From: Lacinutrix sp. MedPE-SW | GTDB lineage: Bacteria; Bacteroidota; Bacteroidia; Flavobacteriales; Flavobacteriaceae | Assembly: GCF_001874145.1 (NCBI RefSeq) | Contig: NZ_MPCX01000010.1 | Coordinates: 62,001-126,000, forward strand | Length of the DNA stretch: 64,000 nucleotides | Reading direction: 5' to 3' | In this document: in pieces, positions 1 to 64,000 of the stretch | Numbering within the stretch: the stretch's first letter is position 1 | Layout of the letters: each line of letters starts with the position of its first letter | Program-made: the position numbers and the translations under genes | Notes under the pieces: generated by a model | What the model saw: the letters and a program-made list of their open reading frames with translations, nothing else | The model's database searches: none | Told to the model about the DNA's origin: nothing

Positions 1-1
1 A

Positions 2-1042
2 ATAATTGGAGCAGGTCCAACAGGACTATTCACCGTTTTCGAAGCAGGTTTATTAAAACTAAAATGTCATTTAATAGATGCATTACCACAACCAGGTGGG
101 CAATGCTCAGAAATATATCCTAAAAAACCTATTTACGATATTCCAGCTTATCCAGAAATTCTTGCAGGCGATTTAACACACAAATTAATGGAGCAGTGTA
201 AGCAGTTTGAGCCAGGTTTTACCTTAGGAGAACGAGCAGATACTATAGAAAAACAAGAAGATGGAAGTTTTATAGTAACAACAAATAAAGGCACAAAACA
301 TCAAGCACCAGTTGTTGCAATTGCAGGAGGTTTAGGAAGTTTTGAGCCTAGAAAACCATTAATCCATAATATTGCAAGTTTCGAAGATAAAGGTGTAGAG
401 TATATTATTAAAAACCCAGAAATTTATAGAAATAAAAAAGTTGTAATAGCTGGTGGTGGAGATTCTGCCTTAGATTGGAGTATATTTTTAAGCGATGTCG
501 CAAAAGAAGTAACTTTAATTCACAGACGTAACGAATTTCGTGGTCATTTAGACTCTGTAGAAAAAGTACAAGAACTAAAAAACAAAGAAAAAATAAACTT
601 AATCACTCCAGCCGAGGTTGTAGGTATACTTGGTGATAAAGAAGTAAAAGGTGTTGTTGTAAAACAAGCCGAACATATAGAAAAAGAATTTGAAATAGAG
701 TGCGATCACTTTATACCACTATTTGGTTTATCTCCCAAATTAGGTCCTATAGCTAATTGGGGATTAGAAATAGAGAAAAACGCAATTAAGGTAGATAACA
801 GTTTAGATTACCAAACAAATATTCCAGGAGTGTTTGCCATTGGAGATGTAAATACATATCCAGGTAAACTAAAATTAATACTTTGTGGTTTTCATGAGGC
901 AACATTAATGTGCCAATCTGCATACAAAATTATAAATCCAGGAAAACGCTATGTTATGAAATATACAACAGTAGCAGGAGTAGATGGTTTTGATGGTACA
1001 CGTAAAGAAGCACCAAAAGCCGTGGTAAAAAAAATAGAGTAA
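2..1042 (+). CDS. Ferredoxin/thioredoxin-type NADP reductase, 5' partial
   Basis: FAD/NAD(P)H-dependent pyridine nucleotide-disulfide oxidoreductase of the single-protein ferredoxin-NADP reductase type (TrxB-like, YumC family). The reading frame is open from base 2, so the start lies left of the window. The first visible residues IIGAGPTGL are the FAD-binding GxGxxG fold, followed by PGGQCSEIYPKKPIYDIP, which is typical of this family. A second GxGxxS motif (VVIAGGGDSALDW) binds NAD(P)H, and IPGVFAIGDVNTYPGK near the end is the C-terminal FAD motif. There is no CxxC redox pair as in thioredoxin reductase, which favours ferredoxin reductase. A [2Fe-2S] ferredoxin gene begins 32 bp downstream and is the likely electron partner. 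Confidence 0.88.
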   Translation: MIGAGPTGLFTVFEAGLLKLKCHLIDALPQPGGQCSEIYPKKPIYDIPAYPEILAGDLTHKLMEQCKQFEPGFTLGERADTIEKQEDGSFIVTTNKGTKHQAPVVAIAGGLGSFEPRKPLIHNIASFEDKGVEYIIKNPEIYRNKKVVIAGGGDSALDWSIFLSDVAKEVTLIHRRNEFRGHLDSVEKVQELKNKEKINLITPAEVVGILGDKEVKGVVVKQAEHIEKEFEIECDHFIPLFGLSPKLGPIANWGLEIEKNAIKVDNSLDYQTNIPGVFAIGDVNTYPGKLKLILCGFHEATLMCQSAYKIINPGKRYVMKYTTVAGVDGFDGTRKEAPKAVVKKIE

Positions 1043-1074
1043 TACTATATTAATTAGTAGATAAATATAAAGCA

Positions 1075-1407
1075 TTGGAACAGGATATAAACATAAAAAT
1101 TATAGATCGAGAAGGGAAAGCCCATGACGTTCAAGCGCCAACAGATATGGCAATGAATTTAATGGAAGTAGTACGTTCTTTCGAGCTTGCCGAAGAAGGT
1201 ACAATTGGTGTTTGTGGCGGCATGGCTATGTGTGCGTCCTGCCAATGTTATGTGTTGAGTGATACAGAACTTCCAGAAATGCAAGATGACGAAGAAGCCA
1301 TGTTATCTGAAGCCTTTTATGTAAAAGATAATTCTAGACTAGGTTGTCAAATTCATATTACTCCAGATTTAGAAGGTTTGGAAGTAGAATTGGCTCCTGA
1401 GTCCTAA
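1075..1407 (+). CDS. [2Fe-2S] ferredoxin, adrenodoxin type
   Basis: A 110-residue electron carrier. Cysteines C47, C53, C56 and C91 give the C-x5-C-x2-C-x34-C spacing of plant/vertebrate-type [2Fe-2S] ferredoxins; C58 is extra. The start is probably TTG at 1075: an in-frame stop lies at 1051, and the next ATG would remove the first beta strand. It follows the ferredoxin reductase by 32 bp on the same strand, so the two probably form an operon and a redox pair. Length and acidity (many D/E) fit the family. Confidence 0.85.
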   Translation: MEQDINIKIIDREGKAHDVQAPTDMAMNLMEVVRSFELAEEGTIGVCGGMAMCASCQCYVLSDTELPEMQDDEEAMLSEAFYVKDNSRLGCQIHITPDLEGLEVELAPES

Positions 1408-1434
1408 TAACAAAATTAAATAGCTTAATAATTA

Positions 1435-2331
1435 TTAGGTTCTATAGTTTTCTAAAGCAGTTGGTCCTTCTAGTAATACGCGAACAATTTGTAAAGTTCC
1501 ATTATCTGTAGTAGAAATCTGCCATTTAATTAAAGAAATGGCTCCGTTTTCAATTTCTAAACCAGTAATACTTCTTGGGTGAACACAACTACCATCATTA
1601 AAAAAAGCAATATCACCAGGTTCTGGAAAACGTGGTCTGTGTGTATGGCCAACAACAGTAATTAAATTGTTGTTTTCTATAATCCATTTCTTAGTACGGC
1701 GTTCTACTTTAATAAGTTCCTTGTAGTTTTTAGCAGGACTCGTTGGGTCTGCGATACCCATAACATTTAAAGGTTTCCAAAGTACCCTAACCATAAATCG
1801 GCTCCATTTCCAAAAAAGAAAATTCCACCAATCTGCTTGATGACCATGTGTTAAAAATAGTTCTTGTCCTGTTTGGCAATGTTTTAAAACTATAGCTTCT
1901 TCGTATTTTATATCTCCAAAGAGTTCAACATTTTCACCAACTTTAGGATCAAAATATGTAGATAAGTTTTTTTTTACATATTCTGGGTTTCGGTAAACCA
2001 TGTCATGATTTCCCCAAATCATTTGTAAACGGTTACGCTTATGAAATTCTTTTAGTAAAAGAAAAACATTTTTATGTGCATGTAAAATAGAGTCGAAAGA
2101 TAGGTTTTCCCAAAGTTCGTCACCATCTCCAAGTTCACAATAGGTAAAACCTTCTGCGTAATAATGTTTTAAAGCGTGAAAGTAGATGTTTCGGTTGTTT
2201 GCAAAATCGTCTGCAAAACTATTATCGCCACGGTGGCAATCGCTAAATAGTACTATTTTACTATCGTTATCAAAATCAACAATTTTAGCTTCTTTATAAG
2301 CACGATCTAATCTTTTTTTTGCTGAAAACAT
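1435..2331 (-). CDS. Metallophosphoesterase (calcineurin-like)
   Basis: A 298-residue binuclear-metal phosphoesterase. Metal ligand motifs appear in order: FSDCHRGD (D-x-H), GDGDELWE (GD), WGNHD (GNHD), THGHQADWW (GH) and VVGHTHRPRF (GHTH). The spacing resembles LpxH-like and bacterial UDP-sugar or nucleotide phosphoesterases, but the substrate cannot be assigned. It converges on the ferredoxin gene; an 8-bp inverted repeat (1403-1410 with 1432-1439) spans the short gap and could end both transcripts. Confidence 0.8.
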   Translation of the reverse strand: MFSAKKRLDRAYKEAKIVDFDNDSKIVLFSDCHRGDNSFADDFANNRNIYFHALKHYYAEGFTYCELGDGDELWENLSFDSILHAHKNVFLLLKEFHKRNRLQMIWGNHDMVYRNPEYVKKNLSTYFDPKVGENVELFGDIKYEEAIVLKHCQTGQELFLTHGHQADWWNFLFWKWSRFMVRVLWKPLNVMGIADPTSPAKNYKELIKVERRTKKWIIENNNLITVVGHTHRPRFPEPGDIAFFNDGSCVHPRSITGLEIENGAISLIKWQISTTDNGTLQIVRVLLEGPTALENYRT

Positions 2332-2421
2332 AAATGGAGTTTAAACGAAATTAGCGAAAATTCTTTACTTTATTTATTGTAAAACAATTAAAACATGCAA
2401 ATAATGTATTGTGTAAAAGAA

Positions 2422-3207
2422 TTATACAACTTCTGTTTTGTGAGGAGCTATTTCTGCTTCAATACTATTCCATAAATTAATTCTTACAATTAAAGCTTCT
2501 TTAGAAATTGCTATAACTTCTTCCCATTTTTTAGAGTTTTTACCGCAAAGTTCTTCTATCATTTTCATGGCCATTGGTCCATGCTCATCTTCATCTAATT
2601 CAATGTGTCTTTTAAAGTAATGTATAAGCTGGTTTAAATTTGTGTCTGGAAAATTTCTTTGTAGTTTATTTAAAATTTCAGTAAACATATTTGGTATTAA
2701 TTCCTCTCTACCAAAAGTGAATGCTGCAGCTATTTCATGAGGTTTTTTATGTTTTATTGTGCTAAATGTAAAATTTAAAAAGCCTTTTAGTGCATTGTTT
2801 AAGTTACTATTTTTAATGGTTTCAATAATATCATTAGAGTTCGTGAGCTCTATTAAAAATGTGTCGATATTATTTGTAGAAGTAGAGCATTCGTCCATGG
2901 CATCCAAATACATCTCAAAATGACTTTTTCGCTCTCCTTTTAAATTTATATCTGTCTCTTCAGCAAGTACTATTTCGTTAATTAAATAACGTGTTTCGGC
3001 ATTACCTACAGGTATCCATGGTAAGGTTGTGCATGTTAGTTTTTGTTGTAATGCTTTTAATAAAGACATAAAATCCCATACAGCAAAAACATGAGTTTTC
3101 AAAAAAACCGAAAGGTCATCAGTCGTTTCAATTTTTTTATATAAGCTATGGTTAATTAATTGTTGTCTTAGTGTAGAGAGTTCTTTATTTACTTGATCTA
3201 TGTTCAT
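2422..3207 (-). CDS. DUF3050 family protein (haem-oxygenase-like fold)
   Basis: A 261-residue soluble, mostly helical protein. The N-terminal half (HVFAVWDFMSLLKALQ, then WIPVGNAETRYLINEIVLAEETD) matches the conserved core of DUF3050, a family predicted to share the haem oxygenase/TenA-like helical fold. Conserved H and E residues (LAEETD, RHIELDEDEHGPMA) could form a metal or cofactor site, as in diiron members of this fold. Its function is unknown. It stands alone, separated from the upstream acyl-CoA dehydrogenase by a terminator-like hairpin at 3235-3256. Confidence 0.7.
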   Translation of the reverse strand: MNIDQVNKELSTLRQQLINHSLYKKIETTDDLSVFLKTHVFAVWDFMSLLKALQQKLTCTTLPWIPVGNAETRYLINEIVLAEETDINLKGERKSHFEMYLDAMDECSTSTNNIDTFLIELTNSNDIIETIKNSNLNNALKGFLNFTFSTIKHKKPHEIAAAFTFGREELIPNMFTEILNKLQRNFPDTNLNQLIHYFKRHIELDEDEHGPMAMKMIEELCGKNSKKWEEVIAISKEALIVRINLWNSIEAEIAPHKTEVV

Positions 3208-3219
3208 TAATTTCTTTTT

Positions 3220-3258
3220 TACAAAAATAAAAAATGCGCTTCTATATAGAAACGCACT
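3220..3258 (-). terminator. Rho-independent terminator of the acyl-CoA dehydrogenase gene
   Basis: A 10-bp stem (3235-3244 with 3247-3256, one G-U on the minus-strand RNA) is followed on the minus strand by a T-rich tract. It sits between the end of the acyl-CoA dehydrogenase gene and the start of the DUF3050 gene, separating the two transcripts. Confidence 0.7.
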
Positions 3259-3331
3259 TTAATACTTTTTGGTTTTTTAACTATTACAAATATCTATTTC
3301 GTAGAAGTAAAATAATTAAATAACCCTTGTT

Positions 3332-4510
3332 TTATTTAAAGGCATTAAGGCCTGTAATATCTAAACCGGTGATTAGTAAATGTATATCATGTGTGCCTTC
3401 GTAGGTAATAACACTTTCAAGATTCATAGAGTGACGCATGATTGAGTATTCGCCGCTAATTCCCATACCACCAAGCATTTGTCTTGCTTCTCTAGCAATA
3501 TTTATAGCCATTTCTACATTATTACGTTTTGCCATAGATATTTGTGCAGATGTTGCAGTACCATTTTCTCGCATAACACCTAAACGCCAAGCTAATAGTT
3601 GTGCCTTGGTAATTTCGGTAATCATCTCGGCTAATTTTTTTTGTTGTAATTGAAACTGGCCAATAGGTTTACCAAACTGCATGCGTTCTTTACTATAGCG
3701 TAAAGCAGTATCATAACAATCCATAGCAGCACCTATTGCTCCCCAAGCAATACCAAAACGAGCAGAATCTAAGCAACCTAAAGGCGCACCTAAACCAGAT
3801 TTGTTTGGCAATAAGTTTTCTTTAGGGACTTTTACATTATCAAAAATAAGCTCACCAGTAGCACTTGCTCTTAGTGACCATTTGTTATGTGTTTCTGGCG
3901 TTGTAAAACCTTCCATGCCACGTTCTACAATAAGACCGTGAATTCTACCTTCTTCATTTTTAGCCCAAACAACAGCTACGTTACAAAACGGCGCATTACT
4001 AATCCACATTTTTGCACCATTTAAAAGATAATGATCTCCCATGTCTTTAAAGTTAGTAACCATAGCACCAGGATTAGAGCCATGATCTGGCTCTGTTAAA
4101 CCAAAACTACCAATCCACTCACCACTAGCCAATTTTGGTAAATACTTATTGCGCTGCTCTTCGTTGCCATATTTCCAGATAGGATACATTACTAGTGAGC
4201 TTTGTACAGAGGCTGTACTTCGTACACCAGAATCTCCACGCTCAATTTCCTGCATAATTAAACCATAAGAAATCTGGTCTAAACCAGCGCCACCATATTC
4301 TTCTGGAATATAAGGTCCAAAAGCACCAATTTCTGCTAGACCGCTAATAATAGACTTTGGAAACTCTGCTTTTTGAGCAGCGTCTTCAATAATTGGAGAG
4401 ACATCACGTTTTACCCATTCTCTAGCAGCATCACGTACTAGTTTATGTTCGTCTGTTAAAAGTTCATCAAGATTGTAATAATCTGGAGCTTCAAATAAAT
4501 CTGGCTTCAT
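3332..4510 (-). CDS. Acyl-CoA dehydrogenase, glutaryl-CoA dehydrogenase type
   Basis: A 392-residue flavoprotein of the acyl-CoA dehydrogenase superfamily. Signature motifs are visible: GSFGLTEPDHGSNPG (FAD/substrate binding), KMWISNAPF, RFGIAWGA, the quinone/ETF-side segment ARQMLGGMGISGEY, and the C-terminal YEGTHDIHLL with the catalytic base E371. The N-terminal D-x-x-Y-N-L-D-x-L-L-T-D and the full-length match point to the glutaryl-CoA dehydrogenase (lysine/tryptophan breakdown) branch rather than the short-chain branch; the exact substrate remains an inference. It is monocistronic by context. Confidence 0.85.
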   Translation of the reverse strand: MKPDLFEAPDYYNLDELLTDEHKLVRDAAREWVKRDVSPIIEDAAQKAEFPKSIISGLAEIGAFGPYIPEEYGGAGLDQISYGLIMQEIERGDSGVRSTASVQSSLVMYPIWKYGNEEQRNKYLPKLASGEWIGSFGLTEPDHGSNPGAMVTNFKDMGDHYLLNGAKMWISNAPFCNVAVVWAKNEEGRIHGLIVERGMEGFTTPETHNKWSLRASATGELIFDNVKVPKENLLPNKSGLGAPLGCLDSARFGIAWGAIGAAMDCYDTALRYSKERMQFGKPIGQFQLQQKKLAEMITEITKAQLLAWRLGVMRENGTATSAQISMAKRNNVEMAINIAREARQMLGGMGISGEYSIMRHSMNLESVITYEGTHDIHLLITGLDITGLNAFK

Positions 4511-4615
4511 ATGTAAATTTTATTGCTCTAAATATGAGGAATTCTCAAAATAGAAGGCGTTATTTTATTAGTTTATCAAAAATAACTAAAAAGCTTACAT
4601 TGCCCAATTTAAATA

Positions 4616-5329
4616 TCACATTTTAAGATAAAATTCTTTTGTTAAATTTATATACTCTTTAGTGTAGTCGTGTCGAGTATTTTCAATAATAAGCTCATTA
4701 ATTTCAATAGCGCTTTCGCGGAAAGACATCTCGATTAAAGAGCGCTTAATTTCAGAATTTAGTGTGCCTCGAACGCGAGTAATTTTGTTAGGCATTAAGT
4801 TTACAGCCGAAGCTAAAGCAATAAATTTATTTTCTTCCTTAAAAGGAATAACTGTACAAAAAGTACCGTCTTCCATTAATAATTTAGAAACACTAGCTAC
4901 TAAATGCTCAAAAGGCATGGCGTCTTGAAAACGTGCTAAATCACGTTGTGTATTTTCTGTTTTATAATCTTCATTATAAAATGGAGGATTGCATATAATT
5001 AAATCGTACTTATCTTCAATCTCTTCGGTAAATTCAGCTAAATCTGCATGGTAGCAAAATAATCTATCGCTCCATGGTGAAGCTTCAAAATTTTCAACAC
5101 ATTGTTCGTATGCTCTTTCGTCTATTTCTAATGCATCTATAACTTCAGCATGACTACGTTGTGCTAGCATTAAAGATAAAATGCCTGTTCCAGCACCAAT
5201 ATCTAGCGTTGCAAAAGGTTGTTTGGTAATGGTTGTCCAAGCACCAAGTAAAACACCATCGGTTCCAATTTTCATGGCACATTGGTCTTGTTTTACTGTA
5301 AACTGTTTAAAATAAAAAGGTTTACTCAT
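4616..5329 (-). CDS. tRNA1(Val) adenine-37 N6-methyltransferase (YfiC/TrmN6)
   Basis: A 237-residue SAM-dependent methyltransferase. FKQFTVKQDQCAMKIGTDGVLLGAW is the family's N-terminal signature (given here across residues 7-31), LDIGAGTGILSLML (residues 42-55) is the SAM motif I, and NPPFYNEDY (N114-F117) is the N6-adenine NPPF catalytic motif. Its start codon overlaps the stop of rimM by one base, so the two are translationally coupled. Its position downstream of rpsP and rimM fits a tRNA/ribosome maturation group. Confidence 0.85.
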   Translation of the reverse strand: MSKPFYFKQFTVKQDQCAMKIGTDGVLLGAWTTITKQPFATLDIGAGTGILSLMLAQRSHAEVIDALEIDERAYEQCVENFEASPWSDRLFCYHADLAEFTEEIEDKYDLIICNPPFYNEDYKTENTQRDLARFQDAMPFEHLVASVSKLLMEDGTFCTVIPFKEENKFIALASAVNLMPNKITRVRGTLNSEIKRSLIEMSFRESAIEINELIIENTRHDYTKEYINLTKEFYLKM

Positions 5330-5859
5330 TATTCTTCAAGATACAAATCAATTAAACCTTCGGGAGTATTAACAAATATGGTTTTGTTTTGTTTATCTAC
5401 TTTAGAAATAAATTCATCATTCATAGGTATTAGTATTTCAATACCATTTCTGTCTATTTCAAATAAAGATTGAGCAGTACTATCATTAACACCTTTAATG
5501 GAGCCTACAGTTCCAAAGTTTTTGTCTTCTACGGTAAAGCCAATAATTTCATGAAAGTAAAACTTATCGTCGTCTAGTTCTGGTAATGCAGAAAGCGGTA
5601 AATAGCATTCGCTTTTTATTAAAGCATCAGCATCTGCTTCTGTGTCTACGTCTTCAAATTTTACACGCAACAATTCACTTTTATGCAATTGAGAACTTTC
5701 TGTAAAAAAAGGTATTAAATTACCTCTAACATCTACAAATACGGCATCTAAGTTTTCGTATAAATCTGGTTCATCTGTATCCAGTTTTATTAACAACTCT
5801 CCTTTAAAACTGTATTTTTTTACAATTTTACCAAGAAAAAAACATTCGTCTTTAGTCAT
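5329..5859 (-). CDS. rimM: Ribosome maturation factor RimM
   Basis: A 176-residue 16S rRNA processing factor that binds S19 in the 30S head. The N-terminal beta-barrel begins with FFLGKIVKKYSFKGELLIK (G-x-I-x-K-x-x-G/S-x-x-G-E pattern), and the C-terminal PRC-barrel is visible as YFHEIIGFTVED through LIPMNDEFISKVD. Its 3' end overlaps the methyltransferase by one base. It lies downstream of rpsP, as in most bacteria, but with a terminator hairpin in between. Confidence 0.93.
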   Translation of the reverse strand: MTKDECFFLGKIVKKYSFKGELLIKLDTDEPDLYENLDAVFVDVRGNLIPFFTESSQLHKSELLRVKFEDVDTEADADALIKSECYLPLSALPELDDDKFYFHEIIGFTVEDKNFGTVGSIKGVNDSTAQSLFEIDRNGIEILIPMNDEFISKVDKQNKTIFVNTPEGLIDLYLEE

Positions 5860-5959
5860 CGAAAAATTTTTGTTTCGTTTCCACTATTATGGAAATATAT
5901 TAATAATTACTTAGGTCTTGTTTGTATTTAACCTAATAATAAATTTTAGTTTTTTGTAA

Positions 5960-5992
5960 TAAAAAACTCCGATAAAAAATTATCGGAGTTTA
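5960..5992 (-). terminator. Terminator or attenuator between rpsP and rimM
   Basis: A perfect 10-bp stem (5965-5974 with 5981-5990, loop of 6) is followed on the minus strand by a T tract. It lies 24-49 bp after the rpsP stop codon and before rimM, so it should limit read-through from the strong rpsP promoter into rimM. Confidence 0.8.
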
Positions 5993-6013
5993 AAAGTATA
6001 AAAAATTAATTTT

Positions 6014-6517
6014 CTATTCTTCTTCGTTTGTTGCTTCTGCTTCTTCAGCTGGAGCTTCTTCTTCAACAACTGGAGCGTTAGCTGCAATTCTTGCTTCGTT
6101 AGCTGCTTTTTCAGCTTCAAATGCTTTAGCTTTAGCATCTGCATCAGCTTTTGCTAAAGTGTCTTTTTTTGCATCTACTTTACCAGCTTTTTCTTCTAAC
6201 CAAGCAGCGAATTTCTTCTCAGCTTGCTCTTCAGTTAAAGCACCTTTACGAACTCCACCAGCAAGGTGATTTTTAAGTAAGGCTCCTTTGTAAGATAATA
6301 ATGCTTTGGCAGTATCTGTTGGTTGTGCACCATTCTGTAGCCATTTTACTGCTCCATCAACATCTAATTCAATAGTTGCTGGGTTAGTGTTTGGGTTGTA
6401 AGCACCTATTTTTTCTAGGTATTTACCATCTCTTTTCGCGCGAGCATCTGCTGCTACGATCCAGTAATAAGGTTTTCCTTTTTTACCGTGTCTTTGTAAT
6501 CTGATTTTTACAGGCAT
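6014..6517 (-). CDS. rpsP: 30S ribosomal protein S16
   Basis: A 167-residue S16. The start is taken at the ATG at 6517 (MPVKIRLQRHGKKGKPYYWIV), the universal N-terminus; the longer open frame to 6574 only adds leader sequence that overlaps the promoter. Residues 1-85 are the S16 core (GKYLEKIGAYNPNTNP, AVKWLQNGAQPTDTA). The remaining ~80 residues are a K/A/E-rich tail, a known lineage extension in Bacteroidota; bacterial S16 is otherwise about 80-90 residues. Confidence 0.95.
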   Translation of the reverse strand: MPVKIRLQRHGKKGKPYYWIVAADARAKRDGKYLEKIGAYNPNTNPATIELDVDGAVKWLQNGAQPTDTAKALLSYKGALLKNHLAGGVRKGALTEEQAEKKFAAWLEEKAGKVDAKKDTLAKADADAKAKAFEAEKAANEARIAANAPVVEEEAPAEEAEATNEEE

Positions 6518-6531
6518 AAAAATTAATTTGT

Positions 6532-6546
6532 GAGGTACGCGACCTC
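6532..6546 (-). promoter_or_regulatory. Hairpin in the rpsP 5' leader
   Basis: An inverted repeat of 5 bp (GAGGT / ACCTC) with a 5-nt loop lies in the ~40-nt leader, 15 nt before the rpsP start codon. It could be a translational control site for S16, or chance; the stem is short. Confidence 0.35.
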
Positions 6547-6563
6547 GATTATTAATAAGTGTG

Positions 6564-6592
6564 CAAAGATACAATATTTATTTATATATCAA
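6564..6592 (-). promoter_or_regulatory. rpsP promoter
   Basis: Read on the minus strand: TTG (-33) at 6592-6590, an 18-bp A/T-only spacer, then TATCTTTG at 6571-6564, a perfect match to the Bacteroidota -7 box TAnnTTTG. Predicted transcription start near 6557, giving a leader of about 40 nt. Confidence 0.75.
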
Positions 6593-6661
6593 CTTTTTAA
6601 ATTAAAACTATAACATTGTGATTTTTTATTTTATTTTTGGTTTCTTCAAACACTATAAACT

Positions 6662-7753
6662 ATGAAAAAAATTATCGTTTTATTCCTTTTAACTTTTGCT
6701 TTTTTTAGCTGTGGCGAAGAAGTTGAATTTAACACTCCAACCTTTAGTGCTAAAAAAGATGGTAATATTTGGGAAGCGGTTAGCTACACTGCAAATTTAG
6801 ATACTAATGGTGTGTTGACAATTGTAGCTTTTAATAATTTTGAAACGATAACTTTAGTTGCTTTTCCATCAGACGCTAGTTCATGTACAGGTGTTTTTCA
6901 AGATAATATAGGTAGTTGTTATGAGGTTGTAGAGAATGCATCTTTTGCAACTTTACTAGATGCCGATGAAGTTTTCTATTCAACAAGTAATGTTCCAGAT
7001 GAAAGTATGCAAATTTATCCTCCGGCTGGTGTAATAAATTTAAGAGATTTAGATTTAGAAGCAGGTTTAGTTTCTGGAGAGTTTTATTTCAATGCATTTT
7101 CTAACTCAGGATTATCTGCAGTTAATTTTAATGAAGGCTTTTTTCATAATGTTCCTTTAATTGGAGCGGTAGTAGTAGAAGGAAACACAAATATTTCTTG
7201 TGATAGTGCAGAAAGTGCTGTTAACGCTACATCTATTACATATAATGCAACTCCAACAAATGATCCTCAATATGAGAACGCTTGTAATGCTTATAGAACA
7301 GCTCTATTAAATAAAATATCATCTTGCGGTGACCCAGGAGGTACTATTCAAGATATGGTTGATGCTTTAGATTGTACAGCAACAACTACTTTAACTACAA
7401 GTATAGAAGTAGAGGTAGATGGCACAGCCAGAGTTTTTAATGCTAATGAGAGTGTAACATTAATTGGTACAACAAAAACGGTTATAGTTGAAGATGCCGC
7501 AAATACAGACTACGTTCAATTTGATATAGAAGAAGGACAAACAGGAACAGACATTGTAACTAATTTTGTAATAAATATAAACGGTGTCAACCATGAGCCT
7601 ATACCGGGAAATATGACTTTAGGTGAATTTACTACCACAATTACAACAAATTCAAACACGGCTATTCAAGGTACATTTTCAGGTGCTGTTAACGATTATA
7701 ACGGTGGAGCAGATGTTGGTTTAGCAAATGGTGTGATAAATGTTAATTTGTAG
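6662..7753 (+). CDS. Lipoprotein, DUF6252-like
   Basis: A 363-residue exported lipoprotein. Residues 1-18 form a lipoprotein signal peptide ending in the lipobox AFFSC. The mature part begins with FSAKKDGNIWEA, a pattern typical of flavobacterial DUF6252 and related surface lipoproteins, and continues as a beta-rich, acidic, T/N-rich protein. A second region (about residues 180-240) has cysteines and CNAYRTALLNKISSCGDPGG, suggesting a disulfide-containing subdomain. No enzymatic motif is visible. It is a single-gene unit followed by a strong terminator. Confidence 0.65.
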   Translation: MKKIIVLFLLTFAFFSCGEEVEFNTPTFSAKKDGNIWEAVSYTANLDTNGVLTIVAFNNFETITLVAFPSDASSCTGVFQDNIGSCYEVVENASFATLLDADEVFYSTSNVPDESMQIYPPAGVINLRDLDLEAGLVSGEFYFNAFSNSGLSAVNFNEGFFHNVPLIGAVVVEGNTNISCDSAESAVNATSITYNATPTNDPQYENACNAYRTALLNKISSCGDPGGTIQDMVDALDCTATTTLTTSIEVEVDGTARVFNANESVTLIGTTKTVIVEDAANTDYVQFDIEEGQTGTDIVTNFVININGVNHEPIPGNMTLGEFTTTITTNSNTAIQGTFSGAVNDYNGGADVGLANGVINVNL

Positions 7754-7774
7754 GTAATTTTATAAAATAAAAAA

Positions 7775-7809
7775 AGAGCGCAGTCCTAAGGCTGCGCTCT
7801 TTTTTTTTT
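7775..7809 (+). terminator. Rho-independent terminator
   Basis: A GC-rich 9-bp stem (7775-7783 with 7792-7800) and a run of nine T residues follow the lipoprotein gene by 21 bp. Confidence 0.9.
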
Positions 7810-7865
7810 GGTTTTGTTAAAGACTCTTAAAAACGTTTAAATCACTCACAAAGTGTGTTAAACAA

Positions 7866-7897
7866 CTTGACATCGCATCTAATTTCTACTATCTTTA
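7866..7897 (+). promoter_or_regulatory. Promoter of the four-helix-bundle protein gene
   Basis: TTGA near 7867 and TATCTTTA at 7890-7897 (one change from TAnnTTTG). The predicted RNA start (about 7903) excludes the upstream GTG at 7908 as a sensible start and supports the ATG at 7965. Confidence 0.5.
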
Positions 7898-7964
7898 AAT
7901 TGTTGATGTGAAACAATACGCATCATTAAAAAAAGTATTGAAATTTAAAATGATAAAAGATATT

Positions 7965-8414
7965 ATGAAGTATACCGAAGAAATTTCAAACAAATTAAAC
8001 GAACTACTTGTAAAAAACTATGATGCCGAAAAAGGATACATAGATGCCTACCAAAATGTAGAAAGTAACGATTTAAAAATGTTTTTTAAACGAAGAGCTT
8101 CAGAAAGAAGTGAATTTGCAAAAGAATTAAGAACCGAAATCTTACAATACGGACAAATTCCTGAAGATTCTGGAACGTTTAAAGGCGCAATGCATAGAAA
8201 TTGGATGAATTTAAAAAACACGTTTTCATCTAACAATGAAGAAGCAATTTTAGAAGAAGCAATTAGAGGTGAGGAATCAAGTCTTGAAGAATACAATACT
8301 ATGATTACAGAAAAAAACTTACCGCCAACAATTGATAACTTGATTGCAAAACATAGAGACGCAATACAATCTGCAATTAATACAGAAAAAGCCAAATTAG
8401 AATTGGTAAGCTAA
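7965..8414 (+). CDS. PA2169/DUF2383-type four-helix bundle protein
   Basis: A 149-residue ferritin-like helical protein. MKYTEEISNKLNELLVKNYDAEKGY, FFKRRASERSEFAKEL and a C-terminal MHRNWMNLKNTF / EEAIRGEESSLEEYNTMI give the repeated E/H/R pattern of the PA2169 (DUF2383) family, usually stress-induced in Bacteroidota. The ATG at 7965 is chosen over a GTG at 7908 because of the promoter position and the family N-terminus. Function unknown. A terminator hairpin follows at 8441-8471. Confidence 0.75.
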   Translation: MKYTEEISNKLNELLVKNYDAEKGYIDAYQNVESNDLKMFFKRRASERSEFAKELRTEILQYGQIPEDSGTFKGAMHRNWMNLKNTFSSNNEEAILEEAIRGEESSLEEYNTMITEKNLPPTIDNLIAKHRDAIQSAINTEKAKLELVS

Positions 8415-8440
8415 AATTTTTTATGAAAAAGAAATTTGCT

Positions 8441-8471
8441 AAAAAGTCAACTCGAAAGAGTTGGCTTTTTT
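8441..8471 (+). terminator. Rho-independent terminator
   Basis: An 11-12 bp stem (around 8441-8453 with 8457-8467, one G-U) with a GAAA loop, then six T residues, 27 bp after the stop codon. Confidence 0.85.
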
Positions 8472-8618
8472 GCTGTTTAAAAGCTTTTATTCTCTTAAAA
8501 AATAGGGTCTTTATAACTCTTGATAACTTTAACTTTTTAAACTCTCATTTTTATGTATTTTTATAGGCCAATAATTTCTCACAGCTTTTTTAGCAAAACA
8601 CCTTAATAACAGCTATTT

Positions 8619-11600
8619 ATGTATTTAATATTTGATACAGAAACAACCGGTTTACCAAAACGTTGGGATGCACCAATTACAGATACAGATAATTGGCCAA
8701 GATGTATCCAGATTGCATGGCAATTACATGATGCTATGGGAAACTGTATTGAGAGTGAAGATTATTTAGTAAAACCAGAAGGTTTTAATATACCTTATGA
8801 TGCCGAAAAAATCCATGGTATTTCTACAGAGTTAGCCCAAGAACAAGGAGTTGAGTTAATCGAGGTTTTAGAGAAATTTAATATAGCTTTAAGTAAAACA
8901 AAATTTGTTGTAGGTCAAAATGTAAAGTTCGATCTCAATATAATGGGAGCAGAGTTTGTTCGCGAAGACATTGCAAATCAATTACAAGAACTACCAGTTT
9001 TAGACACCTGTACAGAGCACACAGCAAGTTTGTGCCAAATTCCTGGTGGTCGTGGCGGAAAATTTAAATTACCAACGTTAACAGAGTTACACCAATATTT
9101 ATTTAATCAGCCATTTGCTGAAGCGCACAACGCAACTGCCGATGTTGAAGCAACAACACGTTGTTTTTTAGAATTAATAAGAAGGCAACAATACACCAAA
9201 ACACAACTTGATGTACAGCCAGATTATTTCGAGAAGTTTTCAGAAGCTAATCCGCAACCTATTCAGTTAATTGGCTTAAAGCACATTAATTTAAAAAAGG
9301 AAAGTGCTAAAATTAATGCCAGACTACAAAAGGAACAATCAAGCGGTATTTCTTCTGAAGAAATAAAGGAAAATATTGCCGATTTACAAGCTGTAGATTT
9401 TGTGCATTTACACAACCACTCTCAGTTTTCGGTATTGCAGTCAACAATGAGTGTTGCAGATATTGTAGCTGTTGCAGCAGAGCATAATATGCCTGCAGTA
9501 GCACTAACAGATCATGCAAACATGATGGGAGCATTTCACTTTGTTAATGCAGTAAACAAACATAACAAAGCTGTTGAAGGTAAAATAAAACAAGCCGAAG
9601 CTGAAGGTAAAACAACAGATGCGAAAAAAATAAAACCAATTGTAGGTTGTGAGTTTTTTGTGTGTGAAAACCATTTAGATAAATCTAGAAAAGATAATGG
9701 TTACCAAATTGTATTAATTGCAAAAAATAAAAACGGTTACCATAACCTTGCAAAGCTATCATCGCATGCATTTACAGATGGATTTTATTATGTACCTAGA
9801 ATAGATAAAAAACTAATTGAGCAATATAGAGAAGACTTAATTTGTTTAACAGGAAACCTTTACGGCGAAGTGCCAAGTAAGGTTTTAAATGTAGGAGAAA
9901 ATCAAGCAGAAGAAGCCTTGATTTGGTGGAAAGAAACTTTTCAGGACGACTTGTACGTAGAGCTTATGCGCCACAATCAAGAGGATGAAAATCGTGTAAA
10001 TCCAACCTTAATAAGTTTAGCAAAGAAGCATGATGTAAAGCTTGTTGCAACAAATAACACCTATTACGCAAAGCAAGAAGATGCTAATGCGCACGATATT
10101 TTATTGTGTGTAAAAGATGGCGAAAAGCAAGCAACACCAATAGGTCGTGGTCGCGGTTACCGTTATGGTTTACCTAACCAAGAATATTATTTCAAGTCGG
10201 CAGAAGCCATGAAAAACATCTTTAAAGATGTGCCAGACGCAATTATTAATATTCAGGAAGTAGTAGATAAAATTGAAGGTTTTCAATTAGCTCGTGATGT
10301 ATTATTACCAGCCTTCGATATTCCTGAGGAATTTCAACATAAAGAAGATTTAGAAGATGGCGGCAAACGTGGAGAAAATGCATTTTTAAGGCATTTAACT
10401 TACGAAGGAGCTAAAAAAAGATATGGCGAAGAACTATCAGAAGAAGTAGTAGAGCGTTTAGATTTTGAGTTAAGCGTTATTGAAAAAACAGGATATCCTG
10501 GTTATTTCTTAATTGTAGAAGATTTTATTCGTGAAGCCCGAAATATGGATGTTTCTGTTGGTCCAGGTCGTGGATCTGCAGCAGGATCTGTAGTAGCTTA
10601 TTGCCTTTGGATTACCAATATAGACCCAATGAAGTATAATTTACTTTTTGAGCGTTTTTTAAATCCAGATCGTGTAAGTATGCCAGATATTGATATTGAT
10701 TTTGATGATGAAGGTCGAAGTCGTGTCATGGATTATGTAATAGAAAAATACGGTAGTAATCAAGTAGCGCAAATTATTACTTATGGTACAATGGCAGCAA
10801 AATCTTCAATTAGAGATACTGCCAGAGTTTTAGATTTACCTTTATTTGATGCCGATAGGATAGCGAAGCTTATTCCAACAATGTCTAAATTAGGTAAGAT
10901 TTTTGGACTATCGGAAAAAGAATTAGGAAGCAAATTTAGAGCTGAAGATTTAGAGAAAATAAACGAGCTTTTAAACATCTCTGAAGGAGAAGACCTTCAA
11001 GCCGAAACCGTAAACATTGCAAGATCACTTGAAGGTTCTGTAAGAAATACAGGTATTCATGCTTGTGGTGTAATTATTACGCCAGACGATATTACAAAAT
11101 TCGTTCCTGTCTCTGTAGCTAAAGATTCAGATTTATACGTCACACAATTTGATAACTCTGTTGTAGAAGATGCAGGATTATTAAAAATGGACTTTTTAGG
11201 ATTAAAAACCTTAACCTTAATTAAAGATACGGTTAAGATTGTAAAAGCAAAACATGGCATCACGCTTGATCCAGAAAACTTTCCTTTAGATGATGAAGAA
11301 ACTTATGCTTTATTCCAACGAGGAGAAACTGTTGGTGTATTCCAGTATGAATCTCCTGGAATGCAAAAACACCTTAAAGACTTAAAACCAACGGTTTTTG
11401 ACGATTTAATTGCCATGAATGCACTATATCGACCAGGACCAATGGAATACATTCCAAGTTTTGTTCGTAGAAAACATGGTGATGAAGATATAGAGTACGA
11501 TTTGCCAGCAATGGAAGAGTACTTAAAAGAAACATACGGTATTACAGTTTACCAAGAGCAAGTAATGTTGCTTTCGCAAAAACTAGCAGATTTTACTAAA

Positions 11601-13010
11601 GGTGAAGCCGATGTTTTACGTAAAGCAATGGGTAAAAAGCAAATTGCGGTACTAGATAAAATGAAACCAAAATTTATCGAGCAAGCAAGTGCTAAAGGTC
11701 ACGATGCTAAAAAACTTGAGAAAATTTGGAAGGATTGGGAAGCTTTTGCAAGTTATGCCTTTAATAAATCGCACTCTACATGCTATGCTTGGATTGCTTA
11801 CCAAACCGCTTATTTAAAAGCACATTATCCTGCAGAATATATGGCAGCAGTACTGTCTAATAACATGAACGATATTAAGCAGGTTACATTTTTCATGGAA
11901 GAGTGTAAACGTATGAAATTGCCTGTACTTGGTCCAGATGTTAACGAGAGTTATTATAAATTCTCTGTAAATAAAGACAATGCAGTACGTTTTGGAATGG
12001 GAGCCATTAAAGGAGTTGGTCATGGAGCAGTAATGACTATTGTAGAGAACCGTAAAAAAGACGGTCCATACAAGTCTATTTTTGATATTGCAAAACGAAT
12101 AGATTTACGTGCAGCCAATAAAAAAGCTTTTGAAAATTTAGCGTTAGCTGGTGGTTTTGATTGTTTTACAGATACGCATCGTGCACAGTATTTTCATAAA
12201 GAAGGTAGCGATTTAACTTTTCTTGAAAAAGCCATTAAATATGGAGCAAAACATCAAGAAAACGAAAACTCTGCTCAGGTAAGTTTATTTGGTGGCGGTA
12301 GTGAAGTGCAAATAGCCGAACCAGAAGTGCCACCATGTGAAACTTGGGGAACTATGGAGAAGTTAGCACAAGAGCGTGAAGTTGTTGGTGTCTATATTTC
12401 TGGTCACCCATTAGATGATTTTAGAACCGAAATGAAAAACTTCTGTACAGGAACCATTGCTTATTTTAATGACCTTACACCACATGTAAATAAAGAAATT
12501 ACTTTTGGAGGCGTAGTTACAGATGTTCAGCATCGTGTAAGTAAACAAGGTAAAGGTTGGGCGTTATTTACTATAGAAGATTATACAGATTCTTTTGAAT
12601 TTAGAATTTTTGGAGAAGACTATTTAAAACATCGTCCATTTTTACTAAAAAACACTTTTGTACACGTAAAAACTTTTGTACGTGAAGGTTGGGTAAATAG
12701 AGATACTGGTAAAAAAAGTGACCCACGATTACAATTTAATAGTTTCCAATTGTTGCATGATGTTATGGATAAATACGTACGTAAATTATCTATACAATTA
12801 AATATTAAAGAATTAGAGTCAGAAAAAATTCAGAACTTAAAATCTTTAATTTCAATGCATCCAGGTAATCATATGCTTGATTTTGTTATTTATGATAATA
12901 GAGAACAGATAAAATTAGAAATGCCAAGTCGAAGGCAAAAGGTAAAAGTTTCTCAAGAGCTTTTAAGTGCATTAGATGAAGATCAAATTTATTATAAACT
13001 TAATTCTTAA
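8619..13010 (+). CDS. dnaE: DNA polymerase III alpha subunit with N-terminal exonuclease domain
   Basis: A 1463-residue replicative polymerase. Residues 1-190 are a DnaQ-like 3'-5' exonuclease (FDTETTGL at the start; FVVGQNVKFDLNIMG; AHNATADVEAT). A PHP domain follows from about residue 260 (FVHLHNHSQFSVLQS; ALTDHANMMGAFHF) with its metal-binding histidines intact. The polymerase core has PGRGSAAGS and the catalytic PDIDIDFDDEGR (P689-D692-D694). NTGIHACGV, YGITVYQEQVM and SYAFNKSHS are further DnaE signatures. The C-terminal OB fold (ITFGGVVTDVQHR) binds single-stranded DNA. Fusion of the proofreading domain to DnaE is known in Bacteroidota and explains the length over the usual ~1160. Confidence 0.95.
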   Translation: MYLIFDTETTGLPKRWDAPITDTDNWPRCIQIAWQLHDAMGNCIESEDYLVKPEGFNIPYDAEKIHGISTELAQEQGVELIEVLEKFNIALSKTKFVVGQNVKFDLNIMGAEFVREDIANQLQELPVLDTCTEHTASLCQIPGGRGGKFKLPTLTELHQYLFNQPFAEAHNATADVEATTRCFLELIRRQQYTKTQLDVQPDYFEKFSEANPQPIQLIGLKHINLKKESAKINARLQKEQSSGISSEEIKENIADLQAVDFVHLHNHSQFSVLQSTMSVADIVAVAAEHNMPAVALTDHANMMGAFHFVNAVNKHNKAVEGKIKQAEAEGKTTDAKKIKPIVGCEFFVCENHLDKSRKDNGYQIVLIAKNKNGYHNLAKLSSHAFTDGFYYVPRIDKKLIEQYREDLICLTGNLYGEVPSKVLNVGENQAEEALIWWKETFQDDLYVELMRHNQEDENRVNPTLISLAKKHDVKLVATNNTYYAKQEDANAHDILLCVKDGEKQATPIGRGRGYRYGLPNQEYYFKSAEAMKNIFKDVPDAIINIQEVVDKIEGFQLARDVLLPAFDIPEEFQHKEDLEDGGKRGENAFLRHLTYEGAKKRYGEELSEEVVERLDFELSVIEKTGYPGYFLIVEDFIREARNMDVSVGPGRGSAAGSVVAYCLWITNIDPMKYNLLFERFLNPDRVSMPDIDIDFDDEGRSRVMDYVIEKYGSNQVAQIITYGTMAAKSSIRDTARVLDLPLFDADRIAKLIPTMSKLGKIFGLSEKELGSKFRAEDLEKINELLNISEGEDLQAETVNIARSLEGSVRNTGIHACGVIITPDDITKFVPVSVAKDSDLYVTQFDNSVVEDAGLLKMDFLGLKTLTLIKDTVKIVKAKHGITLDPENFPLDDEETYALFQRGETVGVFQYESPGMQKHLKDLKPTVFDDLIAMNALYRPGPMEYIPSFVRRKHGDEDIEYDLPAMEEYLKETYGITVYQEQVMLLSQKLADFTKGEADVLRKAMGKKQIAVLDKMKPKFIEQASAKGHDAKKLEKIWKDWEAFASYAFNKSHSTCYAWIAYQTAYLKAHYPAEYMAAVLSNNMNDIKQVTFFMEECKRMKLPVLGPDVNESYYKFSVNKDNAVRFGMGAIKGVGHGAVMTIVENRKKDGPYKSIFDIAKRIDLRAANKKAFENLALAGGFDCFTDTHRAQYFHKEGSDLTFLEKAIKYGAKHQENENSAQVSLFGGGSEVQIAEPEVPPCETWGTMEKLAQEREVVGVYISGHPLDDFRTEMKNFCTGTIAYFNDLTPHVNKEITFGGVVTDVQHRVSKQGKGWALFTIEDYTDSFEFRIFGEDYLKHRPFLLKNTFVHVKTFVREGWVNRDTGKKSDPRLQFNSFQLLHDVMDKYVRKLSIQLNIKELESEKIQNLKSLISMHPGNHMLDFVIYDNREQIKLEMPSRRQKVKVSQELLSALDEDQIYYKLNS

Positions 13011-13066
13011 AAATATAGGTTTTACAAGTGCAATAATAGTTACTTTGTTTAACCTAATTTTAGCGC

Positions 13067-13093
13067 AAAGGATTGATGCGGCATCCTTTTTTG
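13067..13093 (+). terminator. Probable dnaE terminator
   Basis: A 7-bp stem (13067-13073 with 13083-13089) followed by a T tract, 57 bp after the dnaE stop codon. Confidence 0.65.
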
Positions 13094-13213
13094 TCATTGA
13101 AACAAAAAAGATATAGCGGAGCCTAGTTTATGCGCCCAAATAAAATAAACCTAATCAATGCAGCTATAAGTTAAACAAATTGTAAGAGTGTAAGGTTTCG
13201 GTTTTTTTTTGAC

Positions 13214-13221
13214 TAAGTTTG
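13214..13221 (+). promoter_or_regulatory. trxA promoter, -7 box
   Basis: TAAGTTTG matches TAnnTTTG perfectly, 41 bp before the trxA start. The -33 position holds TTTC, so it is only partly canonical. Confidence 0.6.
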
Positions 13222-13262
13222 TATATTAATAAGAAGTAACATTCAATAAAAAAATAAATATC

Positions 13263-13580
13263 ATGGCATTAGAAATCACAGATGCAAATTTTGAAGAAAC
13301 AGTATTAAAAAGCGACAAACCAGTTATGGTAGACTTTTGGGCTGCTTGGTGTGGACCTTGTAGAATGGTTGGGCCAATTATTGACCAAATTAGTGAAGAG
13401 TACGACGGTAAAGCTATTGTTGGAAAGGTTGATGTTGATGCAAACCAAGAATTTGCAGCTAAGTATGGTGTAAGAAATATACCTACAGTTTTGGTCTTTC
13501 AAAATGGAGAAGTAGTTGGTAGACAAGTTGGAGTAGCACCAAAAAATGCTTACTCTGAAGCTATTGACGCACTACTATAG
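13263..13580 (+). CDS. trxA: Thioredoxin
   Basis: A 105-residue cytoplasmic thioredoxin. The active site is FWAAWCGPCRM with C30 and C33; the cis-proline loop is NIPTVLVF, and the buried aspartate is in VMVDFW. Length and motifs are standard. It is monocistronic: its own -7 box lies upstream and a terminator at 13606-13637 lies downstream. Confidence 0.96.
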   Translation: MALEITDANFEETVLKSDKPVMVDFWAAWCGPCRMVGPIIDQISEEYDGKAIVGKVDVDANQEFAAKYGVRNIPTVLVFQNGEVVGRQVGVAPKNAYSEAIDALL

Positions 13581-13605
13581 AAATATATTTTCATAAAGAA
13601 TTGAT

Positions 13606-13637
13606 AAAGGTTTGTTGTTATGGCAAACCTTTTTTTT
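13606..13637 (+). terminator. trxA terminator
   Basis: A 9-bp stem (13606-13614 with 13624-13632) with a 9-nt loop and a T-rich tail. Confidence 0.85.
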
Positions 13638-13661
13638 ATTTTAGTAAAAAAGTAAATTACA

Positions 13662-14207
13662 ATGAGTAAGACAACAAAAGCGCAAGACGCAATAGATAGT
13701 AAACTATTAGACGAAAGAAAGGTTTTTCTTTGGGGAATGGTAGACGATAAAAGTGCTAAGCATGTTATAGATAGACTTCTGTATTTAGATAGCTTAGAAA
13801 CTAAAGATATTACATTATACATTAACAGTCCTGGAGGTTATGTAACATCTGGTTTTGCAATGTATGATACAATAAAATCATTAAAAAGTGATGTTTCTAC
13901 AGTGTGTACTGGTTTAGCTGCTTCTATGGGTTCTATATTATTATCTGTAGGTACAAAAGGTAAACGTTTTATACAGCCTCATGCACGTGTTATGATACAT
14001 CAGCCAAGTGGTGGTGCACGTGGTCAAGCTAGTGACATAGAAATTACAGCTCAGGAAATTTTAAAAACAAAAGAACTTAGTGCTAAGATTTTAGCAGAAA
14101 ACTGTGGTCAGGATTTTGAGAAAGTAATGAAAGATTTTAATCGTGACCATTGGATGGGAGCAGAAGAGTCTAAAGATTACGGTATTGTAGATGGTATTTT
14201 AGATTAA
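13662..14207 (+). CDS. ClpP-family serine protease
   Basis: A 181-residue ClpP-like peptidase. The catalytic triad is complete: S88 in GLAASMGS, H113 in MIHQPSGG and D162 in NRDHWMGAEES. INSPGGYVTSGFAMYDTI is the oxyanion/handle region. It is shorter than canonical ClpP (~195-220) and lacks the usual propeptide; no clpX or tig is adjacent. It is therefore probably the second, non-canonical ClpP paralogue common in Flavobacteriia rather than the main ClpP. It could form mixed rings with the housekeeping subunit (inference). A stem-loop follows. Confidence 0.85.
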   Translation: MSKTTKAQDAIDSKLLDERKVFLWGMVDDKSAKHVIDRLLYLDSLETKDITLYINSPGGYVTSGFAMYDTIKSLKSDVSTVCTGLAASMGSILLSVGTKGKRFIQPHARVMIHQPSGGARGQASDIEITAQEILKTKELSAKILAENCGQDFEKVMKDFNRDHWMGAEESKDYGIVDGILD

Positions 14208-14224
14208 AAATATTAAGAGTAGAG

Positions 14225-14261
14225 AAAAGAGATTAGAGATTTAATTCTATTCTCTTTTTTT
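14225..14261 (+). terminator. Terminator after the clpP-like gene
   Basis: An 8-bp stem (14225-14232 with 14251-14258) with an extra 4-bp inner pairing and a T-rich 3' side. Confidence 0.6.
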
Positions 14262-14304
14262 ATGTAAAATAAATTAAAGAAATTCTTGCCTTTGCAGGAA
14301 CAAG

Positions 14305-15234
14305 ATGAATTTACAAGACGAATTAAATAAAGCTGGCGGATTTAAAAACTTAGAGCACTTGGCAAGACAGGTTGTTGAAGGTTTCATTTCTGGCATGCAT
14401 AAAAGTCCGTTTCATGGATTTTCGGCAGAGTTTGCTGAACATAAAATCTATAATCCTGGTGAAAGTACACGTCATATAGATTGGAAGCTTTTTGCAAAAA
14501 CAGATAAACTTTATACCAAGCGTTATGATGACGAAACAAATTTACGTTGCCACATTATATTAGATAATAGTAGCTCTATGCATTATCCCGATAGGTCTAA
14601 TTTTGGGATAGATAATTTAAATAAAATTGCATTTTCGGCTTTGGCATCTGCTTCTTTAATGCACATTTTAAAAAAACAACGTGATGCTGTGGGATTAAGT
14701 ATCTATAGTGATGCTTACGATTTCTATGCAAGTGAAAAAGGAAGTGAACGCCATCACCAAATGCTTTTAGCGCAATTGAGTAATACGGTTTTAAGTAAGC
14801 CTAAAAATAAGCAAACGGAAACTTACCAGTATCTGCATCAAATTGCCGAGAAAATTCATAGGCGTTCGCTAATTTTTGTGTTTACAGATATGTTTCAAAC
14901 CTCTACAGATGAGGTTAAGCTTTTTGATGCACTTCGTCATTTAAAACATAATAAACATGAAGTTGTATTGTTTCATGTATTTGATAAGAGTAAAGAATTA
15001 GTTTTTGACTTTAATAATAAGCCAAAACGATTTGTAGATGTAGAAACAGGAGAACATATTAATTTATATAGTGAACAGGTAAAAGATAATTATGAGGCTT
15101 TAGTTAGTGATTACTTTAAAGATTTGCGAGTAAAATGTGGTCAAAACCGTATTAAGTATGTTGAGGCAGATATAAACAATAGTTTTGATGCAATCCTAAC
15201 TAGCTATATGTTAGAGCGTCAAAAATTTATTTAA
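14305..15234 (+). CDS. DUF58 / VWA-like protein
   Basis: A 309-residue cytoplasmic protein of the DUF58 family. The hallmark YNPGESTRHIDWKLFAKTDK (residues about 50-69) and KRYDDETNLRCHIILDNSSSMHY, with the MIDAS-like DxSxS, are present. DUF58 genes usually sit beside MoxR AAA ATPases and membrane VWA proteins (the BatA/MoxR chaperone system); here no MoxR gene is adjacent, so it is either detached or the unit lies elsewhere. A MIDAS metal site suggests protein-protein assembly. Spacing to the upstream gene is 97 bp with a terminator between, so it has its own promoter. Confidence 0.85.
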   Translation: MNLQDELNKAGGFKNLEHLARQVVEGFISGMHKSPFHGFSAEFAEHKIYNPGESTRHIDWKLFAKTDKLYTKRYDDETNLRCHIILDNSSSMHYPDRSNFGIDNLNKIAFSALASASLMHILKKQRDAVGLSIYSDAYDFYASEKGSERHHQMLLAQLSNTVLSKPKNKQTETYQYLHQIAEKIHRRSLIFVFTDMFQTSTDEVKLFDALRHLKHNKHEVVLFHVFDKSKELVFDFNNKPKRFVDVETGEHINLYSEQVKDNYEALVSDYFKDLRVKCGQNRIKYVEADINNSFDAILTSYMLERQKFI

Positions 15235-15263
15235 ACTTTTTTTAAAAAAAAATCGCAAAAAGG

Positions 15264-15294
15264 TTTGCAGTATTAAAATAGCGGTGTATATTTG
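15264..15294 (+). promoter_or_regulatory. tRNA-Asp promoter
   Basis: TTTG at 15264-15267, an exact 19-bp spacer, then TATATTTG at 15287-15294. This is a textbook Bacteroidota promoter (TTTG-N19-TAnnTTTG) and a good internal reference for other promoters in the window. Confidence 0.9.
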
Positions 15295-15311
15295 CCCTCG
15301 CAATATGCAAC

Positions 15312-15385
15312 GGTCTGGTAGTTCAGTTGGTTAGAATGTCGCCCTGTCACGGCGAAGGTCGCGGGTTCGAGTCCCGTCCAGACCG
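15312..15385 (+). tRNA. tRNA-Asp (GTC)
   Basis: A 74-nt cloverleaf. Acceptor stem GGTCTGG pairs with CCAGACC, the anticodon stem TCGCC/GGCGA encloses CTGTCAC with anticodon GTC, and the T arm is GCGGGTTCGAGTCCCGT. The discriminator base is G, and CCA is not encoded. A terminator follows at 15396-15425. Confidence 0.97.
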
Positions 15386-15395
15386 CAAAATTGCT

Positions 15396-15425
15396 AAAAG
15401 CTTCAACAATGTTGAAGCTTTTTTT
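15396..15425 (+). terminator. tRNA-Asp terminator
   Basis: A perfect 12-bp stem (15396-15407 with 15411-15422), 3-nt loop, followed by T residues. Confidence 0.9.
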
Positions 15426-15864
15426 GGCAAAAAATTTAGTTGTGTTGTTTTGATGGGTGTAGTAGTCCATCAAGCTGGTAGAAAGCTAGTTAAATAGCTA
15501 AAACCGATGGAAAGCTTTCCTTTTTTCTCTCAAAATTTTGAGATAGAAAATTGGGATGCTTTTTTATTTTATCGTATTTTCTTCTTATTTTATACTTTAT
15601 TGCTCAAAATATTAACATTTGTTAATCGGTTAATCCTTGATTTATGTATTTCGTCGATTATTTGAGCCGTTTATAGATGTTTCCAATATATTAGCCGCTC
15701 TTACTGAGTCCCTTAGCATTTCGATGCCTCTAAGTAAGAGCATTCCATTGAATAGACATTAAGTCTATGTTATTAATTTATGTGTGGTACTATGAATAAT
15801 GGTAGCATTTTCTGTATTCATATTTTAACTAAAAAATTGAAAACAAAATAAATAAACATAAATT
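15426..15864. other. Structured intergenic region upstream of the peptide array
   Basis: About 440 bp without a credible gene. It contains several inverted repeats: a TGATGG/CCATCA stem near 15452-15474, a GGAAAGCTTTCC palindrome followed by T residues around 15511, CTCAAAATTTTGAG near 15530, and the larger hairpin annotated at 15697-15741. It probably holds the promoter and long leader of the downstream peptide operon; I could not find a convincing -33/-7 pair. Confidence 0.5.
15697..15741 (+). ncRNA. Candidate structured RNA element in the peptide-operon leader
   Basis: A 9-bp outer stem (GCTCTTACT at 15697-15705 with AGTAAGAGC at 15733-15741) encloses an inner GCAT-TTCG-ATGC hairpin (15716-15727) with a UUCG tetraloop. 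There is no T tract after it, so it is not a simple terminator. It lies about 125 bp before the first peptide gene and may act in its leader. Confidence 0.4.
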
Positions 15865-16050
15865 ATGAAATCTCTTAAAATTACATTAGTAGCAATCTTC
15901 TCATTAATATTATTAACAGCTGTATTACCTTCTAGCGAAGCAGATGCAACTATAGTAATAGAAACACCCAATCACGAAATTAACAAGCCTTTAATAGATG
16001 CAACTGCCTTTGGTGATAAAAAGAAAAAAGTAGTACCATCTAACGGATAG
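15865..16050 (+). CDS. Secreted small peptide, tandem copy 1
   Basis: A 61-residue precursor, not a family I recognise. Residues 1-22 (two lysines, then ITLVAIFSLILLTAVLP) form a Sec signal peptide. The mature part starts near residue 25-29 and is TIVIETPNHEINKPL, then IDATAFGDKKKKVVPSNG. This is the most divergent copy in the leader and linker (SLILL, SSEADA; A for V before FGDKKKK), as expected for the founder or edge copy. There is no cysteine and no double-glycine leader, so it is neither a lipoprotein nor a classical bacteriocin. The array precedes a TPR histidine kinase and response regulator. Confidence 0.8.
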   Translation: MKSLKITLVAIFSLILLTAVLPSSEADATIVIETPNHEINKPLIDATAFGDKKKKVVPSNG

Positions 16051-16102
16051 ATTTAAAAATAAAATTACAATAAATACAAACCTCATTAATAGCAAAAACA
16101 TT

Positions 16103-16288
16103 ATGAAAACTTTAAAAATTACATTAGTAGCAATCTTCTCATTAGTATTATTCACAGCAGTTCTACCATCTAACGATTCTAATTCTACAATAGTGATAGA
16201 AACACCAAATCACGAAATTAACAAGCCTCTAATAGATGCAACAGTATTTGGAGATAAGAAGAAAAAAGTAGTACCATCTAACGGATAG
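16103..16288 (+). CDS. Secreted small peptide, tandem copy 2
   Basis: A 61-residue paralogue of copy 1, 52 bp downstream. The signal peptide is KTLKITLVAIFSLVLFTAVL; the linker is PSNDSNS; the mature core TIVIETPNHEINKPL is unchanged, followed by IDATVFGDKKKKVVPSNG. The unit carries the same upstream block (CATTAATAGCAAAAACATT) as the other copies, acting as ribosome-binding leader. It is intermediate between copy 1 (IDAT, VVPSNG) and copies 3-5 (LTAT, VIPSNG). Confidence 0.8.
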   Translation: MKTLKITLVAIFSLVLFTAVLPSNDSNSTIVIETPNHEINKPLIDATVFGDKKKKVVPSNG

Positions 16289-16332
16289 ATTTTAAACAAC
16301 AATATTTTACCCTCATTAATAGCAAAAACATT

Positions 16333-16518
16333 ATGAAAACTTTAAAAATTACATTAGTAGCAATCTTCTCATTAGTATTATTTACAGCAGTTTTATCATC
16401 TAAAGATTCTAGTTCTACAATAGTGATAGAAACACCAAACCACGAAATAAATAAACCTTTATTAACTGCAACCGTTTTTGGAGACAAAAAGAAAAAGGTA
16501 ATACCATCTAACGGATAA
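16333..16518 (+). CDS. Secreted small peptide, tandem copy 3
   Basis: A 61-residue paralogue. The linker is SSKDSSS, the invariant core TIVIETPNHEINKPL is followed by LTATVFGDKKKKVIPSNG. Its 234-bp repeat unit (gene plus 3' flank) is almost identical at the DNA level to that of copy 4, showing recent duplication. Differences between copies 3 and 4 are a handful of mostly synonymous changes. Confidence 0.8.
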   Translation: MKTLKITLVAIFSLVLFTAVLSSKDSSSTIVIETPNHEINKPLLTATVFGDKKKKVIPSNG

Positions 16519-16566
16519 TTTAATAAACATTTCTCGCAACATTACATCTTTAATAGCAATAACATT

Positions 16567-16752
16567 ATGAAAACTTTAAAAATTACATTAGTAGCAATCT
16601 TCTCATTAGTATTATTTACAGCAGTTTTATCATCTAAAGATTCTAACTCTACAATAGTTATAGAAACACCAAACCACGAAATAAATAAACCTTTATTAAC
16701 TGCAACCGTTTTTGGTGATAAAAAGAAAAAGGTAATACCATCTAACGGATAA
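16567..16752 (+). CDS. Secreted small peptide, tandem copy 4
   Basis: A 61-residue paralogue. It differs from copy 3 by one residue (linker S to N). Core and C-terminus are the same as in copies 3 and 5. The 48-bp intergenic segment after it is the same as that after copy 3. Precursor architecture: Sec signal, short S/N/D linker, beta-prone core TIVIET, then a charged tail with four consecutive lysines. Confidence 0.8.
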   Translation: MKTLKITLVAIFSLVLFTAVLSSKDSNSTIVIETPNHEINKPLLTATVFGDKKKKVIPSNG

Positions 16753-16800
16753 TTTAATAAACATTTCTCGCAACATTACATCTTTAATAGCAAAAACATA

Positions 16801-16986
16801 ATGAAAACTTTAAAAATTACATTAGTAGCAATCTTCACAATAACATTATTTACTTCAGTTTTACCATCTAAAGATTCTAACTCTACAATAGTGATAGAAA
16901 CACCAAATCACGAAATAAATAAACCTTTATTAACTGCAACCGTTTTTGGAGACAAAAAGAAAAAGGTAATACCATCTAATGGATAG
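16801..16986 (+). CDS. Secreted small peptide, tandem copy 5
   Basis: A 61-residue paralogue and the last of the array. Its signal peptide has diverged (AIFTITLFTSVL) while the mature core and the tail LTATVFGDKKKKVIPSNG are unchanged from copies 3 and 4. Free variation in the signal peptide against constancy of the mature part indicates selection on the secreted product. A terminator-like hairpin (16996-17028) lies between this gene and the histidine kinase. Confidence 0.8.
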   Translation: MKTLKITLVAIFTITLFTSVLPSKDSNSTIVIETPNHEINKPLLTATVFGDKKKKVIPSNG

Positions 16987-16995
16987 TTTTTATGA

Positions 16996-17028
16996 AGAGG
17001 GAATTCTTTTCAATACAATCCCTTTTTT
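16996..17028 (+). terminator. Terminator-like hairpin after the peptide array
   Basis: GGGA...TCCC pairing extended by TT/AA around a single bulge (16999-17022), then six T residues. It would separate peptide expression from expression of the downstream kinase. Confidence 0.55.
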
Positions 17029-17090
17029 ATATATTGTAATTGTAAATAATTTTATTAAAAATTATACTTTTATGAGATAAAGACTAGATA

Positions 17091-19112
17091 TTGAAATTTT
17101 ATAATAAACTAACTTCTTTTATATTAATTTTCTTTTGCTGTTTCTTACAAGCACAAGATGATAGTCTATACTCTAATATTTATAAATTTAGAGCGCTTGC
17201 TAAAGATCAATCATTGACATTTAATAAACGTTTTGAGTATGCTAAAAAAGCAATCTCACTCTCAAAACAAACAAAACAAGATACTACTGTACTGGCTAGT
17301 AATAGAATACTTTCGTATATATATTTATTAGAAGGTGTTGGAGACTCTATATATAAAATAAATAAAGAAAACTTAAGGTTATCTAAAAAATTAGATGATA
17401 CTTTAAAAATGGCTTTTGCAACTAATAATATAGCCTATAGTTTTGAATTAACTAATAAACCAGATAGCGCATATTATTATTATTACCAAGCAGAAAAATA
17501 TTATAGCCAACTTAATAGAAAATTAAATCAAATTGAAGTTTTGTATGCTATGGCAAGCATACAAGAAACAGAGCGAGACTTTATTGGGTCTGAGATTAAT
17601 GCTATTGAAGCTATTAAAATTTTAAACGATTTAGAAGAAGATGAAGCAGTAGTAAACGAATGGCAATGGAATATTAATAATTTATTAGCAATAATCTCCA
17701 GTAGAATAGAACTCTATGATGAAGCAATTACTTACCATAACAAAGCTTTATCTTATACAAGAAATAAAGATGCAAACCCATATAACGCACTATTTTCTAA
17801 AATTAATATTGCCATACTTCAACGCAGAAAGAAAGATTTTGATAAGTCTATAGAAATATTTGAATCTCTATTAGAAGACCAAAAATTAAAATCTGTAGAC
17901 CCATTATCCTATGTAACCGTTATTTCTAACTTAGCGTATGTAAAATTTTTAAAAGGAGATAAAAATTATAATCAAATAATAGAAAGGTTAAAGGAAGCTT
18001 TAAAAATAGCTAATGATGAAGATGATGAAATAGAAATATCTGGAGTAAGTAAATTTCTTTCAGAAGTTTATTTAAAAGCTAATATAAAAGATTCGGCTTT
18101 ATATTATTCAAATCAATCTTTAAAAGTTGCAAAACAAATAAATGCAAATCAAACAATTTTAGATGCATTACTATTAAAATCTAAAATTGAAACAGGTAAA
18201 AAATCTAATTCAAGCTTATTTCAATATATAAAACTAAGTGACAGTTTAGTATTAGCAGAACGTTCTATAAGTAATAAATTTGCTAGAATTTATCATGAAA
18301 CAGATGTTATAAAAAGAGAAAAAGAAGCTGTTTCTAGGCAAAACATGTGGCTTTTAATAACAACAATTGGTTTACTAATTTTAGTTTTATTTATATACAT
18401 AATTAAAACACAGCGAGAAAAAAACAAGGAATTACAACTCGCCAGGCAACAACAACAAGCAAATGAAGAAATTTATAACCTTATGTTATTGCAGCAAGAT
18501 AAAATGGATGAAGCTAGAGCTCTAGAGAAAAAAAGAATTTCTCAAGAAATACATGATGGTATTTTAGGTAGACTATTTGGAGCACGATTAAGCTTAGATA
18601 GTTTAAACATGCTAAAAACCGATGATGCCATACAAAATAGAGAAAGTTATATAAACGAATTAAAAGATATAGAACAGGATATTAGAAAAGTATCTCACGA
18701 GTTAAATACAGATTTTATAGCTAATGCAAGTTTTGAAAGTTTAATAACTACTTTAGTAGAAACTCAATGCCTCGCGTACCAATTAACTTATAATCTAGCC
18801 TTAGACCACAAATTAAATTGGGATATTTTACCAAATAAAACTAAAATACATTTATATAGAATAATACAAGAATCGCTTCAAAATATTTATAAGCATGCAA
18901 ATGCAAGTCTTGTAAGCATCTCTATAAAACAAAAAAAGAATTTAATATCTTTAACAATAAATGATGATGGAGTAGGATTTGATCTTGCGCGAAATAAAGA
19001 AGGAATTGGATTAAAAAACATGAAATCTAGAGTACAGCAAATTAATGGTGTATTTACTGTTAATACAGAAAAAAATAAAGGAACTAATATTAAAATAGAT
19101 GTCCCAATCTAA
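17091..19112 (+). CDS. TPR sensor histidine kinase (HisKA_3/NarL type)
   Basis: A 673-residue membrane kinase starting at TTG 17091 (no better start fits the signal peptide). Residues 1-21 form a signal peptide ending FLQAQ. About residues 30-400 are degenerate TPR helices in the periplasm. A membrane segment lies at about 420-440 (WLLITTIGLLILVLFIYII). A coiled coil then leads to the HisKA_3 phosphoacceptor KKRISQEIHDGILGRLFG with H488. The HATPase has the N box ESLQNIYKHA, G1 NDDGVGFD and G2 KEGIGLKNMKSR. The response regulator gene follows 18 bp downstream. The peptide array upstream makes secreted peptide a candidate ligand for the TPR sensor (inference). Confidence 0.88.
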   Translation: MKFYNKLTSFILIFFCCFLQAQDDSLYSNIYKFRALAKDQSLTFNKRFEYAKKAISLSKQTKQDTTVLASNRILSYIYLLEGVGDSIYKINKENLRLSKKLDDTLKMAFATNNIAYSFELTNKPDSAYYYYYQAEKYYSQLNRKLNQIEVLYAMASIQETERDFIGSEINAIEAIKILNDLEEDEAVVNEWQWNINNLLAIISSRIELYDEAITYHNKALSYTRNKDANPYNALFSKINIAILQRRKKDFDKSIEIFESLLEDQKLKSVDPLSYVTVISNLAYVKFLKGDKNYNQIIERLKEALKIANDEDDEIEISGVSKFLSEVYLKANIKDSALYYSNQSLKVAKQINANQTILDALLLKSKIETGKKSNSSLFQYIKLSDSLVLAERSISNKFARIYHETDVIKREKEAVSRQNMWLLITTIGLLILVLFIYIIKTQREKNKELQLARQQQQANEEIYNLMLLQQDKMDEARALEKKRISQEIHDGILGRLFGARLSLDSLNMLKTDDAIQNRESYINELKDIEQDIRKVSHELNTDFIANASFESLITTLVETQCLAYQLTYNLALDHKLNWDILPNKTKIHLYRIIQESLQNIYKHANASLVSISIKQKKNLISLTINDDGVGFDLARNKEGIGLKNMKSRVQQINGVFTVNTEKNKGTNIKIDVPI

Positions 19113-19130
19113 CTAATAAATTTTTTTAAA

Positions 19131-19811
19131 ATGTTACCAAGAACAATAAGAATTTTAATGACAGATGATCACCCAATGATTTTAGAAGGGTATCAAATTA
19201 CATTAAAAGCAACAAAAAAGGAAAACCAAACACTACTTATAGATACAGCAAATAACTGTGATGAGTCTATTGCTGAAATAAAAAAATCTATAGAAACCAA
19301 TAATCCGTTTGATGTATATTTTTTTGATATAAGTATTCCAGAGTCAAGTGATGGTAAATATAAGTCTGGACTAGATTTGGCAAAATATGTATACGAACAT
19401 TCTCCCAGTTCTAAAATTATAATTTTAACCATGTTTGACGAATCGTTTAGAATTCATAAAATTATAAACGAAATTAATCCAGAAGGTTTTTTAATAAAAA
19501 GCGATTTAACCTCGAGCGAATTATCAAGTGCATTTCAACGTATACTAAATAACGAAATTTTTTATAGTGGAACTGTAAATAGTATATTAAGTAAAACCTT
19601 ACCAAGTAGGTTAGATGTAGATGGTATAAATCACGAAATATTATACCTTTTATCTAAAGGAACAAAAACAAAAGATTTGGTAAAACATTTTGACCTCTCG
19701 TTAAGTAGTGTAGAAAAACGTAAAAAAACCTTAAAACGAATGTTTTTGGTTGAAGATTTAAACGATGAAGCATTAATAAATGCTGCTCGAGAAAAGGGAT
19801 TTATTAATTAA
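19131..19811 (+). CDS. LuxR/NarL-type response regulator
   Basis: A 226-residue two-component regulator. The receiver domain has the acidic pair in LMTDDHP (D12, D13), phosphoacceptor D66 in YFFDISIP, the conserved T in ILTMFDE and K in LIKSD. The C-terminal part has a LuxR-like helix-turn-helix (EILYLLSKGTKTKDLVKHFDLS...VEKRKKTLKRMF), though it is divergent. It is the cognate partner of the TPR kinase 18 bp upstream. The palindromic sites just downstream at 19899-19937 are candidate targets. Confidence 0.87.
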   Translation: MLPRTIRILMTDDHPMILEGYQITLKATKKENQTLLIDTANNCDESIAEIKKSIETNNPFDVYFFDISIPESSDGKYKSGLDLAKYVYEHSPSSKIIILTMFDESFRIHKIINEINPEGFLIKSDLTSSELSSAFQRILNNEIFYSGTVNSILSKTLPSRLDVDGINHEILYLLSKGTKTKDLVKHFDLSLSSVEKRKKTLKRMFLVEDLNDEALINAAREKGFIN

Positions 19812-19898
19812 TTTACTTAATAATAACCTTCTAAATGTTAAAGTTTTAAAAATTTTAAAAAAATAAAAATTTCCGTAACTACCACTAACACTGTAAAG

Positions 19899-19937
19899 TA
19901 CGGTTTTTCCCGTAATCTAATTACGGTTTTTCCCGTA
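19899..19937 (+). promoter_or_regulatory. Two palindromic operators, TACGG-N6-CCGTA
   Basis: The same 16-mer TACGGTTTTTCCCGTA occurs at 19899-19914 and 19922-19937, 23 bp apart; a half site TTCCGTA lies at 19871. Each is an inverted repeat with a 5-bp arm, the shape expected for a dimeric LuxR-type regulator. They end 20 bp before a perfect -7 box with no -33 box, a typical activator arrangement. Confidence 0.6.
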
Positions 19938-19957
19938 ACACACAAAATAGCCTTTAC

Positions 19958-19965
19958 TATATTTG
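19958..19965 (+). promoter_or_regulatory. Promoter -7 box of the candidate small RNA
   Basis: TATATTTG, a perfect TAnnTTTG. The -33 position (19935-19938) carries no TTTG and instead overlaps the end of the second palindrome. Confidence 0.65.
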
Positions 19966-19970
19966 TTTTA

Positions 19971-20078
19971 TCAACAATCATTAACTTGATTCATTTCATT
20001 TTATGAAGGAATTTAGTTGGTAATAGCACATTTACACAAACCCTATAATTGTCATATAATTATAGGGTTTCTTCTTTT
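19971..20078 (+). ncRNA. Candidate regulated small RNA
   Basis: A promoter at 19958 and a perfect terminator (13-bp stem 20038-20050 with 20058-20070, then a T-rich tail) delimit a transcript of about 105 nt. It has no gene except a 6-codon frame at 20003-20023 (MKEFSW). The terminator is oriented for the plus strand: the minus-strand side has no T tract, so it does not serve the convergent DUF456 gene. Confidence 0.5.
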
Positions 20079-20080
20079 TT
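20038..20080 (+). terminator. Strong terminator of the candidate small RNA
   Basis: Thirteen uninterrupted base pairs, 7-nt loop, tail CTTCTTTTTT. Confidence 0.85.
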
Positions 20081-20576
20081 AAAATATCGCAGCTTTATAT
20101 TCCCAAAAGACTTTAATATAAAAGCCAAAATAAATTATAGCAACAACAAACTTTATAAAAGTTCCGGTAATAAAACCTAAAAACGAACCAAAAGCAGCTT
20201 TAATAGCTGTTTTAGAATCTGCTTTATTAATTAGTTCTCCAATTAGTGCTCCAAAAAATGGACCTATAATTATACCAAATGGAATAGGAGAAAATAAACC
20301 CACGATTAATCCAATAGTGGTGCCAACCATGCCAGCTCTAGAGCCACCAAATTTTTTGGTACCAATAGCAGGTATTATATAGTCTAAAGCAAAGACAAAA
20401 AGCGCAATTGCTAAGGTAATTATTAAAAACTGAGTGTTTGTTGGTACAGCACTGGTTAAGTACAAAAATAGAAGTCCCAACCAACTCAATGGCGGACCAG
20501 GAAGTACAGGTAAAATACTACCAATTAAGCCTAAACATATAAATAACAAGCCTAGAAACGTAAGAAATATATCCAT
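20079..20576 (-). CDS. DUF456 family membrane protein
   Basis: A 165-residue inner-membrane protein. The N-terminus LGLIGSILPVLPGPPLSWLGLLFLYL is the DUF456 signature (residues about 17-42); G-rich glycine-zipper-like segments (IGTKKFGGSRAGMVGTTIGLIVG and GIIIGPFFGALIGEL) follow. Four to five membrane helices are predicted. Function unknown. It is divergent from the BlaI/M56 pair. Confidence 0.85.
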   Translation of the reverse strand: MDIFLTFLGLLFICLGLIGSILPVLPGPPLSWLGLLFLYLTSAVPTNTQFLIITLAIALFVFALDYIIPAIGTKKFGGSRAGMVGTTIGLIVGLFSPIPFGIIIGPFFGALIGELINKADSKTAIKAAFGSFLGFITGTFIKFVVAIIYFGFYIKVFWEYKAAIF

Positions 20577-20627
20577 TATTTTTTTATCTATTAGACTCCG
20601 TTTTAAAAATAATGTTACAAATTTTAA

Positions 20628-20682
20628 ACTAAAAAATTAGTTTAAACTAAAAAAATAGTTATATTTGAACTAAATATTTAGT
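20628..20682 (+). promoter_or_regulatory. BlaI-type operator array over the promoter
   Basis: Three 14-bp sites of the form ACTAA-N4-TTAGT or close to it: 20628-20641, 20646-20659 (one mismatch) and 20669-20682 (perfect palindrome). The -7 box TATATTTG (20660-20667) lies between sites 2 and 3. This predicts autorepression of the blaI-like gene that starts at 20699. Confidence 0.75.
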
Positions 20683-20698
20683 TTTAAAAAGTATTAAT

Positions 20699-21061
20699 AT
20701 GAAACAACTTACAAAGGCAGAAGAAGATATAATGCAAGTTTTATGGCAATTAGAGAAAGCCAATGTAAAGCAAATAATTGAGCAATTACCACAGCCAAAA
20801 CCAGCATATAACACAGTATCTACAATAGTTAGAATATTAGAAAGTAAAGGCTTTGTAGATTACGAAAAAAAAGGAAAAGGACATATTTACTTTCCTTTAT
20901 TAAAAAAGCAAGAGTATAGTAACCAGTCATTAAATAAATTGGTAGACAACTATTTTCAAGGATCGTTTAAAAGTATGGTCTCATTTTTTGTTAAAAAAAA
21001 TGACATAAATCTAAATGAATTGGAGTCTGTTTTAGAAGAAATTGAAAAACAAAAAAAATAA
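20699..21061 (+). CDS. BlaI/MecI/CopY-family repressor
   Basis: A 120-residue winged-helix repressor. MKQLTKAEEDIMQVLWQLEKANVKQIIEQLP and AYNTVSTIVRILESKGFVDYEKKGKGHIYFPLL (described by residues 1-31 and 37-69) are the family signature. The C-terminal helices dimerise. It is followed 6 bp later by an M56 peptidase gene, the usual sensor that inactivates the repressor. Nearby there is no beta-lactamase, so antibiotic resistance is not implied. The three upstream palindromes are its likely operators. Confidence 0.92.
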   Translation: MKQLTKAEEDIMQVLWQLEKANVKQIIEQLPQPKPAYNTVSTIVRILESKGFVDYEKKGKGHIYFPLLKKQEYSNQSLNKLVDNYFQGSFKSMVSFFVKKNDINLNELESVLEEIEKQKK

Positions 21062-21067
21062 TAAAAG

Positions 21068-22390
21068 ATGCTATATTATATTTTACAAACCGTTGTTTTT
21101 CAGCTATTATTTTTAATGCTGTATGATGTTTTTTTTAAAAATGAAACATTCTTTAATTGTAATAGAATCTACTTGTTGTTTACTGCAGTTCTATCGTTAA
21201 TTTTACCTTTCTTACAAATAAATAGCTTCAATAAAATAATACCGCAAGATTATGTTTTGAGCCTTCCAGAAATAATAATAGGTCAAAAAGAAATTGTTGC
21301 AGGAACTATTACAAAAACAGACTTAACAAAAGTGCCTTCTGGTTTCACATTCCATTGGGAACATATAATATATTTAGGTAGTGTAATAACATTAATACTA
21401 TTTGTTTTTAAGCTATCTAGACTTATAATTCTAGTTTTTAAAAGCCCTAAAACTAAATTTAAACAAGCTTTTTTAATTCAGATTATAAATAGTAAAACAG
21501 CCTATTCTTTTTTCAATTATATATTTATTGGAGATAAAATTTATCCAGAAGAAAAACAAACAATTATAGCGCACGAGCTAGAACATGTAAAAGAAAAACA
21601 TAGTATAGATTTGTTGTTTTTCGAAATTTTAAAAATCATTTTTTGGTTTAATCCTCTAATTTATTTGTATCAAAATAGAATTGCCAATTTACATGAATTT
21701 ATAGCAGATTTTAAAGCTGTTAAGTCAAGTAATAAAACTTTTTATTATCAAAATTTGCTATCTCAGGTTTTCGATACTAAAAAAGTATCATTTATCAATC
21801 CATTTTTTAAACAATCATTAATCAAAAAACGAATCATTATGTTAAGTAAACAAAAATCAAAACAAAAAAACGTATTAAAGTATCTTTTATTAGTTCCAGT
21901 AATTTTTGGAATGTTATTATATACTTCTTGTGCTAATGAAGAAAAAACTACAAATGATGAATTATTAGATTCAAACTCTAAAAATGCTGTAGACGAAATA
22001 GTTGAAGAAGAAATTTTAGAAATAGAAGAGGTTGCCTCATTTTATGAAATAGACGAAGTGCCAAAATATCCAGGATGTGAAACTTTGACTACTAATGACG
22101 AATTGAGAAAATGTTTTTCAAATAATTTAAATAAAATTATTGCTAATAATTTTAACTCTTCTCTTGGTAAAACACTAGGTCTAGTTGGTTCACAAAAAAT
22201 AGATGTTTCATTTACAATAAACAAATTAGGCAAAATAGAAAAGGTAAATGTAAAAGCACCGCACCCAGAATTAAAAGAAGAAGCAAAGCGTGTAATAGGT
22301 TTAATACCAAATGTTATTCCTGGAAAACAAAATGGCAAAGTGGTTAACGTCGCATTCTTTCTGCCTATAAAATTTGTAGTTAAAGAATAA
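21068..22390 (+). CDS. M56 (BlaR1/MecR1-like) membrane metallopeptidase with TonB C-terminal-like domain
   Basis: A 440-residue protein. The N-terminal half has several membrane helices and the zinc peptidase motif AHELEHVKEKHSIDLLFFE (H169, E170, H173), followed by IIFWFNPLIYLY and LHEFIADFKAV, as in BlaR1. A further membrane segment lies near residue 275. The C-terminal ~120 residues (VPKYPGCET through FFLPIKFVV) resemble the TonB C-terminal fold instead of a penicillin-binding domain. It is presumably the signal-transducing protease for the BlaI-like repressor upstream. Terminator at 22412-22439. Confidence 0.85.
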   Translation: MLYYILQTVVFQLLFLMLYDVFFKNETFFNCNRIYLLFTAVLSLILPFLQINSFNKIIPQDYVLSLPEIIIGQKEIVAGTITKTDLTKVPSGFTFHWEHIIYLGSVITLILFVFKLSRLIILVFKSPKTKFKQAFLIQIINSKTAYSFFNYIFIGDKIYPEEKQTIIAHELEHVKEKHSIDLLFFEILKIIFWFNPLIYLYQNRIANLHEFIADFKAVKSSNKTFYYQNLLSQVFDTKKVSFINPFFKQSLIKKRIIMLSKQKSKQKNVLKYLLLVPVIFGMLLYTSCANEEKTTNDELLDSNSKNAVDEIVEEEILEIEEVASFYEIDEVPKYPGCETLTTNDELRKCFSNNLNKIIANNFNSSLGKTLGLVGSQKIDVSFTINKLGKIEKVNVKAPHPELKEEAKRVIGLIPNVIPGKQNGKVVNVAFFLPIKFVVKE

Positions 22391-22411
22391 AAAAGATGAT
22401 TTTTATAATTT

Positions 22412-22439
22412 AAAACCGAAGCATAGTCTTCGGTTTTTA
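22412..22439 (+). terminator. Terminator after the M56 gene
   Basis: A 10-bp stem (22412-22421 with 22428-22437), 6-nt loop, and T residues. Confidence 0.85.
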
Positions 22440-22482
22440 TTTTTAAAATAATTAATTGTACTTTTCAACTTTGTTTATAGTT

Positions 22483-22959
22483 ATGCAAAGAGTACTTGTT
22501 TTATTGTTAATTATTTGCGCCACGTCGTGTGAATATTTTAATGCAAAAAAAATAGCTTCAGAAGATATTTTAAAAGAAGAACTTAAAACCTTTAACTGGA
22601 GCGATGTTGATACCTATCCAACTTTTGTTTCATGCGATACTTTAAATACTAAAGACACAAAAAAAAACTGTTTTATAAATACACTCTCGCAGCATATTAC
22701 TTCAAGTTTGCAAGAAGAAACAATTATAGTTTCAAAAGATATAAATGATACGGTTATTTTGGCATTTCAAATCTCAGAAACTGGCCAATTAAATATAAAA
22801 GATATAAGTATAAACGATTCTATTTTAGTGCAAATACCAGAACTGGAAAACATGCTTTTTAAAAGTTTAAATACTTTACCAAAAATTTATCCAGCAATTA
22901 AACGCAATCAACCAGTAAAAACAGAGTTTAAGTTACCAATAATTATAGAAGCTAATTAA
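22483..22959 (+). CDS. Small lipoprotein with TonB C-terminal-like domain
   Basis: A 158-residue exported lipoprotein starting at ATG 22483 (MQRVLVLLLI), with lipobox ICATSC. The mature part parallels the C-terminal domain of the upstream M56 protein: YPTFVSCDTLN versus YPGCETLTTN, then a C-x-x-N-x-L segment, a beta-strand V-x-x-x-F-x-I-x-E/K-x-G and FKLPIII at the end. I infer a detached paralogue of that domain, perhaps a periplasmic modulator. Its last four bases overlap the convergent Bax-inhibitor gene. Confidence 0.65.
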   Translation: MQRVLVLLLIICATSCEYFNAKKIASEDILKEELKTFNWSDVDTYPTFVSCDTLNTKDTKKNCFINTLSQHITSSLQEETIIVSKDINDTVILAFQISETGQLNIKDISINDSILVQIPELENMLFKSLNTLPKIYPAIKRNQPVKTEFKLPIIIEAN

Positions 22960-23690
22960 AACCTAATTGCTAACTTTTTCATTAAACGTAAGATTTCAAC
23001 ATAAAGCCATATTATAGTTACAAGTAAACCATAGCAGGCAAGCCACTCTTTATACTTTGGTGCTTTATTTTTATAGCGTTCTATAAAATCGAAATCTAAT
23101 AAAAATGATAAAGCGGCAAAGGTAGCAGCGACAATATTAAAGCCAATAGCAATCCAGCTGGTTCCCCAAATAAAAGAACGAATACCAAAAAAGCTTAAAA
23201 TCCATGAGATTAAATACACTAAAAATATTGCCGAACATACTGTAATAATTACGCTTCTAACCTTTTTTGTTACTACAATTATTCGGGTTTGGTATAAAAA
23301 TAAAATTGTAAAAAAAGTAATTATAGTAACACCAATAGCTTGATATGGCATTTCGGGATAATGTACTTTTACAAAAGCGGTAAAGCCACCAAGAAAAAAC
23401 CCTTTAGCAACAGCGTATAATGGCACTAAAAAATGTGCCCAATGTTGGCGTACAGATAAAACAATACTAATAACAATTGCAGCTATCATGCCACCAGTGC
23501 CAAACCATTTTATATTGGTGCCACTAGTATGTAGTTTCCAAACACCTACTACAATAGTTGTAGTGATAGTTAGCATTAAAAAAGTTTTAATTAAAATGCC
23601 AGTAACAGTCATTTTTGCATTGGCCGTTTTGCGGTCGTTCCAAAAATAATTTGAAAATATAGGATTAGATGTATTGTTTAATAAACGCAC
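22956..23690 (-). CDS. Bax inhibitor-1/YccA family membrane protein
   Basis: A 244-residue protein with about seven membrane helices. LLNNTSNPIFSNYFW, MTVTGILIKTFLMLTITTTIVVGVW, FFLGGFTAFV and the C-terminal DFDFIERYKNKAPKYKEWLACYGLLVTIIWLYVEILRL segment are the YccA-type Bax inhibitor signature (positions about 5-20, 23-50, 93-105, 198-240). Probably an ion-leak or membrane-stress protein. Its start overlaps the stop of the upstream outer-membrane protein gene by one base. Confidence 0.85.
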   Translation of the reverse strand: MRLLNNTSNPIFSNYFWNDRKTANAKMTVTGILIKTFLMLTITTTIVVGVWKLHTSGTNIKWFGTGGMIAAIVISIVLSVRQHWAHFLVPLYAVAKGFFLGGFTAFVKVHYPEMPYQAIGVTIITFFTILFLYQTRIIVVTKKVRSVIITVCSAIFLVYLISWILSFFGIRSFIWGTSWIAIGFNIVAATFAALSFLLDFDFIERYKNKAPKYKEWLACYGLLVTIIWLYVEILRLMKKLAIRF

Positions 23691-24580
23691 TATAAATTAA
23701 ATTTGTAACCTAAGGCAAAGTCTAAAGGAAATTGGTCTTCATTATCAATAAGTAAAGCAAATAGAGAATCGTAAACAAAGGTTAAGTAACCGTTTCCTAG
23801 CTTAACATCTGTACCAATACCAAATATAAAAGGAACATCGAAAGAGGTTCCAGAATTTTCAATTATTATAACATTAGAAGCATCATTAGGATCTTGAATT
23901 GTACTATTTGTTTTCGAGCTTGTTAAAGTTGCAAATTTTGTTTGAGCATAAATACTAAACTTAGAGGTGTTTATAATTTTAAATCTATAACCTAAAGCCA
24001 ATTGAAAAGCAGCATAATCAAAATCATCACTACTAGTACTATAACGCATATTTAAAAAACCAGAATGTCTTGAAGGTTTGTTAGCTGCAACTTCTAATTC
24101 TGCACCAAAAAAGGGAACAGTTTCATTATCTTTATTACTAATAAAGTTTGGGTTTTTTACAAAAGGATTATTAGTTAAACCGCCAAAAACACTTAAACGT
24201 AATTTTAGTTTAGCAGTATCATCATTTACTACATAATTCACGTCTTTAGCAGCGTTATATTGGTTTATAAAGTTTTTAAGACTATATGTAGTTAATTTAG
24301 TTTTTGAAGCATCCATAAGTGTTAAATCGCTTAATACCTGCTTATATTCCTCTTTGTATTTTTTATTATCGCCTTTAGTATTTTTTAGTTCTATAAGTGT
24401 ATTGTCTTCGGTTTTTATAAAGTATCTGTATTTACCGTTAAAAGTATTCCAAAGCAAATCTAAAGTACCATTAGCTTCAGTTTTAAGCGTTAGGTTTTCA
24501 CTTTCAAACATATAGGTTTGTTGAGCAAACGTTATAATGCTAATTAAAAAAAGACTTAGAAATGAGATTGTTTTTTTCAT
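23690..24580 (-). CDS. Outer-membrane beta-barrel-like protein
   Basis: A 296-residue exported protein of unknown role. Signal peptide residues 1-19 (LFLISIITFAQ). A soluble N-terminal part (residues 20-120) is followed by amphipathic strands (LRLSVFGGLTN, PFFGAELEVAAN, AAFQLALGYRF, FIFGIGTDVKLG) and a C-terminal FALGYKFNL typical of outer-membrane barrels, ending in an aromatic/L pair. Transcribed with the Bax-inhibitor-type gene. Confidence 0.6.
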   Translation of the reverse strand: MKKTISFLSLFLISIITFAQQTYMFESENLTLKTEANGTLDLLWNTFNGKYRYFIKTEDNTLIELKNTKGDNKKYKEEYKQVLSDLTLMDASKTKLTTYSLKNFINQYNAAKDVNYVVNDDTAKLKLRLSVFGGLTNNPFVKNPNFISNKDNETVPFFGAELEVAANKPSRHSGFLNMRYSTSSDDFDYAAFQLALGYRFKIINTSKFSIYAQTKFATLTSSKTNSTIQDPNDASNVIIIENSGTSFDVPFIFGIGTDVKLGNGYLTFVYDSLFALLIDNEDQFPLDFALGYKFNL

Positions 24581-24631
24581 AATGTAGTAGGTTATTCTAT
24601 GTAAATGTATAAATTTTAAGTGAACTTGTAC

Positions 24632-25756
24632 TTACTTTTTAAAAGTTCTGCCTTTCCATTTGTATTTAGAAAACATAGAAATTAAAGCAATGTAAACAGT
24701 AAAAAAAGGATAGATAAATGCTGATAATATATAACCAGATAAATGTTTTTTTTGACTGAAAAAATCTGCAGACTTATAAATTAAGAGAAAATCTATAATA
24801 CTCTTAAGGACGAAAATAAAAATTAATGCTCTTACAGAAAACAACTGAAGCATGCTTAACACGAGGCTAATAACTATAGTAGCATTCATTAATAAAACAA
24901 TTAGTCCAACTACTTTACCAAATATAGAGTTATAACTCGAGGTTTTTGCAGCCCAACGTTTGCGTTGAGAAACTAATGTTGATACTGTTGGTTGCGCTTT
25001 GGTTTTTACAATTGCATTTTTAGATTTTAAATAATTAACAGCCGTTTTGTCTTTTTCAATTGCCTTTTGAAGCAAAAAAATATCATCACCACTTGCAATA
25101 TTTTCATTTCCACTAAAACCCTTTAAATCTAGAAACCATGATTTTAAATAAGCAAAATTAGCACCATTACATAAAAATGGTTTATTTATACCAAAGCCTC
25201 CAATGGTTGCTCCCATTAAACTTAAAAAATCTATTAATTGAAATTGTTGTATAAATGTGTTTGTATTATGGTAGGCAACTGGAGCAATAACCATTTTGCT
25301 TTTTGTTTTTAAAATAAAAGCGTTAAAAGTGTCTAGCCATAAAACAGGTAGTTGGCAATCGGCATCTGTAGTAATAATCCAATCGTTTTTTGCATTATTT
25401 ATGGCAGAAGTTATAGCGTCTTTTTTGGGAGAATTAGAATTCCTGTTGTTTTTAATTATTTTAAAATTTATCTCTTGGTTTTTAAAATGCTTAGTTATAA
25501 TAGTAACAGAATTGTCTGTAGAATCATCATCAACAAAAAGAATCTCAAAGTGTGTTTTTAAATATTGTAATTTTACGATAGAATCTAATAAAATCTTAAG
25601 GTTTTTGGCTTCATTTCTAAACGGGACAATTATAGAAAAAGTGGTTTTATTTTTAGTTCTTTCAGTATTAAAAATATTAATTCGGTAAAAGCCATAAAGT
25701 AACGCTCCAATAAAGCACAGGTAAATACTTGTAATAATAATAGCTAGAATTATCAT
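24632..25756 (-). CDS. Membrane glycosyltransferase, family 2
   Basis: A 374-residue inverting glycosyltransferase. One N-terminal membrane helix is followed by the GT2 fold: FSIIVPFRNEAKNL, ILFVDDDSTDNS, ITTDADCQLP (DxD) and the QxxRW-type QRKRWAAKTSS. Two to three C-terminal membrane helices follow. It overlaps the downstream part of a UPF0104 gene by the ATGA type of coupling (4 bp), so the two are translated together; such pairs usually decorate or move lipid-linked sugars. Confidence 0.85.
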   Translation of the reverse strand: MIILAIIITSIYLCFIGALLYGFYRINIFNTERTKNKTTFSIIVPFRNEAKNLKILLDSIVKLQYLKTHFEILFVDDDSTDNSVTIITKHFKNQEINFKIIKNNRNSNSPKKDAITSAINNAKNDWIITTDADCQLPVLWLDTFNAFILKTKSKMVIAPVAYHNTNTFIQQFQLIDFLSLMGATIGGFGINKPFLCNGANFAYLKSWFLDLKGFSGNENIASGDDIFLLQKAIEKDKTAVNYLKSKNAIVKTKAQPTVSTLVSQRKRWAAKTSSYNSIFGKVVGLIVLLMNATIVISLVLSMLQLFSVRALIFIFVLKSIIDFLLIYKSADFFSQKKHLSGYILSAFIYPFFTVYIALISMFSKYKWKGRTFKK

Positions 25757-26724
25757 GGTTTTAGCTGCTTTTTATGGTTAAAAGTAAGTACAAAATAACA
25801 ACCTGCCACACTTGGTATTACAAAGTTTAAAATCCACATCGTTGTAATTACAGATAATATTGTAAGCGTGCTTATGCTAGTAAAAGAAAAAAGGAAAACT
25901 GCAACACTACCTTTAACAACAACATCAAAAATAAAGAGTGTTGGTATAATAGATGTTAATAAATACATAGTAGTTATTATAACCATAGCATCGAGGTAAT
26001 GCATATTTACACCAAAAAGTAAGAGTAAATAATAAAATTGAAATGAAAATAATACATAACGAAATATTGAAAATACAGTGACTAAAAAACTAACTTTTAC
26101 AGGAAGATTTTTTAAAAAAAGAAAAATCTTATTAAGGGAAAAACCTTTAATAGTATATTTAGTTTGCTTAACACCTAAAATAAAAAAAACTATAATAACA
26201 ACACCTAAAGTTAATATTCGTAAAATACGATAAACATCTATATTTATTGAGTAAGTACTTGTAAATAGTAATAAGCCAATAGACCCAAAAACTACTGTAA
26301 CAACCATTTGTAAAGTATTGCCAACAAGGTTTAAAAGCATGATTTTTTTTCTATAACTATTAACAAAATATATAGCCTTTGCACCATATTCTCCTATACG
26401 ATTTGGTGTAAATAAAGAAGCAGTTAAAGAACCTAAGGTTTGTTTTGTTGCTTCAAAAAACGATATTTTTTTAATAGTTGAAACTAATTGTTTCCATTTT
26501 AAAATTTCTAAAAACCAATTAAATAAACTTAAAACCAACAGAAAAAATACGTTTTTAGCCGAAAAAAAAGCGTTTTCGTTTAAAAAAGTGAAGAATGTAC
26601 TAAATTTTAAATTTCCATTATTAGCCAATTTGTTATAAATAAAATAGAATGCACCAACTACTATACTCAATTTAATGAGTGCAAAAAAGAATTGCTTAGT
26701 TTTGTAGGGTAAAGAGTAATTCAT
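25753..26724 (-). CDS. UPF0104/LPG-synthase transmembrane-domain protein (flippase-like)
   Basis: A 323-residue integral membrane protein with eight to nine helices. LFNWFLEILKWKQLV, LGSLTASLFTPNRIGEYGAKAIYF and SIIPTLFIFDVVVKGSVAVF are the lysylphosphatidylglycerol synthase TM region / UPF0104 signature (AglD-like). These proteins are thought to flip or transfer lipid-linked substrates. It overlaps the GT2 gene by 4 bp. Confidence 0.8.
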   Translation of the reverse strand: MNYSLPYKTKQFFFALIKLSIVVGAFYFIYNKLANNGNLKFSTFFTFLNENAFFSAKNVFFLLVLSLFNWFLEILKWKQLVSTIKKISFFEATKQTLGSLTASLFTPNRIGEYGAKAIYFVNSYRKKIMLLNLVGNTLQMVVTVVFGSIGLLLFTSTYSINIDVYRILRILTLGVVIIVFFILGVKQTKYTIKGFSLNKIFLFLKNLPVKVSFLVTVFSIFRYVLFSFQFYYLLLLFGVNMHYLDAMVIITTMYLLTSIIPTLFIFDVVVKGSVAVFLFSFTSISTLTILSVITTMWILNFVIPSVAGCYFVLTFNHKKQLKP

Positions 26725-26803
26725 TTTTTTTCTGAAGTTGATTCAGGATTCTATAGAATGAGTCTTATTTTTTTAGACTACAAATTAAATCAATTATTAC
26801 CCA

Positions 26804-27433
26804 ATGAAGACTTCATTTAAATACTATTGTACATTTATATTGTTATTTTGTTTCGTTAACTATGGTTTTTCTCAAAAAGAAACAGCTAAATGGAAAGCCT
26901 TAATTGCTTTAGGATTAAACAGTCCGTCACAAGGTGGTTTTGTTGAAGGTTTTGAAGGTAATACAGTAAATTTCCCGACTATAAATTTGGGAGTACAGCG
27001 AATGTTTACTCCAAAATATGGTGTTAAGTTAGATTTAGGTTACAATCGTTTTGGTGTTGAAAATGAGTTGTTTGAAAATAAAATTAATTACACGCGCATA
27101 AATGCGCAGTTGGTTTACGATACGTCTCAGGTTTTTTATTTTTTACCACAAAACGTAACTTTAGTTGGGCATATAGGTCCAGGATATTCTATGGTAAAAC
27201 CTCTAGGTGATTTTAAAGACAATGATGTGTCTTATTTAAATGCAATGGCAGGAATAGAAATACATCATTACGTATCTAGAACTGTAAATGTTTTTGCCGA
27301 TGTTTCTTATATCTATGGTTTTAGCAGTGATTTTGAAAATGTAGAATCTGGTTTAGGTTCTTTTAACGGTAATGTTGCAACGCTTACTTTTGGTGTAGCA
27401 ATATCTTTAAGCGGTTGTGTAACCTGTAATTAA
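26804..27433 (+). CDS. Outer-membrane beta-barrel protein (OmpA-like porin fold)
   Basis: A 209-residue exported protein. Signal peptide about residues 1-23 (LLFCFVNYGFSQK). Alternating strands (NLGVQRMFTPKYGVKLDLGYNRFG; ARINAQLVYDTSQVFYF; GHIGPGYSMV; ATLTFGVAISL) suit a small eight-stranded barrel. It ends with CVTCN. Its stop codon is immediately followed by the ruvC ATG, an unusual operon partner. Confidence 0.75.
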   Translation: MKTSFKYYCTFILLFCFVNYGFSQKETAKWKALIALGLNSPSQGGFVEGFEGNTVNFPTINLGVQRMFTPKYGVKLDLGYNRFGVENELFENKINYTRINAQLVYDTSQVFYFLPQNVTLVGHIGPGYSMVKPLGDFKDNDVSYLNAMAGIEIHHYVSRTVNVFADVSYIYGFSSDFENVESGLGSFNGNVATLTFGVAISLSGCVTCN

Positions 27434-27988
27434 ATGGCAGAAGAAAAAATTATATTAGGTATCGATCCTGGAACCACAATTATGGGTTTTGGACTTATAA
27501 AAGTGGTAAATAAAAAAATGCATTTTTTACAACTTAATGAGCTAGACTTAAAAAAATACGACGATCATTATTTAAAGCTAAAACTAATTTTTGAACGTAC
27601 TATAGAATTAATAGATACACATCATCCAGATGAAATTGCTATAGAAGCACCTTTTTTTGGAAAAAATGTACAAAGTATGCTTAAGCTTGGTCGTGCACAA
27701 GGCGTCGCAATGGCTGCCGGTTTGTCTCGGGAAATACCAGTAACAGAATACGCTCCAAAAAAAATTAAAATGGCAATAACAGGAAATGGAAATGCAAGTA
27801 AAGAACAGGTAGCAAAAATGCTGCAAGGTATGCTTGGTATAAAAAAACTTCCAAAAAACTTGGATGCTATGGATGGTTTAGGAGCTGCTGTTTGTCATTT
27901 TTACAACCAAGGACGTGTTGAAATTGGCAAAAGTTATTCTGGTTGGAGTGCTTTTGTTAAGCAAAATGAAAAGCGCGTGAAAAAGTAA
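27434..27988 (+). CDS. ruvC: Crossover junction endodeoxyribonuclease RuvC
   Basis: A 184-residue Holliday junction resolvase. LGIDPGTTIMGFG holds the first catalytic aspartate (D11). AIEAPFFGKNVQSMLKLGRAQGV carries the catalytic glutamate, and LDAMDGLGAAVCHF carries the C-terminal acidic pair. Length matches the family (~170-185). It begins directly at the stop of the upstream gene and is followed 6 bp later by hemW. Confidence 0.95.
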   Translation: MAEEKIILGIDPGTTIMGFGLIKVVNKKMHFLQLNELDLKKYDDHYLKLKLIFERTIELIDTHHPDEIAIEAPFFGKNVQSMLKLGRAQGVAMAAGLSREIPVTEYAPKKIKMAITGNGNASKEQVAKMLQGMLGIKKLPKNLDAMDGLGAAVCHFYNQGRVEIGKSYSGWSAFVKQNEKRVKK

Positions 27989-27994
27989 AAATAA

Positions 27995-29122
27995 ATGTCT
28001 GGAATTTACATTCACATACCATTTTGCAAGCAAGCTTGCCACTACTGCGATTTTCATTTTTCTACCTCAATGAAGAAGAAAGATGAGCTAATTAATGCTT
28101 TAATTAAAGAATTAGAAATAAGAAAAACCGAGTTTAATAATATAACTGTAGAAACCATTTATTTTGGAGGTGGAACACCATCGCTTTTATCTACTTTAGA
28201 AATTAACAAGATTATTGATGCGGTTTATAGTAATTATGAAGTTATAAATAATCCTGAAATAACCTTAGAGGCTAATCCAGACGATTTAAACAACCAGCAA
28301 ATAATTAAGCTATCACATTCACCAATTAATAGGTTGTCTATAGGCATACAATCTTTTCATGAAAAAGATTTAAAACTCATGAATAGAGCTCATAATTCAA
28401 GTGAAGCTAAATCCTGTTTAGTAGAAGCGACTAAGTATTTTAATAATATTTCTTTAGATTTAATTTACGGTATTCCTGGAACAACACATGCAGAATGGGA
28501 AGAGAATATAGCTATTGCATTAAGTTTTGGTGTTAACCATATATCCAGCTATGCTTTAACTGTAGAACCTAAAACAGCATTAGCATCGTTTATAAAAAAA
28601 GGAATAATTGATAATGTAGACGATGCATTAGCCCAAGAGCAATTTCATATTTTAATAGAAAAATTAGCTCAAAATAACTTTATACACTATGAGCTTTCTA
28701 ATTTTGGAAAAGAAGGCTTTTTTAGTAAAAACAACTCTGCTTATTGGCAAGGTAAACCGTATATTGGTATAGGTCCATCGGCACATTCTTTTAATGGTAA
28801 ACAACGTGGCTGGAATGTTAGAAATAATACCAAATACATAAAATCTATAGAGAATAATACCTTACCAATAGAAATTGAAACGCTAACAATAACAGATCAA
28901 TATAACGAGTATGTAATGACTGGTTTACGTACTGTTTGGGGAGTTTCAATACAAAAAATAGATTCAGATTTTGGTGAACATTTTAAAGTTTATTTATTAA
29001 AACAAGCTCAAAAATTTATTAAAGAGCAATTACTTTATATTGAAAACAATAAACTTCTTGTAACCAAAAAAGGAAAGTTTTTAAGTGATGGTATTGCTAG
29101 CGATTTATTTATGTTAAATTAA
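27995..29122 (+). CDS. hemW: Radical SAM haem chaperone HemW
   Basis: A 375-residue radical SAM protein. The [4Fe-4S] motif is C11-x3-C15-x2-C18 in IPFCKQACHYCDFHF; the family continues with YFGGGTPSLL, NPDD, RLSIGIQSF and LIYGIPGTTHAEW. It lacks the extra N-terminal part of HemN (coproporphyrinogen dehydrogenase), so it is the haem-inserting HemW. Downstream in the window lie haem-dependent sensors (H-NOX, FIST), but no operon links them. Confidence 0.92.
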   Translation: MSGIYIHIPFCKQACHYCDFHFSTSMKKKDELINALIKELEIRKTEFNNITVETIYFGGGTPSLLSTLEINKIIDAVYSNYEVINNPEITLEANPDDLNNQQIIKLSHSPINRLSIGIQSFHEKDLKLMNRAHNSSEAKSCLVEATKYFNNISLDLIYGIPGTTHAEWEENIAIALSFGVNHISSYALTVEPKTALASFIKKGIIDNVDDALAQEQFHILIEKLAQNNFIHYELSNFGKEGFFSKNNSAYWQGKPYIGIGPSAHSFNGKQRGWNVRNNTKYIKSIENNTLPIEIETLTITDQYNEYVMTGLRTVWGVSIQKIDSDFGEHFKVYLLKQAQKFIKEQLLYIENNKLLVTKKGKFLSDGIASDLFMLN

Positions 29123-29238
29123 ATTTCGTATTTTAAAATAGAAACCATCTAGGGATTTTTAAATTTATAAGCTTGAAAATTTCTTTTTTAATTAATTTAG
29201 CAACAACCAAAACGTCTACAAAAAAAGTTTAAAAAACA

Positions 29239-29985
29239 ATGATAGCGACAATACAAATAAATTCAAAAAAAATAAAAATAGATTTATCAAAACCACTAGA
29301 TATTTCTATGCCATTACGCGCTTCAGAAAAAAATGTAAACGCATGGTATGTTAATGCTCCAAAAATAGAACCGGTTAAAGTAGATGAGTGGATTGCAAGT
29401 GTGGCACAAGGAGCAGATATTAACTTTAATAACATAAGTTTTAATCCTCATGCACATGGAACGCACACAGAAAGTGTTGGCCATATTACTAAAGAGGTTT
29501 ATAACGTAAATAAATGCTTTAAGCGTTTTATGTTTACTGCAGAGTTAATAAGTGTTGCGCCAGAAGTTGTTGGAGAAGATGAGGTGATATCAAAAAAACA
29601 AATTCAGTTTTTATTAAAAAGAAAAAAGCCAGAAGCCATCATTATTAGAAGTATGCCAAATACAAAAGATAAAAAGTCTAGGCAGTATTCGCATACCAAT
29701 TGGCCGTATTTAACAGAGGAAGCAGCTGTGTTTTTAAGAGAAAAAGGAATTAAACATTTACTTATAGATTTACCAAGTGTAGACAAAGAAAAGGATAACG
29801 GGCAATTACTGGCACACAAAGCTTTTTGGAATGTAAATGGTGAAATAAGAAAAGAATCTACCATTACAGAGCTTATTTATGTGCCTAACAAAGTAAAAGA
29901 TGGTAGTTATATTATAAACTTTCAAATAGCACCTTTTGTAAACGATGCTACACCAAGTAAACCTATATTATACAAAATAGAATAA
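29239..29985 (+). CDS. Cyclase-family metal hydrolase (kynurenine formamidase-like)
   Basis: A 248-residue member of the cyclase/Kyn formamidase fold. The metal-binding motif appears as NPHAHGTHTESVGHI (H-x-G-T-H-x-E/D), preceded by LSKPLDISMPL. FLREKGIKHLLIDLPSVD and HKAFWNVNGEI follow, consistent with the fold. The physiological substrate is unknown; a hydrolase of N-formyl or cyclic amide compounds is likely. Its stop overlaps the DUF4230 start by one base. Confidence 0.8.
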   Translation: MIATIQINSKKIKIDLSKPLDISMPLRASEKNVNAWYVNAPKIEPVKVDEWIASVAQGADINFNNISFNPHAHGTHTESVGHITKEVYNVNKCFKRFMFTAELISVAPEVVGEDEVISKKQIQFLLKRKKPEAIIIRSMPNTKDKKSRQYSHTNWPYLTEEAAVFLREKGIKHLLIDLPSVDKEKDNGQLLAHKAFWNVNGEIRKESTITELIYVPNKVKDGSYIINFQIAPFVNDATPSKPILYKIE

Positions 29986-30596
29986 TGGATATTATTTTTT
30001 CAATCATATTTGGAGTTATAGCTGCATTAGGAGTAAACACTTATATAAAACACATACAAAGCAAAAAACTAGCACAGTCACAATCGGTTATTTTATTAGA
30101 TAAAATAAAAAAGGTGTGTAAGTTTATAACTGTTGAAGGTGACTTTGCAGAAATTTACCATTATGAAGATGTAAAAGAGCGTTTTTTAAAACTTGTTTCA
30201 AGTAGAAAAAAAGCCTTAGTAGTTATTGATGCAAAAGCATATGTTGGTTTCGATTTATCTAAAATAGATATGGATGCAAATCCAGAAACAAAAAAAGTGA
30301 CGCTTAAGCATTTCCCAAAACCAGAGGTATTATCTATAGAAACCAATTTAAAATATTACGACAAAAAAGACGGTATTTTCAATAAATTTCAAGCAAACGA
30401 TTTAACAGCATTACATAACGAAGCAAAGTTGCATATTAGGGATAAAGTGCCAGAAAGTGGCTTGTTTCAAATAGCAAAAAAAGAAGCTTTAGAATCTGTT
30501 TTATTAATAGAAGGTATTGTACAAACTATAGGCTGGAAATTAGACTACTCTGCTTTAGAGGTTGGTAGTGAGGTTGTTAAGGAGTTGAAAAACTGA
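29985..30596 (+). CDS. DUF4230 protein
   Basis: A 203-residue protein with one N-terminal membrane helix (IIFSIIFGVIAALGVNTYI) and an extracytoplasmic domain typical of DUF4230: KICKF-like VCKFITVEGDFAEIYHYED, KKALVVIDAKAYVGFDLSKI and LKHFPKPEVLSIE. Function unknown. Translationally coupled to the cyclase gene. Confidence 0.8.
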   Translation: MDIIFSIIFGVIAALGVNTYIKHIQSKKLAQSQSVILLDKIKKVCKFITVEGDFAEIYHYEDVKERFLKLVSSRKKALVVIDAKAYVGFDLSKIDMDANPETKKVTLKHFPKPEVLSIETNLKYYDKKDGIFNKFQANDLTALHNEAKLHIRDKVPESGLFQIAKKEALESVLLIEGIVQTIGWKLDYSALEVGSEVVKELKN

Positions 30597-30732
30597 GTAT
30601 TTTATGCGGTAAAAGCTGCGGTTTGTCTATGTTTTTTTACTTTTAAGCGAATTTTAATGATGTTGGGTACTAATAAAAATGTTTCAATTGTTATTATTAT
30701 AGATTTATAACTTAACCTAAATTAATCATGTT

Positions 30733-30867
30733 ATGAAAAAATTTATAACTTACATTAACGAAGTATTAGAGAGTTTAGATATTTACACTAATGTGAATTC
30801 AAAACCAAAAGCCATCAAATCACCAAAAATAACTTCAAAAAAAGATAAGCTTTTAGAAGATAAATAG
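30733..30867 (+). CDS. Small hypothetical protein (44 residues)
   Basis: A short frame (MKKFITYINEVLESLDIY at the N-terminus, then a lysine/serine-rich tail ending KLLEDK). It has an amphipathic N-terminal helix and highly basic tail. It sits 20 bp before the MmcQ/YjbR gene. No family is recognised; it could be a genuine small protein or a leader frame. Confidence 0.4.
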   Translation: MKKFITYINEVLESLDIYTNVNSKPKAIKSPKITSKKDKLLEDK

Positions 30868-30887
30868 ATTTTCTGTAAATTTATTTA

Positions 30888-31253
30888 ATGAATATTCAAT
30901 ATATACGCGATTACTGTCTTAATAAACCACATACAATTGAGACTTTTCCATTTGATCAAAACACCTTAGTATTTAAAGTTGCAGACAAAATGTTTGCATT
31001 AGTACCTTTAGAGAAATGGGAACAAGGTTTAGCAGCTATAAGCTTAAAAGCAAAACCAGAATATTCTATAGAGTTAAGAGCAGAAAATAGAAGTGTAGAG
31101 CCTGCATTTCATATGAATAAAAAACATTGGAATACTATACATCTTTATAAAGCAGAATTACAACCAGAATTAATATTAAAACTAATAGATCACTCTTATA
31201 CAATGGTTGTACAAACAATGTCTAAAAAAAAGCAAAAAGAGTTAGGCTTCTAA
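30888..31253 (+). CDS. MmcQ/YjbR family DNA-binding-like protein
   Basis: A 121-residue CyaY-like-fold protein. MNIQYIRDYCLNKPHTIETFPFDQ (residues 1-24), VFKVADKMFALVP, ISLKAKPE and the C-terminal HWNTIHLY...LIDHSYTMVVQTMSKKKQKE match the family. Described as MmcQ/YjbR; a double-wing DNA-binding fold has been reported for members, but the role is unclear. Confidence 0.88.
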   Translation: MNIQYIRDYCLNKPHTIETFPFDQNTLVFKVADKMFALVPLEKWEQGLAAISLKAKPEYSIELRAENRSVEPAFHMNKKHWNTIHLYKAELQPELILKLIDHSYTMVVQTMSKKKQKELGF

Positions 31254-31258
31254 TTTTG

Positions 31259-31345
31259 TTCGTCGATACATAATTGCTAATTATCGTCGTTAAGGTGGTA
31301 AGTATCGAAATAATAAAAAAATCTTTAACCTCAGTGTTAGTTTTG
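31259..31345 (+). promoter_or_regulatory. Composite regulatory element A (upstream of the 92-residue gene)
   Basis: Box 1 TTCGTCGATA at 31259-31268, a degenerate position for box 2 21 bp later, ATCGAAA at 31304-31310, and -7 box TAGTTTTG at 31338-31345 (34 bp after the ATCGAAA start). Box 1 to ATCGAAA is 40 bp, the same as 21+19 in the best copies. No -33 TTTG is present. Confidence 0.65.
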
Positions 31346-31373
31346 TAAAGAAATTAATGCAATACACAACACT

Positions 31374-31652
31374 ATGGTAATGAGTTTTTTACACACAGGT
31401 TTTTTAAAATATTTAAATACAACACAATCAACTGCACCTTTAGTAAAAGGCTCAACTCATAATATCTTAAAAAAAGATTATGAGTTAGCTTTAAAAACTA
31501 ACTTAAAACAGTTAGAGTTTATTTCTCGATTAGAAATGCATTTAGATAATTCATTAACACACATATACTCATTAAAATTTTTACAAGAATTAAACAACAT
31601 AAAAGCACAAGCACAAAACAAAACAATACAATCTATTAAGTATTGTAAATAA
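31374..31652 (+). CDS. Small hypothetical protein under the shared regulatory element
   Basis: A 92-residue, mildly basic protein without signal peptide or membrane helix. Helical segments KDYELALKTNLKQLEFISRLEMHLD and SLKFLQELNNIKAQAQN dominate (about residues 34-85). I recognise no family. It has its own element-A promoter and lies directly before the NO-sensing operon, whose promoter is of the same type, so it is a likely regulon member. ATG at 31380 is an alternative start. Confidence 0.6.
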   Translation: MVMSFLHTGFLKYLNTTQSTAPLVKGSTHNILKKDYELALKTNLKQLEFISRLEMHLDNSLTHIYSLKFLQELNNIKAQAQNKTIQSIKYCK

Positions 31653-31670
31653 TATGTTTTTAAATTACCA

Positions 31671-31757
31671 TTCGTCGACACTTAAACGTTATCCGTCTAC
31701 ACTAGATAGGGCTTAATCGAAATTAAGCAGTAAACTAATACATACTAGCTAAATTTG
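31671..31757 (+). promoter_or_regulatory. Composite regulatory element B (promoter of the sensor operon)
   Basis: Box 1 TTCGTCGACA at 31671-31680, box 2 TCCGTCTACA at 31692-31701 (21 bp apart), ATCGAAA at 31716-31722 and TAAATTTG at 31750-31757. Spacing ATCGAAA to -7 is 34 bp. The operon carrying the LytTR gene would thus be autoregulated. Confidence 0.75.
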
Positions 31758-31778
31758 TCTACAATAAAAACCCTCATA

Positions 31779-32192
31779 ATGGTAACAAAACTTAAAATAC
31801 TTCTTATCGAAGATGATATGATTGAAATTATGAAATTGAATAGAACAATTTCTAAATTAGAATTAAATCATGAAATTATTGAAGCTAATAATGGAGAAGA
31901 AGCATTACAAATTTTAGAAAAAAAAGACAGTTTACCAGATATAATTTTATTAGATTTAAACATGCCAAAAATAAATGGTATTGAATTTTTAAATATTTTA
32001 AAGAATAACGACGTGTTAAAATACATACCAACTGTTATTTTAACAACATCTAACAATCAAAAAGACTTATTAGAATGTTATAAAATAGGCGTAGCAGGTT
32101 ATGTTATAAAACCTTTAAAATATGAAGATTATGTTTCTAAAATCGATAAATTATTAGCATATTGGAGTATTAACGAGTTAATAAAAGTATAA
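31779..32192 (+). CDS. Single-domain response regulator (Rcp1/CheY-like)
   Basis: A 137-residue receiver with no output domain. LLIEDDMIEI holds the acidic pair, D59 in IILLDLNMPKING is the phosphoacceptor, T in VILTTSNNQ and K in YVIKPLKYEDY complete the site. The start is ATG 31779; an upstream TTG at 31755 lies inside the -7 box. First gene of an operon in which all junctions overlap or abut. Such stand-alone receivers often feed an HPt protein in phosphorelays; an HPt gene lies in the same operon. Confidence 0.88.
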   Translation: MVTKLKILLIEDDMIEIMKLNRTISKLELNHEIIEANNGEEALQILEKKDSLPDIILLDLNMPKINGIEFLNILKNNDVLKYIPTVILTTSNNQKDLLECYKIGVAGYVIKPLKYEDYVSKIDKLLAYWSINELIKV

Positions 32193-32731
32193 TGAAAGGC
32201 ATCGTATTTACAGAATTTTTAGAATTAGTTGAAGATAAGTTTGGTCTAGAAATGGTAGATAATATTATTTCAAGCTCTAATCTCGAGTCTAATGGTATTT
32301 ATACTGCGGTTGGTACTTATAGTTTTTCTGAAATGCTACAACTTTTAGAACATCTAAGTAAAAATACAGGTATATCTATAGATAATTTATTATTAGTATA
32401 TGCAGAGCATTTTTTTAGTGTGATAGAAAATAGTTATCCTGGTCTTTTAGCAACTTATAAAGATCCTATTGAAATGATCTCATCAATAGAAAACCACATT
32501 CATGTTGAAGTTAGAAAAATTTATCCAGATGCAGAATTACCAACATTTGAAGTTATAGAAAAAACAGATAACAACCTTATAATGGTATATAAATCTAGTA
32601 GAGCAATGCATCATTTTGGCTTAGGTTTAATGAATAAAACGTTTGAACATTTTAATTCTACAGCAACAATAGAATTAGAAAAAATTAAAGAAGACGGTAC
32701 AGAAGTGAGATTTGTTATTAATAAAAATTAA
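32192..32731 (+). CDS. H-NOX (haem nitric oxide/oxygen binding) sensor
   Basis: A 179-residue haem-binding sensor. The N-terminus MKGIVFTEFLELVEDKFG is the H-NOX signature. The proximal haem ligand is H104 in NHIHVEVRKIYPDAELPTF. The haem propionate-binding Y-x-S-x-R motif is Y133-S135-R137 in MVYKSSRAM. The spacing equals that of structurally known H-NOX proteins. There is no distal tyrosine of the O2-binding subclass visible at the usual position, so NO selectivity is favoured (inference). It overlaps the genes on both sides by one base; the next gene encodes its probable kinase partner. Confidence 0.93.
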   Translation: MKGIVFTEFLELVEDKFGLEMVDNIISSSNLESNGIYTAVGTYSFSEMLQLLEHLSKNTGISIDNLLLVYAEHFFSVIENSYPGLLATYKDPIEMISSIENHIHVEVRKIYPDAELPTFEVIEKTDNNLIMVYKSSRAMHHFGLGLMNKTFEHFNSTATIELEKIKEDGTEVRFVINKN

Positions 32732-33924
32732 TGAGTCAAGATCAAGTAGAAATACTACAACGCGCATTAAAAAGAGAAAAGGCAGCGAGAAAAGCTGCCG
32801 AAAAAATTCTTGAAGAAAAGTCAAGAGAATTATATTTTACTTCACAAAAGTTAGAACAATTACTAGACGAGAAGTCGTCTCAACTGCAAGGTGTTTTTGA
32901 AAACATTATAGATGCATACGTTGTAATGGATCTACAAGGAAACATTATAAAATTTAACGAAGCAGCTACAAAATTATTTGGTTTCGATATAGAAAGAGAA
33001 AGTGTAAATGTTATAAATCTTATTTATAAAGAAGATTATGAGTATGCTATAACGTCATTTATGCAATTACAAAGCAATGGCTATTTTAAAGATTATGAAG
33101 CTAGAGTATATACCAAATCTAAAGAAGTTAAGTGGGTACATATTAACGCAAGCGTAATTTTTGACAAAGATAAAAATCCAGTAGCAGCTCAAGGTATTGT
33201 TAGAGATATTACAGAATTTAAAAATTTAGAAATACAAAAAGAAAAGCTTCTTAGTAAATTAGAAAAAAGCAACGATGAGCTACAAGAATATGCACATATA
33301 GTTTCACACGATTTAAAATCGCCTTTACGCAGTATACACGCGTTAGTAAGTTGGTTAAAAGAAGATAATATTAATAGCCTAGATAAGGCAAGCCTTAAAA
33401 ATATAGAGTTGATAGAGTTAACCCTAGAAAAAATGGAGCAGCTAATTACAGATGTTTTAAATTACTCTAGTGTAGGCTCAGATACATCATTAAGAGAAGA
33501 AATAGACTTAAACGGTTTAGTAAGCCAACTTGTAAGTATTTTATACGTGCCAGAAAATATAGAAATAAAAAGCCTTAATATTTTACCAAATATTACTGGA
33601 GATAAAACAAAACTTCAACAATTGTTTCAAAATTTAATAAGTAATGCTATTAAATTTATAGATAAGGAAAAAGGCACAATTATTATAGATGTAGAAGATG
33701 TAAATAGTCATTATAAATTTTCAATTAAAGATAATGGAATAGGTATTGAAAAACAGTTTCACGAAAAGATTTTCAAAATATTTCATTCTTTAAAAAAGAG
33801 TAAAGATTCTACAGGAATTGGATTATCTATTGTTAAAAAAATAGTCAATCTACACGAAGGTGAAATTTGGTTAGATAGTGAACCAAATGTTGGAACAACC
33901 TTTTATTTCACATTAAAAAAATAA
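32731..33924 (+). CDS. PAS histidine kinase, probable H-NOX partner
   Basis: A 397-residue soluble kinase. An N-terminal coiled coil (EILQRALKREKAARKAAEKI, about residues 7-60) leads to a PAS domain (residues about 50-170: FENIIDAYVVMDLQGNIIKFNEAA; WVHINASVIFD; GIVRDITEFK). HisKA follows with H in EYAHIVSHDLKSPLRS, then HATPase motifs LFQNLISNAIKFID (N box), IKDNGIGIE (G1) and STGIGLSIVKKIV (G2). No membrane segment. Translationally coupled to the H-NOX gene, the arrangement known for HnoK-type kinases. Confidence 0.9.
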   Translation: MSQDQVEILQRALKREKAARKAAEKILEEKSRELYFTSQKLEQLLDEKSSQLQGVFENIIDAYVVMDLQGNIIKFNEAATKLFGFDIERESVNVINLIYKEDYEYAITSFMQLQSNGYFKDYEARVYTKSKEVKWVHINASVIFDKDKNPVAAQGIVRDITEFKNLEIQKEKLLSKLEKSNDELQEYAHIVSHDLKSPLRSIHALVSWLKEDNINSLDKASLKNIELIELTLEKMEQLITDVLNYSSVGSDTSLREEIDLNGLVSQLVSILYVPENIEIKSLNILPNITGDKTKLQQLFQNLISNAIKFIDKEKGTIIIDVEDVNSHYKFSIKDNGIGIEKQFHEKIFKIFHSLKKSKDSTGIGLSIVKKIVNLHEGEIWLDSEPNVGTTFYFTLKK

Positions 33925-33927
33925 AAA

Positions 33928-35061
33928 ATGAAAGTAGTACAGTTAGTAAAATATAAAAATAAAGATTGGGAGTATATTAAAGAAAAACAAGAGTTAAAAT
34001 CTCCTTTAGTTTTGGTGTTTGGTAATAGGTATATGTTAGAAAGTGATACCATTTATAAAGAACTAAGAGAACTTTTTTTAGATGGCCACATTGTTTTTGC
34101 ATCATCATGCGCAGAAATTTCTTCAGATACTGTTAATCAAAATAGTATTACTGTAACAGCAATAGAGTTTGAAAAAAGTACATTTCAAATTAAAACTAGT
34201 AATATTTTAAATACAAATTTAGATAGCTTTAAAACAGGAAACGATTTAATAAAACAGTTACCTCAAGACGATTTAAAATATGTTTTAGTATTATCTGAAG
34301 GTAGCTTTATAAACGGAAGCCAATTAACAAAGGGTATGAGTGATGCCACAAAAAATAACCTTTTAATAACCGGTGGTTTATGTGGAGATGATGAACGCTT
34401 TGAAAAAACATTAGCATCATATAACGAAAATCCTAAAGAAGGAGAACTTGTCGCTATTGGTTTTTATGGCGAAACTTTAGAAATTTCATTCTCTATTCAT
34501 GGTGGTTGGACACCTTTTGGACCAGAGCGTATAGTAACTAAATCTAAAGACAATATATTATTTGAGCTAGATGGAAAGCCTGCCTTAGATTTGTACAAAA
34601 CCTATTTAGGAGAAAAATCTAAAGATTTACCTGGAGCCGCATTATTATATCCATTAAACGTTACATCTACAAACGAAAAACAATCAATAGTGCGTTCTAT
34701 TTTAAATATAGACGAAGCAGAGAACGCAGTAATTTTGGCAGGAGATATTAAAGAAAACTCTAAAGTACAACTCATGATGACTAATGTAGATAATATTGCA
34801 AATGCATCAGAACGCGCAGCAAAACAAGCATTAGAGAATAGAAAAAATAAAACAGAATTAGCATTATTAGTAAGCTGCATAGGTAGAAAGCTAGTACTAG
34901 ATCAACGAGTAGAAGAAGAAATTGAAGAGGTCATAGAGGTTATAGGAGACAATACCGCAATAACTGGTTTTTATTCTTATGGAGAAATTGCTCCATTTCA
35001 TGGTGAAGTAGCTTGCCAATTACATAATCAAACAATGACAATAACGCTAATTAGCGAATAA
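33928..35061 (+). CDS. FIST domain sensor (NosP-like)
   Basis: A 377-residue cytoplasmic protein with FIST_N (residues about 30-210; SCAEISSDTV, LITGGLCGDDE, ELVAIGFYGE) and FIST_C (about 220-365; PALDLYKTYLGEK, ILAGDIKENSKVQLM, GFYSYGEIAPF). FIST proteins include NosP, a haem-based NO sensor that inhibits or activates an adjacent kinase. The next gene is a histidine kinase beginning one base before this stop codon. Haem binding cannot be read from the sequence alone. Confidence 0.85.
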   Translation: MKVVQLVKYKNKDWEYIKEKQELKSPLVLVFGNRYMLESDTIYKELRELFLDGHIVFASSCAEISSDTVNQNSITVTAIEFEKSTFQIKTSNILNTNLDSFKTGNDLIKQLPQDDLKYVLVLSEGSFINGSQLTKGMSDATKNNLLITGGLCGDDERFEKTLASYNENPKEGELVAIGFYGETLEISFSIHGGWTPFGPERIVTKSKDNILFELDGKPALDLYKTYLGEKSKDLPGAALLYPLNVTSTNEKQSIVRSILNIDEAENAVILAGDIKENSKVQLMMTNVDNIANASERAAKQALENRKNKTELALLVSCIGRKLVLDQRVEEEIEEVIEVIGDNTAITGFYSYGEIAPFHGEVACQLHNQTMTITLISE

Positions 35062-36110
35062 TGAATTCTTTATTAAAGAGACAAATACGAAAATATTTAA
35101 GTGAAGATTTAAAAAACAATAGTGAGTTAACTACGTTTCTTAAAGCTATAGATAGTTCATACAATAATTTCGATGAACAATCTACTATGATTCAACGCGC
35201 AATGGCTATAAGCTCAGACGAGTTATATGCAGCAAATACAAAACTAAAAAACGAAGCAGAAGAGCAAAAGCAAGTTATAAGTAAATTACAAAGCGTAATT
35301 AATACACTTAAGTACTATAATTTAAAAGAAGATGACAATACAGAGAATGTTGAAATCACAGGTTCTAATTTGGTAGATTTTATAGACAATCAAACCAAAG
35401 AAATTATAAAAATGAACAAGCAAAAGCAATTAATGCTAAATGAGCTTGCACATCAAAATCAGGAACTTAGTGATTATGCGCATATGGTCTCTCACGATTT
35501 AAAATCACCATTAAGAAGTATAGATACTTTAACCGCCTGGTTGACTGAGGACTATAAAGATGTATTTGATGATAATGGTAAAAACACATTAAATCTAATT
35601 AGAAATAATGTAGATAAAATGGATAAACTAATTAGTGGTATTCTAGAATACTCAACTATTGGTAAAAATCAAATAGAAGTTTATAATGTAGACTTAAATA
35701 TGTTATTAGATAATATATTAAACACAATACACATTCCAAATAACTTTCAAGTTATAAAAGAAAATTTACCAACGGTAAAAGGCGATAAATATAGATTACA
35801 ACAGTTGTTTCAAAACTTGATTGTTAATGCAATTAAATATAATGATAAAAAGAAAGGTATTGTTAATATAGGTGTAGTTGAGAAAAATAACTATTGGCAA
35901 TTTTATATAAAAGACAATGGAAAAGGTATAGAAAAAGCCTATTATGATAAAATTTTTAAAACCTTTGAAAAATTAGAAAATAATCCAGAATCTTCAGGAA
36001 TAGGTTTGTCAATCGTAAAAAAAATCGTAGAACTTTACGGTGGAAAAATTTGGGTAGAATCTCAAATAAAAATTGGAACTACTTTTTATTTTACAATTAA
36101 AAAATCTTAA
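35061..36110 (+). CDS. Histidine kinase, probable FIST partner
   Basis: A 349-residue soluble kinase. An N-terminal helical domain (LLKRQIRKYLSED through QRAMAISSDELYAANTKL, residues 4-75) is typical of kinases encoded next to FIST genes. A coiled coil precedes HisKA with H in DYAHMVSHDLKSPLRS. HATPase has LFQNLIVNAIKYND, IKDNGKGIE and SSGIGLSIVKKIV. Its HisKA/HATPase is clearly paralogous to that of the PAS kinase two genes upstream (same HDLKSPLRS, same LFQNLI), so the two could cross-phosphorylate one phosphorelay. Confidence 0.9.
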   Translation: MNSLLKRQIRKYLSEDLKNNSELTTFLKAIDSSYNNFDEQSTMIQRAMAISSDELYAANTKLKNEAEEQKQVISKLQSVINTLKYYNLKEDDNTENVEITGSNLVDFIDNQTKEIIKMNKQKQLMLNELAHQNQELSDYAHMVSHDLKSPLRSIDTLTAWLTEDYKDVFDDNGKNTLNLIRNNVDKMDKLISGILEYSTIGKNQIEVYNVDLNMLLDNILNTIHIPNNFQVIKENLPTVKGDKYRLQQLFQNLIVNAIKYNDKKKGIVNIGVVEKNNYWQFYIKDNGKGIEKAYYDKIFKTFEKLENNPESSGIGLSIVKKIVELYGGKIWVESQIKIGTTFYFTIKKS

Positions 36111-36111
36111 A

Positions 36112-36429
36112 ATGGAACAACCCAATCAAACCTATATAAACAGCTTATCTGGTGGAGACGAGATATTTAAGCAAAAACTTATAGAAGTTATTAAAAAAGA
36201 ATTTCCAGAAGAGAAACAAATCTATTTTGAAAATTTTAATGCAAATAATTTTGCTCTAGCAGCAAATAATGTTCATAAACTTAAACATAAAATTAGTATT
36301 TTAGGGCTTGAAAAAAGTTACGATATAGCAGTTACTTATGAAAATAACTTATTAGAAGGTAGTACCAACAAAAAAGAAGAGTTTGAAACGATATTAAAAA
36401 CTATATCCAACTATTTAGAGACGCTTTAA
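36112..36429 (+). CDS. HPt phosphotransfer protein
   Basis: A 105-residue single HPt domain, start ATG 36112. The phosphoaccepting histidine is H55 in NNVHKLKHKISILG, matching the family H-x-L-K-x(5)-L-G pattern with K for G at one position. Four helices are predicted. It lies immediately after the second kinase and before the LytTR regulator, which places it between the single-domain receiver and the LytTR regulator in a phosphorelay (inference). Confidence 0.82.
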   Translation: MEQPNQTYINSLSGGDEIFKQKLIEVIKKEFPEEKQIYFENFNANNFALAANNVHKLKHKISILGLEKSYDIAVTYENNLLEGSTNKKEEFETILKTISNYLETL

Positions 36430-36441
36430 TTTATTTTTTTT

Positions 36442-37155
36442 ATGAATTGTATTGTTATTGATGATGAAGCTACAGCTAGAATGATTATTTCTCAATTGTG
36501 CTCAAATGTACCAACTCTAAATGTTTTAGATGAGTTTCCAAATGCAATGCAAGCCATCAAGTATCTAAACCAAAATGAAGTAGATTTAATTTTTCTAGAT
36601 ATACATATGCCAGATTTTACAGGTTTTGATTTTATTGAAACACTTAAAAATCCACCTAAAATTATTCTAACAACATCAGACCCTAACTTCGCTATACAAG
36701 CTTTCGAGTACGATTGTATTGTAGATTATCTTGTAAAACCAATTATTCAAGAACGCTTTAATAAAGCAATAGATAAAGCTGAAGCAAAGCAAAAATCACC
36801 TTCTTTAAAAGAAACTAATACAGAAAAAGTTGAAACTACTTCAGGTAACGACTTATATGTAAATATTGACAGGAGATTAATTAAAATAGATATTCCAAGT
36901 ATATATCTAGTTGAAGCTAAAGGCGATTATATTCAAGTTAAAACAGAAACAAAAAACTATACAGTACACTCCACTTTAAAAAAAATTGCAGAAAAACTAC
37001 CAGATAGTTTGTTTTTAAAAGTACACAGATCTTATATAATTAACACAAAAAAAATTATAGATATAGAAGATAATAGTGTACTTATTAAAAAAGATGTAAT
37101 ACCAGTAAGCCGCTCAAACAGACCAGAGTTAATGAAGCGTTTAAATCTACTTTAA
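36442..37155 (+). CDS. LytTR-family response regulator
   Basis: A 237-residue regulator. The receiver has acidic residues in VIDDEATA, phosphoacceptor D53 in LIFLDIHMPDFTG, T in ILTTSD and K in YLVKPI. The LytTR DNA-binding domain spans about residues 135-237 (LYVNIDRRLIKIDI; IYLVEAKGDYIQVKT; LKKIAEKLPDSLFLKVHRSYIINTKKI). Last gene of the sensor operon. LytTR regulators bind direct repeats about 21 bp apart; the composite elements in this block show precisely that spacing, so it is the prime candidate regulator. Confidence 0.93.
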   Translation: MNCIVIDDEATARMIISQLCSNVPTLNVLDEFPNAMQAIKYLNQNEVDLIFLDIHMPDFTGFDFIETLKNPPKIILTTSDPNFAIQAFEYDCIVDYLVKPIIQERFNKAIDKAEAKQKSPSLKETNTEKVETTSGNDLYVNIDRRLIKIDIPSIYLVEAKGDYIQVKTETKNYTVHSTLKKIAEKLPDSLFLKVHRSYIINTKKIIDIEDNSVLIKKDVIPVSRSNRPELMKRLNLL

Positions 37156-37187
37156 TAATTCTAGCATTTTTATAAAAGCTTAAATTA

Positions 37188-37275
37188 TTTGTCTACACAA
37201 AATGTCCATCTACCGATAGTTTTAAACTAGCTAATCGAAAAAGAACTTTAGCACTTCTATTTAACAATAGTTTTG
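37188..37275 (+). promoter_or_regulatory. Composite regulatory element C (upstream of the CAP lipoprotein)
   Basis: Box 1 TTTGTCTACA at 37188-37197, a weak second box (CATCTACCG near 37207-37215), ATCGAAA at 37234-37240, and TAGTTTTG at 37268-37275 (34 bp). Box 1 is 41 bp before ATCGAAA, one more than in copies A, B and D. Confidence 0.6.
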
Positions 37276-37296
37276 TCATCAAACAAACCAATTACG

Positions 37297-37785
37297 ATGA
37301 AAAAATTAATGTTAATATCAGCCCTTATATGCAGTGTTTTAATGTCTTGCTCCGTAGAAGAACCTACAAATACATTAAATACATCAACAACTACTAAGCA
37401 GCTAGAATATAAATCTATAGACTACGAAATAATAGAAATAATAAATAATTACCGTGTATCTATTGGTTTAAATACTTTGGGTTTAATAAATAAAGTGTCA
37501 GAAGAAGCATTATCTCACAATGCTTATATGGTAAATCAAGGAAAACCAAGTCACGATTTTTTTTATTTACGATCTCAAAATCTAAAAAATAGCATCAACG
37601 CAATTAAAGTTTCAGAGAATGTTGGGTTTGGTTTTACAAATGCACAGTCCATTGTAAATGCTTGGCTAAATAGCGAAGAACATAAACAAAATATAATAAA
37701 TCCAGAATTTACAAATTTTGGTATTTCTACAAAACAAGACGAAAACGGTAAAAATTATTTTACAAACATTTATGTAAAACTATAA
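37297..37785 (+). CDS. CAP (SCP/PR1) domain lipoprotein
   Basis: A 162-residue lipoprotein starting at ATG 37297 (a TTG at 37273 is inside the -7 box). Signal peptide with lipobox VLMSC. The CAP domain (about residues 45-160) shows IIEIINNYRVSIGLNTL, SHNAYMVNQGKPSHDFF, SENVGFGF, VNAWLNSEEHKQNIINPEFTNFGIS, matching the SCP/YkwD pattern with the H and E of the putative metal site (SHN, SENVG, SEEHK). Secreted CAP proteins occur with spore coat or surface matrix; function unclear. Element C puts it in the putative NO/LytTR regulon. Confidence 0.85.
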   Translation: MKKLMLISALICSVLMSCSVEEPTNTLNTSTTTKQLEYKSIDYEIIEIINNYRVSIGLNTLGLINKVSEEALSHNAYMVNQGKPSHDFFYLRSQNLKNSINAIKVSENVGFGFTNAQSIVNAWLNSEEHKQNIINPEFTNFGISTKQDENGKNYFTNIYVKL

Positions 37786-37797
37786 CCTTAAAAATCA

Positions 37798-37884
37798 ATC
37801 ATCTACAGTAAACTACCATTCGTCTACACATAAAAAGCAACAATCGAAAAACAAATTTTAAGGCTTATTTCTAAAGTAAATTTG
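37798..37884 (+). promoter_or_regulatory. Composite regulatory element D (upstream of the T9SS protein)
   Basis: Box 1 ATCATCTACA at 37798-37807, box 2 TTCGTCTACA at 37819-37828 (21 bp), ATCGAAA at 37843-37849 (19 bp from the CTACA of box 2) and TAAATTTG at 37877-37884 (34 bp). The block AATTTTAAGGCT at 37854-37865 occupies the -33 region and is repeated at the same place in element G. Confidence 0.8.
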
Positions 37885-37911
37885 TCTTATAACAAAGAAT
37901 ATAAACAAATC

Positions 37912-40512
37912 ATGAATATAAAATTACCTACTATAACTAAAGCAGTACTAACCTTAATGGTAGTTTTGTTTAGTTTAAATAACCAAGCTCAAAACATTCC
38001 GTTTAATTGCGATTATAGTGCATATCTTTTTCAATATAACGATGTTTATGCAATAGACTTAGCATCTGGAAATTCATTTTTAGCAGCTACAGATATTACC
38101 TCTGGAAACATTAATGCAGCAGCTTACAATCCTGCAGATGGTTTTATTTGGGGTTATTTAAGTTCTCCATCGCAAACTATTGTTAGAATTGGTAAAGACT
38201 TTCAAACAACAACATTTACAATTCCAGAACTTACTACTGGAAATAAATACGTTGGAGATATAAGCGCTAATGGTATTTATTATTTTAAATCTGGCGGAAC
38301 ATCATATTTTAAAGTAGACTTAAACCCGAATTCACCAACATATACACAATATTTATCTACAGAAACACTATCTCAAAATATAAACATTCATGATTGGGCA
38401 TTTAATGCTGTTGATGGTAATTTATATGCTGTAGAAAAAAACACTAATATTCTATACCGTATTAATCCTGTAACAAGTGTTGTAACGCCTTTAGGAGTAG
38501 TTCCAATTTTATCTGGTTTAGGTTACACTTATGGAGCGGTTTATTTTGATGCCGATGGTCGTTTTTACGTTTCGGCAAACCAAACGGGAACCATATATGT
38601 TATACAAAGCGTTCAAGATTTAGATGGCATAAATATTATGGATTCTAATTTATTTGCATTTGGGCCATCAAGTGCAAGTAATGATGGTGCACGTTGCCCA
38701 ACAGCTCCAGTATTACAGGAAATTTGTGATAATGGTATAGATGATGATGGTGATGGTTTAATAGATTGTGAAGATCCTTCATGTTCTGGTTTTGGTACTT
38801 GTGCTATTATTGCTCCACCAACAACTGCTAACGATGGTGGTTTAGAAAGTAATGGAAGACTATCTGAAGCAATAAATAAACGTAACTTTTACCGTGCTAG
38901 AAACAGTTATAAGTTTAACCAAAGCACAGCAAAACGTGTAACACCACAAACTAATGTAACTCAAAGAAGCTCGTTTACAGGTTTTCAATTACAAGATTTT
39001 ATCCCATTAACTACAATTAATGAAGATTATGCTATAGACTCAACACCACAAGATTTATTAAATATTACAAATGCAACAGAAGTTTACTCTGTAGATTATA
39101 TGCAAAACAATGCTTCAATAGCTTCAATTTTAGCATTAAAAACAGAAAATGGAGTATATGAACACACAAAATACATTTGTGATAGGCTATTGGGAGCAGA
39201 ATTAATCTCAGTTTCAACCATAGATATTAACAATAAATCTTTTATAAAATCTATAATTAAAAATGCCGATGGTAGCTTTGAATACGTGTTAAGTCTTTCA
39301 GCAAAAGTTGTAAATAATGATGCTAATTTTGAAATAGAAAGCCACTGGAATTTAGATTTATATGAAGATAATGTGACCTTTTATAATTTTCAAATCTGGT
39401 CAGACTCTATAGACGATTTATATAGTTTAGCTCAAGAAGTTTTAAATTTATTAGATAATGAAAAAACCATTTCTAGCTACCAAATTTCTTCGCCACCAAC
39501 AGTATTTGTTAGAAAAGGTAAGTATATAAATGGCGCTTTAGATCTTCAAATAATAAATACAAATGCTACAAACGATGTTGCTTTTGATTCTGGCTTTAGA
39601 ACAACAGAAACAGATAGTTTTAACTATGCCTCTACAAACATAAATTTAGAACAAAACTATATCACAGAACTATCTGTTGATACAGGAAATTTATTTGATA
39701 TCGGTTTTAGAATTGGAGATGGAATTAATACTCCAGATGATTTGTTTATGTCTGATGGTCCTTGGGGAGTTGATGATGCTCAACCTAGCACTACTGTAAA
39801 TAATTATCAAGTAACACAAAACACAACAAGTTTTGAGAATGAGGATTTTCCTATAGAAAGAAACGTTTTACTAAATGCAACAACAAGCACTTATTTTGCT
39901 GCTTATAGAGCTTTAACACCTCGATTTAAAGCAGTTGATTTATCAAATTTTAGTAGCTTAAAGTTTAATGCAAAAGGAAATGGAAATTTAGAAATTACTT
40001 TAGTTAAACAAAGTATTACAAACTGGAATGAGCAACATAAAGTTTCAGTATTATTAACAGATACTCTGCAAAATCATGCAATATCTTTCGAAGACTTTAC
40101 TTCATCTTTAAATACACCTTTAGAACCTAACGATATCGTAACAATTGTATTTACAATGGTAAGTGAAGATGGAACAAGTCAAACTAAAGAAATGGATTTA
40201 CAAGATGTACGTTTCTCTAGAGGAAGTACTTTAAATGTAGATGAATTTGAAATAAATGATAATACTATTATTGCATTCCCTAATCCAATGATAGATTCGT
40301 CTAACATAGTTTTTAATGCTACTTCTAATGATAAAGTACAACTTGTAATTTATAATCAACTAGGTAAAGAAGTTTACAATACAATTGTAAAAACAACAAT
40401 AGGAAAAAACCAAATAAGTATAAATAAAAACAATTTAAGCGATGGTTTATATATATGTAAATTAATAAGTTCTAAAACACCTTACAATCCCTTAAAGTTA
40501 CTAGTTAAGTAA
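37912..40512 (+). CDS. Large T9SS-secreted surface protein with DUF6923-like propeller
   Basis: An 866-residue exported protein starting at ATG 37912. Signal peptide ends near LFSLNNQAQN. Residues about 25-260 form a propeller-like repeat region (VYAIDLASGNSFL, AAYNPADGFIWGYL, VDGNLYAVEKNTN, DADGRFYVSANQTG) resembling DUF6923. A CDNGIDDDGDGLIDCEDPSC calcium-binding-like motif follows. GGLESNGRLSEAINKRNF and a long beta-rich middle part occur in other T9SS proteins. The last ~80 residues (FPNPMIDSSNIVF; YNQLGKEVYN; LSDGLYICKL) are a type A Por secretion tail. Probably an adhesin or matrix protein. It is under element D. Confidence 0.82.
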   Translation: MNIKLPTITKAVLTLMVVLFSLNNQAQNIPFNCDYSAYLFQYNDVYAIDLASGNSFLAATDITSGNINAAAYNPADGFIWGYLSSPSQTIVRIGKDFQTTTFTIPELTTGNKYVGDISANGIYYFKSGGTSYFKVDLNPNSPTYTQYLSTETLSQNINIHDWAFNAVDGNLYAVEKNTNILYRINPVTSVVTPLGVVPILSGLGYTYGAVYFDADGRFYVSANQTGTIYVIQSVQDLDGINIMDSNLFAFGPSSASNDGARCPTAPVLQEICDNGIDDDGDGLIDCEDPSCSGFGTCAIIAPPTTANDGGLESNGRLSEAINKRNFYRARNSYKFNQSTAKRVTPQTNVTQRSSFTGFQLQDFIPLTTINEDYAIDSTPQDLLNITNATEVYSVDYMQNNASIASILALKTENGVYEHTKYICDRLLGAELISVSTIDINNKSFIKSIIKNADGSFEYVLSLSAKVVNNDANFEIESHWNLDLYEDNVTFYNFQIWSDSIDDLYSLAQEVLNLLDNEKTISSYQISSPPTVFVRKGKYINGALDLQIINTNATNDVAFDSGFRTTETDSFNYASTNINLEQNYITELSVDTGNLFDIGFRIGDGINTPDDLFMSDGPWGVDDAQPSTTVNNYQVTQNTTSFENEDFPIERNVLLNATTSTYFAAYRALTPRFKAVDLSNFSSLKFNAKGNGNLEITLVKQSITNWNEQHKVSVLLTDTLQNHAISFEDFTSSLNTPLEPNDIVTIVFTMVSEDGTSQTKEMDLQDVRFSRGSTLNVDEFEINDNTIIAFPNPMIDSSNIVFNATSNDKVQLVIYNQLGKEVYNTIVKTTIGKNQISINKNNLSDGLYICKLISSKTPYNPLKLLVK

Positions 40513-40591
40513 CATTTCATTTAGTGTTTTTTTTGATTGATTGATAAGTAGAAACTCAAGGACTAATAAATAGCAAATTATAGTTTCTACT

Positions 40592-40624
40592 AGAGGCAAA
40601 AGAGTAATCTTTTGCCTCTTTTTT
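40592..40624 (+). terminator. Terminator after the T9SS protein gene
   Basis: A perfect 12-bp stem (40592-40603 with 40608-40619) with a GTAA loop and T tail, 80 bp after the stop codon. Confidence 0.9.
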
Positions 40625-41041
40625 GTTAATTAGAAACTGTTTTCTATGCAATAACATTATAAATTTACTGCAAACTTTTATTCTAATTATTTTTGACTGA
40701 AATTATGAATTATAGCAGTTATTATTAAATTAAATCTTGGTCCTGGCTAATAGTTTAGAACTATATTTTGTGAGTTTTTGAACAGAATAAAAGCATTTTT
40801 TATAAGTACATGTCTGGTTTTAGGCGAGTTATTTGAAGCATATCAACCGCTCTTATTTTGATTGATTGCGCTTCATTTGTTTTTAATACAGCCTAGCTTA
40901 GCTATAAGCCTCATATTCTATATAACAACGAAAATTTTATAATAAGTTATGTGTCAACTTGTTGTTTTGAAGGTCGATAGCGGCTTAAAAACATATAAAA
41001 CTATAGGTTTGTAAAGTAAGATGATTAAGAATATGTAATTG
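40625..41041. other. Intergenic region without a recognised gene
   Basis: About 420 bp between two convergent genes. No open frame of note, no tRNA, no hairpin with T tract that I can see, and no copy of the regulatory element. Composition is similar to other intergenic DNA here. Confidence 0.6.
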
Positions 41042-43102
41042 CTATTTTCTAAAAACAGGCTTTTTAAATAATAACCATTTAAAGCGCACGCCTATTTCAT
41101 TAAAAGTAAATCCAGCAGCAGTAGCTGAAGCTATATTACTTCGTGTAGCAAATAAGTTTGCTAAACATCTGTCGCTAAACTTATAGCCTAATTTACTTTG
41201 TACTCTGTATGTGCTTTGGCTACTATCATCTTCAATATATTGTAATCCTGTAGCAGCTGTTAACTCGTAAAACCATTCTTTTGGTTTAGTAATATTTTCA
41301 TCTTTAATAATATTAGCAAATACTTCTGCAGCATTAAATTTTTCTGGAGAAAAGTAAATGGTTGGTACTTGATTTTTAAAGGTTATGTATTGATAGTTAA
41401 TACCTGCTTTAAGTGATGGTTTAGGTAGAATATTATAGTATAAAGATGTAAATAATAAATTTCTAGCATTGTCATCACTTTGTTTGGTGTAGAAATATTG
41501 AGTAAACCAACCTAAGTTAAAATTAGTATTTAAGCTATAATTAGCATAAAAGTTATTTTGTACAATCTCACGATCTAATAATTCGGCATTAAAGCTTTGT
41601 AATTCGCGTTTGTAACCAATAGTTAAGTCTTGTAATTTAAAGGGTTTAATATTAAAAGACACATCTGTTAATAGTTGTGTATAATCGTTAGTAGTTGCTT
41701 TTGCAGAGGTGATACCTGCTGTGCCTTTAAAAGTTACATTAGGTAATAACTGGTAAGATAAACCTAAACTAAAATCATTTGATGTTGCATCATTATTAGT
41801 TACAGGATTTGTTGTGCTTCTGTAATTATAACTTGCTATAGCTTTAAGTTTTGTTGAAAACGGAAACTCTAAATTATTACTAAACGCATAAGCTTCGTTA
41901 TCTCCATTATCAAAAGAGTATGAGGCTTTGCCTTCATAAAAAGGTGTAAACGTATTATCTAAATTTTTAATAAAGTTAGTGGCATCTTTCTGGTTGTCGT
42001 AAAATTTTAAAGTGTTTTCGGCAGATGTATAAGCTTCTTCATATTTACCTAATGCTTTCAATGCATTTGCATTACCTAAGTTTCCGTCAAACGAAGTGCT
42101 ATCATTAACTAAAATTTGATTGTAATCTATTACGCTTTTTTTAAAGTCACTTTTATATATATTAAGAGTTGCTCTTAAAGCTAAAAGCCAATTTTCGTTT
42201 GACTTTGTTTCCTTTAAATTTTCAATAAGTGTGTTTGCAGTTTTATATTTTTTATTCCAAATTAAAGCCTGTGCATAACGTTCTGTAGTTTTTTGGGATA
42301 GTGTAGCATCTGTTGATGCTTCTAAACTGTTATAAGCTTGAGTACTTAATTGCAAGGCTTCTTTTTCTTTTCCTTTTAAGTGAGATACTAAAGCCAAACC
42401 GTTTAATGCAGTAATTTTATTTTCTGGCTTTGTCGCTAATAAATTATATGTAGTTTCTGCATCATCTAATCTATTTGCAATTAAATATAAGTTTGCTAAA
42501 TTTAGTAAAGTGTCTCTGTCATTATTAAAAAGTACTAGGTTTTTTTTAAGTAAAGACTCTGCTTCATCGTATTTTTGCAATTGTTGTTTTTGATAGGCAT
42601 AACCTAAATACATGTATTTTTTAGAGGTTAATGCATTTGGGTTGCCAGGTAAAACATCTAATGCTTTATCTACATATTTTAATGCGTTTTCATACTCTTT
42701 TAAATTAGATAATGTATTGGCATAGCTTAATAGTGCAGGAAAGCTATTAGGATCTTCTTCAACTAAGTTTTTAAAAAAGCGTTTAGCAGTATCAAATTGT
42801 TTTAGCCATAATAAAGATTCGCCATAATTTAATTTTACTTCAAAATCCTGTGAGTAATCATGAAGTAAATACATAAAAAGTTGGTTGGCTTTTTCAGGAT
42901 TACCATTTAATCCTACAGCACGGCCATAACAAAGTCTTGCAGTTTTATTTTTAGGATACTCATTTAAAATAGTTTCAAAAAAAGTTTCAGCTTTAGCAAA
43001 CTTTCCAGTTTCTAGATAAGTAAAGCCTTCTTGCATATCTTGAGTATAGCCAAAAACAGCAGTTAATAAAAAGGTAAGTAGGAGTATAGATTTGAATTTC
43101 AT
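41042..43102 (-). CDS. TPR/beta-barrel outer-membrane protein, polysaccharide exporter-like (PgaA-like architecture)
   Basis: A 686-residue exported protein. Signal peptide about residues 1-20 (LLTFLLTAVFGYTQ). Residues 22-390 are ten or more TPR units (FTYLETGKFAKAETFFETIL; YGESLLWLKQFDTAKRFFKNL; YANTLSNLKEYENALKYVDKAL). The C-terminal ~290 residues are a beta barrel of alternating strands (FSLGLSYQLLPNVTFKGTAGI; LQDLTIGYKREL; SLNTNFNLGWFTQYFY) ending EIGVRFKWLLFKKP. This order is that of PgaA and other TPR-plus-barrel exopolysaccharide exporters. It is divergent from the STAS/flippase genes across element E. Confidence 0.75.
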   Translation of the reverse strand: MKFKSILLLTFLLTAVFGYTQDMQEGFTYLETGKFAKAETFFETILNEYPKNKTARLCYGRAVGLNGNPEKANQLFMYLLHDYSQDFEVKLNYGESLLWLKQFDTAKRFFKNLVEEDPNSFPALLSYANTLSNLKEYENALKYVDKALDVLPGNPNALTSKKYMYLGYAYQKQQLQKYDEAESLLKKNLVLFNNDRDTLLNLANLYLIANRLDDAETTYNLLATKPENKITALNGLALVSHLKGKEKEALQLSTQAYNSLEASTDATLSQKTTERYAQALIWNKKYKTANTLIENLKETKSNENWLLALRATLNIYKSDFKKSVIDYNQILVNDSTSFDGNLGNANALKALGKYEEAYTSAENTLKFYDNQKDATNFIKNLDNTFTPFYEGKASYSFDNGDNEAYAFSNNLEFPFSTKLKAIASYNYRSTTNPVTNNDATSNDFSLGLSYQLLPNVTFKGTAGITSAKATTNDYTQLLTDVSFNIKPFKLQDLTIGYKRELQSFNAELLDREIVQNNFYANYSLNTNFNLGWFTQYFYTKQSDDNARNLLFTSLYYNILPKPSLKAGINYQYITFKNQVPTIYFSPEKFNAAEVFANIIKDENITKPKEWFYELTAATGLQYIEDDSSQSTYRVQSKLGYKFSDRCLANLFATRSNIASATAAGFTFNEIGVRFKWLLFKKPVFRK

Positions 43103-43148
43103 ATTCTGATTTTAAATCATTTGCAAGTTAAGCAATCAAATCCATTCA

Positions 43149-43215
43149 TTCATCTACAGCAATTGTCTACTCATCGAAATTCAACAGACTTTGAGAGGTT
43201 TACATCGCATCTTTG
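43149..43215 (+). promoter_or_regulatory. Composite regulatory element E (upstream of the STAS genes)
   Basis: Box 2 TTCATCTACA at 43149-43158, ATCGAAA at 43173-43179 (19 bp) and CATCTTTG at 43208-43215 (35 bp). Box 1 is not recognisable 21 bp upstream; an extra GTCTACT lies at 43165-43171. The region also separates the divergent exporter gene, so one site could serve both. Confidence 0.65.
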
Positions 43216-43253
43216 TATCAGAAATAACAACTAATATTATTAAAAAATTACTT

Positions 43254-43532
43254 ATGGCACTAACTATTTTAAGACACCAAAACACCTTTACAGTAAAAGG
43301 AAAAATTAATGCAGCAACAGCTAGTAATTTTAAAACTCATTTTAATATGACTTTAAATTGTCTTAAAAATTTAACCATAGATATTAATAACGTAACAGAA
43401 ATAGATGCAAGCGGTGTAGATGCTTTGAAATCTATTTATGAAAATTCTAAACGTTGGAATAAACCTTTTTCAATTGTAGGTATAGGTTGTAAAGATTTAT
43501 ACGAAGAGTTTTTAACAAATAATATAGTATAA
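43254..43532 (+). CDS. STAS domain protein 1
   Basis: A 92-residue stand-alone STAS protein, start ATG 43254 (MALTILRHQNTFTVKG). The core KNLTIDINNVTEIDASGVDALKSIYENSKRWNKPFSIVG carries the phosphorylatable serine of the anti-sigma antagonist family in the D-A-S-G motif. STAS proteins switch partners by Ser phosphorylation; no RsbW-type kinase is adjacent. Followed 28 bp later by a paralogue. Placement in the polysaccharide block suggests control of export or synthesis (inference). Confidence 0.75.
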   Translation: MALTILRHQNTFTVKGKINAATASNFKTHFNMTLNCLKNLTIDINNVTEIDASGVDALKSIYENSKRWNKPFSIVGIGCKDLYEEFLTNNIV

Positions 43533-43560
43533 CAAAATAGAACACTAAAAAATAAATATT

Positions 43561-43839
43561 ATGGCATTTACAATAACACAACAGGACAATACAGTTTATT
43601 TAGAAGGAAGTTTAAACACCTCTAGTCTTAAAAATTTTATAACACATTTTAGTTTTATTCTTAACTCTTATAAAAATGTGACTTTAAATATTGAAGATTT
43701 GAAAAATATAGATCCTGCAACAATGTTTGCTTTTAAAGAAATGTACAAAAATGCAATTTTAGATAATACTATGTTTTTTGTAGAAGGAGCTAGAAGCGAA
43801 GAGATTTATGAAGATTTTCAATTTATGAATATTGCCTAA
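43561..43839 (+). CDS. STAS-like protein 2, phosphosite-less
   Basis: A 92-residue paralogue of STAS protein 1 (same length, same core strand KNVTLNIEDLKNIDPATMFAFKEMYKNA, same C-terminal IYEDFQFMNIA versus LYEEFLTNNIV). The D-A-S-G motif is replaced by D-P-A-T, so the usual phosphoserine is lost; threonine could replace it one position later. It may be a constitutively binding partner of copy 1. The flippase gene begins 24 bp downstream. Confidence 0.65.
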   Translation: MAFTITQQDNTVYLEGSLNTSSLKNFITHFSFILNSYKNVTLNIEDLKNIDPATMFAFKEMYKNAILDNTMFFVEGARSEEIYEDFQFMNIA

Positions 43840-43863
43840 ACAAAAATTTAAACCCAATTTATC

Positions 43864-45108
43864 ATGCAAGCTTTAACCTTTACATTGCCAAAGAGACTTT
43901 CTCCAGAACAATTATTTATGCTAAGCGTATTAGCTGTTAATGGAGGCAACTATTTATACAATATTATTTTAGGTCGTGTTTTAGGTCCGGCACAATTTGC
44001 AGATGCAGCAGTATTAATTACCTTTTTATTAGTGTTGTCTTTTGTGGCAATGACATTTCAATTAGTAACTGCAAAATTCTCAGTCGTTTTTGAAAACGAA
44101 ACCTTCACAAACTTTATATATAAAATTTATAAACATGCAACTATTGTAGGCTTAGGTTTTGGAGCATTAATTATCGTGTTTGCAAAACAATTACAAGCTG
44201 TTTTTAATACGTCATCTTCTAGCATGTTTACCATTTTTGGAGTTGGAGTCCCATTATATTTTTTAATGAGTGTAAATAGAGGTGTGTTTCAAGGTAAAAA
44301 AGAATTCAAGTCTTTATCGATTACCTATCAAGCAGAAATGTTAAGTAGATTAATTATCACTTTAGGATTAATCTTCTTATTTAATATACAATCGTCTGTA
44401 GTAATTGCAGTAGGTATTTTAATATCATTTGCATTTGGTTTAGTGCCTTTTAAATTTAAGAACATCAACTTTAAAAATACCATTGCAATAGATAAAAGCC
44501 ACTCAAAACAAGTCAAAAGCTTTTTTATTATTACTGCATTTTACGAGTTTACTCAAATTATCATAAACAATAGTGACATCTTATTAGTTAAGCATTATTT
44601 CGATTCTTATGATGCTGGATTATATGCATCTTTAGCCTTAATAGGTCGTATTGTTTACTTCATAGCTTGGATGTTTGTAATGCTATTGTTACCAACAGTA
44701 GTTCAACTTAAAAAAGAAGGAAAAGCAACTGCTCCAATATTATTTAAATACGTTGGTTATATAGCGGCAATTGCAACAGCAATAGTAATAGGTTGTGCTT
44801 TATTTCCAGAAACAGCCATAACATTATTATTTGGAGACAGCTATTTAGCAATGGCTCCATTATTATGGAAATACGCATTAGCAACTGGTTTGTTTGCCAT
44901 ATCAAACATATTTGCATACTACTACTTGTCTTTAGACAGATTTATTCCTGTAGTGATTTCTGGTGTTTTTGGTATGCTGCAAATGGGATTAGTAATATTC
45001 TTTCATGAAAGTTTAGAACAAGTAGTTCATATGCAAATAATTGCAATGGCATTACTACTTACAATACAGGTTAGTTTTTTTGTTTTCGATTCTAAATCGA
45101 AACAATAA
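43864..45108 (+). CDS. MOP-superfamily polysaccharide flippase
   Basis: A 414-residue membrane protein with about twelve helices. The N-terminus (NGGNYLYNIILGRVLGPAQFADAAVLITFLLVLSFVAM, about residues 27-64) is typical of Wzx/MurJ-like oligosaccharide flippases, and the length fits. RGVFQGKKEFKSLSI and LLLPTVVQLKKEG are other family segments. It would move the lipid-linked polysaccharide unit across the inner membrane, matching the exporter and transferases nearby. A terminator follows. Confidence 0.85.
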   Translation: MQALTFTLPKRLSPEQLFMLSVLAVNGGNYLYNIILGRVLGPAQFADAAVLITFLLVLSFVAMTFQLVTAKFSVVFENETFTNFIYKIYKHATIVGLGFGALIIVFAKQLQAVFNTSSSSMFTIFGVGVPLYFLMSVNRGVFQGKKEFKSLSITYQAEMLSRLIITLGLIFLFNIQSSVVIAVGILISFAFGLVPFKFKNINFKNTIAIDKSHSKQVKSFFIITAFYEFTQIIINNSDILLVKHYFDSYDAGLYASLALIGRIVYFIAWMFVMLLLPTVVQLKKEGKATAPILFKYVGYIAAIATAIVIGCALFPETAITLLFGDSYLAMAPLLWKYALATGLFAISNIFAYYYLSLDRFIPVVISGVFGMLQMGLVIFFHESLEQVVHMQIIAMALLLTIQVSFFVFDSKSKQ

Positions 45109-45138
45109 AATTGAGTGTTTTTTAGTTTATTTTGGTTG

Positions 45139-45168
45139 AAGGCTGTGATATTTATCACAGCCTTTTTT
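45139..45168 (+). terminator. Terminator after the flippase gene
   Basis: A 10-bp stem (45139-45148 with 45155-45164), 6-nt loop, then T residues. Confidence 0.9.
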
Positions 45169-45205
45169 ATTTGTTAAGCCTATTGTTTTAATAGTTTAAA
45201 ATAAC

Positions 45206-45293
45206 TAAATCTACAGGTTTTTGCCATTCGTCTACAGTAAATGTTGTTCTATCTAAACTTACAGTTAAAACCTATTTAAAAGCTGCAAATTTG
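45206..45293 (+). promoter_or_regulatory. Composite regulatory element F (upstream of the GT4 gene)
   Basis: Box 1 AAATCTACA ending at 45215, box 2 TTCGTCTACA at 45227-45236 (21 bp), ATCTAAA at 45251-45257 in place of ATCGAAA (19 bp), and CAAATTTG at 45286-45293 (35 bp). Confidence 0.7.
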
Positions 45294-45303
45294 TATTGTA
45301 ATT

Positions 45304-45342
45304 ATGAAACAACAATTAATAGAACAAAAAAATATATTATGA
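45304..45342 (+). other. Twelve-codon upstream frame overlapping the GT4 start
   Basis: ATG at 45304 opens MKQQLIEQKNIL and its TGA overlaps the ATG of the next gene (ATGA). It could couple or tune translation; it is short enough to be chance. Confidence 0.3.
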
Positions 45343-46574
45343 AACTAGCAATCGTAACAGCATATCCACCAAGTAAAGTAACATTAAACGAGTATGCTTA
45401 CCATTTAGTAAAGCACTTTAGACAAAAAGAAAGTATTACTGAAATAGTTTTACTAACAGACAAAACTGAAGGAGCAAAAGACATCACTTTTACAGAAGCT
45501 GGTTGCAAGATTACAGTAAAGGAATGTTGGGAGTTTAATAGTTACAAAAACATAATAAATGTAACTAAAGCTATTAGTCAAACACAACCAGATTCAGTAT
45601 TATTTAATTTACAATTCATGAAATTTGGAGACAAAAAAGTAGCAGCAGCTTTAGGCTTAATGTTACCATTAGTTTGCAAATTAAAAAAGATACCAAACAT
45701 TGTATTATTGCACAATATACTTGAAGAAGTAGATTTAGGATCTGCTGGATTTACAAGTAATAAATTCATGCAAAAGCTATATGGTTTTATAGGAACCAGC
45801 TTAACAAAATTAATTTTACAAGCAGATACAGTTGCAGTAACAATGCAAAAATATGTTGACATTTTAGAGAAAAAATACAAGGCTAAAAATGTGACTTTAA
45901 TTCCTCACGGAACTTTTGAAATCTCTGAAGAAAAACCAGAATACAGCATTCCGCAAGGACCTTTACAAGTTATGACTTTTGGTAAGTTTGGAACTTACAA
46001 AAAAGTAGAAGGTATGATTGAAGCTGTTGAGAAAGTAAGAACAACAACAGGACTAGATTTAGAAGTTGTTATTGCTGGAACAGATAACCCAAATGTACCT
46101 GGTTATTTAGCAAAAGTACAAGAGGATTACAAGCATGTACCACAAGTACGTTTTACAGGTTATGTAGAAGAACATGAAGTACCAACTTTATTTAAAGAAA
46201 GTGCAGTAGTTGTGTTTCCTTATACATCTACAACAGGAAGTTCTGGAGTATTACACCAAGCAGGAAGTTATGGTAAAGCTGTAGTTATGCCAGATTTAGG
46301 TGATCTTGCTTTATTAGTTAAAGATGAAGGTTATAAAGGCGAGTTTTTCGAGCCAACTTCTGTAGATAGTTTAGCAACAGCAATTGAAGCAATTGTAACT
46401 AACGAAGCACATAGAATAGCTTTAGGAAAAGCTAATTACGAAGCTGCAACTGCTTACCCAATGGAGAAAATAACAAACATGTATTTAAATAACTTTAATA
46501 AGATTATTTCTAAAAATACACCTAAAAATAAAACCAAAGAAACAGTTATTCTACAACCTACAACTATAGAATAA
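45339..46574 (+). CDS. Family 4 glycosyltransferase
   Basis: A 411-residue GT-B fold glycosyltransferase, start ATG 45339 (MKLAIVTAYPPSKVTLNEYAYHLV). The C-terminal half has the nucleotide-sugar site: MTFGKFGTYKKVEGMIEAV, VRFTGYVEEHEVPTLFKESAVVVFPYTSTTGSSGVLHQAGSYGKAVV (about residues 270-320), with the E-x7-E-like segment degenerate. LLHNILEEVDLG is conserved in a flavobacterial subgroup. It would add a sugar to the surface polysaccharide; it is monocistronic under element F. Confidence 0.85.
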   Translation: MKLAIVTAYPPSKVTLNEYAYHLVKHFRQKESITEIVLLTDKTEGAKDITFTEAGCKITVKECWEFNSYKNIINVTKAISQTQPDSVLFNLQFMKFGDKKVAAALGLMLPLVCKLKKIPNIVLLHNILEEVDLGSAGFTSNKFMQKLYGFIGTSLTKLILQADTVAVTMQKYVDILEKKYKAKNVTLIPHGTFEISEEKPEYSIPQGPLQVMTFGKFGTYKKVEGMIEAVEKVRTTTGLDLEVVIAGTDNPNVPGYLAKVQEDYKHVPQVRFTGYVEEHEVPTLFKESAVVVFPYTSTTGSSGVLHQAGSYGKAVVMPDLGDLALLVKDEGYKGEFFEPTSVDSLATAIEAIVTNEAHRIALGKANYEAATAYPMEKITNMYLNNFNKIISKNTPKNKTKETVILQPTTIE

Positions 46575-46608
46575 TAATACAAATCACTTCCTTTTTTGTC
46601 CCAAACAA

Positions 46609-48123
46609 TTAGTTAGTAATATATTTAAACGATGCCTTTTTTGCCCCATTTTTATCAATAAAGCCAAAGTGTTTTTGAGTGTTTCTTCGCCAAGGACGAC
46701 TACCTACAACGTCTTTAGGAACCTCAATAAAATCATATAAAGTCCAAGACATAAATTGCAAATTATTAGCTGCAATGAGTTCTTGGATTTTTTTGTGGTA
46801 ATTAGCTTGATCGTCTTTAGAGCTACCAAAAGGTTTCCAAAATCCAGAGTAAGAGGACAATCCAAATTCTTGTAGTACAATAGGCTTGTTTGGTATATCT
46901 TTTTTCAAAGTTTTAATGGCTTCATTTAATTTATCTAAATCTTCATAATAATGAAAAGACACAATATCTACTTTGTCTTTTAAAATGGAAGCACTTTGTG
47001 TGTTAGACCAACCAATAGTTACAGGATGCACATGGTCTAACTCTTTCACCAAATCAATCATATTTTCTAGCCAAGCTATAACAGTTTCTTTTCCTCTAGA
47101 TTCAAAATCTAGATTGGGTTCGTTTTTAATGTCCCAAGCAATTAATGCGTTGTGGTCTTTTACTGCTTCAACTATAGCTTCTGCGTGACGTTGATTTAAA
47201 GTCCAATTCATAACCGAATAATCACCAAAAAAATCGAAAAGTGTTAAGACTACCTTTAAATTTTGTGCTTCAGCAACATCTAAGGTTTTAATTAATTTTT
47301 CAAGCTTTTTTGGATTAACGTCTGCTTTTCCGAAGTCTTCATATTGCACAAACAATCTTACCGAATTTAATCCAGCATCTTTAATAATTTTAAAATCTTT
47401 TGCTATGGTGTCTGTAGAAAATTCATCGCCAAACATATTCCAAGGATTGGCTTGTGGATAGTAATTTATGCCTTTAATATTTAAGCTATCTGTTTCAATT
47501 TTTGAAATTTCTGGACTATAAATTTCAGTATCTTCTTTAACCAAATGCCTAATACGCCAAAAACCATCTTCTAGCAAAAACACCATTTTGTACGTTGAGG
47601 TTTCTGTTGTTTGTAAAACTAGTTTTTCAGCTTTAAAAACACGTTTGTATTCTACAACATCACGATCTGTAATTACTGCAAGTTGACCATCTTCACTAAA
47701 AAATTCTAAAGTTGGATTGTGTTTTAAAGTCGTAGCTTCAATTGTAATGTTTTGCGCTTTATTTAATTCAATAAAATCATATAAATTCTCTCTTGCACTA
47801 TCTGTATAATAATCTTTAATTCCAGCAGTTTTATTGGTTTTGTAGGCAATTTGCTTTACATACCAAGCATCTAAATAATCGTTTTGTAACGCATTTAGAT
47901 TTTCTTTATCCATTGCTCGACCTTCATTTTGTAAAGGTTGCCAAACCAGTTTTGGTAAATATTGTTCTACTTTTTGAATTTCGGTGTGCAGCATTGTACT
48001 TCTGTCTGCTCCTGTATTTAGATAGCTAAACAAAGCGCTAATACCAGAAATAATTAAGGCTACATTCATAATATATGAGGCTATTAATATGGTACGTAGT
48101 ATGTTTTTATTAGTACTTACCAT
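46609..48123 (-). CDS. Membrane-anchored GH5-like glycoside hydrolase
   Basis: A 504-residue protein. A membrane anchor lies at residues about 9-35 (ILRTILIASYIMNVALIISGISALF). An NTF2-like segment spans about 80-200 (LDAWYVKQIA; FFSEDGQLAVITDRDV; FLLEDGFWRIRHL). From about 215 a (beta/alpha)8 catalytic domain follows: IKGINYYPQANPW, AGLNSVRLFVQYEDFG, then acid/base E335 in DIKNEPN and nucleophile E419 in LQEFG, the clan GH-A arrangement. It could trim or release the polysaccharide. Its start overlaps the upstream gene by 7 bp. Confidence 0.82.
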   Translation of the reverse strand: MVSTNKNILRTILIASYIMNVALIISGISALFSYLNTGADRSTMLHTEIQKVEQYLPKLVWQPLQNEGRAMDKENLNALQNDYLDAWYVKQIAYKTNKTAGIKDYYTDSARENLYDFIELNKAQNITIEATTLKHNPTLEFFSEDGQLAVITDRDVVEYKRVFKAEKLVLQTTETSTYKMVFLLEDGFWRIRHLVKEDTEIYSPEISKIETDSLNIKGINYYPQANPWNMFGDEFSTDTIAKDFKIIKDAGLNSVRLFVQYEDFGKADVNPKKLEKLIKTLDVAEAQNLKVVLTLFDFFGDYSVMNWTLNQRHAEAIVEAVKDHNALIAWDIKNEPNLDFESRGKETVIAWLENMIDLVKELDHVHPVTIGWSNTQSASILKDKVDIVSFHYYEDLDKLNEAIKTLKKDIPNKPIVLQEFGLSSYSGFWKPFGSSKDDQANYHKKIQELIAANNLQFMSWTLYDFIEVPKDVVGSRPWRRNTQKHFGFIDKNGAKKASFKYITN

Positions 48124-49331
48124 AGTTTTTTTGTTTTAATTTCTTTTTTTAATCCAGCAGTTTCAATACTAAAACTGTAGTCGTCATTTTTATAAATAGC
48201 AGGTTTTAAATTATAGTTTACATAACCTTTAAACGATGTTTTAATAATAGTGTCAATTAACTCATTATCCTTATAAATAGTAAGTTTTACATGCAATCCA
48301 TCAGGAATCATTTGTTGCATAAAACTTTGTAAAGGACCAACAGTTATAGTTCTGTTGTTATTAGAAAAGGCAACTTCAAAATCTTCAATAACTTGTTTGT
48401 AGCTTAATACAATGTTGTTACTTTCTGCCATGCCATCTACATAGGCCTTAATACTCCAAGTATCTGCATAATCTGGATGAATCATTTTTGCTTGCGCAAC
48501 ACCTTCAATAGTTGTTCCTGTAGTTTTTAAAATAGTTTCATTTTTAGTAGTAATAAAAAACGTTACAAATGTTCCGTCGCTAACTACATTATTCTGCTTG
48601 TCTTTAATTACTGAAGTACTAAAAGTTGTTATTTGATTTCCATCGGAATACTCATGTGGTCGTTTAGCAGAAATTGTAAAATCTGTAGGAATTGCTGCTG
48701 CTACATTTATAGTGAATTCTTTAGAATTTGTACCTAAACTTTCCGATGATACTAACATGCGACCACTTTCTCTTTTAGAATTTATATTTCTGTATGCAAT
48801 TAAGTTTTTGGTGAAAACAGCTTCTTTTTCTTCAGAATTTAAAAACTGAAACTTAGCATTTACCAATGTATTTGAAGGTACAGGATTATCTAAAGAATCT
48901 GTTGGAATAACAACCAACATGGTATAATCTGTTCCACCAGCTTCAATACTTGGTGGACCAATATAGGTTTCCATTGTAGCCACTTCAGCTTTTGGATTAA
49001 TATTTAGTTTTCCAGAAAGCGTAGCCTTATCGTTTAGTAATTTCCAATTAACTACACCTATTTTTTTAGTAATGTTATTTGGAATTTTATAATGAAGTGA
49101 GTTGTTTTTTATTTCAGCTGAAACCAAAGTAGATCCATAACTATTAGAACAATACAATAAAGGTGTTTTTTGTTCTGATAATGTAAATTCTAAAATAATA
49201 GTATTACCAACTTTGTAGTCTGTTTGCGTTGTTATTAATACAGGATTAGTTGTTTTACTATTTTGCACAACAGCAAAAGATGATAATAAAACCAAACCTA
49301 AAACAAATATGTATGTTCTTTTAAACTGCAT
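48117..49331 (-). CDS. Exported Ig-like protein of the polysaccharide operon
   Basis: A 404-residue exported protein with a signal peptide (residues 1-20, FVLGLVLLSSFAVVQ). The rest is beta-rich, with repeated Ig/invasin-like segments: GNTIILEFTLSEQK; TFSTSVIKDKQNNVVSDGTFVTFFITT; GVAQAKMIHPDYADTWSIKAYVDG. It has no catalytic motif that I recognise. Start and stop overlap the genes on either side, so it is translated with the GT-C-like protein and the GH5-like hydrolase, and probably works with them in the periplasm. Confidence 0.65.
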   Translation of the reverse strand: MQFKRTYIFVLGLVLLSSFAVVQNSKTTNPVLITTQTDYKVGNTIILEFTLSEQKTPLLYCSNSYGSTLVSAEIKNNSLHYKIPNNITKKIGVVNWKLLNDKATLSGKLNINPKAEVATMETYIGPPSIEAGGTDYTMLVVIPTDSLDNPVPSNTLVNAKFQFLNSEEKEAVFTKNLIAYRNINSKRESGRMLVSSESLGTNSKEFTINVAAAIPTDFTISAKRPHEYSDGNQITTFSTSVIKDKQNNVVSDGTFVTFFITTKNETILKTTGTTIEGVAQAKMIHPDYADTWSIKAYVDGMAESNNIVLSYKQVIEDFEVAFSNNNRTITVGPLQSFMQQMIPDGLHVKLTIYKDNELIDTIIKTSFKGYVNYNLKPAIYKNDDYSFSIETAGLKKEIKTKKLW

Positions 49332-52300
49332 TAATTTGGGCTTCCTATGTATGTGTTAATTTCTATTTTAATGTAACTAAAATCTGGATGGTCAATTTTT
49401 TGTAATTGTGCATTGGTATGATTTTCAATTCTGTTTGGTACTATTTTACCAGAGATATCTTCGTTTGGCAAACCATTTACAAAAATGTTTTTCATGCTAT
49501 CGTTAATGATTTTTACTTTGCCATCTTTTAAAATTTCATATGTAAAATCTTGTTTACGTTGTTGCCTAACACCTTCTTTTACAAATAAGTGGTCGACCCA
49601 AACCATGTTTTTATTGTCATCGTAATACGTGATAAGTAATTGCGGAATGGTAATTTCTTGGATGCCACTATTAAATAAGTTTCCGTTTATAGTTTTGTTT
49701 TTAATATTAACAGCACTCAACACTACATTCTTATATAAGTCAGATCCTGAAACATTTCCTGCTGCTTGTAAGTTAAATTTTGTTGGTTGTTCTTCAAACT
49801 CAACTGGAGTAAATTCATCTGGATTAAATGTATCTGGAATAGAATCTTGCGTTTTGGACCAAGCAATACCTTCAAAGTTAATTCGGAAACTACTAGATTC
49901 CTTTGGCATTAATTTATGCTTCATATGGTATTTAGCATTGTATGTGGCTAGCTGTTTATTATCATCGTTATAAAGTGTTCCTTTTAAAATAACATCTGCA
50001 GGAACATTGTCTATGTTTTGTACTTCACCAATAATAGCATAGCTACCATTATATTGTACCAATTTAGCCGAAACTACTTCTAAAACTGGCTGTTTTAAAA
50101 TGTCCTCATGGTGTGTTTGCTCAGTAGTAATACGACGACGACCTTGATTAAAATACTTGGTTGCGTTGGCAGAATACAGTTGGTCTGGTGGTAAATCGTT
50201 ATTTAAATCGTCTGGTTGTAAATACCATTTTCCTTTAATTTTTGATAAGGATTTATAATCAATTTTTTCAATTTTTTCTAAAGGTGTAATCCATTGTGTG
50301 GTCACTTTAGCAGATACTGTACTATCATTAAATTTAGTAATTTCTGTTTCAATAGCATCCATTTTTGCGTAGCTACTTAATAAACCATCTGTAACTGAAA
50401 TTTCTAACATGTATTGCGCAATAGGAATATTATTATCAGGATCTATTAAGCTATGTGCTTTTTCAAATTCTTTAAAATCTAAAGCATCATAATACGCAAT
50501 AATTGCATTTTCTGGACTGCGTTGCGAGTCGTTTTTAAGGTAGAATAAGTAAATACCATAACATACTACTATGGCTAAAATTAAAGACCAAATATGTGTA
50601 ATGCGTAATACATTTCTGTTAAACTTAGTATACGTCGTTGGAAATTTTAAAAAGTCTGGAACAGGTTTAAAACGTGTTTTTAACATGTTTACCCAGAGCA
50701 TTTGAATGTTTAAAATAAAGGCAATTAAAACGGTTAAAAAAGGCATAATTCCCCAATGTATTTTTAACCACTTAGCAACATCTTCTTTAGGTAAAATAGT
50801 AGCAACAGGTGGAATGTTTAATCGTTCCCAAACCATAATTCCGTTTTCTAATTGTCGTAAGCGTTGCCAACCACAGAAGTAGAGGATTGGGTCGTAAAAC
50901 TTATCATTAGAAAAAATGTATTTAAGGTTATATTTTTCTGGTGTGGTTAAAAATTGCTGTAAAGACCCAATGCCTGCAACACCTTTAAATTTTGAGTTTT
51001 CTAATCGTTCAATTGGTCGTGTAGTTAATTCTGGTAATCGTCTTGCAGAATGGTAGTTTCCATCAACAGTCATGGCATTCGTTTGTGCACTCAACCAAGC
51101 CATTTGGTCTCCAAAACCAAGCGTTAAAAATCGCCATTTATCATGATCGTCTTGATTTAAGAAATTAACAATTGGCAACATTTTTATTTTTTGTGGTTGT
51201 GATGGTCTAAAGTAATTTAAACTCATAGTAAATACTACCATAAAGACAAATAAACCCGCTAAGATTCCACCAATAATGCGATGGTAAACAGCGCCAAATT
51301 TAGATTGAATTAATGCTTTTAAATCGCCTTGAACAAAGCGATAGGCAAATTCACCCATTAAAGGAATGGATAAAATAGAAGCCCAAAGTGTAAAACGATC
51401 TAAGGTTAAAATATTAAAAGCAGTTTCTCCTAACATTTTTAATGGTATTGGAGTTGTTCCTCCAGTTCCTAAAATGGTACAAATAGTAACCGATAATCCA
51501 AAAAACAAGTAACGTTTGCTATAATATCTGTAAAAAATATATGGCAATAATACAAGTAAAATTCCCCAAGGAATTAAAAAGAAAACTAATCCAGACGATG
51601 TAATTTCAAGAAAATTATCTCTAGAACCATGCGGAATAGGTACTTGTGTAATCGGGTTGGCTTTAGAGTTTAACCAATACGGAAAAATACAACCTATAAT
51701 TAATACTAAAGATAACATCCCAAAGCTTACAATACGTTTAAAAAGCTTGAAAAAACTATTTAAAAATAGTTTGAAAGTGACCTCTTTCATGGTATTAACT
51801 TGCTCACGCGAAACATCCATAATTACCATACCAATTAAAGGGAATATAAAAAACACCATTCCAAAAATTGGTGTTACATGATGCGAAGTAACCGTTACAG
51901 CTATTAAGGATAATGAAGTTGCTAGATACCATTTCTTACCAGTTTTTAGCCATAAATAAATCTCTGGTAAAGCATGCATTAAAACCGAAACTCCAACAAT
52001 ACTTGGTAACTGACCAAATATATGAAGTGTTTCAACAAACGACGAACTAAATACAGCTAACACACAGGCATAACCTGCAACCGTTTTGTTAGCAGTCATC
52101 ATTAACGAAAAACGATACGTACCAGTTACAAACAATATAATTGCAATAAGTGCAACGCTAAACATACCAAACTTTAAACCACCAATCATAGACAGCAATC
52201 CAATAGATTGATGTACTAAAGGCGGATAACTTTGTACTGTAAAACCAGTATACCACTCGTAGTTCCAAGGTTCAAACCAGCTATTTGCATAATGGTCTGC

Positions 52301-52420
52301 TAAAAACAAGTGAATTAAAGCATCATAAGTAGTTTCCAAAGTAAAAAATATGGAACTACCATGAAATGCCAATGCTAAAAGAATAGCAGTGATTAAAAAT
52401 TTGTTTGAGGTTTCTTTCAT
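49331..52420 (-). CDS. Large GT-C-like membrane protein (PTPS-related membrane domain)
   Basis: A 1029-residue protein. The N-terminal ~600 residues have about twelve membrane helices. The first periplasmic loop carries TTYDALIHLFLADHYANSWFEPWNYEWYTGF (about residues 30-60), with D and H positions like those of lipid-linked-sugar GT-C transferases and PTPS-related membrane proteins. SYPPLVHQSIG follows. After the last helix (~residue 620) come periplasmic domains: an NTF2-like part (AIIAYYDALDFKEFEKAHSL) and beta-rich parts related to FxLxP or cell-adhesion folds. A role in transferring sugar to or polymerising the exopolysaccharide is likely. It heads a three-gene minus-strand operon. Confidence 0.65.
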   Translation of the reverse strand: MKETSNKFLITAILLALAFHGSSIFFTLETTYDALIHLFLADHYANSWFEPWNYEWYTGFTVQSYPPLVHQSIGLLSMIGGLKFGMFSVALIAIILFVTGTYRFSLMMTANKTVAGYACVLAVFSSSFVETLHIFGQLPSIVGVSVLMHALPEIYLWLKTGKKWYLATSLSLIAVTVTSHHVTPIFGMVFFIFPLIGMVIMDVSREQVNTMKEVTFKLFLNSFFKLFKRIVSFGMLSLVLIIGCIFPYWLNSKANPITQVPIPHGSRDNFLEITSSGLVFFLIPWGILLVLLPYIFYRYYSKRYLFFGLSVTICTILGTGGTTPIPLKMLGETAFNILTLDRFTLWASILSIPLMGEFAYRFVQGDLKALIQSKFGAVYHRIIGGILAGLFVFMVVFTMSLNYFRPSQPQKIKMLPIVNFLNQDDHDKWRFLTLGFGDQMAWLSAQTNAMTVDGNYHSARRLPELTTRPIERLENSKFKGVAGIGSLQQFLTTPEKYNLKYIFSNDKFYDPILYFCGWQRLRQLENGIMVWERLNIPPVATILPKEDVAKWLKIHWGIMPFLTVLIAFILNIQMLWVNMLKTRFKPVPDFLKFPTTYTKFNRNVLRITHIWSLILAIVVCYGIYLFYLKNDSQRSPENAIIAYYDALDFKEFEKAHSLIDPDNNIPIAQYMLEISVTDGLLSSYAKMDAIETEITKFNDSTVSAKVTTQWITPLEKIEKIDYKSLSKIKGKWYLQPDDLNNDLPPDQLYSANATKYFNQGRRRITTEQTHHEDILKQPVLEVVSAKLVQYNGSYAIIGEVQNIDNVPADVILKGTLYNDDNKQLATYNAKYHMKHKLMPKESSSFRINFEGIAWSKTQDSIPDTFNPDEFTPVEFEEQPTKFNLQAAGNVSGSDLYKNVVLSAVNIKNKTINGNLFNSGIQEITIPQLLITYYDDNKNMVWVDHLFVKEGVRQQRKQDFTYEILKDGKVKIINDSMKNIFVNGLPNEDISGKIVPNRIENHTNAQLQKIDHPDFSYIKIEINTYIGSPN

Positions 52421-52483
52421 TTAAAGCCTTAAGCTATAATGTTGTGGTAAAGATAAATAAATTAAATAGTCGCTCCATTTTTA

Positions 52484-52571
52484 ATTATCTACAGCAATCT
52501 ACCATTCGTCGACACTTAAATATAGGTTAAGCGAAATAACAATTTTAAGGCTGTCTTCTCCTGTAAATTTG
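52484..52571 (+). promoter_or_regulatory. Composite regulatory element G (upstream of the REC-GT2 gene)
   Basis: Box 1 ATTATCTACA ending at 52493, box 2 TTCGTCGACA at 52505-52514 (21 bp), AGCGAAA at 52530-52536 and TAAATTTG at 52564-52571 (34 bp). The -33 block AATTTTAAGGCT at 52541-52552 is the same as in element D and at the same distance (23 bp) from the -7 box. Confidence 0.8.
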
Positions 52572-52602
52572 TAGTATCAAAAAACAAATAAACACACTTA
52601 TT

Positions 52603-53784
52603 ATGAAAGTTTTAGCAATAGATGACCAACAGTTAGTATTACTTCCTTTACAAAAAAGATTAGCCGAATTAGGTTATGAAGTGAAAATTGAAACAGATGC
52701 CACTAAAGGGTTAGAATTATACGAATCTTTTAATCCAGATTTAGTGATTGTAGATATTAATATGCCAGGAATTTCTGGTTTGGAAGTCGTTAGACATATA
52801 AGAGTAACAAAAAAGGCTCAAACACCAATTATGGTTTTATCTGGAGATACAAAAGATGAAACAATTACCGAAGGTTTTGAATTAGGTATTAATGATTACA
52901 TGAAAAAGCCATTAAGCTTAAACGAGATTAGCGCTCGTGTAAAACGTTTAATAGGTGCACCAGAAGTAAAAACTACAGTTGCAACAAGTAATGTAATGAT
53001 TCAAGAGCGTTGTGTTGGTGTTGTAATCCCTTGTTATAATGAAGAAGAGCGTTTATTAAGCGAAGAGTTTTTAAGCTATATCGATAAAAATTCTGGTTAC
53101 CATTTATGTTTTGTAAACGATGGAAGTAAGGATAATACTTTAAACGTTTTAAAAGACTTACAAAAAGGAAGAGAAGATTTTATTACAGTTTACGACTGTG
53201 AAAAAAATGGAGGAAAAGCCGAAGCTGTACGTTTAGGAATGTTACATATGGCTAAAAAAGAAGATTTAGATTACATAGGGTTTTTAGATGCAGATTTATC
53301 TACAGACTTAACAGATTTTGACGATTTAGTAAAGACAATTGAAACCTCAGATTTTAAAATTGTAAGTGGATCACGTATCTCTAGAATGGGAGCAAATATT
53401 ACTAAGGAGTCTGCTAGAAAAGTTATTAGTATGACTATCAACTTCATTATAAGAAAAATTTTAAAAATGGACTTTAAAGACACACAATGTGGTGCAAAAA
53501 TTTTCCATAAAGATGTAATAGATATCGCTTTCGGAAAAAAGTTTGTAACACAATGGATTTTTGATGTAGAAATTTTTAAAAGAATGAGTATCCATTTTGG
53601 ATTAAAAGAAGCTAAAGCAATGCTTTGCGAGCAACCGTTAAAAAGATGGATTCATGCAGATGGCTCTAAATTATCTATGAAAGACTCTGTTAAAATAGTA
53701 TTTCAATTAGGACAAATTGCTTGGGTTTATGGTGGTAATGAACAAAAAAACACAACGGATTTAAAAGAACTTAAAGTAGCTTAA
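52603..53784 (+). CDS. Response regulator fused to a family 2 glycosyltransferase
   Basis: A 393-residue fusion. Residues 1-118 are a receiver: acidic pair in AIDDQQ (D7, D8), phosphoacceptor D51 in LVIVDINMPGISG, S80 in MVLSGD, K102 in YMKKPL. Residues about 135-375 are a DPM1-type GT2 domain: VGVVIPCYNEEERL, CFVNDGSKDNT, GGKAEAVRLG, D229-A230-D231 (GFLDADLSTD), and FKDTQCGAKIF. No membrane segment. The receiver residues are all present, so phosphorylation may control sugar transfer directly. It lies under element G, with a GT2 remnant and manA downstream in the same orientation. Confidence 0.88.
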   Translation: MKVLAIDDQQLVLLPLQKRLAELGYEVKIETDATKGLELYESFNPDLVIVDINMPGISGLEVVRHIRVTKKAQTPIMVLSGDTKDETITEGFELGINDYMKKPLSLNEISARVKRLIGAPEVKTTVATSNVMIQERCVGVVIPCYNEEERLLSEEFLSYIDKNSGYHLCFVNDGSKDNTLNVLKDLQKGREDFITVYDCEKNGGKAEAVRLGMLHMAKKEDLDYIGFLDADLSTDLTDFDDLVKTIETSDFKIVSGSRISRMGANITKESARKVISMTINFIIRKILKMDFKDTQCGAKIFHKDVIDIAFGKKFVTQWIFDVEIFKRMSIHFGLKEAKAMLCEQPLKRWIHADGSKLSMKDSVKIVFQLGQIAWVYGGNEQKNTTDLKELKVA

Positions 53785-53809
53785 TTAATTTTAAAAGCCT
53801 CAAAAACAG

Positions 53810-54303
53810 ATGAAAATTGGAATAATAATTATATTTCATAACAATGAAGATGATATCGATACTAAGTATTTTATAGATAAAATAAGCCAAACAAAACATT
53901 TGGAATTATGTTTTGTTAATAACGAAAGTAGAGATTCAACCTACCAACTTCTTGAAGAGATAAAATACCAATGTAGCAATGTTTCTATCGTAAATATTAA
54001 AAAATTTAAATCAGATGTATCTGCTGTTAGGGCTGGAGCTAGATATATGTTTAGTCAATATGATTTAGAAAATTGGGTTACGTTACAACCAATTTGTTAA
54101 AAACTAAAAAAGATGGTTTAAATGCTTTAATTGATGCCATCACAGAAAATCAAGAATTAATAGTAGAGTACAACTCTAAAGTTTTAAAAAGACACTTAAT
54201 AAAACGCACTTTGTTTCAAAAGTTATTTTCTATTGTAGATTATTTAAAAAAATTAAAAGTAGATAATCAATTTATTCATTTACAGGTTGTTAATAAACTT
54301 TAA
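53810..54303 (+). pseudogene. Frameshifted GT2-like glycosyltransferase gene
   Basis: Two frames form one protein. The first (53810-54100) reads MKIGIIIIFHNNEDDID, LCFVNNESRDSTYQLLEEI and SAVRAGARYMFSQYDLEN, a GT2 N-terminus. After 54068-54073 the sequence continues in the -1 frame (LGYVTTNLLKTKKDGLNALI to the stop at 54303). One base is missing in the AAAA run of GAAAATTGGG. With one added A the frame joins as D-L-E-N/K-L-G-Y. It may be a real mutation, a homopolymer sequencing error, or rarely a programmed shift; the local sequence is a poor slippery heptamer. Confidence 0.65.
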
Positions 54304-54312
54304 TCTAAATTT

Positions 54313-55314
54313 ATGAAAGCATATCCAATAAAATTCAATCCCATTTTAAAAGAAAAAATTTGGGGAGGCAACAAACTCGGTACAATTCTAGGAAAACAAA
54401 CTTCTCGAGATAATATTGGTGAAAGCTGGGAAATATCTGATGTTAACGGAAACATTTCAACAGTAAACAATGGTGTTTATAAAGGCTCAAATTTAAAAGA
54501 ATTAATTGCTACTTATAAAACTGAACTTTTAGGTGTAGAAAATTTCGCTAATTTTGGCTGTAATTTTCCATTATTAATAAAGTTTTTAGATGCTAAAACA
54601 GACTTGTCTGTTCAAGTTCATCCAGACGATGTTATGGCAAAAAAGCATCACAATAGTTTTGGTAAAACTGAAATGTGGTACATTATGGATAGCGATGCTA
54701 ATGCAGATATAGTTTTGGGCTTAAAAGATAAATATACTAATCCAGAACTACTAAACCACATAACAGCTAAAAATGTAAATACTATTTTTAACAGAGAGCA
54801 AGTAAAAAAAGGCGATAGTTATTTTATTCCAGCAGGAAAAATACACGCTATTGGAGCAGGAGTTTTAGCAGCAGAAATTCAACAAACTAGCGATATAACA
54901 TATCGTGTATACGATTGGGATAGAACAGATGATGCTGGAAAAAAAAGAGAATTACATACTAAATTAGCCGAGCAAGCTACAAAACATTTTAAATCTAATG
55001 GTAAAGCTAATTATAGTTTAAAAGAAAATACAAGCAGCAATCTTGTAAGTTGCGATTTCTTTACTACCAATATTTTAGATGTTACTAAAAAACAAATTAA
55101 AGATTATTCACAATTAGATTCATTTGTAATTTTTATGTGTGTTGAAGGAGAAACAACCATTACAGTTGAAAATAATACAGAAACCATGAGAATGGGAGAA
55201 ACAGTTTTAGTGCCAGCAAATGCAGGTAAAGTTATTTTTAAAGCGCAAAATGCTAAAATATTAGAAGTATTTATTAGCAGTAAAATAAAGCATGTTTTAC
55301 AACAAGCATCTTAA
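54313..55314 (+). CDS. manA: Mannose-6-phosphate isomerase, class I
   Basis: A 333-residue zinc enzyme converting fructose-6-P and mannose-6-P. FNPILKEKIWGGNKLG and GESWEISDVNG are the N-terminal signature; FPLLIKFLDAKTDLSVQVHPDD gives zinc ligands (Q-x-H), GKTEMWYIMD an acidic ligand, and YFIPAGKIHAIGAG the second histidine region. It lies 9 bp after the GT2 remnant, so it is probably in the REC-GT2 operon, supplying mannose-6-phosphate toward GDP-mannose for the polysaccharide (inference). Confidence 0.93.
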   Translation: MKAYPIKFNPILKEKIWGGNKLGTILGKQTSRDNIGESWEISDVNGNISTVNNGVYKGSNLKELIATYKTELLGVENFANFGCNFPLLIKFLDAKTDLSVQVHPDDVMAKKHHNSFGKTEMWYIMDSDANADIVLGLKDKYTNPELLNHITAKNVNTIFNREQVKKGDSYFIPAGKIHAIGAGVLAAEIQQTSDITYRVYDWDRTDDAGKKRELHTKLAEQATKHFKSNGKANYSLKENTSSNLVSCDFFTTNILDVTKKQIKDYSQLDSFVIFMCVEGETTITVENNTETMRMGETVLVPANAGKVIFKAQNAKILEVFISSKIKHVLQQAS

Positions 55315-55349
55315 AACAATCTTTTAATAATAAAACGCAAACCAATTAC

Positions 55350-55357
55350 TATATTTG
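55350..55357 (+). promoter_or_regulatory. phnA promoter, -7 box
   Basis: TATATTTG, perfect TAnnTTTG, 22 bp before the chosen ATG. The -33 region is not canonical. Confidence 0.6.
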
Positions 55358-55378
55358 TGCGCATTAAAACAATTTTTT

Positions 55379-55957
55379 ATGAGCGTGCTACAAATGTTAC
55401 AAGACCGAAGTAATACTACTTGCGAGTTGTGTACATCTACTACAAACCTAAGCCAATATATTATTCCGCCATCGCTAAACGAAAGTGTAGACACCTGTGT
55501 GTTAGTGTGTTCAAATTGTCGTGATCAAATAGAAGAAAATATAGAAATGGATCCAAATCACTGGCGTTGTTTAAACGATAGTATGTGGAGCGAGCATATA
55601 GCAGTACAAATTATGGCTTGGCGTATGTTACAAAGACTGCGTGCAGAAGGTTGGCCAAAAGATTTGTTAGACATGATGTATCTTGATGATGATGCATTGG
55701 CTTTAGCCAGAGCAACAGGAGAAGATAAAGACGAAAGCGAAAAAATTATACATAGAGATGTAAATGGCGTTATATTAAATAACGGTGACGCAGTTGTTTT
55801 AATAAAAGATTTAAAAGTAAAAGGCTCTAGCATGGTTGCAAAACAAGGAACTGCTGTTAGAAACATTAGACTTGATCGTGACAATGCAAATTACATAGAG
55901 GGAAAAGTAGAAAAACAACAAATAGTTATTATTACAGAATACGTTAAAAAACTATAA
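55379..55957 (+). CDS. phnA: PhnA/YjdM-family protein
   Basis: A 192-residue protein with an N-terminal zinc-ribbon (C-E-L-C and C-S-N-C) and the C-terminal PhnA domain (VILNNGDAVVLIKDLKVKGSSMVAKQGTAVRNIRL; about residues 125-160). Start is ATG 55379 (MSVLQMLQDRSN), since the upstream TTG at 55355 lies in the -7 box. The name comes from the phn region of E. coli; a phosphonatase function does not follow. It overlaps the convergent DUF4407 gene by 6 bp. Confidence 0.85.
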   Translation: MSVLQMLQDRSNTTCELCTSTTNLSQYIIPPSLNESVDTCVLVCSNCRDQIEENIEMDPNHWRCLNDSMWSEHIAVQIMAWRMLQRLRAEGWPKDLLDMMYLDDDALALARATGEDKDESEKIIHRDVNGVILNNGDAVVLIKDLKVKGSSMVAKQGTAVRNIRLDRDNANYIEGKVEKQQIVIITEYVKKL

Positions 55958-57052
55958 TAGCTTTTTTTGCCCGTTGTAAAAAGCATCAGCTTGTAATTGC
56001 ATGAGTTCTCTTGCTTTTTTACGTTTATACTCATATAATTCGTCTTCTTCACTAATAGCGCTATAAACTTTGTTGTTTATTTCAAAATCTGCTTTTAAAG
56101 CCAGTTTCCTTTCATAGACTTTTTGCTCTACTAAACTTTTTATTGCTGTTTCTTGGTCTTCTAATTTAAAGTCATATTCACCTTTTGGAGCAAGCAATTT
56201 TGCAAATATAGGAGACGTTTCAATGGCTAAAAACAATAAGAAAATAAAAAACGAAGGTAACCATGGTAGTGTGTTTAAGGCAGAGACTCGAGCCATTAAG
56301 CCATCAAAACCATCAATAATTGGTTGTGTGGTTTCAATTTGTGAATTATAATCTGTTTCAAGCTTTGCTATAGCAGTTTCTAGTGCTGTAATTTTTTCAT
56401 TATTAGTTTCTTTTAATTGCTGTAATTCGGTAAGTGCAGCATCATGTTTTTCTCGTTTTTCTTTGTAAACAGGTCCTTTTCCCAAAAGGTTTGTGCCGGC
56501 AGTGCCTTCGGCTTCATTTATATAAATATCGTAAAGTGCATTTACTTGAGTTTCTTTTGTGATAATCTCGTTTTGTAAAGCAGCTATCTCTTGTTTTAAA
56601 GCTTGGGTTTTAGGGTTAAATTGAAGTGCTATTTGGTCTTTATTAGCCAGTGTTAAATCATTTTTTTGTTCTAGTAAAACTTGATTAATTTCTTTTTCAA
56701 AAATCTTCAGTTCTAAAGGTTTAGAAATAACAACAGCAATAATTACTGCTAAAAGTAATCTTGGTGAGGCTTGTATTATTTCATCTATAATATTGTCTCT
56801 TTTTTTTATTGTAGACACAATAAAACGATCAAGATTAAAAATTAGTAAACCCCAAACAAGTCCAAAACCAATAGCGGCGTATAAATTATCGAACACAGTA
56901 TAGAGTGCATAGCTGGAAGCTATAAATGCCATTAATGCTGTAAAAAACACGGTAGCACCAATACCTGCATATTTATTTTGTTCGCCTATGGCACTATCTT
57001 TAAGAATATCTGTATCTGCGCCAGAGCAGATAATGAAGAATTGTTTTAGCAT
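55952..57052 (-). CDS. DUF4407 membrane protein
   Basis: A 366-residue protein. FFIICSGADTDIL at the N-terminus, three to four membrane helices (AGIGATVFFTALMAFIASSYALYTVF; IGFGLVWGLLIFNLDRFIV; PRLLLAVIIAVVISKP; WLPSFFIFLLFLAIETSPIF) and a long coiled coil between residues about 125-245 (KQEIAALQNEIITKETQVNAL; ALTELQQLKETNNEKITALETAIAKLE) match DUF4407. Function unknown; the fold suggests envelope signalling or a scaffold. Confidence 0.88.
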   Translation of the reverse strand: MLKQFFIICSGADTDILKDSAIGEQNKYAGIGATVFFTALMAFIASSYALYTVFDNLYAAIGFGLVWGLLIFNLDRFIVSTIKKRDNIIDEIIQASPRLLLAVIIAVVISKPLELKIFEKEINQVLLEQKNDLTLANKDQIALQFNPKTQALKQEIAALQNEIITKETQVNALYDIYINEAEGTAGTNLLGKGPVYKEKREKHDAALTELQQLKETNNEKITALETAIAKLETDYNSQIETTQPIIDGFDGLMARVSALNTLPWLPSFFIFLLFLAIETSPIFAKLLAPKGEYDFKLEDQETAIKSLVEQKVYERKLALKADFEINNKVYSAISEEDELYEYKRKKARELMQLQADAFYNGQKKLL

Positions 57053-57130
57053 GATCTAGTGATTAATTTTTTTTGATTTGATTGATGATTAGATTATTAG
57101 AACGCTAAAAGTTGCATTTTGTTACAAAAT

Positions 57131-57172
57131 TTAACAATAAAAAAAGCCTCTTACACAAGAGACTTTTTTTGT
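57131..57172 (-). terminator. Terminator-like hairpin between the DUF4407 and M56 genes
   Basis: An 11-bp stem with one wobble on the minus-strand RNA (AAAGTCTCTT / AAGAGGCTTT) and a T tract on both sides. It lies downstream of the M56 gene on the minus strand. Confidence 0.7.
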
Positions 57173-57194
57173 AAAACGTTTATTTCTATTTTTT

Positions 57195-59633
57195 TTAATT
57201 TTCTGTTTTAACCAATTTTCCATTTACTGTTTTAATGCCTTTTTTAGATAAATGTACGGTAGATTTACCATTATTATTATGCATTGAAACGTTTAGCTTT
57301 GGGTTGTCTGTTATAAGTTCTATAGCTTTGGCTTCAGTAATTTTTTCACCCTCATAAAAAAATGCTCCACCATTGGCTTCCATGCCTTTAAATTGTTGAG
57401 CTAATGGTCGTGATTGTCTGGCTTCTCGTGCAGCTAATAATTGTTGTCTTTTTGTAGTAGCTTTTTGCCTTAAAGCTTTGCGTTTTTCAAGCATAGCATT
57501 TTTTCTTTCTTCTGTTAGTGCTCTTCTTTTTGCAATAGCTTTATCTCTATTTTTTTGGCTTTCGCTTATTCTTTTACCATTTACAATTGTTATTGGTTTT
57601 GTAGATAAATGTACCGTTGAAACGCCATTGTTTGTTTGAGTTGATATGTTAATTTTATTATTATCCTTAATAAGTTCTAAAGCTTTTTCTTTTGTAACTG
57701 CGTCACCATTATAGAAAAAACTGGCGTCCTTTGAAGCCATATTTTTAATATGCTTTTCTGGTGAAATTGGTTTAGGTGGCTTTGGTGGTTTTGGAACACT
57801 AAAATTTTCATCGTCTTTCCAAGTTTTTTTAAATTCGGCAACAATGTTTCCTTTTTGGTATACTTTAGTTATTTTTTGTCCAGGTATTACTTTACTTCCA
57901 TCTACTTGAGATTTAGATAATACTTTACCAGTACTATCTACTATATATCCATTACGGTTATAATATTTAATATCTCCATTAATATTTACCTTAAATAAAG
58001 TGGTGCCATTAACATTTACAAAAGCAGTATTTCTTTCAAGTTCTCTACCTATTGGAGGCGCTGGTGGTGCTGGTGGTGGCGGTAACGTTGAAACTTCTCC
58101 TTTTTTTTCTTTTGGTGGTGCTGGTGGAGCAGGTGGAGGAGGAAAGTTAGGAAAAGGCTCTGCATTCTTTTTTTGAGCATCACTCATTAAATTATATAAT
58201 TCTTTAATACGATTAAAGTCTTTTAATTTAACTATGGTATTTACTTTTAATTTAGCGTTATAATATTTAGCTAACTTGTTGTATTCTGCAACTTGTTCTG
58301 GAGTTGCTTCTTTTTGAGATTTATTTGCAGAATAGTTTGCATTATTATTAGAAACATTATCTAATGCAAATGGAGTGTTGTTTTTTGAGCGTATAATCTC
58401 TTGGTTGTAAGCTACAATGCGATGGTAACCATAATCTTGAACGGCATTAAAGATAAACCAAACTTCTTTATCTGAAATATCTTTTGGACTATTAACATGA
58501 ATGTTTATAATCTTATCTCTTATTTCTTTTGTAATGTCTTGGTGTAATTGATTAATTACATTTTTAAAAGTATTTTTAGTCGCTTTAATACCATCAATTT
58601 CATAATTGCCTTGGCTTAATACTTTTACTGTAATACTTCTTGCGGTATAATTTATTTTATAATCGCCTAATTTTTGTAATTCTGTTTTTACATCTTTTAA
58701 AGGTTTGTTTTGTTGGTTTTCTATTTCTTTAGGAAAAACCATAGCAGGAACAACTTCTTTTTCTACTTGTTCTCTTCCGCTAAAGCTAAATAGTAATCCA
58801 GCTAAAAGCGGAAGTAGTAAAAAACTTCTAAGCCATACAGCTTTTTTTGAGGTTTGTGTTTTCATAATTGTAAATCGTTTTTTGATTAATGAATAATTGA
58901 TGGCATGTGCCAATGGAATTTCGTTTGCAGTAGATGAGAATTGAAGCAGTGTTTCTTGGTAAGTTGATGAGTCTATACCTTGCTTTAAAACGGCTTCGTC
59001 TGCCAGAAATTCATGATTGAGTTTTATGTCTTTTTTTAATAAATAGAGTAGTGGGTTAAACCAAAATACAACTTGTAATAATTCTATAAATAAAATATCT
59101 AAAGTGTGTTTTTGTTTGGCATGTGTTTGTTCGTGTAATAATACTTCCTGCGGAATTGCTTTTGCTTCAAACCTTGTTTTGTTTAAAAAAATGTAACTAA
59201 AAAAGGTGTGTGGTACTATAAAATCTTGTACTAAAACTGAAATGTAATTACCGGATTTTTGCTTTTCGTTTCTTTTAATTTTTGATACAATACCAAATAG
59301 ATTTATACAAAATTTGGTTAAAAATAGTAAAACTCCTAAGCCATAAATACTCCATAAAATTATTGGTAAATAGTTTGTTGGTTCTACTGGTAAGTTTTCT
59401 TCTTCTGGTAATAAGTTAATTGGCACAGAGTGGTCTGCTTCAAAATAAGGAACATTAAATTGCGGTTCTATATACTCTATAAAAGGTATAAAAGGTATTA
59501 TTATAGAAATTAATACTGCGCCTAATAAGTAGAAGCGTTTAAAGGTGTGTATGTTTAAACGCTCTAAAAATAATTTATAGAATGCTAATAAAATAGCCAA
59601 ACATGCTGTCGATTTTAATATTAGTATTTCCAT
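57195..59633 (-). CDS. M56 (BlaR1-like) peptidase with long repeat-bearing C-terminus
   Basis: An 812-residue protein. Residues 1-290 form the membrane peptidase: helices at the N-terminus, zinc motif H167-E-Q-T-H171 in LHEQTHAKQKHTLDI, FWFNPLLYL and LNHEFLADEAVL. A further helix lies near residue 270. The extracytoplasmic part has proline runs (PPPPAPPAPP twice, PKPPKPPKP) and two tandem ~50-residue repeats: FFYNGDAVTKEKALELIKDN with VSTVHLSTKPI, and FFYEGEKITEAKAIELITDN with KSTVHLSKKGI. The BlaI-like gene lies 2 bp upstream in the same operon. Confidence 0.85.
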   Translation of the reverse strand: MEILILKSTACLAILLAFYKLFLERLNIHTFKRFYLLGAVLISIIIPFIPFIEYIEPQFNVPYFEADHSVPINLLPEEENLPVEPTNYLPIILWSIYGLGVLLFLTKFCINLFGIVSKIKRNEKQKSGNYISVLVQDFIVPHTFFSYIFLNKTRFEAKAIPQEVLLHEQTHAKQKHTLDILFIELLQVVFWFNPLLYLLKKDIKLNHEFLADEAVLKQGIDSSTYQETLLQFSSTANEIPLAHAINYSLIKKRFTIMKTQTSKKAVWLRSFLLLPLLAGLLFSFSGREQVEKEVVPAMVFPKEIENQQNKPLKDVKTELQKLGDYKINYTARSITVKVLSQGNYEIDGIKATKNTFKNVINQLHQDITKEIRDKIINIHVNSPKDISDKEVWFIFNAVQDYGYHRIVAYNQEIIRSKNNTPFALDNVSNNNANYSANKSQKEATPEQVAEYNKLAKYYNAKLKVNTIVKLKDFNRIKELYNLMSDAQKKNAEPFPNFPPPPAPPAPPKEKKGEVSTLPPPPAPPAPPIGRELERNTAFVNVNGTTLFKVNINGDIKYYNRNGYIVDSTGKVLSKSQVDGSKVIPGQKITKVYQKGNIVAEFKKTWKDDENFSVPKPPKPPKPISPEKHIKNMASKDASFFYNGDAVTKEKALELIKDNNKINISTQTNNGVSTVHLSTKPITIVNGKRISESQKNRDKAIAKRRALTEERKNAMLEKRKALRQKATTKRQQLLAAREARQSRPLAQQFKGMEANGGAFFYEGEKITEAKAIELITDNPKLNVSMHNNNGKSTVHLSKKGIKTVNGKLVKTEN

Positions 59634-59635
59634 GC

Positions 59636-60001
59636 TTATTTATTTTTAATTTCGGTATCGATTATAGCTCGTAATTCTTGTAATTCTTGTTTGGACAAAT
59701 TGGTTTCTTTTGTAAAAAAGGAAGCAAACTGCGAACTGCTATCGTTAAAAAAGTTTTTTATTAATCCGTTTACATGTTTAGAGAAATAATCTTTTTTCTT
59801 TACTAATGGATAGTATTCTCTCGACTTACCAAATAGGTTATATGCTATAAAACCTTTGTCTGTCATGCGTTTTAAAAGTGTTGCCACTGTAGTGTTTGCA
59901 GGTTTAGGTTCTGGATAGGCTTCAAGCAAATCTTTCATAAATGCTTTTTCAAGTTTCCAGAGGTAATTCATTAAATCTTCTTCGGTTTTTGTAAGCTGCA
60001 T
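59636..60001 (-). CDS. BlaI/MecI/CopY-family repressor
   Basis: A 121-residue winged-helix repressor: MQLTKTEEDLMNYLWKLEK, then TTVATLLKRMTDKGFIAY and the wing REYYPLVKKKDYF. It is paralogous to the repressor at 20699 but with different operators. The paired palindromes at 60023-60064 lie over its promoter. It heads the operon with the 812-residue M56 peptidase, its expected sensor. Confidence 0.92.
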   Translation of the reverse strand: MQLTKTEEDLMNYLWKLEKAFMKDLLEAYPEPKPANTTVATLLKRMTDKGFIAYNLFGKSREYYPLVKKKDYFSKHVNGLIKNFFNDSSSQFASFFTKETNLSKQELQELRAIIDTEIKNK

Positions 60002-60022
60002 GTTCTACATTTTAAATTGTTC

Positions 60023-60064
60023 TCTACAAACGTAGAACAAATATTTTAATTCTACAAATGTAGA
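60023..60064 (-). promoter_or_regulatory. BlaI operators overlapping the promoter
   Basis: Two 14-bp palindrome-like sites: TCTACAAACGTAGA (60023-60036) and TCTACAAATGTAGA (60051-60064), 28 bp apart, of the TACA-N-TGTA class used by BlaI/MecI. Read on the minus strand, -33 TTTG (60058-60055) sits in one site and -7 TACGTTTG (60034-60027) in the other, 20 bp apart. Bound repressor would cover the promoter. Confidence 0.82.
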
Positions 60065-60106
60065 GCAATAATTATTTTTATAAGTTATTGGTTTTAAGTG
60101 TTAAGG

Positions 60107-60196
60107 ATGGAGGCTTTGTTGGAGCTCCTCGCAGAGAGCGACTGCCGAGAGCCTGACCAAGATGAAGCTTTTTTGCTCATCTTGGGAACACCATAA
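60107..60196 (+). other. GC-rich patch with a 29-codon frame and a hairpin
   Basis: The segment is clearly richer in G and C than its neighbours and reads open from ATG 60107 to TAA (MEALLELLAESDC at the start). It also holds an inverted repeat (60157-60165 with 60177-60185). It lies between two minus-strand genes. I cannot tell whether it is a dispersed intergenic repeat, an RNA or a small gene. Confidence 0.35.
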
Positions 60197-60198
60197 AA

Positions 60199-60234
60199 AA
60201 AAATCCGCTCTAATTAAAGAACGGATTTTTTAAA
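60199..60234 (-). terminator. Terminator of the M20 dipeptidase gene
   Basis: A stem of AAAATCCG with CGGATTTT plus TCT/AGA inside (60201-60231), T tract on the minus strand, a few bases after the stop codon. Confidence 0.8.
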
Positions 60235-60235
60235 T

Positions 60236-61624
60236 TTATTTAGATAGTTCTACAAAATGTTTGTAGAATCCTGGTATTGTTTCTATACCTTTTAGGTAGT
60301 TCCAAACACCAAAATGTTCGTTTGGTGAGTGTATGGCGTCGCTATCTAAGCCAAAGCCCATAAGTATGGTTTTGCTTTTTAGTTCTTCTTCAAATAAAGA
60401 TACTATTGGTATGCTTCCGCCGCTACGTTGTGGTATTGGTGTTTTTCCAAAAGTATCTTCATAGGCTTTGCTTGCTGCTTGGTAGCCAATACTGTCTATT
60501 GGTGTAACATAACCTTGACCGCCGTGGTGTGGGTTTACTTTTACTTTTACACCTTTTGGTGCAATACTTTCAAAGTGCTTTTTAAATAAATTGGTTATGT
60601 TTTGCCAATCTTGATTTGGTACTAATCGCATAGAGATTTTAGCGTAAGCTTTGCTTGCAATTACTGTTTTTGCGCCTTCGCCAATATAGCCACCCCAAAT
60701 ACCATTGACATCTAAAGTTGGGCGGATAGAGTTACGCTCGTTTGTGGTGTAACCTTCTTCTCCATAAACAGCATCAATGTCTAAAGCTTTTTTATAATTT
60801 TCTAAAGAAAATGGAGCTTTTGCCATTTGTGCGCGTTCATCTTTAGATAGTTCTTCTACATTATCGTAAAAACCAGGAATTGTAATATGGTTATTTTCGT
60901 CGTGTAAAGAGGCAATCATTTTGGTTAAAACATTAATTGGGTTTGCTACTGCACCACCATATAAACCAGAATGTAAATCGCGATTTGGTCCTGTAACTTC
61001 TACTTCTACATAACTTAAACCACGAAGTCCTGTTGTAATAGATGGTGTGTCTTTGGCAATCATACCAGTGTCACTTATTAAAATAACATCGTTACTAAGT
61101 TTTTCTTGATTTTCTTTTACGTATTTAGATAGGTTTACACTACCTACTTCTTCTTCACCTTCTATCATGAATTTAACATTACATGGTAGTTGGTCTTGAG
61201 TTGTCATAAATTCCATTGCCTTTACATGCATATACATTTGGCCTTTGTCGTCGCAAGCACCACGTGCAAAAATTGCACCTTCTGGATGTAGTTCTGTTGG
61301 TTTTATAACAGGCTCAAATGGTGGAGAATCCCAAAGCTCAACAGGATCTGGTGGTTGCACATCGTAATGACCGTATACTAATACTGTTGGTAAATTTTTA
61401 TCTATAATTTTTTCGGCATAAATAATAGGGTAGCCATCAGTTTCGCATAACTCTACTGTGTCGCAACCCGCTTTTTTTAAGCTAGACATTACAACTTCGG
61501 CAGTTTTAATGGTGTCTTTTTTATAAGCAGAGTCTGCGCTAATTGACGGGATTTTTAGTAAATCTATCAATTCGGATAGGAATCTATCTTTGTTATTTTC
61601 AATGTAAGATTGAATGTTTTGCAT
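60236..61624 (-). CDS. M20-family dipeptidase
   Basis: A 462-residue di-zinc peptidase. Zinc ligands and catalytic residues are visible: H in VYGHYDVQPPDP, bridging D in ARGACDDKGQMYMH, catalytic glutamate pair in MIEGEEEVGS, D in ISDTGM, and H in GFGLDSDAIHSPNE. RSGGSIPIV is also conserved. No signal peptide, so it is cytoplasmic, cleaving dipeptides (PepV/CNDP-like). Its start faces the tRNA-Leu gene. Confidence 0.9.
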   Translation of the reverse strand: MQNIQSYIENNKDRFLSELIDLLKIPSISADSAYKKDTIKTAEVVMSSLKKAGCDTVELCETDGYPIIYAEKIIDKNLPTVLVYGHYDVQPPDPVELWDSPPFEPVIKPTELHPEGAIFARGACDDKGQMYMHVKAMEFMTTQDQLPCNVKFMIEGEEEVGSVNLSKYVKENQEKLSNDVILISDTGMIAKDTPSITTGLRGLSYVEVEVTGPNRDLHSGLYGGAVANPINVLTKMIASLHDENNHITIPGFYDNVEELSKDERAQMAKAPFSLENYKKALDIDAVYGEEGYTTNERNSIRPTLDVNGIWGGYIGEGAKTVIASKAYAKISMRLVPNQDWQNITNLFKKHFESIAPKGVKVKVNPHHGGQGYVTPIDSIGYQAASKAYEDTFGKTPIPQRSGGSIPIVSLFEEELKSKTILMGFGLDSDAIHSPNEHFGVWNYLKGIETIPGFYKHFVELSK

Positions 61625-61686
61625 AGTATTTTATTGAATTTTAGTAAAAGTACAAAAAGAGATAAACATTTTCTTCAAAAGTTTTG

Positions 61687-61715
61687 TTTGAATATTGAAA
61701 CTATTTGTATATTTG
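61687..61715 (+). promoter_or_regulatory. tRNA-Leu promoter
   Basis: TATATTTG at 61708-61715 is a perfect -7 box; TTTG occurs at 61687-61690 (17-bp spacer) and at 61683-61686 (21-bp spacer). Confidence 0.7.
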
Positions 61716-61726
61716 CACTCACTTTT

Positions 61727-61808
61727 GCGGGCGTGGTGGAATTGGTAGACACGCTAGACTTAGGATCTAGTGCCGCGAGGTGTGAGAGTTCGAGTCTCTC
61801 CGCCCGTA
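61727..61808 (+). tRNA. tRNA-Leu (TAG)
   Basis: An 82-nt class II tRNA. Acceptor GCGGGCG pairs with CGCCCGT (terminal G-U); D arm GGTGGAATTGGTAGACAC; anticodon loop in CTAGACTTAGGATCTAG with anticodon TAG; a short variable arm (TGCCGCGAGGTGT), T arm GAGAGTTCGAGTCTCTC; discriminator A. CCA is not encoded. Confidence 0.96.
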
Positions 61809-61822
61809 CTAAACAAAAGTAT

Positions 61823-61858
61823 AAACCTTTAACATTTAATTTGTTAGAGGTTTTTTTG
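61823..61858 (+). terminator. tRNA-Leu terminator
   Basis: A 12-bp stem with one wobble (61823-61834 with 61842-61853) and a T tail. Confidence 0.85.
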
Positions 61859-61905
61859 TGTCTTGCTATTTATGATAAAATTAAAATTTAAGAGTAAAAA
61901 AGCTT

Positions 61906-62730
61906 TTAAATTTTAAAAGTGATTACTGGTCTTTTAGCATGGTTAACAAGGTCTTCACTTAAGCTTCCGTTTAAAAAATGCGCTATACCTTGGCGTCCAT
62001 GTGTGCTAATTCCTATTAAATCGGCATCAATTATATGAGAAAAATTTAAAATACCTTTCTCTGCTGTTTCATCATTATAAATGTTTATAGTGTAATTTGT
62101 AAACGTGGTTCCTTTAATAAAATCTTGGATTTTTACTTTTGCAGACGCTGTTGTTTTAAAGTTAGAAACAGTATTTACCATAAGTAAATGTATTTTAGCA
62201 TTAAACATTTCGGCTAGTTTTACAGCTTGCTTAAATGTTTCTTTGTTATCGTTTTCAAAATCTGATGCAAAAACAAACTCTTCAATATTAAAGTTTTCGT
62301 GTTCATTTTTAATAACCAATACAGGTATATCACTGGTTCTAACAAGCTTTTCTGCATTACTACCAATAAACATTTCTTTTAAACCGGTAGCGCCATGAGA
62401 TCCCATAATAATTAAATCGATATCGTGCGCTTTGCTAACTTCTTTTATTCCAGTATTAATATCGTGAAAATCAACCATTTCTGTTACGGTGACATTTTGT
62501 AAAAAAGGTTGGTTCATGATGTCTTCAAACTGTTTGTGTGCTAACTTCATAAAATAAACTGCCTCAGGTAAATCTGCTGGAGCACTGCCAGCATTTAATT
62601 GTACTAAAGGTAAATCTAACATGTGTAAAAGAATGAGTTCACAACCATGTTTTTCGCCTAATTGGGCAGCAACTTTAATTGCATTTTCTGCTTCTTTTGA
62701 AAAGTCTGTGGGTACGAGAATTTTTTTCAT
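61906..62730 (-). CDS. Universal stress protein, two Usp domains
   Basis: A 274-residue tandem UspA protein. Domain 1 (residues 1-145) starts ILVPTDFSKEAENAIKVA and ends with the ATP-binding GSHGATGLKEMFIGSNAEKL pattern (G-x2-G-x9-G-S/N). Domain 2 (about 150-274) has FVFASDFENDNKETFKQA and a GISTHGRQGIAHFLNGS motif. Cytoplasmic; probably stress or energy-linked ATP-binding. It stands alone, divergent from the rimP promoter. Confidence 0.9.
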   Translation of the reverse strand: MKKILVPTDFSKEAENAIKVAAQLGEKHGCELILLHMLDLPLVQLNAGSAPADLPEAVYFMKLAHKQFEDIMNQPFLQNVTVTEMVDFHDINTGIKEVSKAHDIDLIIMGSHGATGLKEMFIGSNAEKLVRTSDIPVLVIKNEHENFNIEEFVFASDFENDNKETFKQAVKLAEMFNAKIHLLMVNTVSNFKTTASAKVKIQDFIKGTTFTNYTINIYNDETAEKGILNFSHIIDADLIGISTHGRQGIAHFLNGSLSEDLVNHAKRPVITFKI

Positions 62731-62809
62731 TGCTAGTTAATTTTAAGAGTACTATAAATTTAACTAAAAAATTGGACTTTATAAAATTATGAAAATCAAT
62801 AAAATTGTG

Positions 62810-62817
62810 TATATTTG
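62810..62817 (+). promoter_or_regulatory. rimP-nusA promoter, -7 box
   Basis: TATATTTG, a perfect match, 64 bp before the rimP start; RNA start about 62823. Confidence 0.65.
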
Positions 62818-62822
62818 CAGCG

Positions 62823-62870
62823 TTGTAAGAATACAATAAAATGTGAGCGGACGAAAAGTCCGCTCTTTTT
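62823..62870 (+). promoter_or_regulatory. rimP leader with terminator-like attenuator
   Basis: Within the leader: a small hairpin TTGTA-AGAA-TACAA at 62823-62836, then a strong 8-bp GC-rich hairpin GAGCGGAC/GTCCGCTC (62845-62852 with 62858-62865) followed by five T residues, all before the rimP ATG at 62881. In the leader this is an intrinsic terminator, so transcription of rimP-nusA should be attenuated. Confidence 0.7.
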
Positions 62871-62880
62871 ATACTTGAAA

Positions 62881-63342
62881 ATGTTTAGCACTACAGTAAA
62901 AAACCTCATTAACGAGGCGCTCGAAGAAAGAGCCGATTTATTTTTAATAGATTTAACCATTGGCGGCGATAATGCTATAAATGTAATTATTGATGGCGAT
63001 AATGGTGTAACTGTAGAAGACTGTATATTAATTAGCCGTGCTGTAGAGCATAACTTAGATAGAGAAGAACAAGATTTTTCTATAGAAGTCGCTTCGGCTG
63101 GAGCAGCAGCTTCTTTAACACTACCTAGGCAATTTAAAAAAAATGTAGGTAGAACATTAGAAGTTAAAACACAAACAGAAACTTTTGAAGCTAATCTAGT
63201 AAGTACAGACGAAAATGGTATAAACCTCGAGTGGAAAGCAAGAGAGCCAAAGCCAGTAGGAAAAGGAAAAGTTACAGTGCAAAAACAAGCTAATATTGCT
63301 TACAACGATATTGTAGAAGCAAAAGTGAAGATAAAATTTTAA
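62881..63342 (+). CDS. rimP: Ribosome maturation factor RimP
   Basis: A 153-residue 30S assembly factor. Start ATG 62881 (MFSTTVKNLINEAL); the longer open frame to 62815 runs through the leader hairpin and is rejected. LFLIDLTIGGDNAINVIIDGDNGVTVEDCILISRAVE is the N-terminal domain (about residues 19-55), FSIEVASAGAAASLTLPRQFKKNVGR the conserved linker. nusA follows 12 bp later, the normal bacterial order. Confidence 0.95.
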   Translation: MFSTTVKNLINEALEERADLFLIDLTIGGDNAINVIIDGDNGVTVEDCILISRAVEHNLDREEQDFSIEVASAGAAASLTLPRQFKKNVGRTLEVKTQTETFEANLVSTDENGINLEWKAREPKPVGKGKVTVQKQANIAYNDIVEAKVKIKF

Positions 63343-63354
63343 TTCAATAGAGTT

Positions 63355-64000
63355 ATGGAAAATTTAGCCTTAATAGATTCTTTCTCAGAATTTAAAGACG
63401 ACAAGTTAATTGATCGTGTTACGTTAATGGCCATATTAGAAGATGTATTTAGAAGTGCATTAAAAAAGAAGTTTGGAGATGATGATAACTTTGATATTAT
63501 CATTAACCCAGATAAAGGCGATTTAGAAATTTGGAGAAATAGAATTGTTGTGGCAGATGGTGAGGTTGAAGAGCCAAATCAAGAAATTTCTTTAACAGAA
63601 GCTCGAAAAATTGAGCCAGATTTTGAAGTTGGAGAAGATGTTTCAGAAGAAGTAAAACTTATAGATTTAGGTCGTCGTGCTATTTTAGCCCTACGCCAAA
63701 ATCTTATTTCTAAAATTCATGAGCATGATAATACTAATATCTTTAAGCAGTTTAAAGAATTAGAAGGCGATTTATATACTGCCGAAGTGCACCATATTCG
63801 TCACAGAGCAGTTATTTTATTAGATGATGAAGGAAACGAAATCATCTTACCAAAAGACAAACAAATACCATCAGATTTTTTCCGTAAAGGTGATAATGTT
63901 AGAGGTATTATAGATAGCGTAGAATTAAAAGGAAACAAACCGGCAATTATAATGTCTAGAACGTCTCCTAAATTCTTAGAAAAATTATTTGAATCTGAAA
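63355..64000 (+). CDS. nusA: Transcription factor NusA, 3' partial
   Basis: The first 215 codons of nusA, cut by the window end. MENLALIDSFSEFKDDKLIDR and LMAILEDVFRSALKKKFG start the N-terminal RNA polymerase-binding domain; EDVSEEVKLIDLGRRAILALRQNLISKI and GIIDSVELKGNKPAIIMSRTSPKFLEKLFE show the S1 domain and start of the KH region. Co-transcribed with rimP. NusA enhances intrinsic termination, so the rimP leader hairpin may give feedback control. Confidence 0.95.
   Translation, partial: MENLALIDSFSEFKDDKLIDRVTLMAILEDVFRSALKKKFGDDDNFDIIINPDKGDLEIWRNRIVVADGEVEEPNQEISLTEARKIEPDFEVGEDVSEEVKLIDLGRRAILALRQNLISKIHEHDNTNIFKQFKELEGDLYTAEVHHIRHRAVILLDDEGNEIILPKDKQIPSDFFRKGDNVRGIIDSVELKGNKPAIIMSRTSPKFLEKLFESE

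Follow-up and report, generated by a model that had tools for sequence, protein, structure and literature searches.

Does an array of small exported peptides directly upstream of a sensor histidine kinase in Lacinutrix sp. MedPE-SW mark a peptide-signalling system in a Gram-negative bacterium? Peptide quorum sensing is textbook knowledge for Gram-positive bacteria. Its known TPR receptors reside in the cytoplasm, according to the accessible part of one source (PMC9765709), and the accessible part of a comparative survey reports a homoserine-lactone cluster in only one flavobacterial strain (PMC7440613), so that the flavobacterial alternative to homoserine lactones is an open question. We found no account of a peptide-TPR kinase pair in open-access full text, with most subscription papers and preprints lying outside that search. 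The csl lipoproteins of F. johnsoniae and the Riemerella RAYM two-component system (BaeS/OmpR type) were considered as prior accounts and set aside, as the available portions of those sources do not describe the pair. We analysed a stretch of 64,000 nucleotides (the window; contig NZ_MPCX01000010.1, positions 62,001 to 126,000), for which a sequence-only reading had proposed such a system. The features are as follows, in window coordinates.

15550..19850 (ends approximate), no strand: divergent island (cassette) relative to the congener G091, from nucleotide identity
15687..15864, +: promoter-like TATATTAG box and structured 5' leader of the array, from motif enrichment and folding
15865..16050, +: peptide precursor copy 1, 61 aa (ORF; AXA site between SEADA and TIVIE, by eye)
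16103..16288, +: peptide precursor copy 2, 61 aa (ORF)
16333..16518, +: peptide precursor copy 3, 61 aa (ORF)
16567..16752, +: peptide precursor copy 4, 61 aa (ORF)
16801..16986, +: peptide precursor copy 5, 61 aa (ORF)
16994..17027, +: hairpin (-8.0 kcal/mol) with a T-tract, resembling a terminator, that separates the array from the kinase
17091..19112, +: sensor histidine kinase, 673 aa, TTG start (ORF, domain search, predicted fold)
19131..19811, +: response regulator, 226 aa, receiver and NarL/LuxR-like C-terminal domain (domain search)

The array, the kinase and the leader in the window

The five tandem ORFs span 15865-16986 and encode Sec-type precursors, of which copies 2-5 share 75-85% identity with copy 1; as DNA, the array is a 234-nt repeat family with five copies at a spacing of 230-238, and it ends 104 nt before the kinase. 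Because synonymous codon differences exceed nonsynonymous ones in residues 29-61 (2-11 versus 0-4 across the ten copy pairs), we regard the ORFs as real coding copies, and the five 61-residue precursors claimed by the sequence-only reading are borne out, with TIVIETPNHEINKPL and FGDKKKK unbroken in all five. The same reading held that the signal peptide varies around a fixed core. This is so within the array, but across species the pattern is inverted: conservation is found in the signal peptide (MKxLKIT...) and at the C-terminal tip (P-x-[NQ]-G), and the middle of the peptide, 'TIVIETPNHEINKPL' included, is hypervariable. On the aligned sequences, the conserved signature is thus the signal peptide plus the C-terminal tip and not the 15-residue core. 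Neither Sec nor lipoprotein peptides (see below) matched a Pfam or NCBIfam family above cut-off; PG1828, considered as a possible family, reached 21.6 bits against a cut-off of 50 over residues 1-31 only and was dropped. Searched against its own genome, the five-copy profile returned, beyond the five strong matches, only four others, none of them better than E 0.08. With a wider peptide profile, two further weak matches appeared there: C20:30248-30412 (E 0.0016), within a frame of 230 aa, and C1:251137-251256 (E 0.0022), within one of 93 aa, both covering mostly the signal peptide.

The kinase carries TPR (PF13424), HisKA_3 (with H488) and HATPase_c domains, and a signal peptide and one transmembrane segment at about residues 418-440 were recognised by eye in the sequence. 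As these flank the TPR superhelix, which spans residues ~25-400, we place the superhelix in the periplasm, in agreement with the earlier description of a kinase with a signal peptide and a periplasmic TPR region right after the array. The predicted TPR region aligns with the quorum receptors RapI (Z 25.5, rmsd 4.6, 349 residues) and NprR (Z 24.2, rmsd 4.6, 314 residues); the best structural matches, however, are LGN/Pins (Z ~28) and not quorum receptors, and other TPR proteins score the same as or above RapI and NprR. Within its own genome, the kinase has one further match at E <= 1e-8, in the catalytic part only. A regulator-sized ORF lies directly 3' of 161 of 166 kinases. That this ORF encodes a LuxR regulator, as first proposed, stands for the receiver (PF00072, found in 10/10 orthologues) and only weakly for the LuxR-type HTH: GerE was detected in 2/10 orthologues, with a best E of 0.002, and went undetected in the protein of the window, and NarL/RcsB-like NCBIfam matches fall below cut-off.

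The leader of the array folds with a predicted energy of -38.2 kcal/mol (z -4.2), placing TCCCT in an unpaired internal loop and TCCATT between two predicted hairpins. The motif TCCCTCA, which reads TCCCTTA in the window, occurs upstream of the peptide gene in 46/58 lipoprotein-class and 42/61 Sec-class regions, with ~1 expected; the TATATTAG box taken alone is only weakly enriched there. For the alignments, 38 of 39 lipoprotein-class leaders (A6) and 25 of 45 Sec-class leaders (A7) were used. As RNAalifold found just 11 consensus pairs in the 38 lipoprotein-class leaders, a common fold for the whole leader is not demonstrated, and an Rfam search returned no family for it, the sole match being a tRNA nearby. 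A terminator-like hairpin lies within 110 nt 3' of the last peptide in 135/154 loci, compared with 38/151 for a control stretch.

Linkage and peptide classes across Flavobacteriaceae

A small exported peptide or lipoprotein is encoded directly 5' of the kinase, at a median of 111 nt from peptide stop to kinase, in 99 of 108 usable loci of set A and in all 75 usable named loci of set B; control genes put through the same test had a small exported ORF upstream in 17 of 686 cases. Set A comprises 110 loci chosen, not drawn at random, from a 299-genome family draw, with two or three loci from some genomes. Eight of its nine misses belong to one paralogous kinase clade without a peptide. Peptides were called by eye where the filter missed them (L105, L187 and L195), where a run of N falls inside the array (L043 and L150) and where the kinase is in pieces (L131 and L212). 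The linkage of homologues to TPR kinases, which the sequence-only reading had named as its check, therefore extends far outside the genus. Homologues that were common without a linked kinase would have refuted that reading; instead, the orthologous kinase is present in 9/9 of the genomes (of 299) with a peptide-model match at E <= 1e-3. Peptide genes precede the kinase in eight of these, with a run of N intervening in one of the eight (G282); in the ninth, G195, one contig ends in peptides and another in the kinase. In a class-wide draw, the kinase was found at E <= 1e-70 in 9 of 295 genomes, all Flavobacteriaceae, and a small exported ORF preceded it in seven of ten loci checked and in none of the other three (L245, L250 and L251, the last two being weaker second matches). 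Other neighbours change: where the DNA was examined, DUF58 lies beside L196 and L214 and not beside L104 or L206. We found no ORF of at least 150 aa besides kinase and regulator between DUF58 and DUF456 in the window, L038 or L039, and the cassette contains no dedicated exporter or processing protease gene, nor an immunity or export gene of at least 150 aa.

The peptides fall into two classes that occupy the same genomic place. One, as in the window, consists of Sec peptides that end near P-x-[NQ]-G and have a basic tail, the last 15 residues carrying a median net charge of +3. The other, more than half of the classified peptides (90/157, strict lipobox), consists of small lipoproteins with other, acidic tails (median net charge -2). 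The rule that separates the classes still miscalls L222, and the Sec set used for Mantel, charge and covariation analyses leaves out L196, L091, L222 and L233. Most lipoproteins read C-T-K-Q-D-L-N-E-D-D, with K at +3 and acidic residues but with Q at +4; the lipoprotein export signal of Bacteroidetes surface lipoproteins (LES) is given as C-X-K-(D/E)2 after the lipobox in the accessible part of its source (PMC5080379). Copy number ranges from 1 to 7 per locus, with a single copy in 137/154 loci (154 of the 157 loci were taken into the hairpin and copy-number counts), and in L094 the tail is present as three internal repeats.

Covariation of tail and sensor, and how it may be read

Given kinase and regulator, the distances of the last 12 residues correlate with those of the TPR region (r 0.61 in the lipoprotein core, i.e. 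QDL-containing peptides only, n=61; r 0.43 in Sec, n=60), as do those of the mature part (0.53 and 0.56, respectively), with 0/1000 permutations as high in either class. Because plain Mantel tests do not exclude linkage, we added controls, for which the values in the lipoprotein core and Sec were 0.24 and -0.06 (DNA between peptide and kinase), 0.21 and 0.25 (leader), and 0.09 and 0.28 (signal peptide). Among these, the intervening DNA of the lipoprotein core and the leader and signal peptide of Sec exceeded all 1000 permutations; we caution that fast-evolving DNA may be saturated. Switching was counted without peptides beginning MKKV. The state of the N-terminal TPR (full or short) changes 13 times on the kinase and regulator tree and once on the TPR tree, and a tail ending in R within the lipoprotein core changes 11 times versus three. 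Such tails occur in 0/35 peptides beside a short TPR and 19/27 beside a full one.

Alleles of the whole cassette also appear to be replaced. Against the congener, nucleotide identity is 74-84% inside the island and 91-99% outside, except for ~86% near an indel at 12.75-13.5 kb, and dS is 1.27 for the kinase and 1.32 for the regulator, compared with 0.05-0.67 for flanking genes. Lacinutrix jangbogonensis carries a cassette of the lipoprotein type, whose kinase belongs to the lipoprotein clade, at the DUF58/DUF456 locus where other Lacinutrix carry a Sec-type cassette (duplicate pairs of one genome from two sources were disregarded). The pattern of diverged, exchanged alleles is thus observed, and specificity itself is inferred.

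Could covariation and co-switching reflect physical linkage only, with the peptide and kinase functionally unrelated? At a median distance of 111 nt, one tract can carry both, and some linkage controls correlate too. However, the tail covaries far more than the intervening DNA, and the peptide-kinase linkage is kept family-wide while neighbours such as DUF58 change, which leaves this explanation very little room. We also consider it quite improbable that the adjacent two-component system controls the peptide as its output, in the form of a small surface or antimicrobial product kept nearby by co-regulation. The peptide seems to have a transcription unit of its own, with a leader and a terminator-like hairpin, which would suit such a product, as would the basic Sec-class tails; but the lipoprotein-class tails are acidic in the same place, immunity or export genes of the size searched for are absent, and it is the sensor, not the regulator, with which the peptide covaries.

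CpxP-like accessory proteins provide the model for a further possibility, in which the peptide or lipoprotein stays in its own cell's envelope and holds the kinase off or reports the state of Sec, Lol or proteases, with no intercellular message. The lipoprotein majority, the lack of an exporter or protease gene in the cassette, the terminator and single-copy norm, and the strongly conserved signal peptides all fit such a sentinel. A generic stress probe should be conserved, though, whereas the tails are hypervariable and covary and switch with the sensor, and array amplification and internal tail repeats favour ligand dosage; we regard the sentinel as unlikely but not negligible.

We therefore favour a ligand-receptor cassette of peptide, periplasmic TPR kinase and regulator, a reading that we hold to be probable as a whole; that the peptide is the cognate ligand or regulator of the TPR sensor we hold with considerable confidence, and whether it acts between cells is evenly balanced. 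Sequence comparison establishes conserved linkage, export signals, a predicted TPR fold, covariation, allele replacement, the hairpin and the leader; direct binding, processing, release to other cells and regulator targets are inferred. The array would yield its own abundant short mRNA (inferred from leader and terminator), and the precursors would be exported by Sec, with signal peptidase I cleavage in the window type and lipidation via signal peptidase II in the sister class. The C-terminal part, with a tip of the form basic..P-x-[NQ]-G in the window type, would be the active ligand and sit in the groove of the adjacent kinase's periplasmic TPR superhelix, and the kinase would control the NarL/LuxR-type regulator. 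Peptide-sensor pairs may diversify into specificity types that recombination swaps between strains, like Gram-positive pherotypes. A Flavobacteriaceae-wide peptide language, in which exported peptides or the tails of surface lipoproteins are pheromones for periplasmic TPR kinases, pherotypes recombine between species and a structured leader RNA sets signal dosage, is a tentative extension that falls somewhat short of even chances.

Sensor covariation, cassette allele exchange and the TPR fold all fit the Gram-negative peptide-signalling system first proposed, which is supported and not demonstrated, because secretion into the medium and a signalling effect remain inferred. Binding, secretion and response all lack direct evidence, and the TPR fold is very widespread. 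As peptide and sensor genes lie side by side, a recombination tract could move them together even if they were not functionally coupled. Lipoproteins, which account for many of the homologues, would have to be released or to act by contact in order to signal between cells. The peptide-free eight-locus kinase clade and the three of ten class-wide loci without a peptide by our test count against the ligand model, as does the single peptide copy at most loci. If true, the model would provide a candidate cell-to-cell language for the large family Flavobacteriaceae and would give insight into the gating of a histidine kinase by a TPR superhelix; the listed peptides, receptors and type boundaries make the signalling question directly testable.

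Comparison with known systems

FimS-type kinases of Bacteroidota share the TPR histidine kinase architecture, but the window kinase scores only 22.8 bits against NCBIfam FimS, far under the cut-off of 600, and we know of no linked peptide ligand for FimS. Enterococcal sex pheromones likewise derive from small lipoprotein precursors; their source is the lipoprotein signal peptide and their receptors, of the PrgX type, are cytoplasmic, whereas in the present family covariation with the sensor is stronger for the C-terminal tail than for the signal peptide. In AgrBDCA and ComQXPA, an AgrD or ComX precursor is processed by AgrB or ComQ and sensed by a polytopic membrane domain. The present cassette resembles these in that propeptide, sensor kinase and regulator share one locus, and differs in lacking a peptide-modifying or processing enzyme, in sensing through a TPR superhelix and in using a Sec signal peptide or lipobox. 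Diversified pherotypes are described for ComQXPA in the accessible part of its source (PMC4408185), and diversified types are found here in sequence, their specificity being inferred.

Unlike in RRNPPA systems (Rap-Phr, NprR-NprX, PlcR-PapR and AimR), the TPR region here lies in the periplasm and belongs to a membrane histidine kinase, not a cytoplasmic receptor of a re-imported peptide; it is joined to HisKA_3 and HATPase_c in place of an HTH, phosphatase or Spo0F/ComA-type output, the regulator is separate and the family is Gram-negative. The propeptide lies upstream here and downstream in Bacillales, whose RRNPPA propeptides are exported via Sec/SPI or Sec/SPII, as far as the accessible part of that source describes them (PMC9765709). 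What the two have in common is a TPR superhelix beside a short exported propeptide, encoded by an adjacent gene with an export signal.

Organization of the cassette and its peptide homologues

On its plus strand, the window carries five tandem ORFs of 61 residues, a kinase of 673 residues and a regulator of 226 residues.

15687-15864: structured leader 5' of the first peptide gene
15865-16986, +: five peptide precursor genes
16994-17027: T-tract hairpin after the last peptide gene
17091-19112, +: TPR histidine kinase, TTG start
19131-19811, +: response regulator

The five peptide genes form one 234-nt DNA repeat family, and the aligned precursors have a mean column identity of 92%. Because most changes that distinguish the copies in residues 29-61 are synonymous, we consider the five copies to be coding genes under constraint. 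The domains found in the kinase are TPR, HisKA_3, and HATPase_c; the regulator has a receiver domain and a NarL/LuxR-like DNA-binding part that is only weakly recognised. A tRNA-Asp (gtc) gene lies just 5' of the cassette (15312-15386).

A profile of the five window peptides was searched against 299 genomes of the family, and gene order at the matches was checked on 12-18-kb stretches. The profile matched at E ≤ 1e-3 in 9 of the 299, several of which have two to seven copies. Besides the window, in seven genomes with unbroken contigs the peptide genes lie 5' of a kinase orthologue with 47-83% identity and a regulator orthologue with 58-92%; in G282, the peptide genes and the kinase are separated by an N run, and in G195, the locus is broken by contig ends. 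Near-noise matches in G109 (E 0.003) and G107 (E 0.011), and those at E 0.07-0.09 in G221, G072, G044, and G291, are also found 5' of the kinase, and for this reason we regard them as real. Of 13 genomes in the window's genus, 12 match at E ≤ 0.01, the exception being an 89%-complete genome. The window's own genome also has two weak matches to a wider peptide profile (C20:30248-30412 and C1:251137-251256; E ~0.002), mostly over the signal peptide. Contig breaks or N runs occur at the array in G195 (C4/C30), G093 (C26/C35), G306 (C15/C22), G307 (C3/C4), and at locus L043, and array copy numbers in short-read genomes are thus probably too low.

Peptide-kinase linkage and the two peptide classes

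The kinase profile matched at E ≤ 1e-100 in 171 of the 299 family genomes. Linkage was scored automatically as a small ORF that encodes a signal peptide and ends no more than 480 nt from the kinase, a test that was positive for 17 of 686 other ORFs used as the control. Among 110 kinase loci that we chose from the profile list (set A; 108 with enough upstream sequence), a small exported ORF was found 5' of the kinase in 99 (97 automatically, L043 and L105 by eye). Eight of the nine misses (L116, L117, L119, and L121-L125) group as a single kinase clade (support 0.997), and the ninth is L231. The eight constitute a paralogous TPR kinase clade without an upstream peptide gene, and offer a natural comparison for asking what the TPR part senses when no ligand is linked. 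In set B, 80 named loci found independently via the regulator, linkage held at all 75 usable loci (71 automatically; L131, L150, L187, and L195 by eye), and of 10 loci from the window's genus, 8 were usable and linked (7 automatically, L212 by eye). Three record pairs are identical between the window's genus and Lacinutrix (L039/L151, L190/L211, and L196/L210). Named carriers include Lacinutrix, Bizionia, Olleya, Hanstruepera, Xanthomarina, Mesoflavibacter, Hyunsoonleella, Algibacter, Formosa, Seonamhaeicola, and Mariniflexile. A class-wide draw of 295 genomes yielded the kinase in 9, all of the window's family, with a small ORF at 7 of the 10 loci checked.

Under a strict lipobox rule, which miscalls L222 as Sec, 157 distinct kinases adjoin 90 lipoprotein-class peptides and 67 Sec-class peptides (exported and soluble, as in the window). 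On the kinase tree, the class label (including "none") changes 7 times, compared with a mean of 60 with shuffled labels, and all 63 leaves of the Sec set (L196, L091, L222, and L233 excluded) form one clade (support 0.994). Sec-class peptides are conserved at both ends, in the signal peptide and in the C-terminal tip (PSNG, PTNG, PTQG, etc.), around a hypervariable middle; in 56 of 63, the last six residues include a P with N, Q, H, or G one or two positions after it. Lipoprotein-class peptides mostly start C-T-K-Q-D-L-N-E-D-D and have tails such as TGGGVDD or GDIEER. By a similarity rule, more than one copy is present at 17 of 154 loci, and arrays occur in both classes. In Lacinutrix jangbogonensis, three copies of the array are lipoproteins and the last copy has lost the Cys. 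At L094 (372 to 132 nt 5' of the kinase ORF), a single lipoprotein has its tail TGGGVDERD repeated three times in tandem, as if one precursor yielded several ligand units.

Leader, terminator-like hairpin and kinase start

A T-tract hairpin follows the last peptide gene at 135 of 154 loci; in a control stretch, the count is 38 of 151. The structured leader 5' of the first peptide gene (also L109:2917-3163; alignments A6, lipoprotein 38/39, and A7, Sec 25/45) is ~170-265 nt long where a TAnnTTnG box was found (39 lipoprotein-core loci, i.e. those with QDL, and 45 Sec loci); TAnnTTTG alone is weakly enriched (42/151 versus 27 shuffled). TCCCTCA occurs 5' of the first peptide roughly forty or more times as often as expected, and TCCATT is present in 108 of 151 leaders. 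The window leader has a folding z of -4.2. For lipoprotein-class leaders, RNAalifold gave only 11 consensus pairs; in their main helix, 91% of cells are paired (79% in shuffles) and 33 are double-change cells (8.6 in shuffles), neither value being reached in 500 shuffles, and the helix shows compensatory change. No Rfam family matches the window leader stretch, and this family-wide leader, with its TCCCTCA and TCCATT motifs, appears to be a regulatory RNA, or a leader bound by protein, that has not been described. The most upstream possible kinase start is TTG at 114 of 157 loci, which may mean that weak translation of the receptor is conserved. From leader, hairpin, and TTG, we infer that the signal is strongly and the receiver weakly expressed.

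Covariation, inferred cassette exchange and the proposed ligand

Distances between mature peptides correlate with those between TPR parts (r 0.73 for Sec, 0.60 for lipoprotein core), and still do so after correction for the kinase domain (partial r 0.56 and 0.54; 0/2000 permutations). With both kinase and regulator distances held (1000 permutations), the correlations with TPR were as follows.

Correlation with TPR distance, given kinase and regulator (lipoprotein; Sec)
Last 12 residues: 0.61; 0.43
Mature part: 0.53; 0.56
Signal peptide: 0.09; 0.28
Peptide-kinase intervening DNA: 0.24; -0.06
200-nt leader: 0.21; 0.25

Linkage contributes to the covariation, because some controls are themselves beyond chance: lipoprotein intervening DNA, Sec signal peptide, and Sec leader exceeded all 1000 permutations and the lipoprotein leader all but one. 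Any tract with both genes must also carry the intervening DNA, yet this covaries with TPR far less than the peptide tail does, although saturation of this DNA weakens the control. In the lipoprotein core, none of 35 peptides beside a TPR part lacking its first segment ends in R, compared with 19 of 27 beside a full one. Sensor form (full or short) changes 13 times on the kinase plus regulator tree (31.8 with shuffled labels) and once on the TPR tree; in the lipoprotein core, the tail changes 11 and 3 times, respectively. Sensor form and tail can differ together between related species, as they do between Aestuariivivens marinum (full TPR, tail ETR) and A. insulae (short TPR, tail GDD).

Between the window and its congener G091, nucleotide identity is 74-84% over ~15.55-19.85 kb, a stretch closely matching the cassette, and 91-99% outside, apart from a stretch of ~86% around an indel at 12.75-13.5 kb. 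At synonymous sites, the kinases have diverged by 1.27 and the regulators by 1.32, arbitrarily paired peptides by 0.44 and 0.97, nine downstream genes by 0.05-0.13, and three upstream genes by 0.29, 0.30, and 0.67. A penicillinase-repressor and M56/TonB_C gene pair (20699-22390) lies downstream of the cassette, outside the divergent island. Kinases can be far more divergent than their flanks (L196 versus L214, 63% and 84%), or cassettes more alike (L151 versus L156: flanks 88.5%, kinase 91%, regulator 93%); divergence is greater in the TPR part than in the catalytic part for most locus pairs. The DUF58 and DUF456 genes that flank the cassette of Sec-type Lacinutrix enclose a lipoprotein-type cassette in L. 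jangbogonensis, whose kinase falls in the lipoprotein clade. This mosaic is the pattern that exchange of diverged alleles would produce.

Taken together, the sequence evidence strongly suggests that peptide tail and sensor are functionally tied. On the simplest account, the peptide would be the cognate ligand of the TPR receptor kinase, and the two would have diversified and been exchanged together; direct binding is inferred. Pherotype-like specificity of the peptide and sensor types has moderate support; the sequence gives no indication of whether other cells receive the peptide, and the main rival is that the peptide is a self-sensing envelope probe instead of a cell-to-cell ligand.

An AlphaFold2 model of the receptor kinase from 45 sequences (mean pLDDT 84.4, pTM 0.59; TPR part mostly >90) best matched LGN/Pins complexes (Z ~28), followed by RapI (Z 25.5, rmsd 4.6, 349 residues) and NprR (Z 24.2, rmsd 4.6, 314 residues), and also RapH (Z 22.5, rmsd 3.9, 300 residues) and RapF (Z 22.2, rmsd 3.9, 299 residues). 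LGN/Pins and Rap/NprR proteins bind peptide in the TPR groove; the TPR fold predicted here is common among proteins, and sharing it shows no function. In the open-access literature searched, no description of this peptide-TPR kinase pair was found, including in passages of PMC7807042, PMC5399024, PMC8895600, PMC7440613, PMC9765709, and PMC5080379. The nearest mechanism is that of the RRNPPA proteins, the cytoplasmic TPR peptide receptors of Gram-positive bacteria, yet the cassette belongs to a different family because its receptor is a periplasmic sensor kinase.
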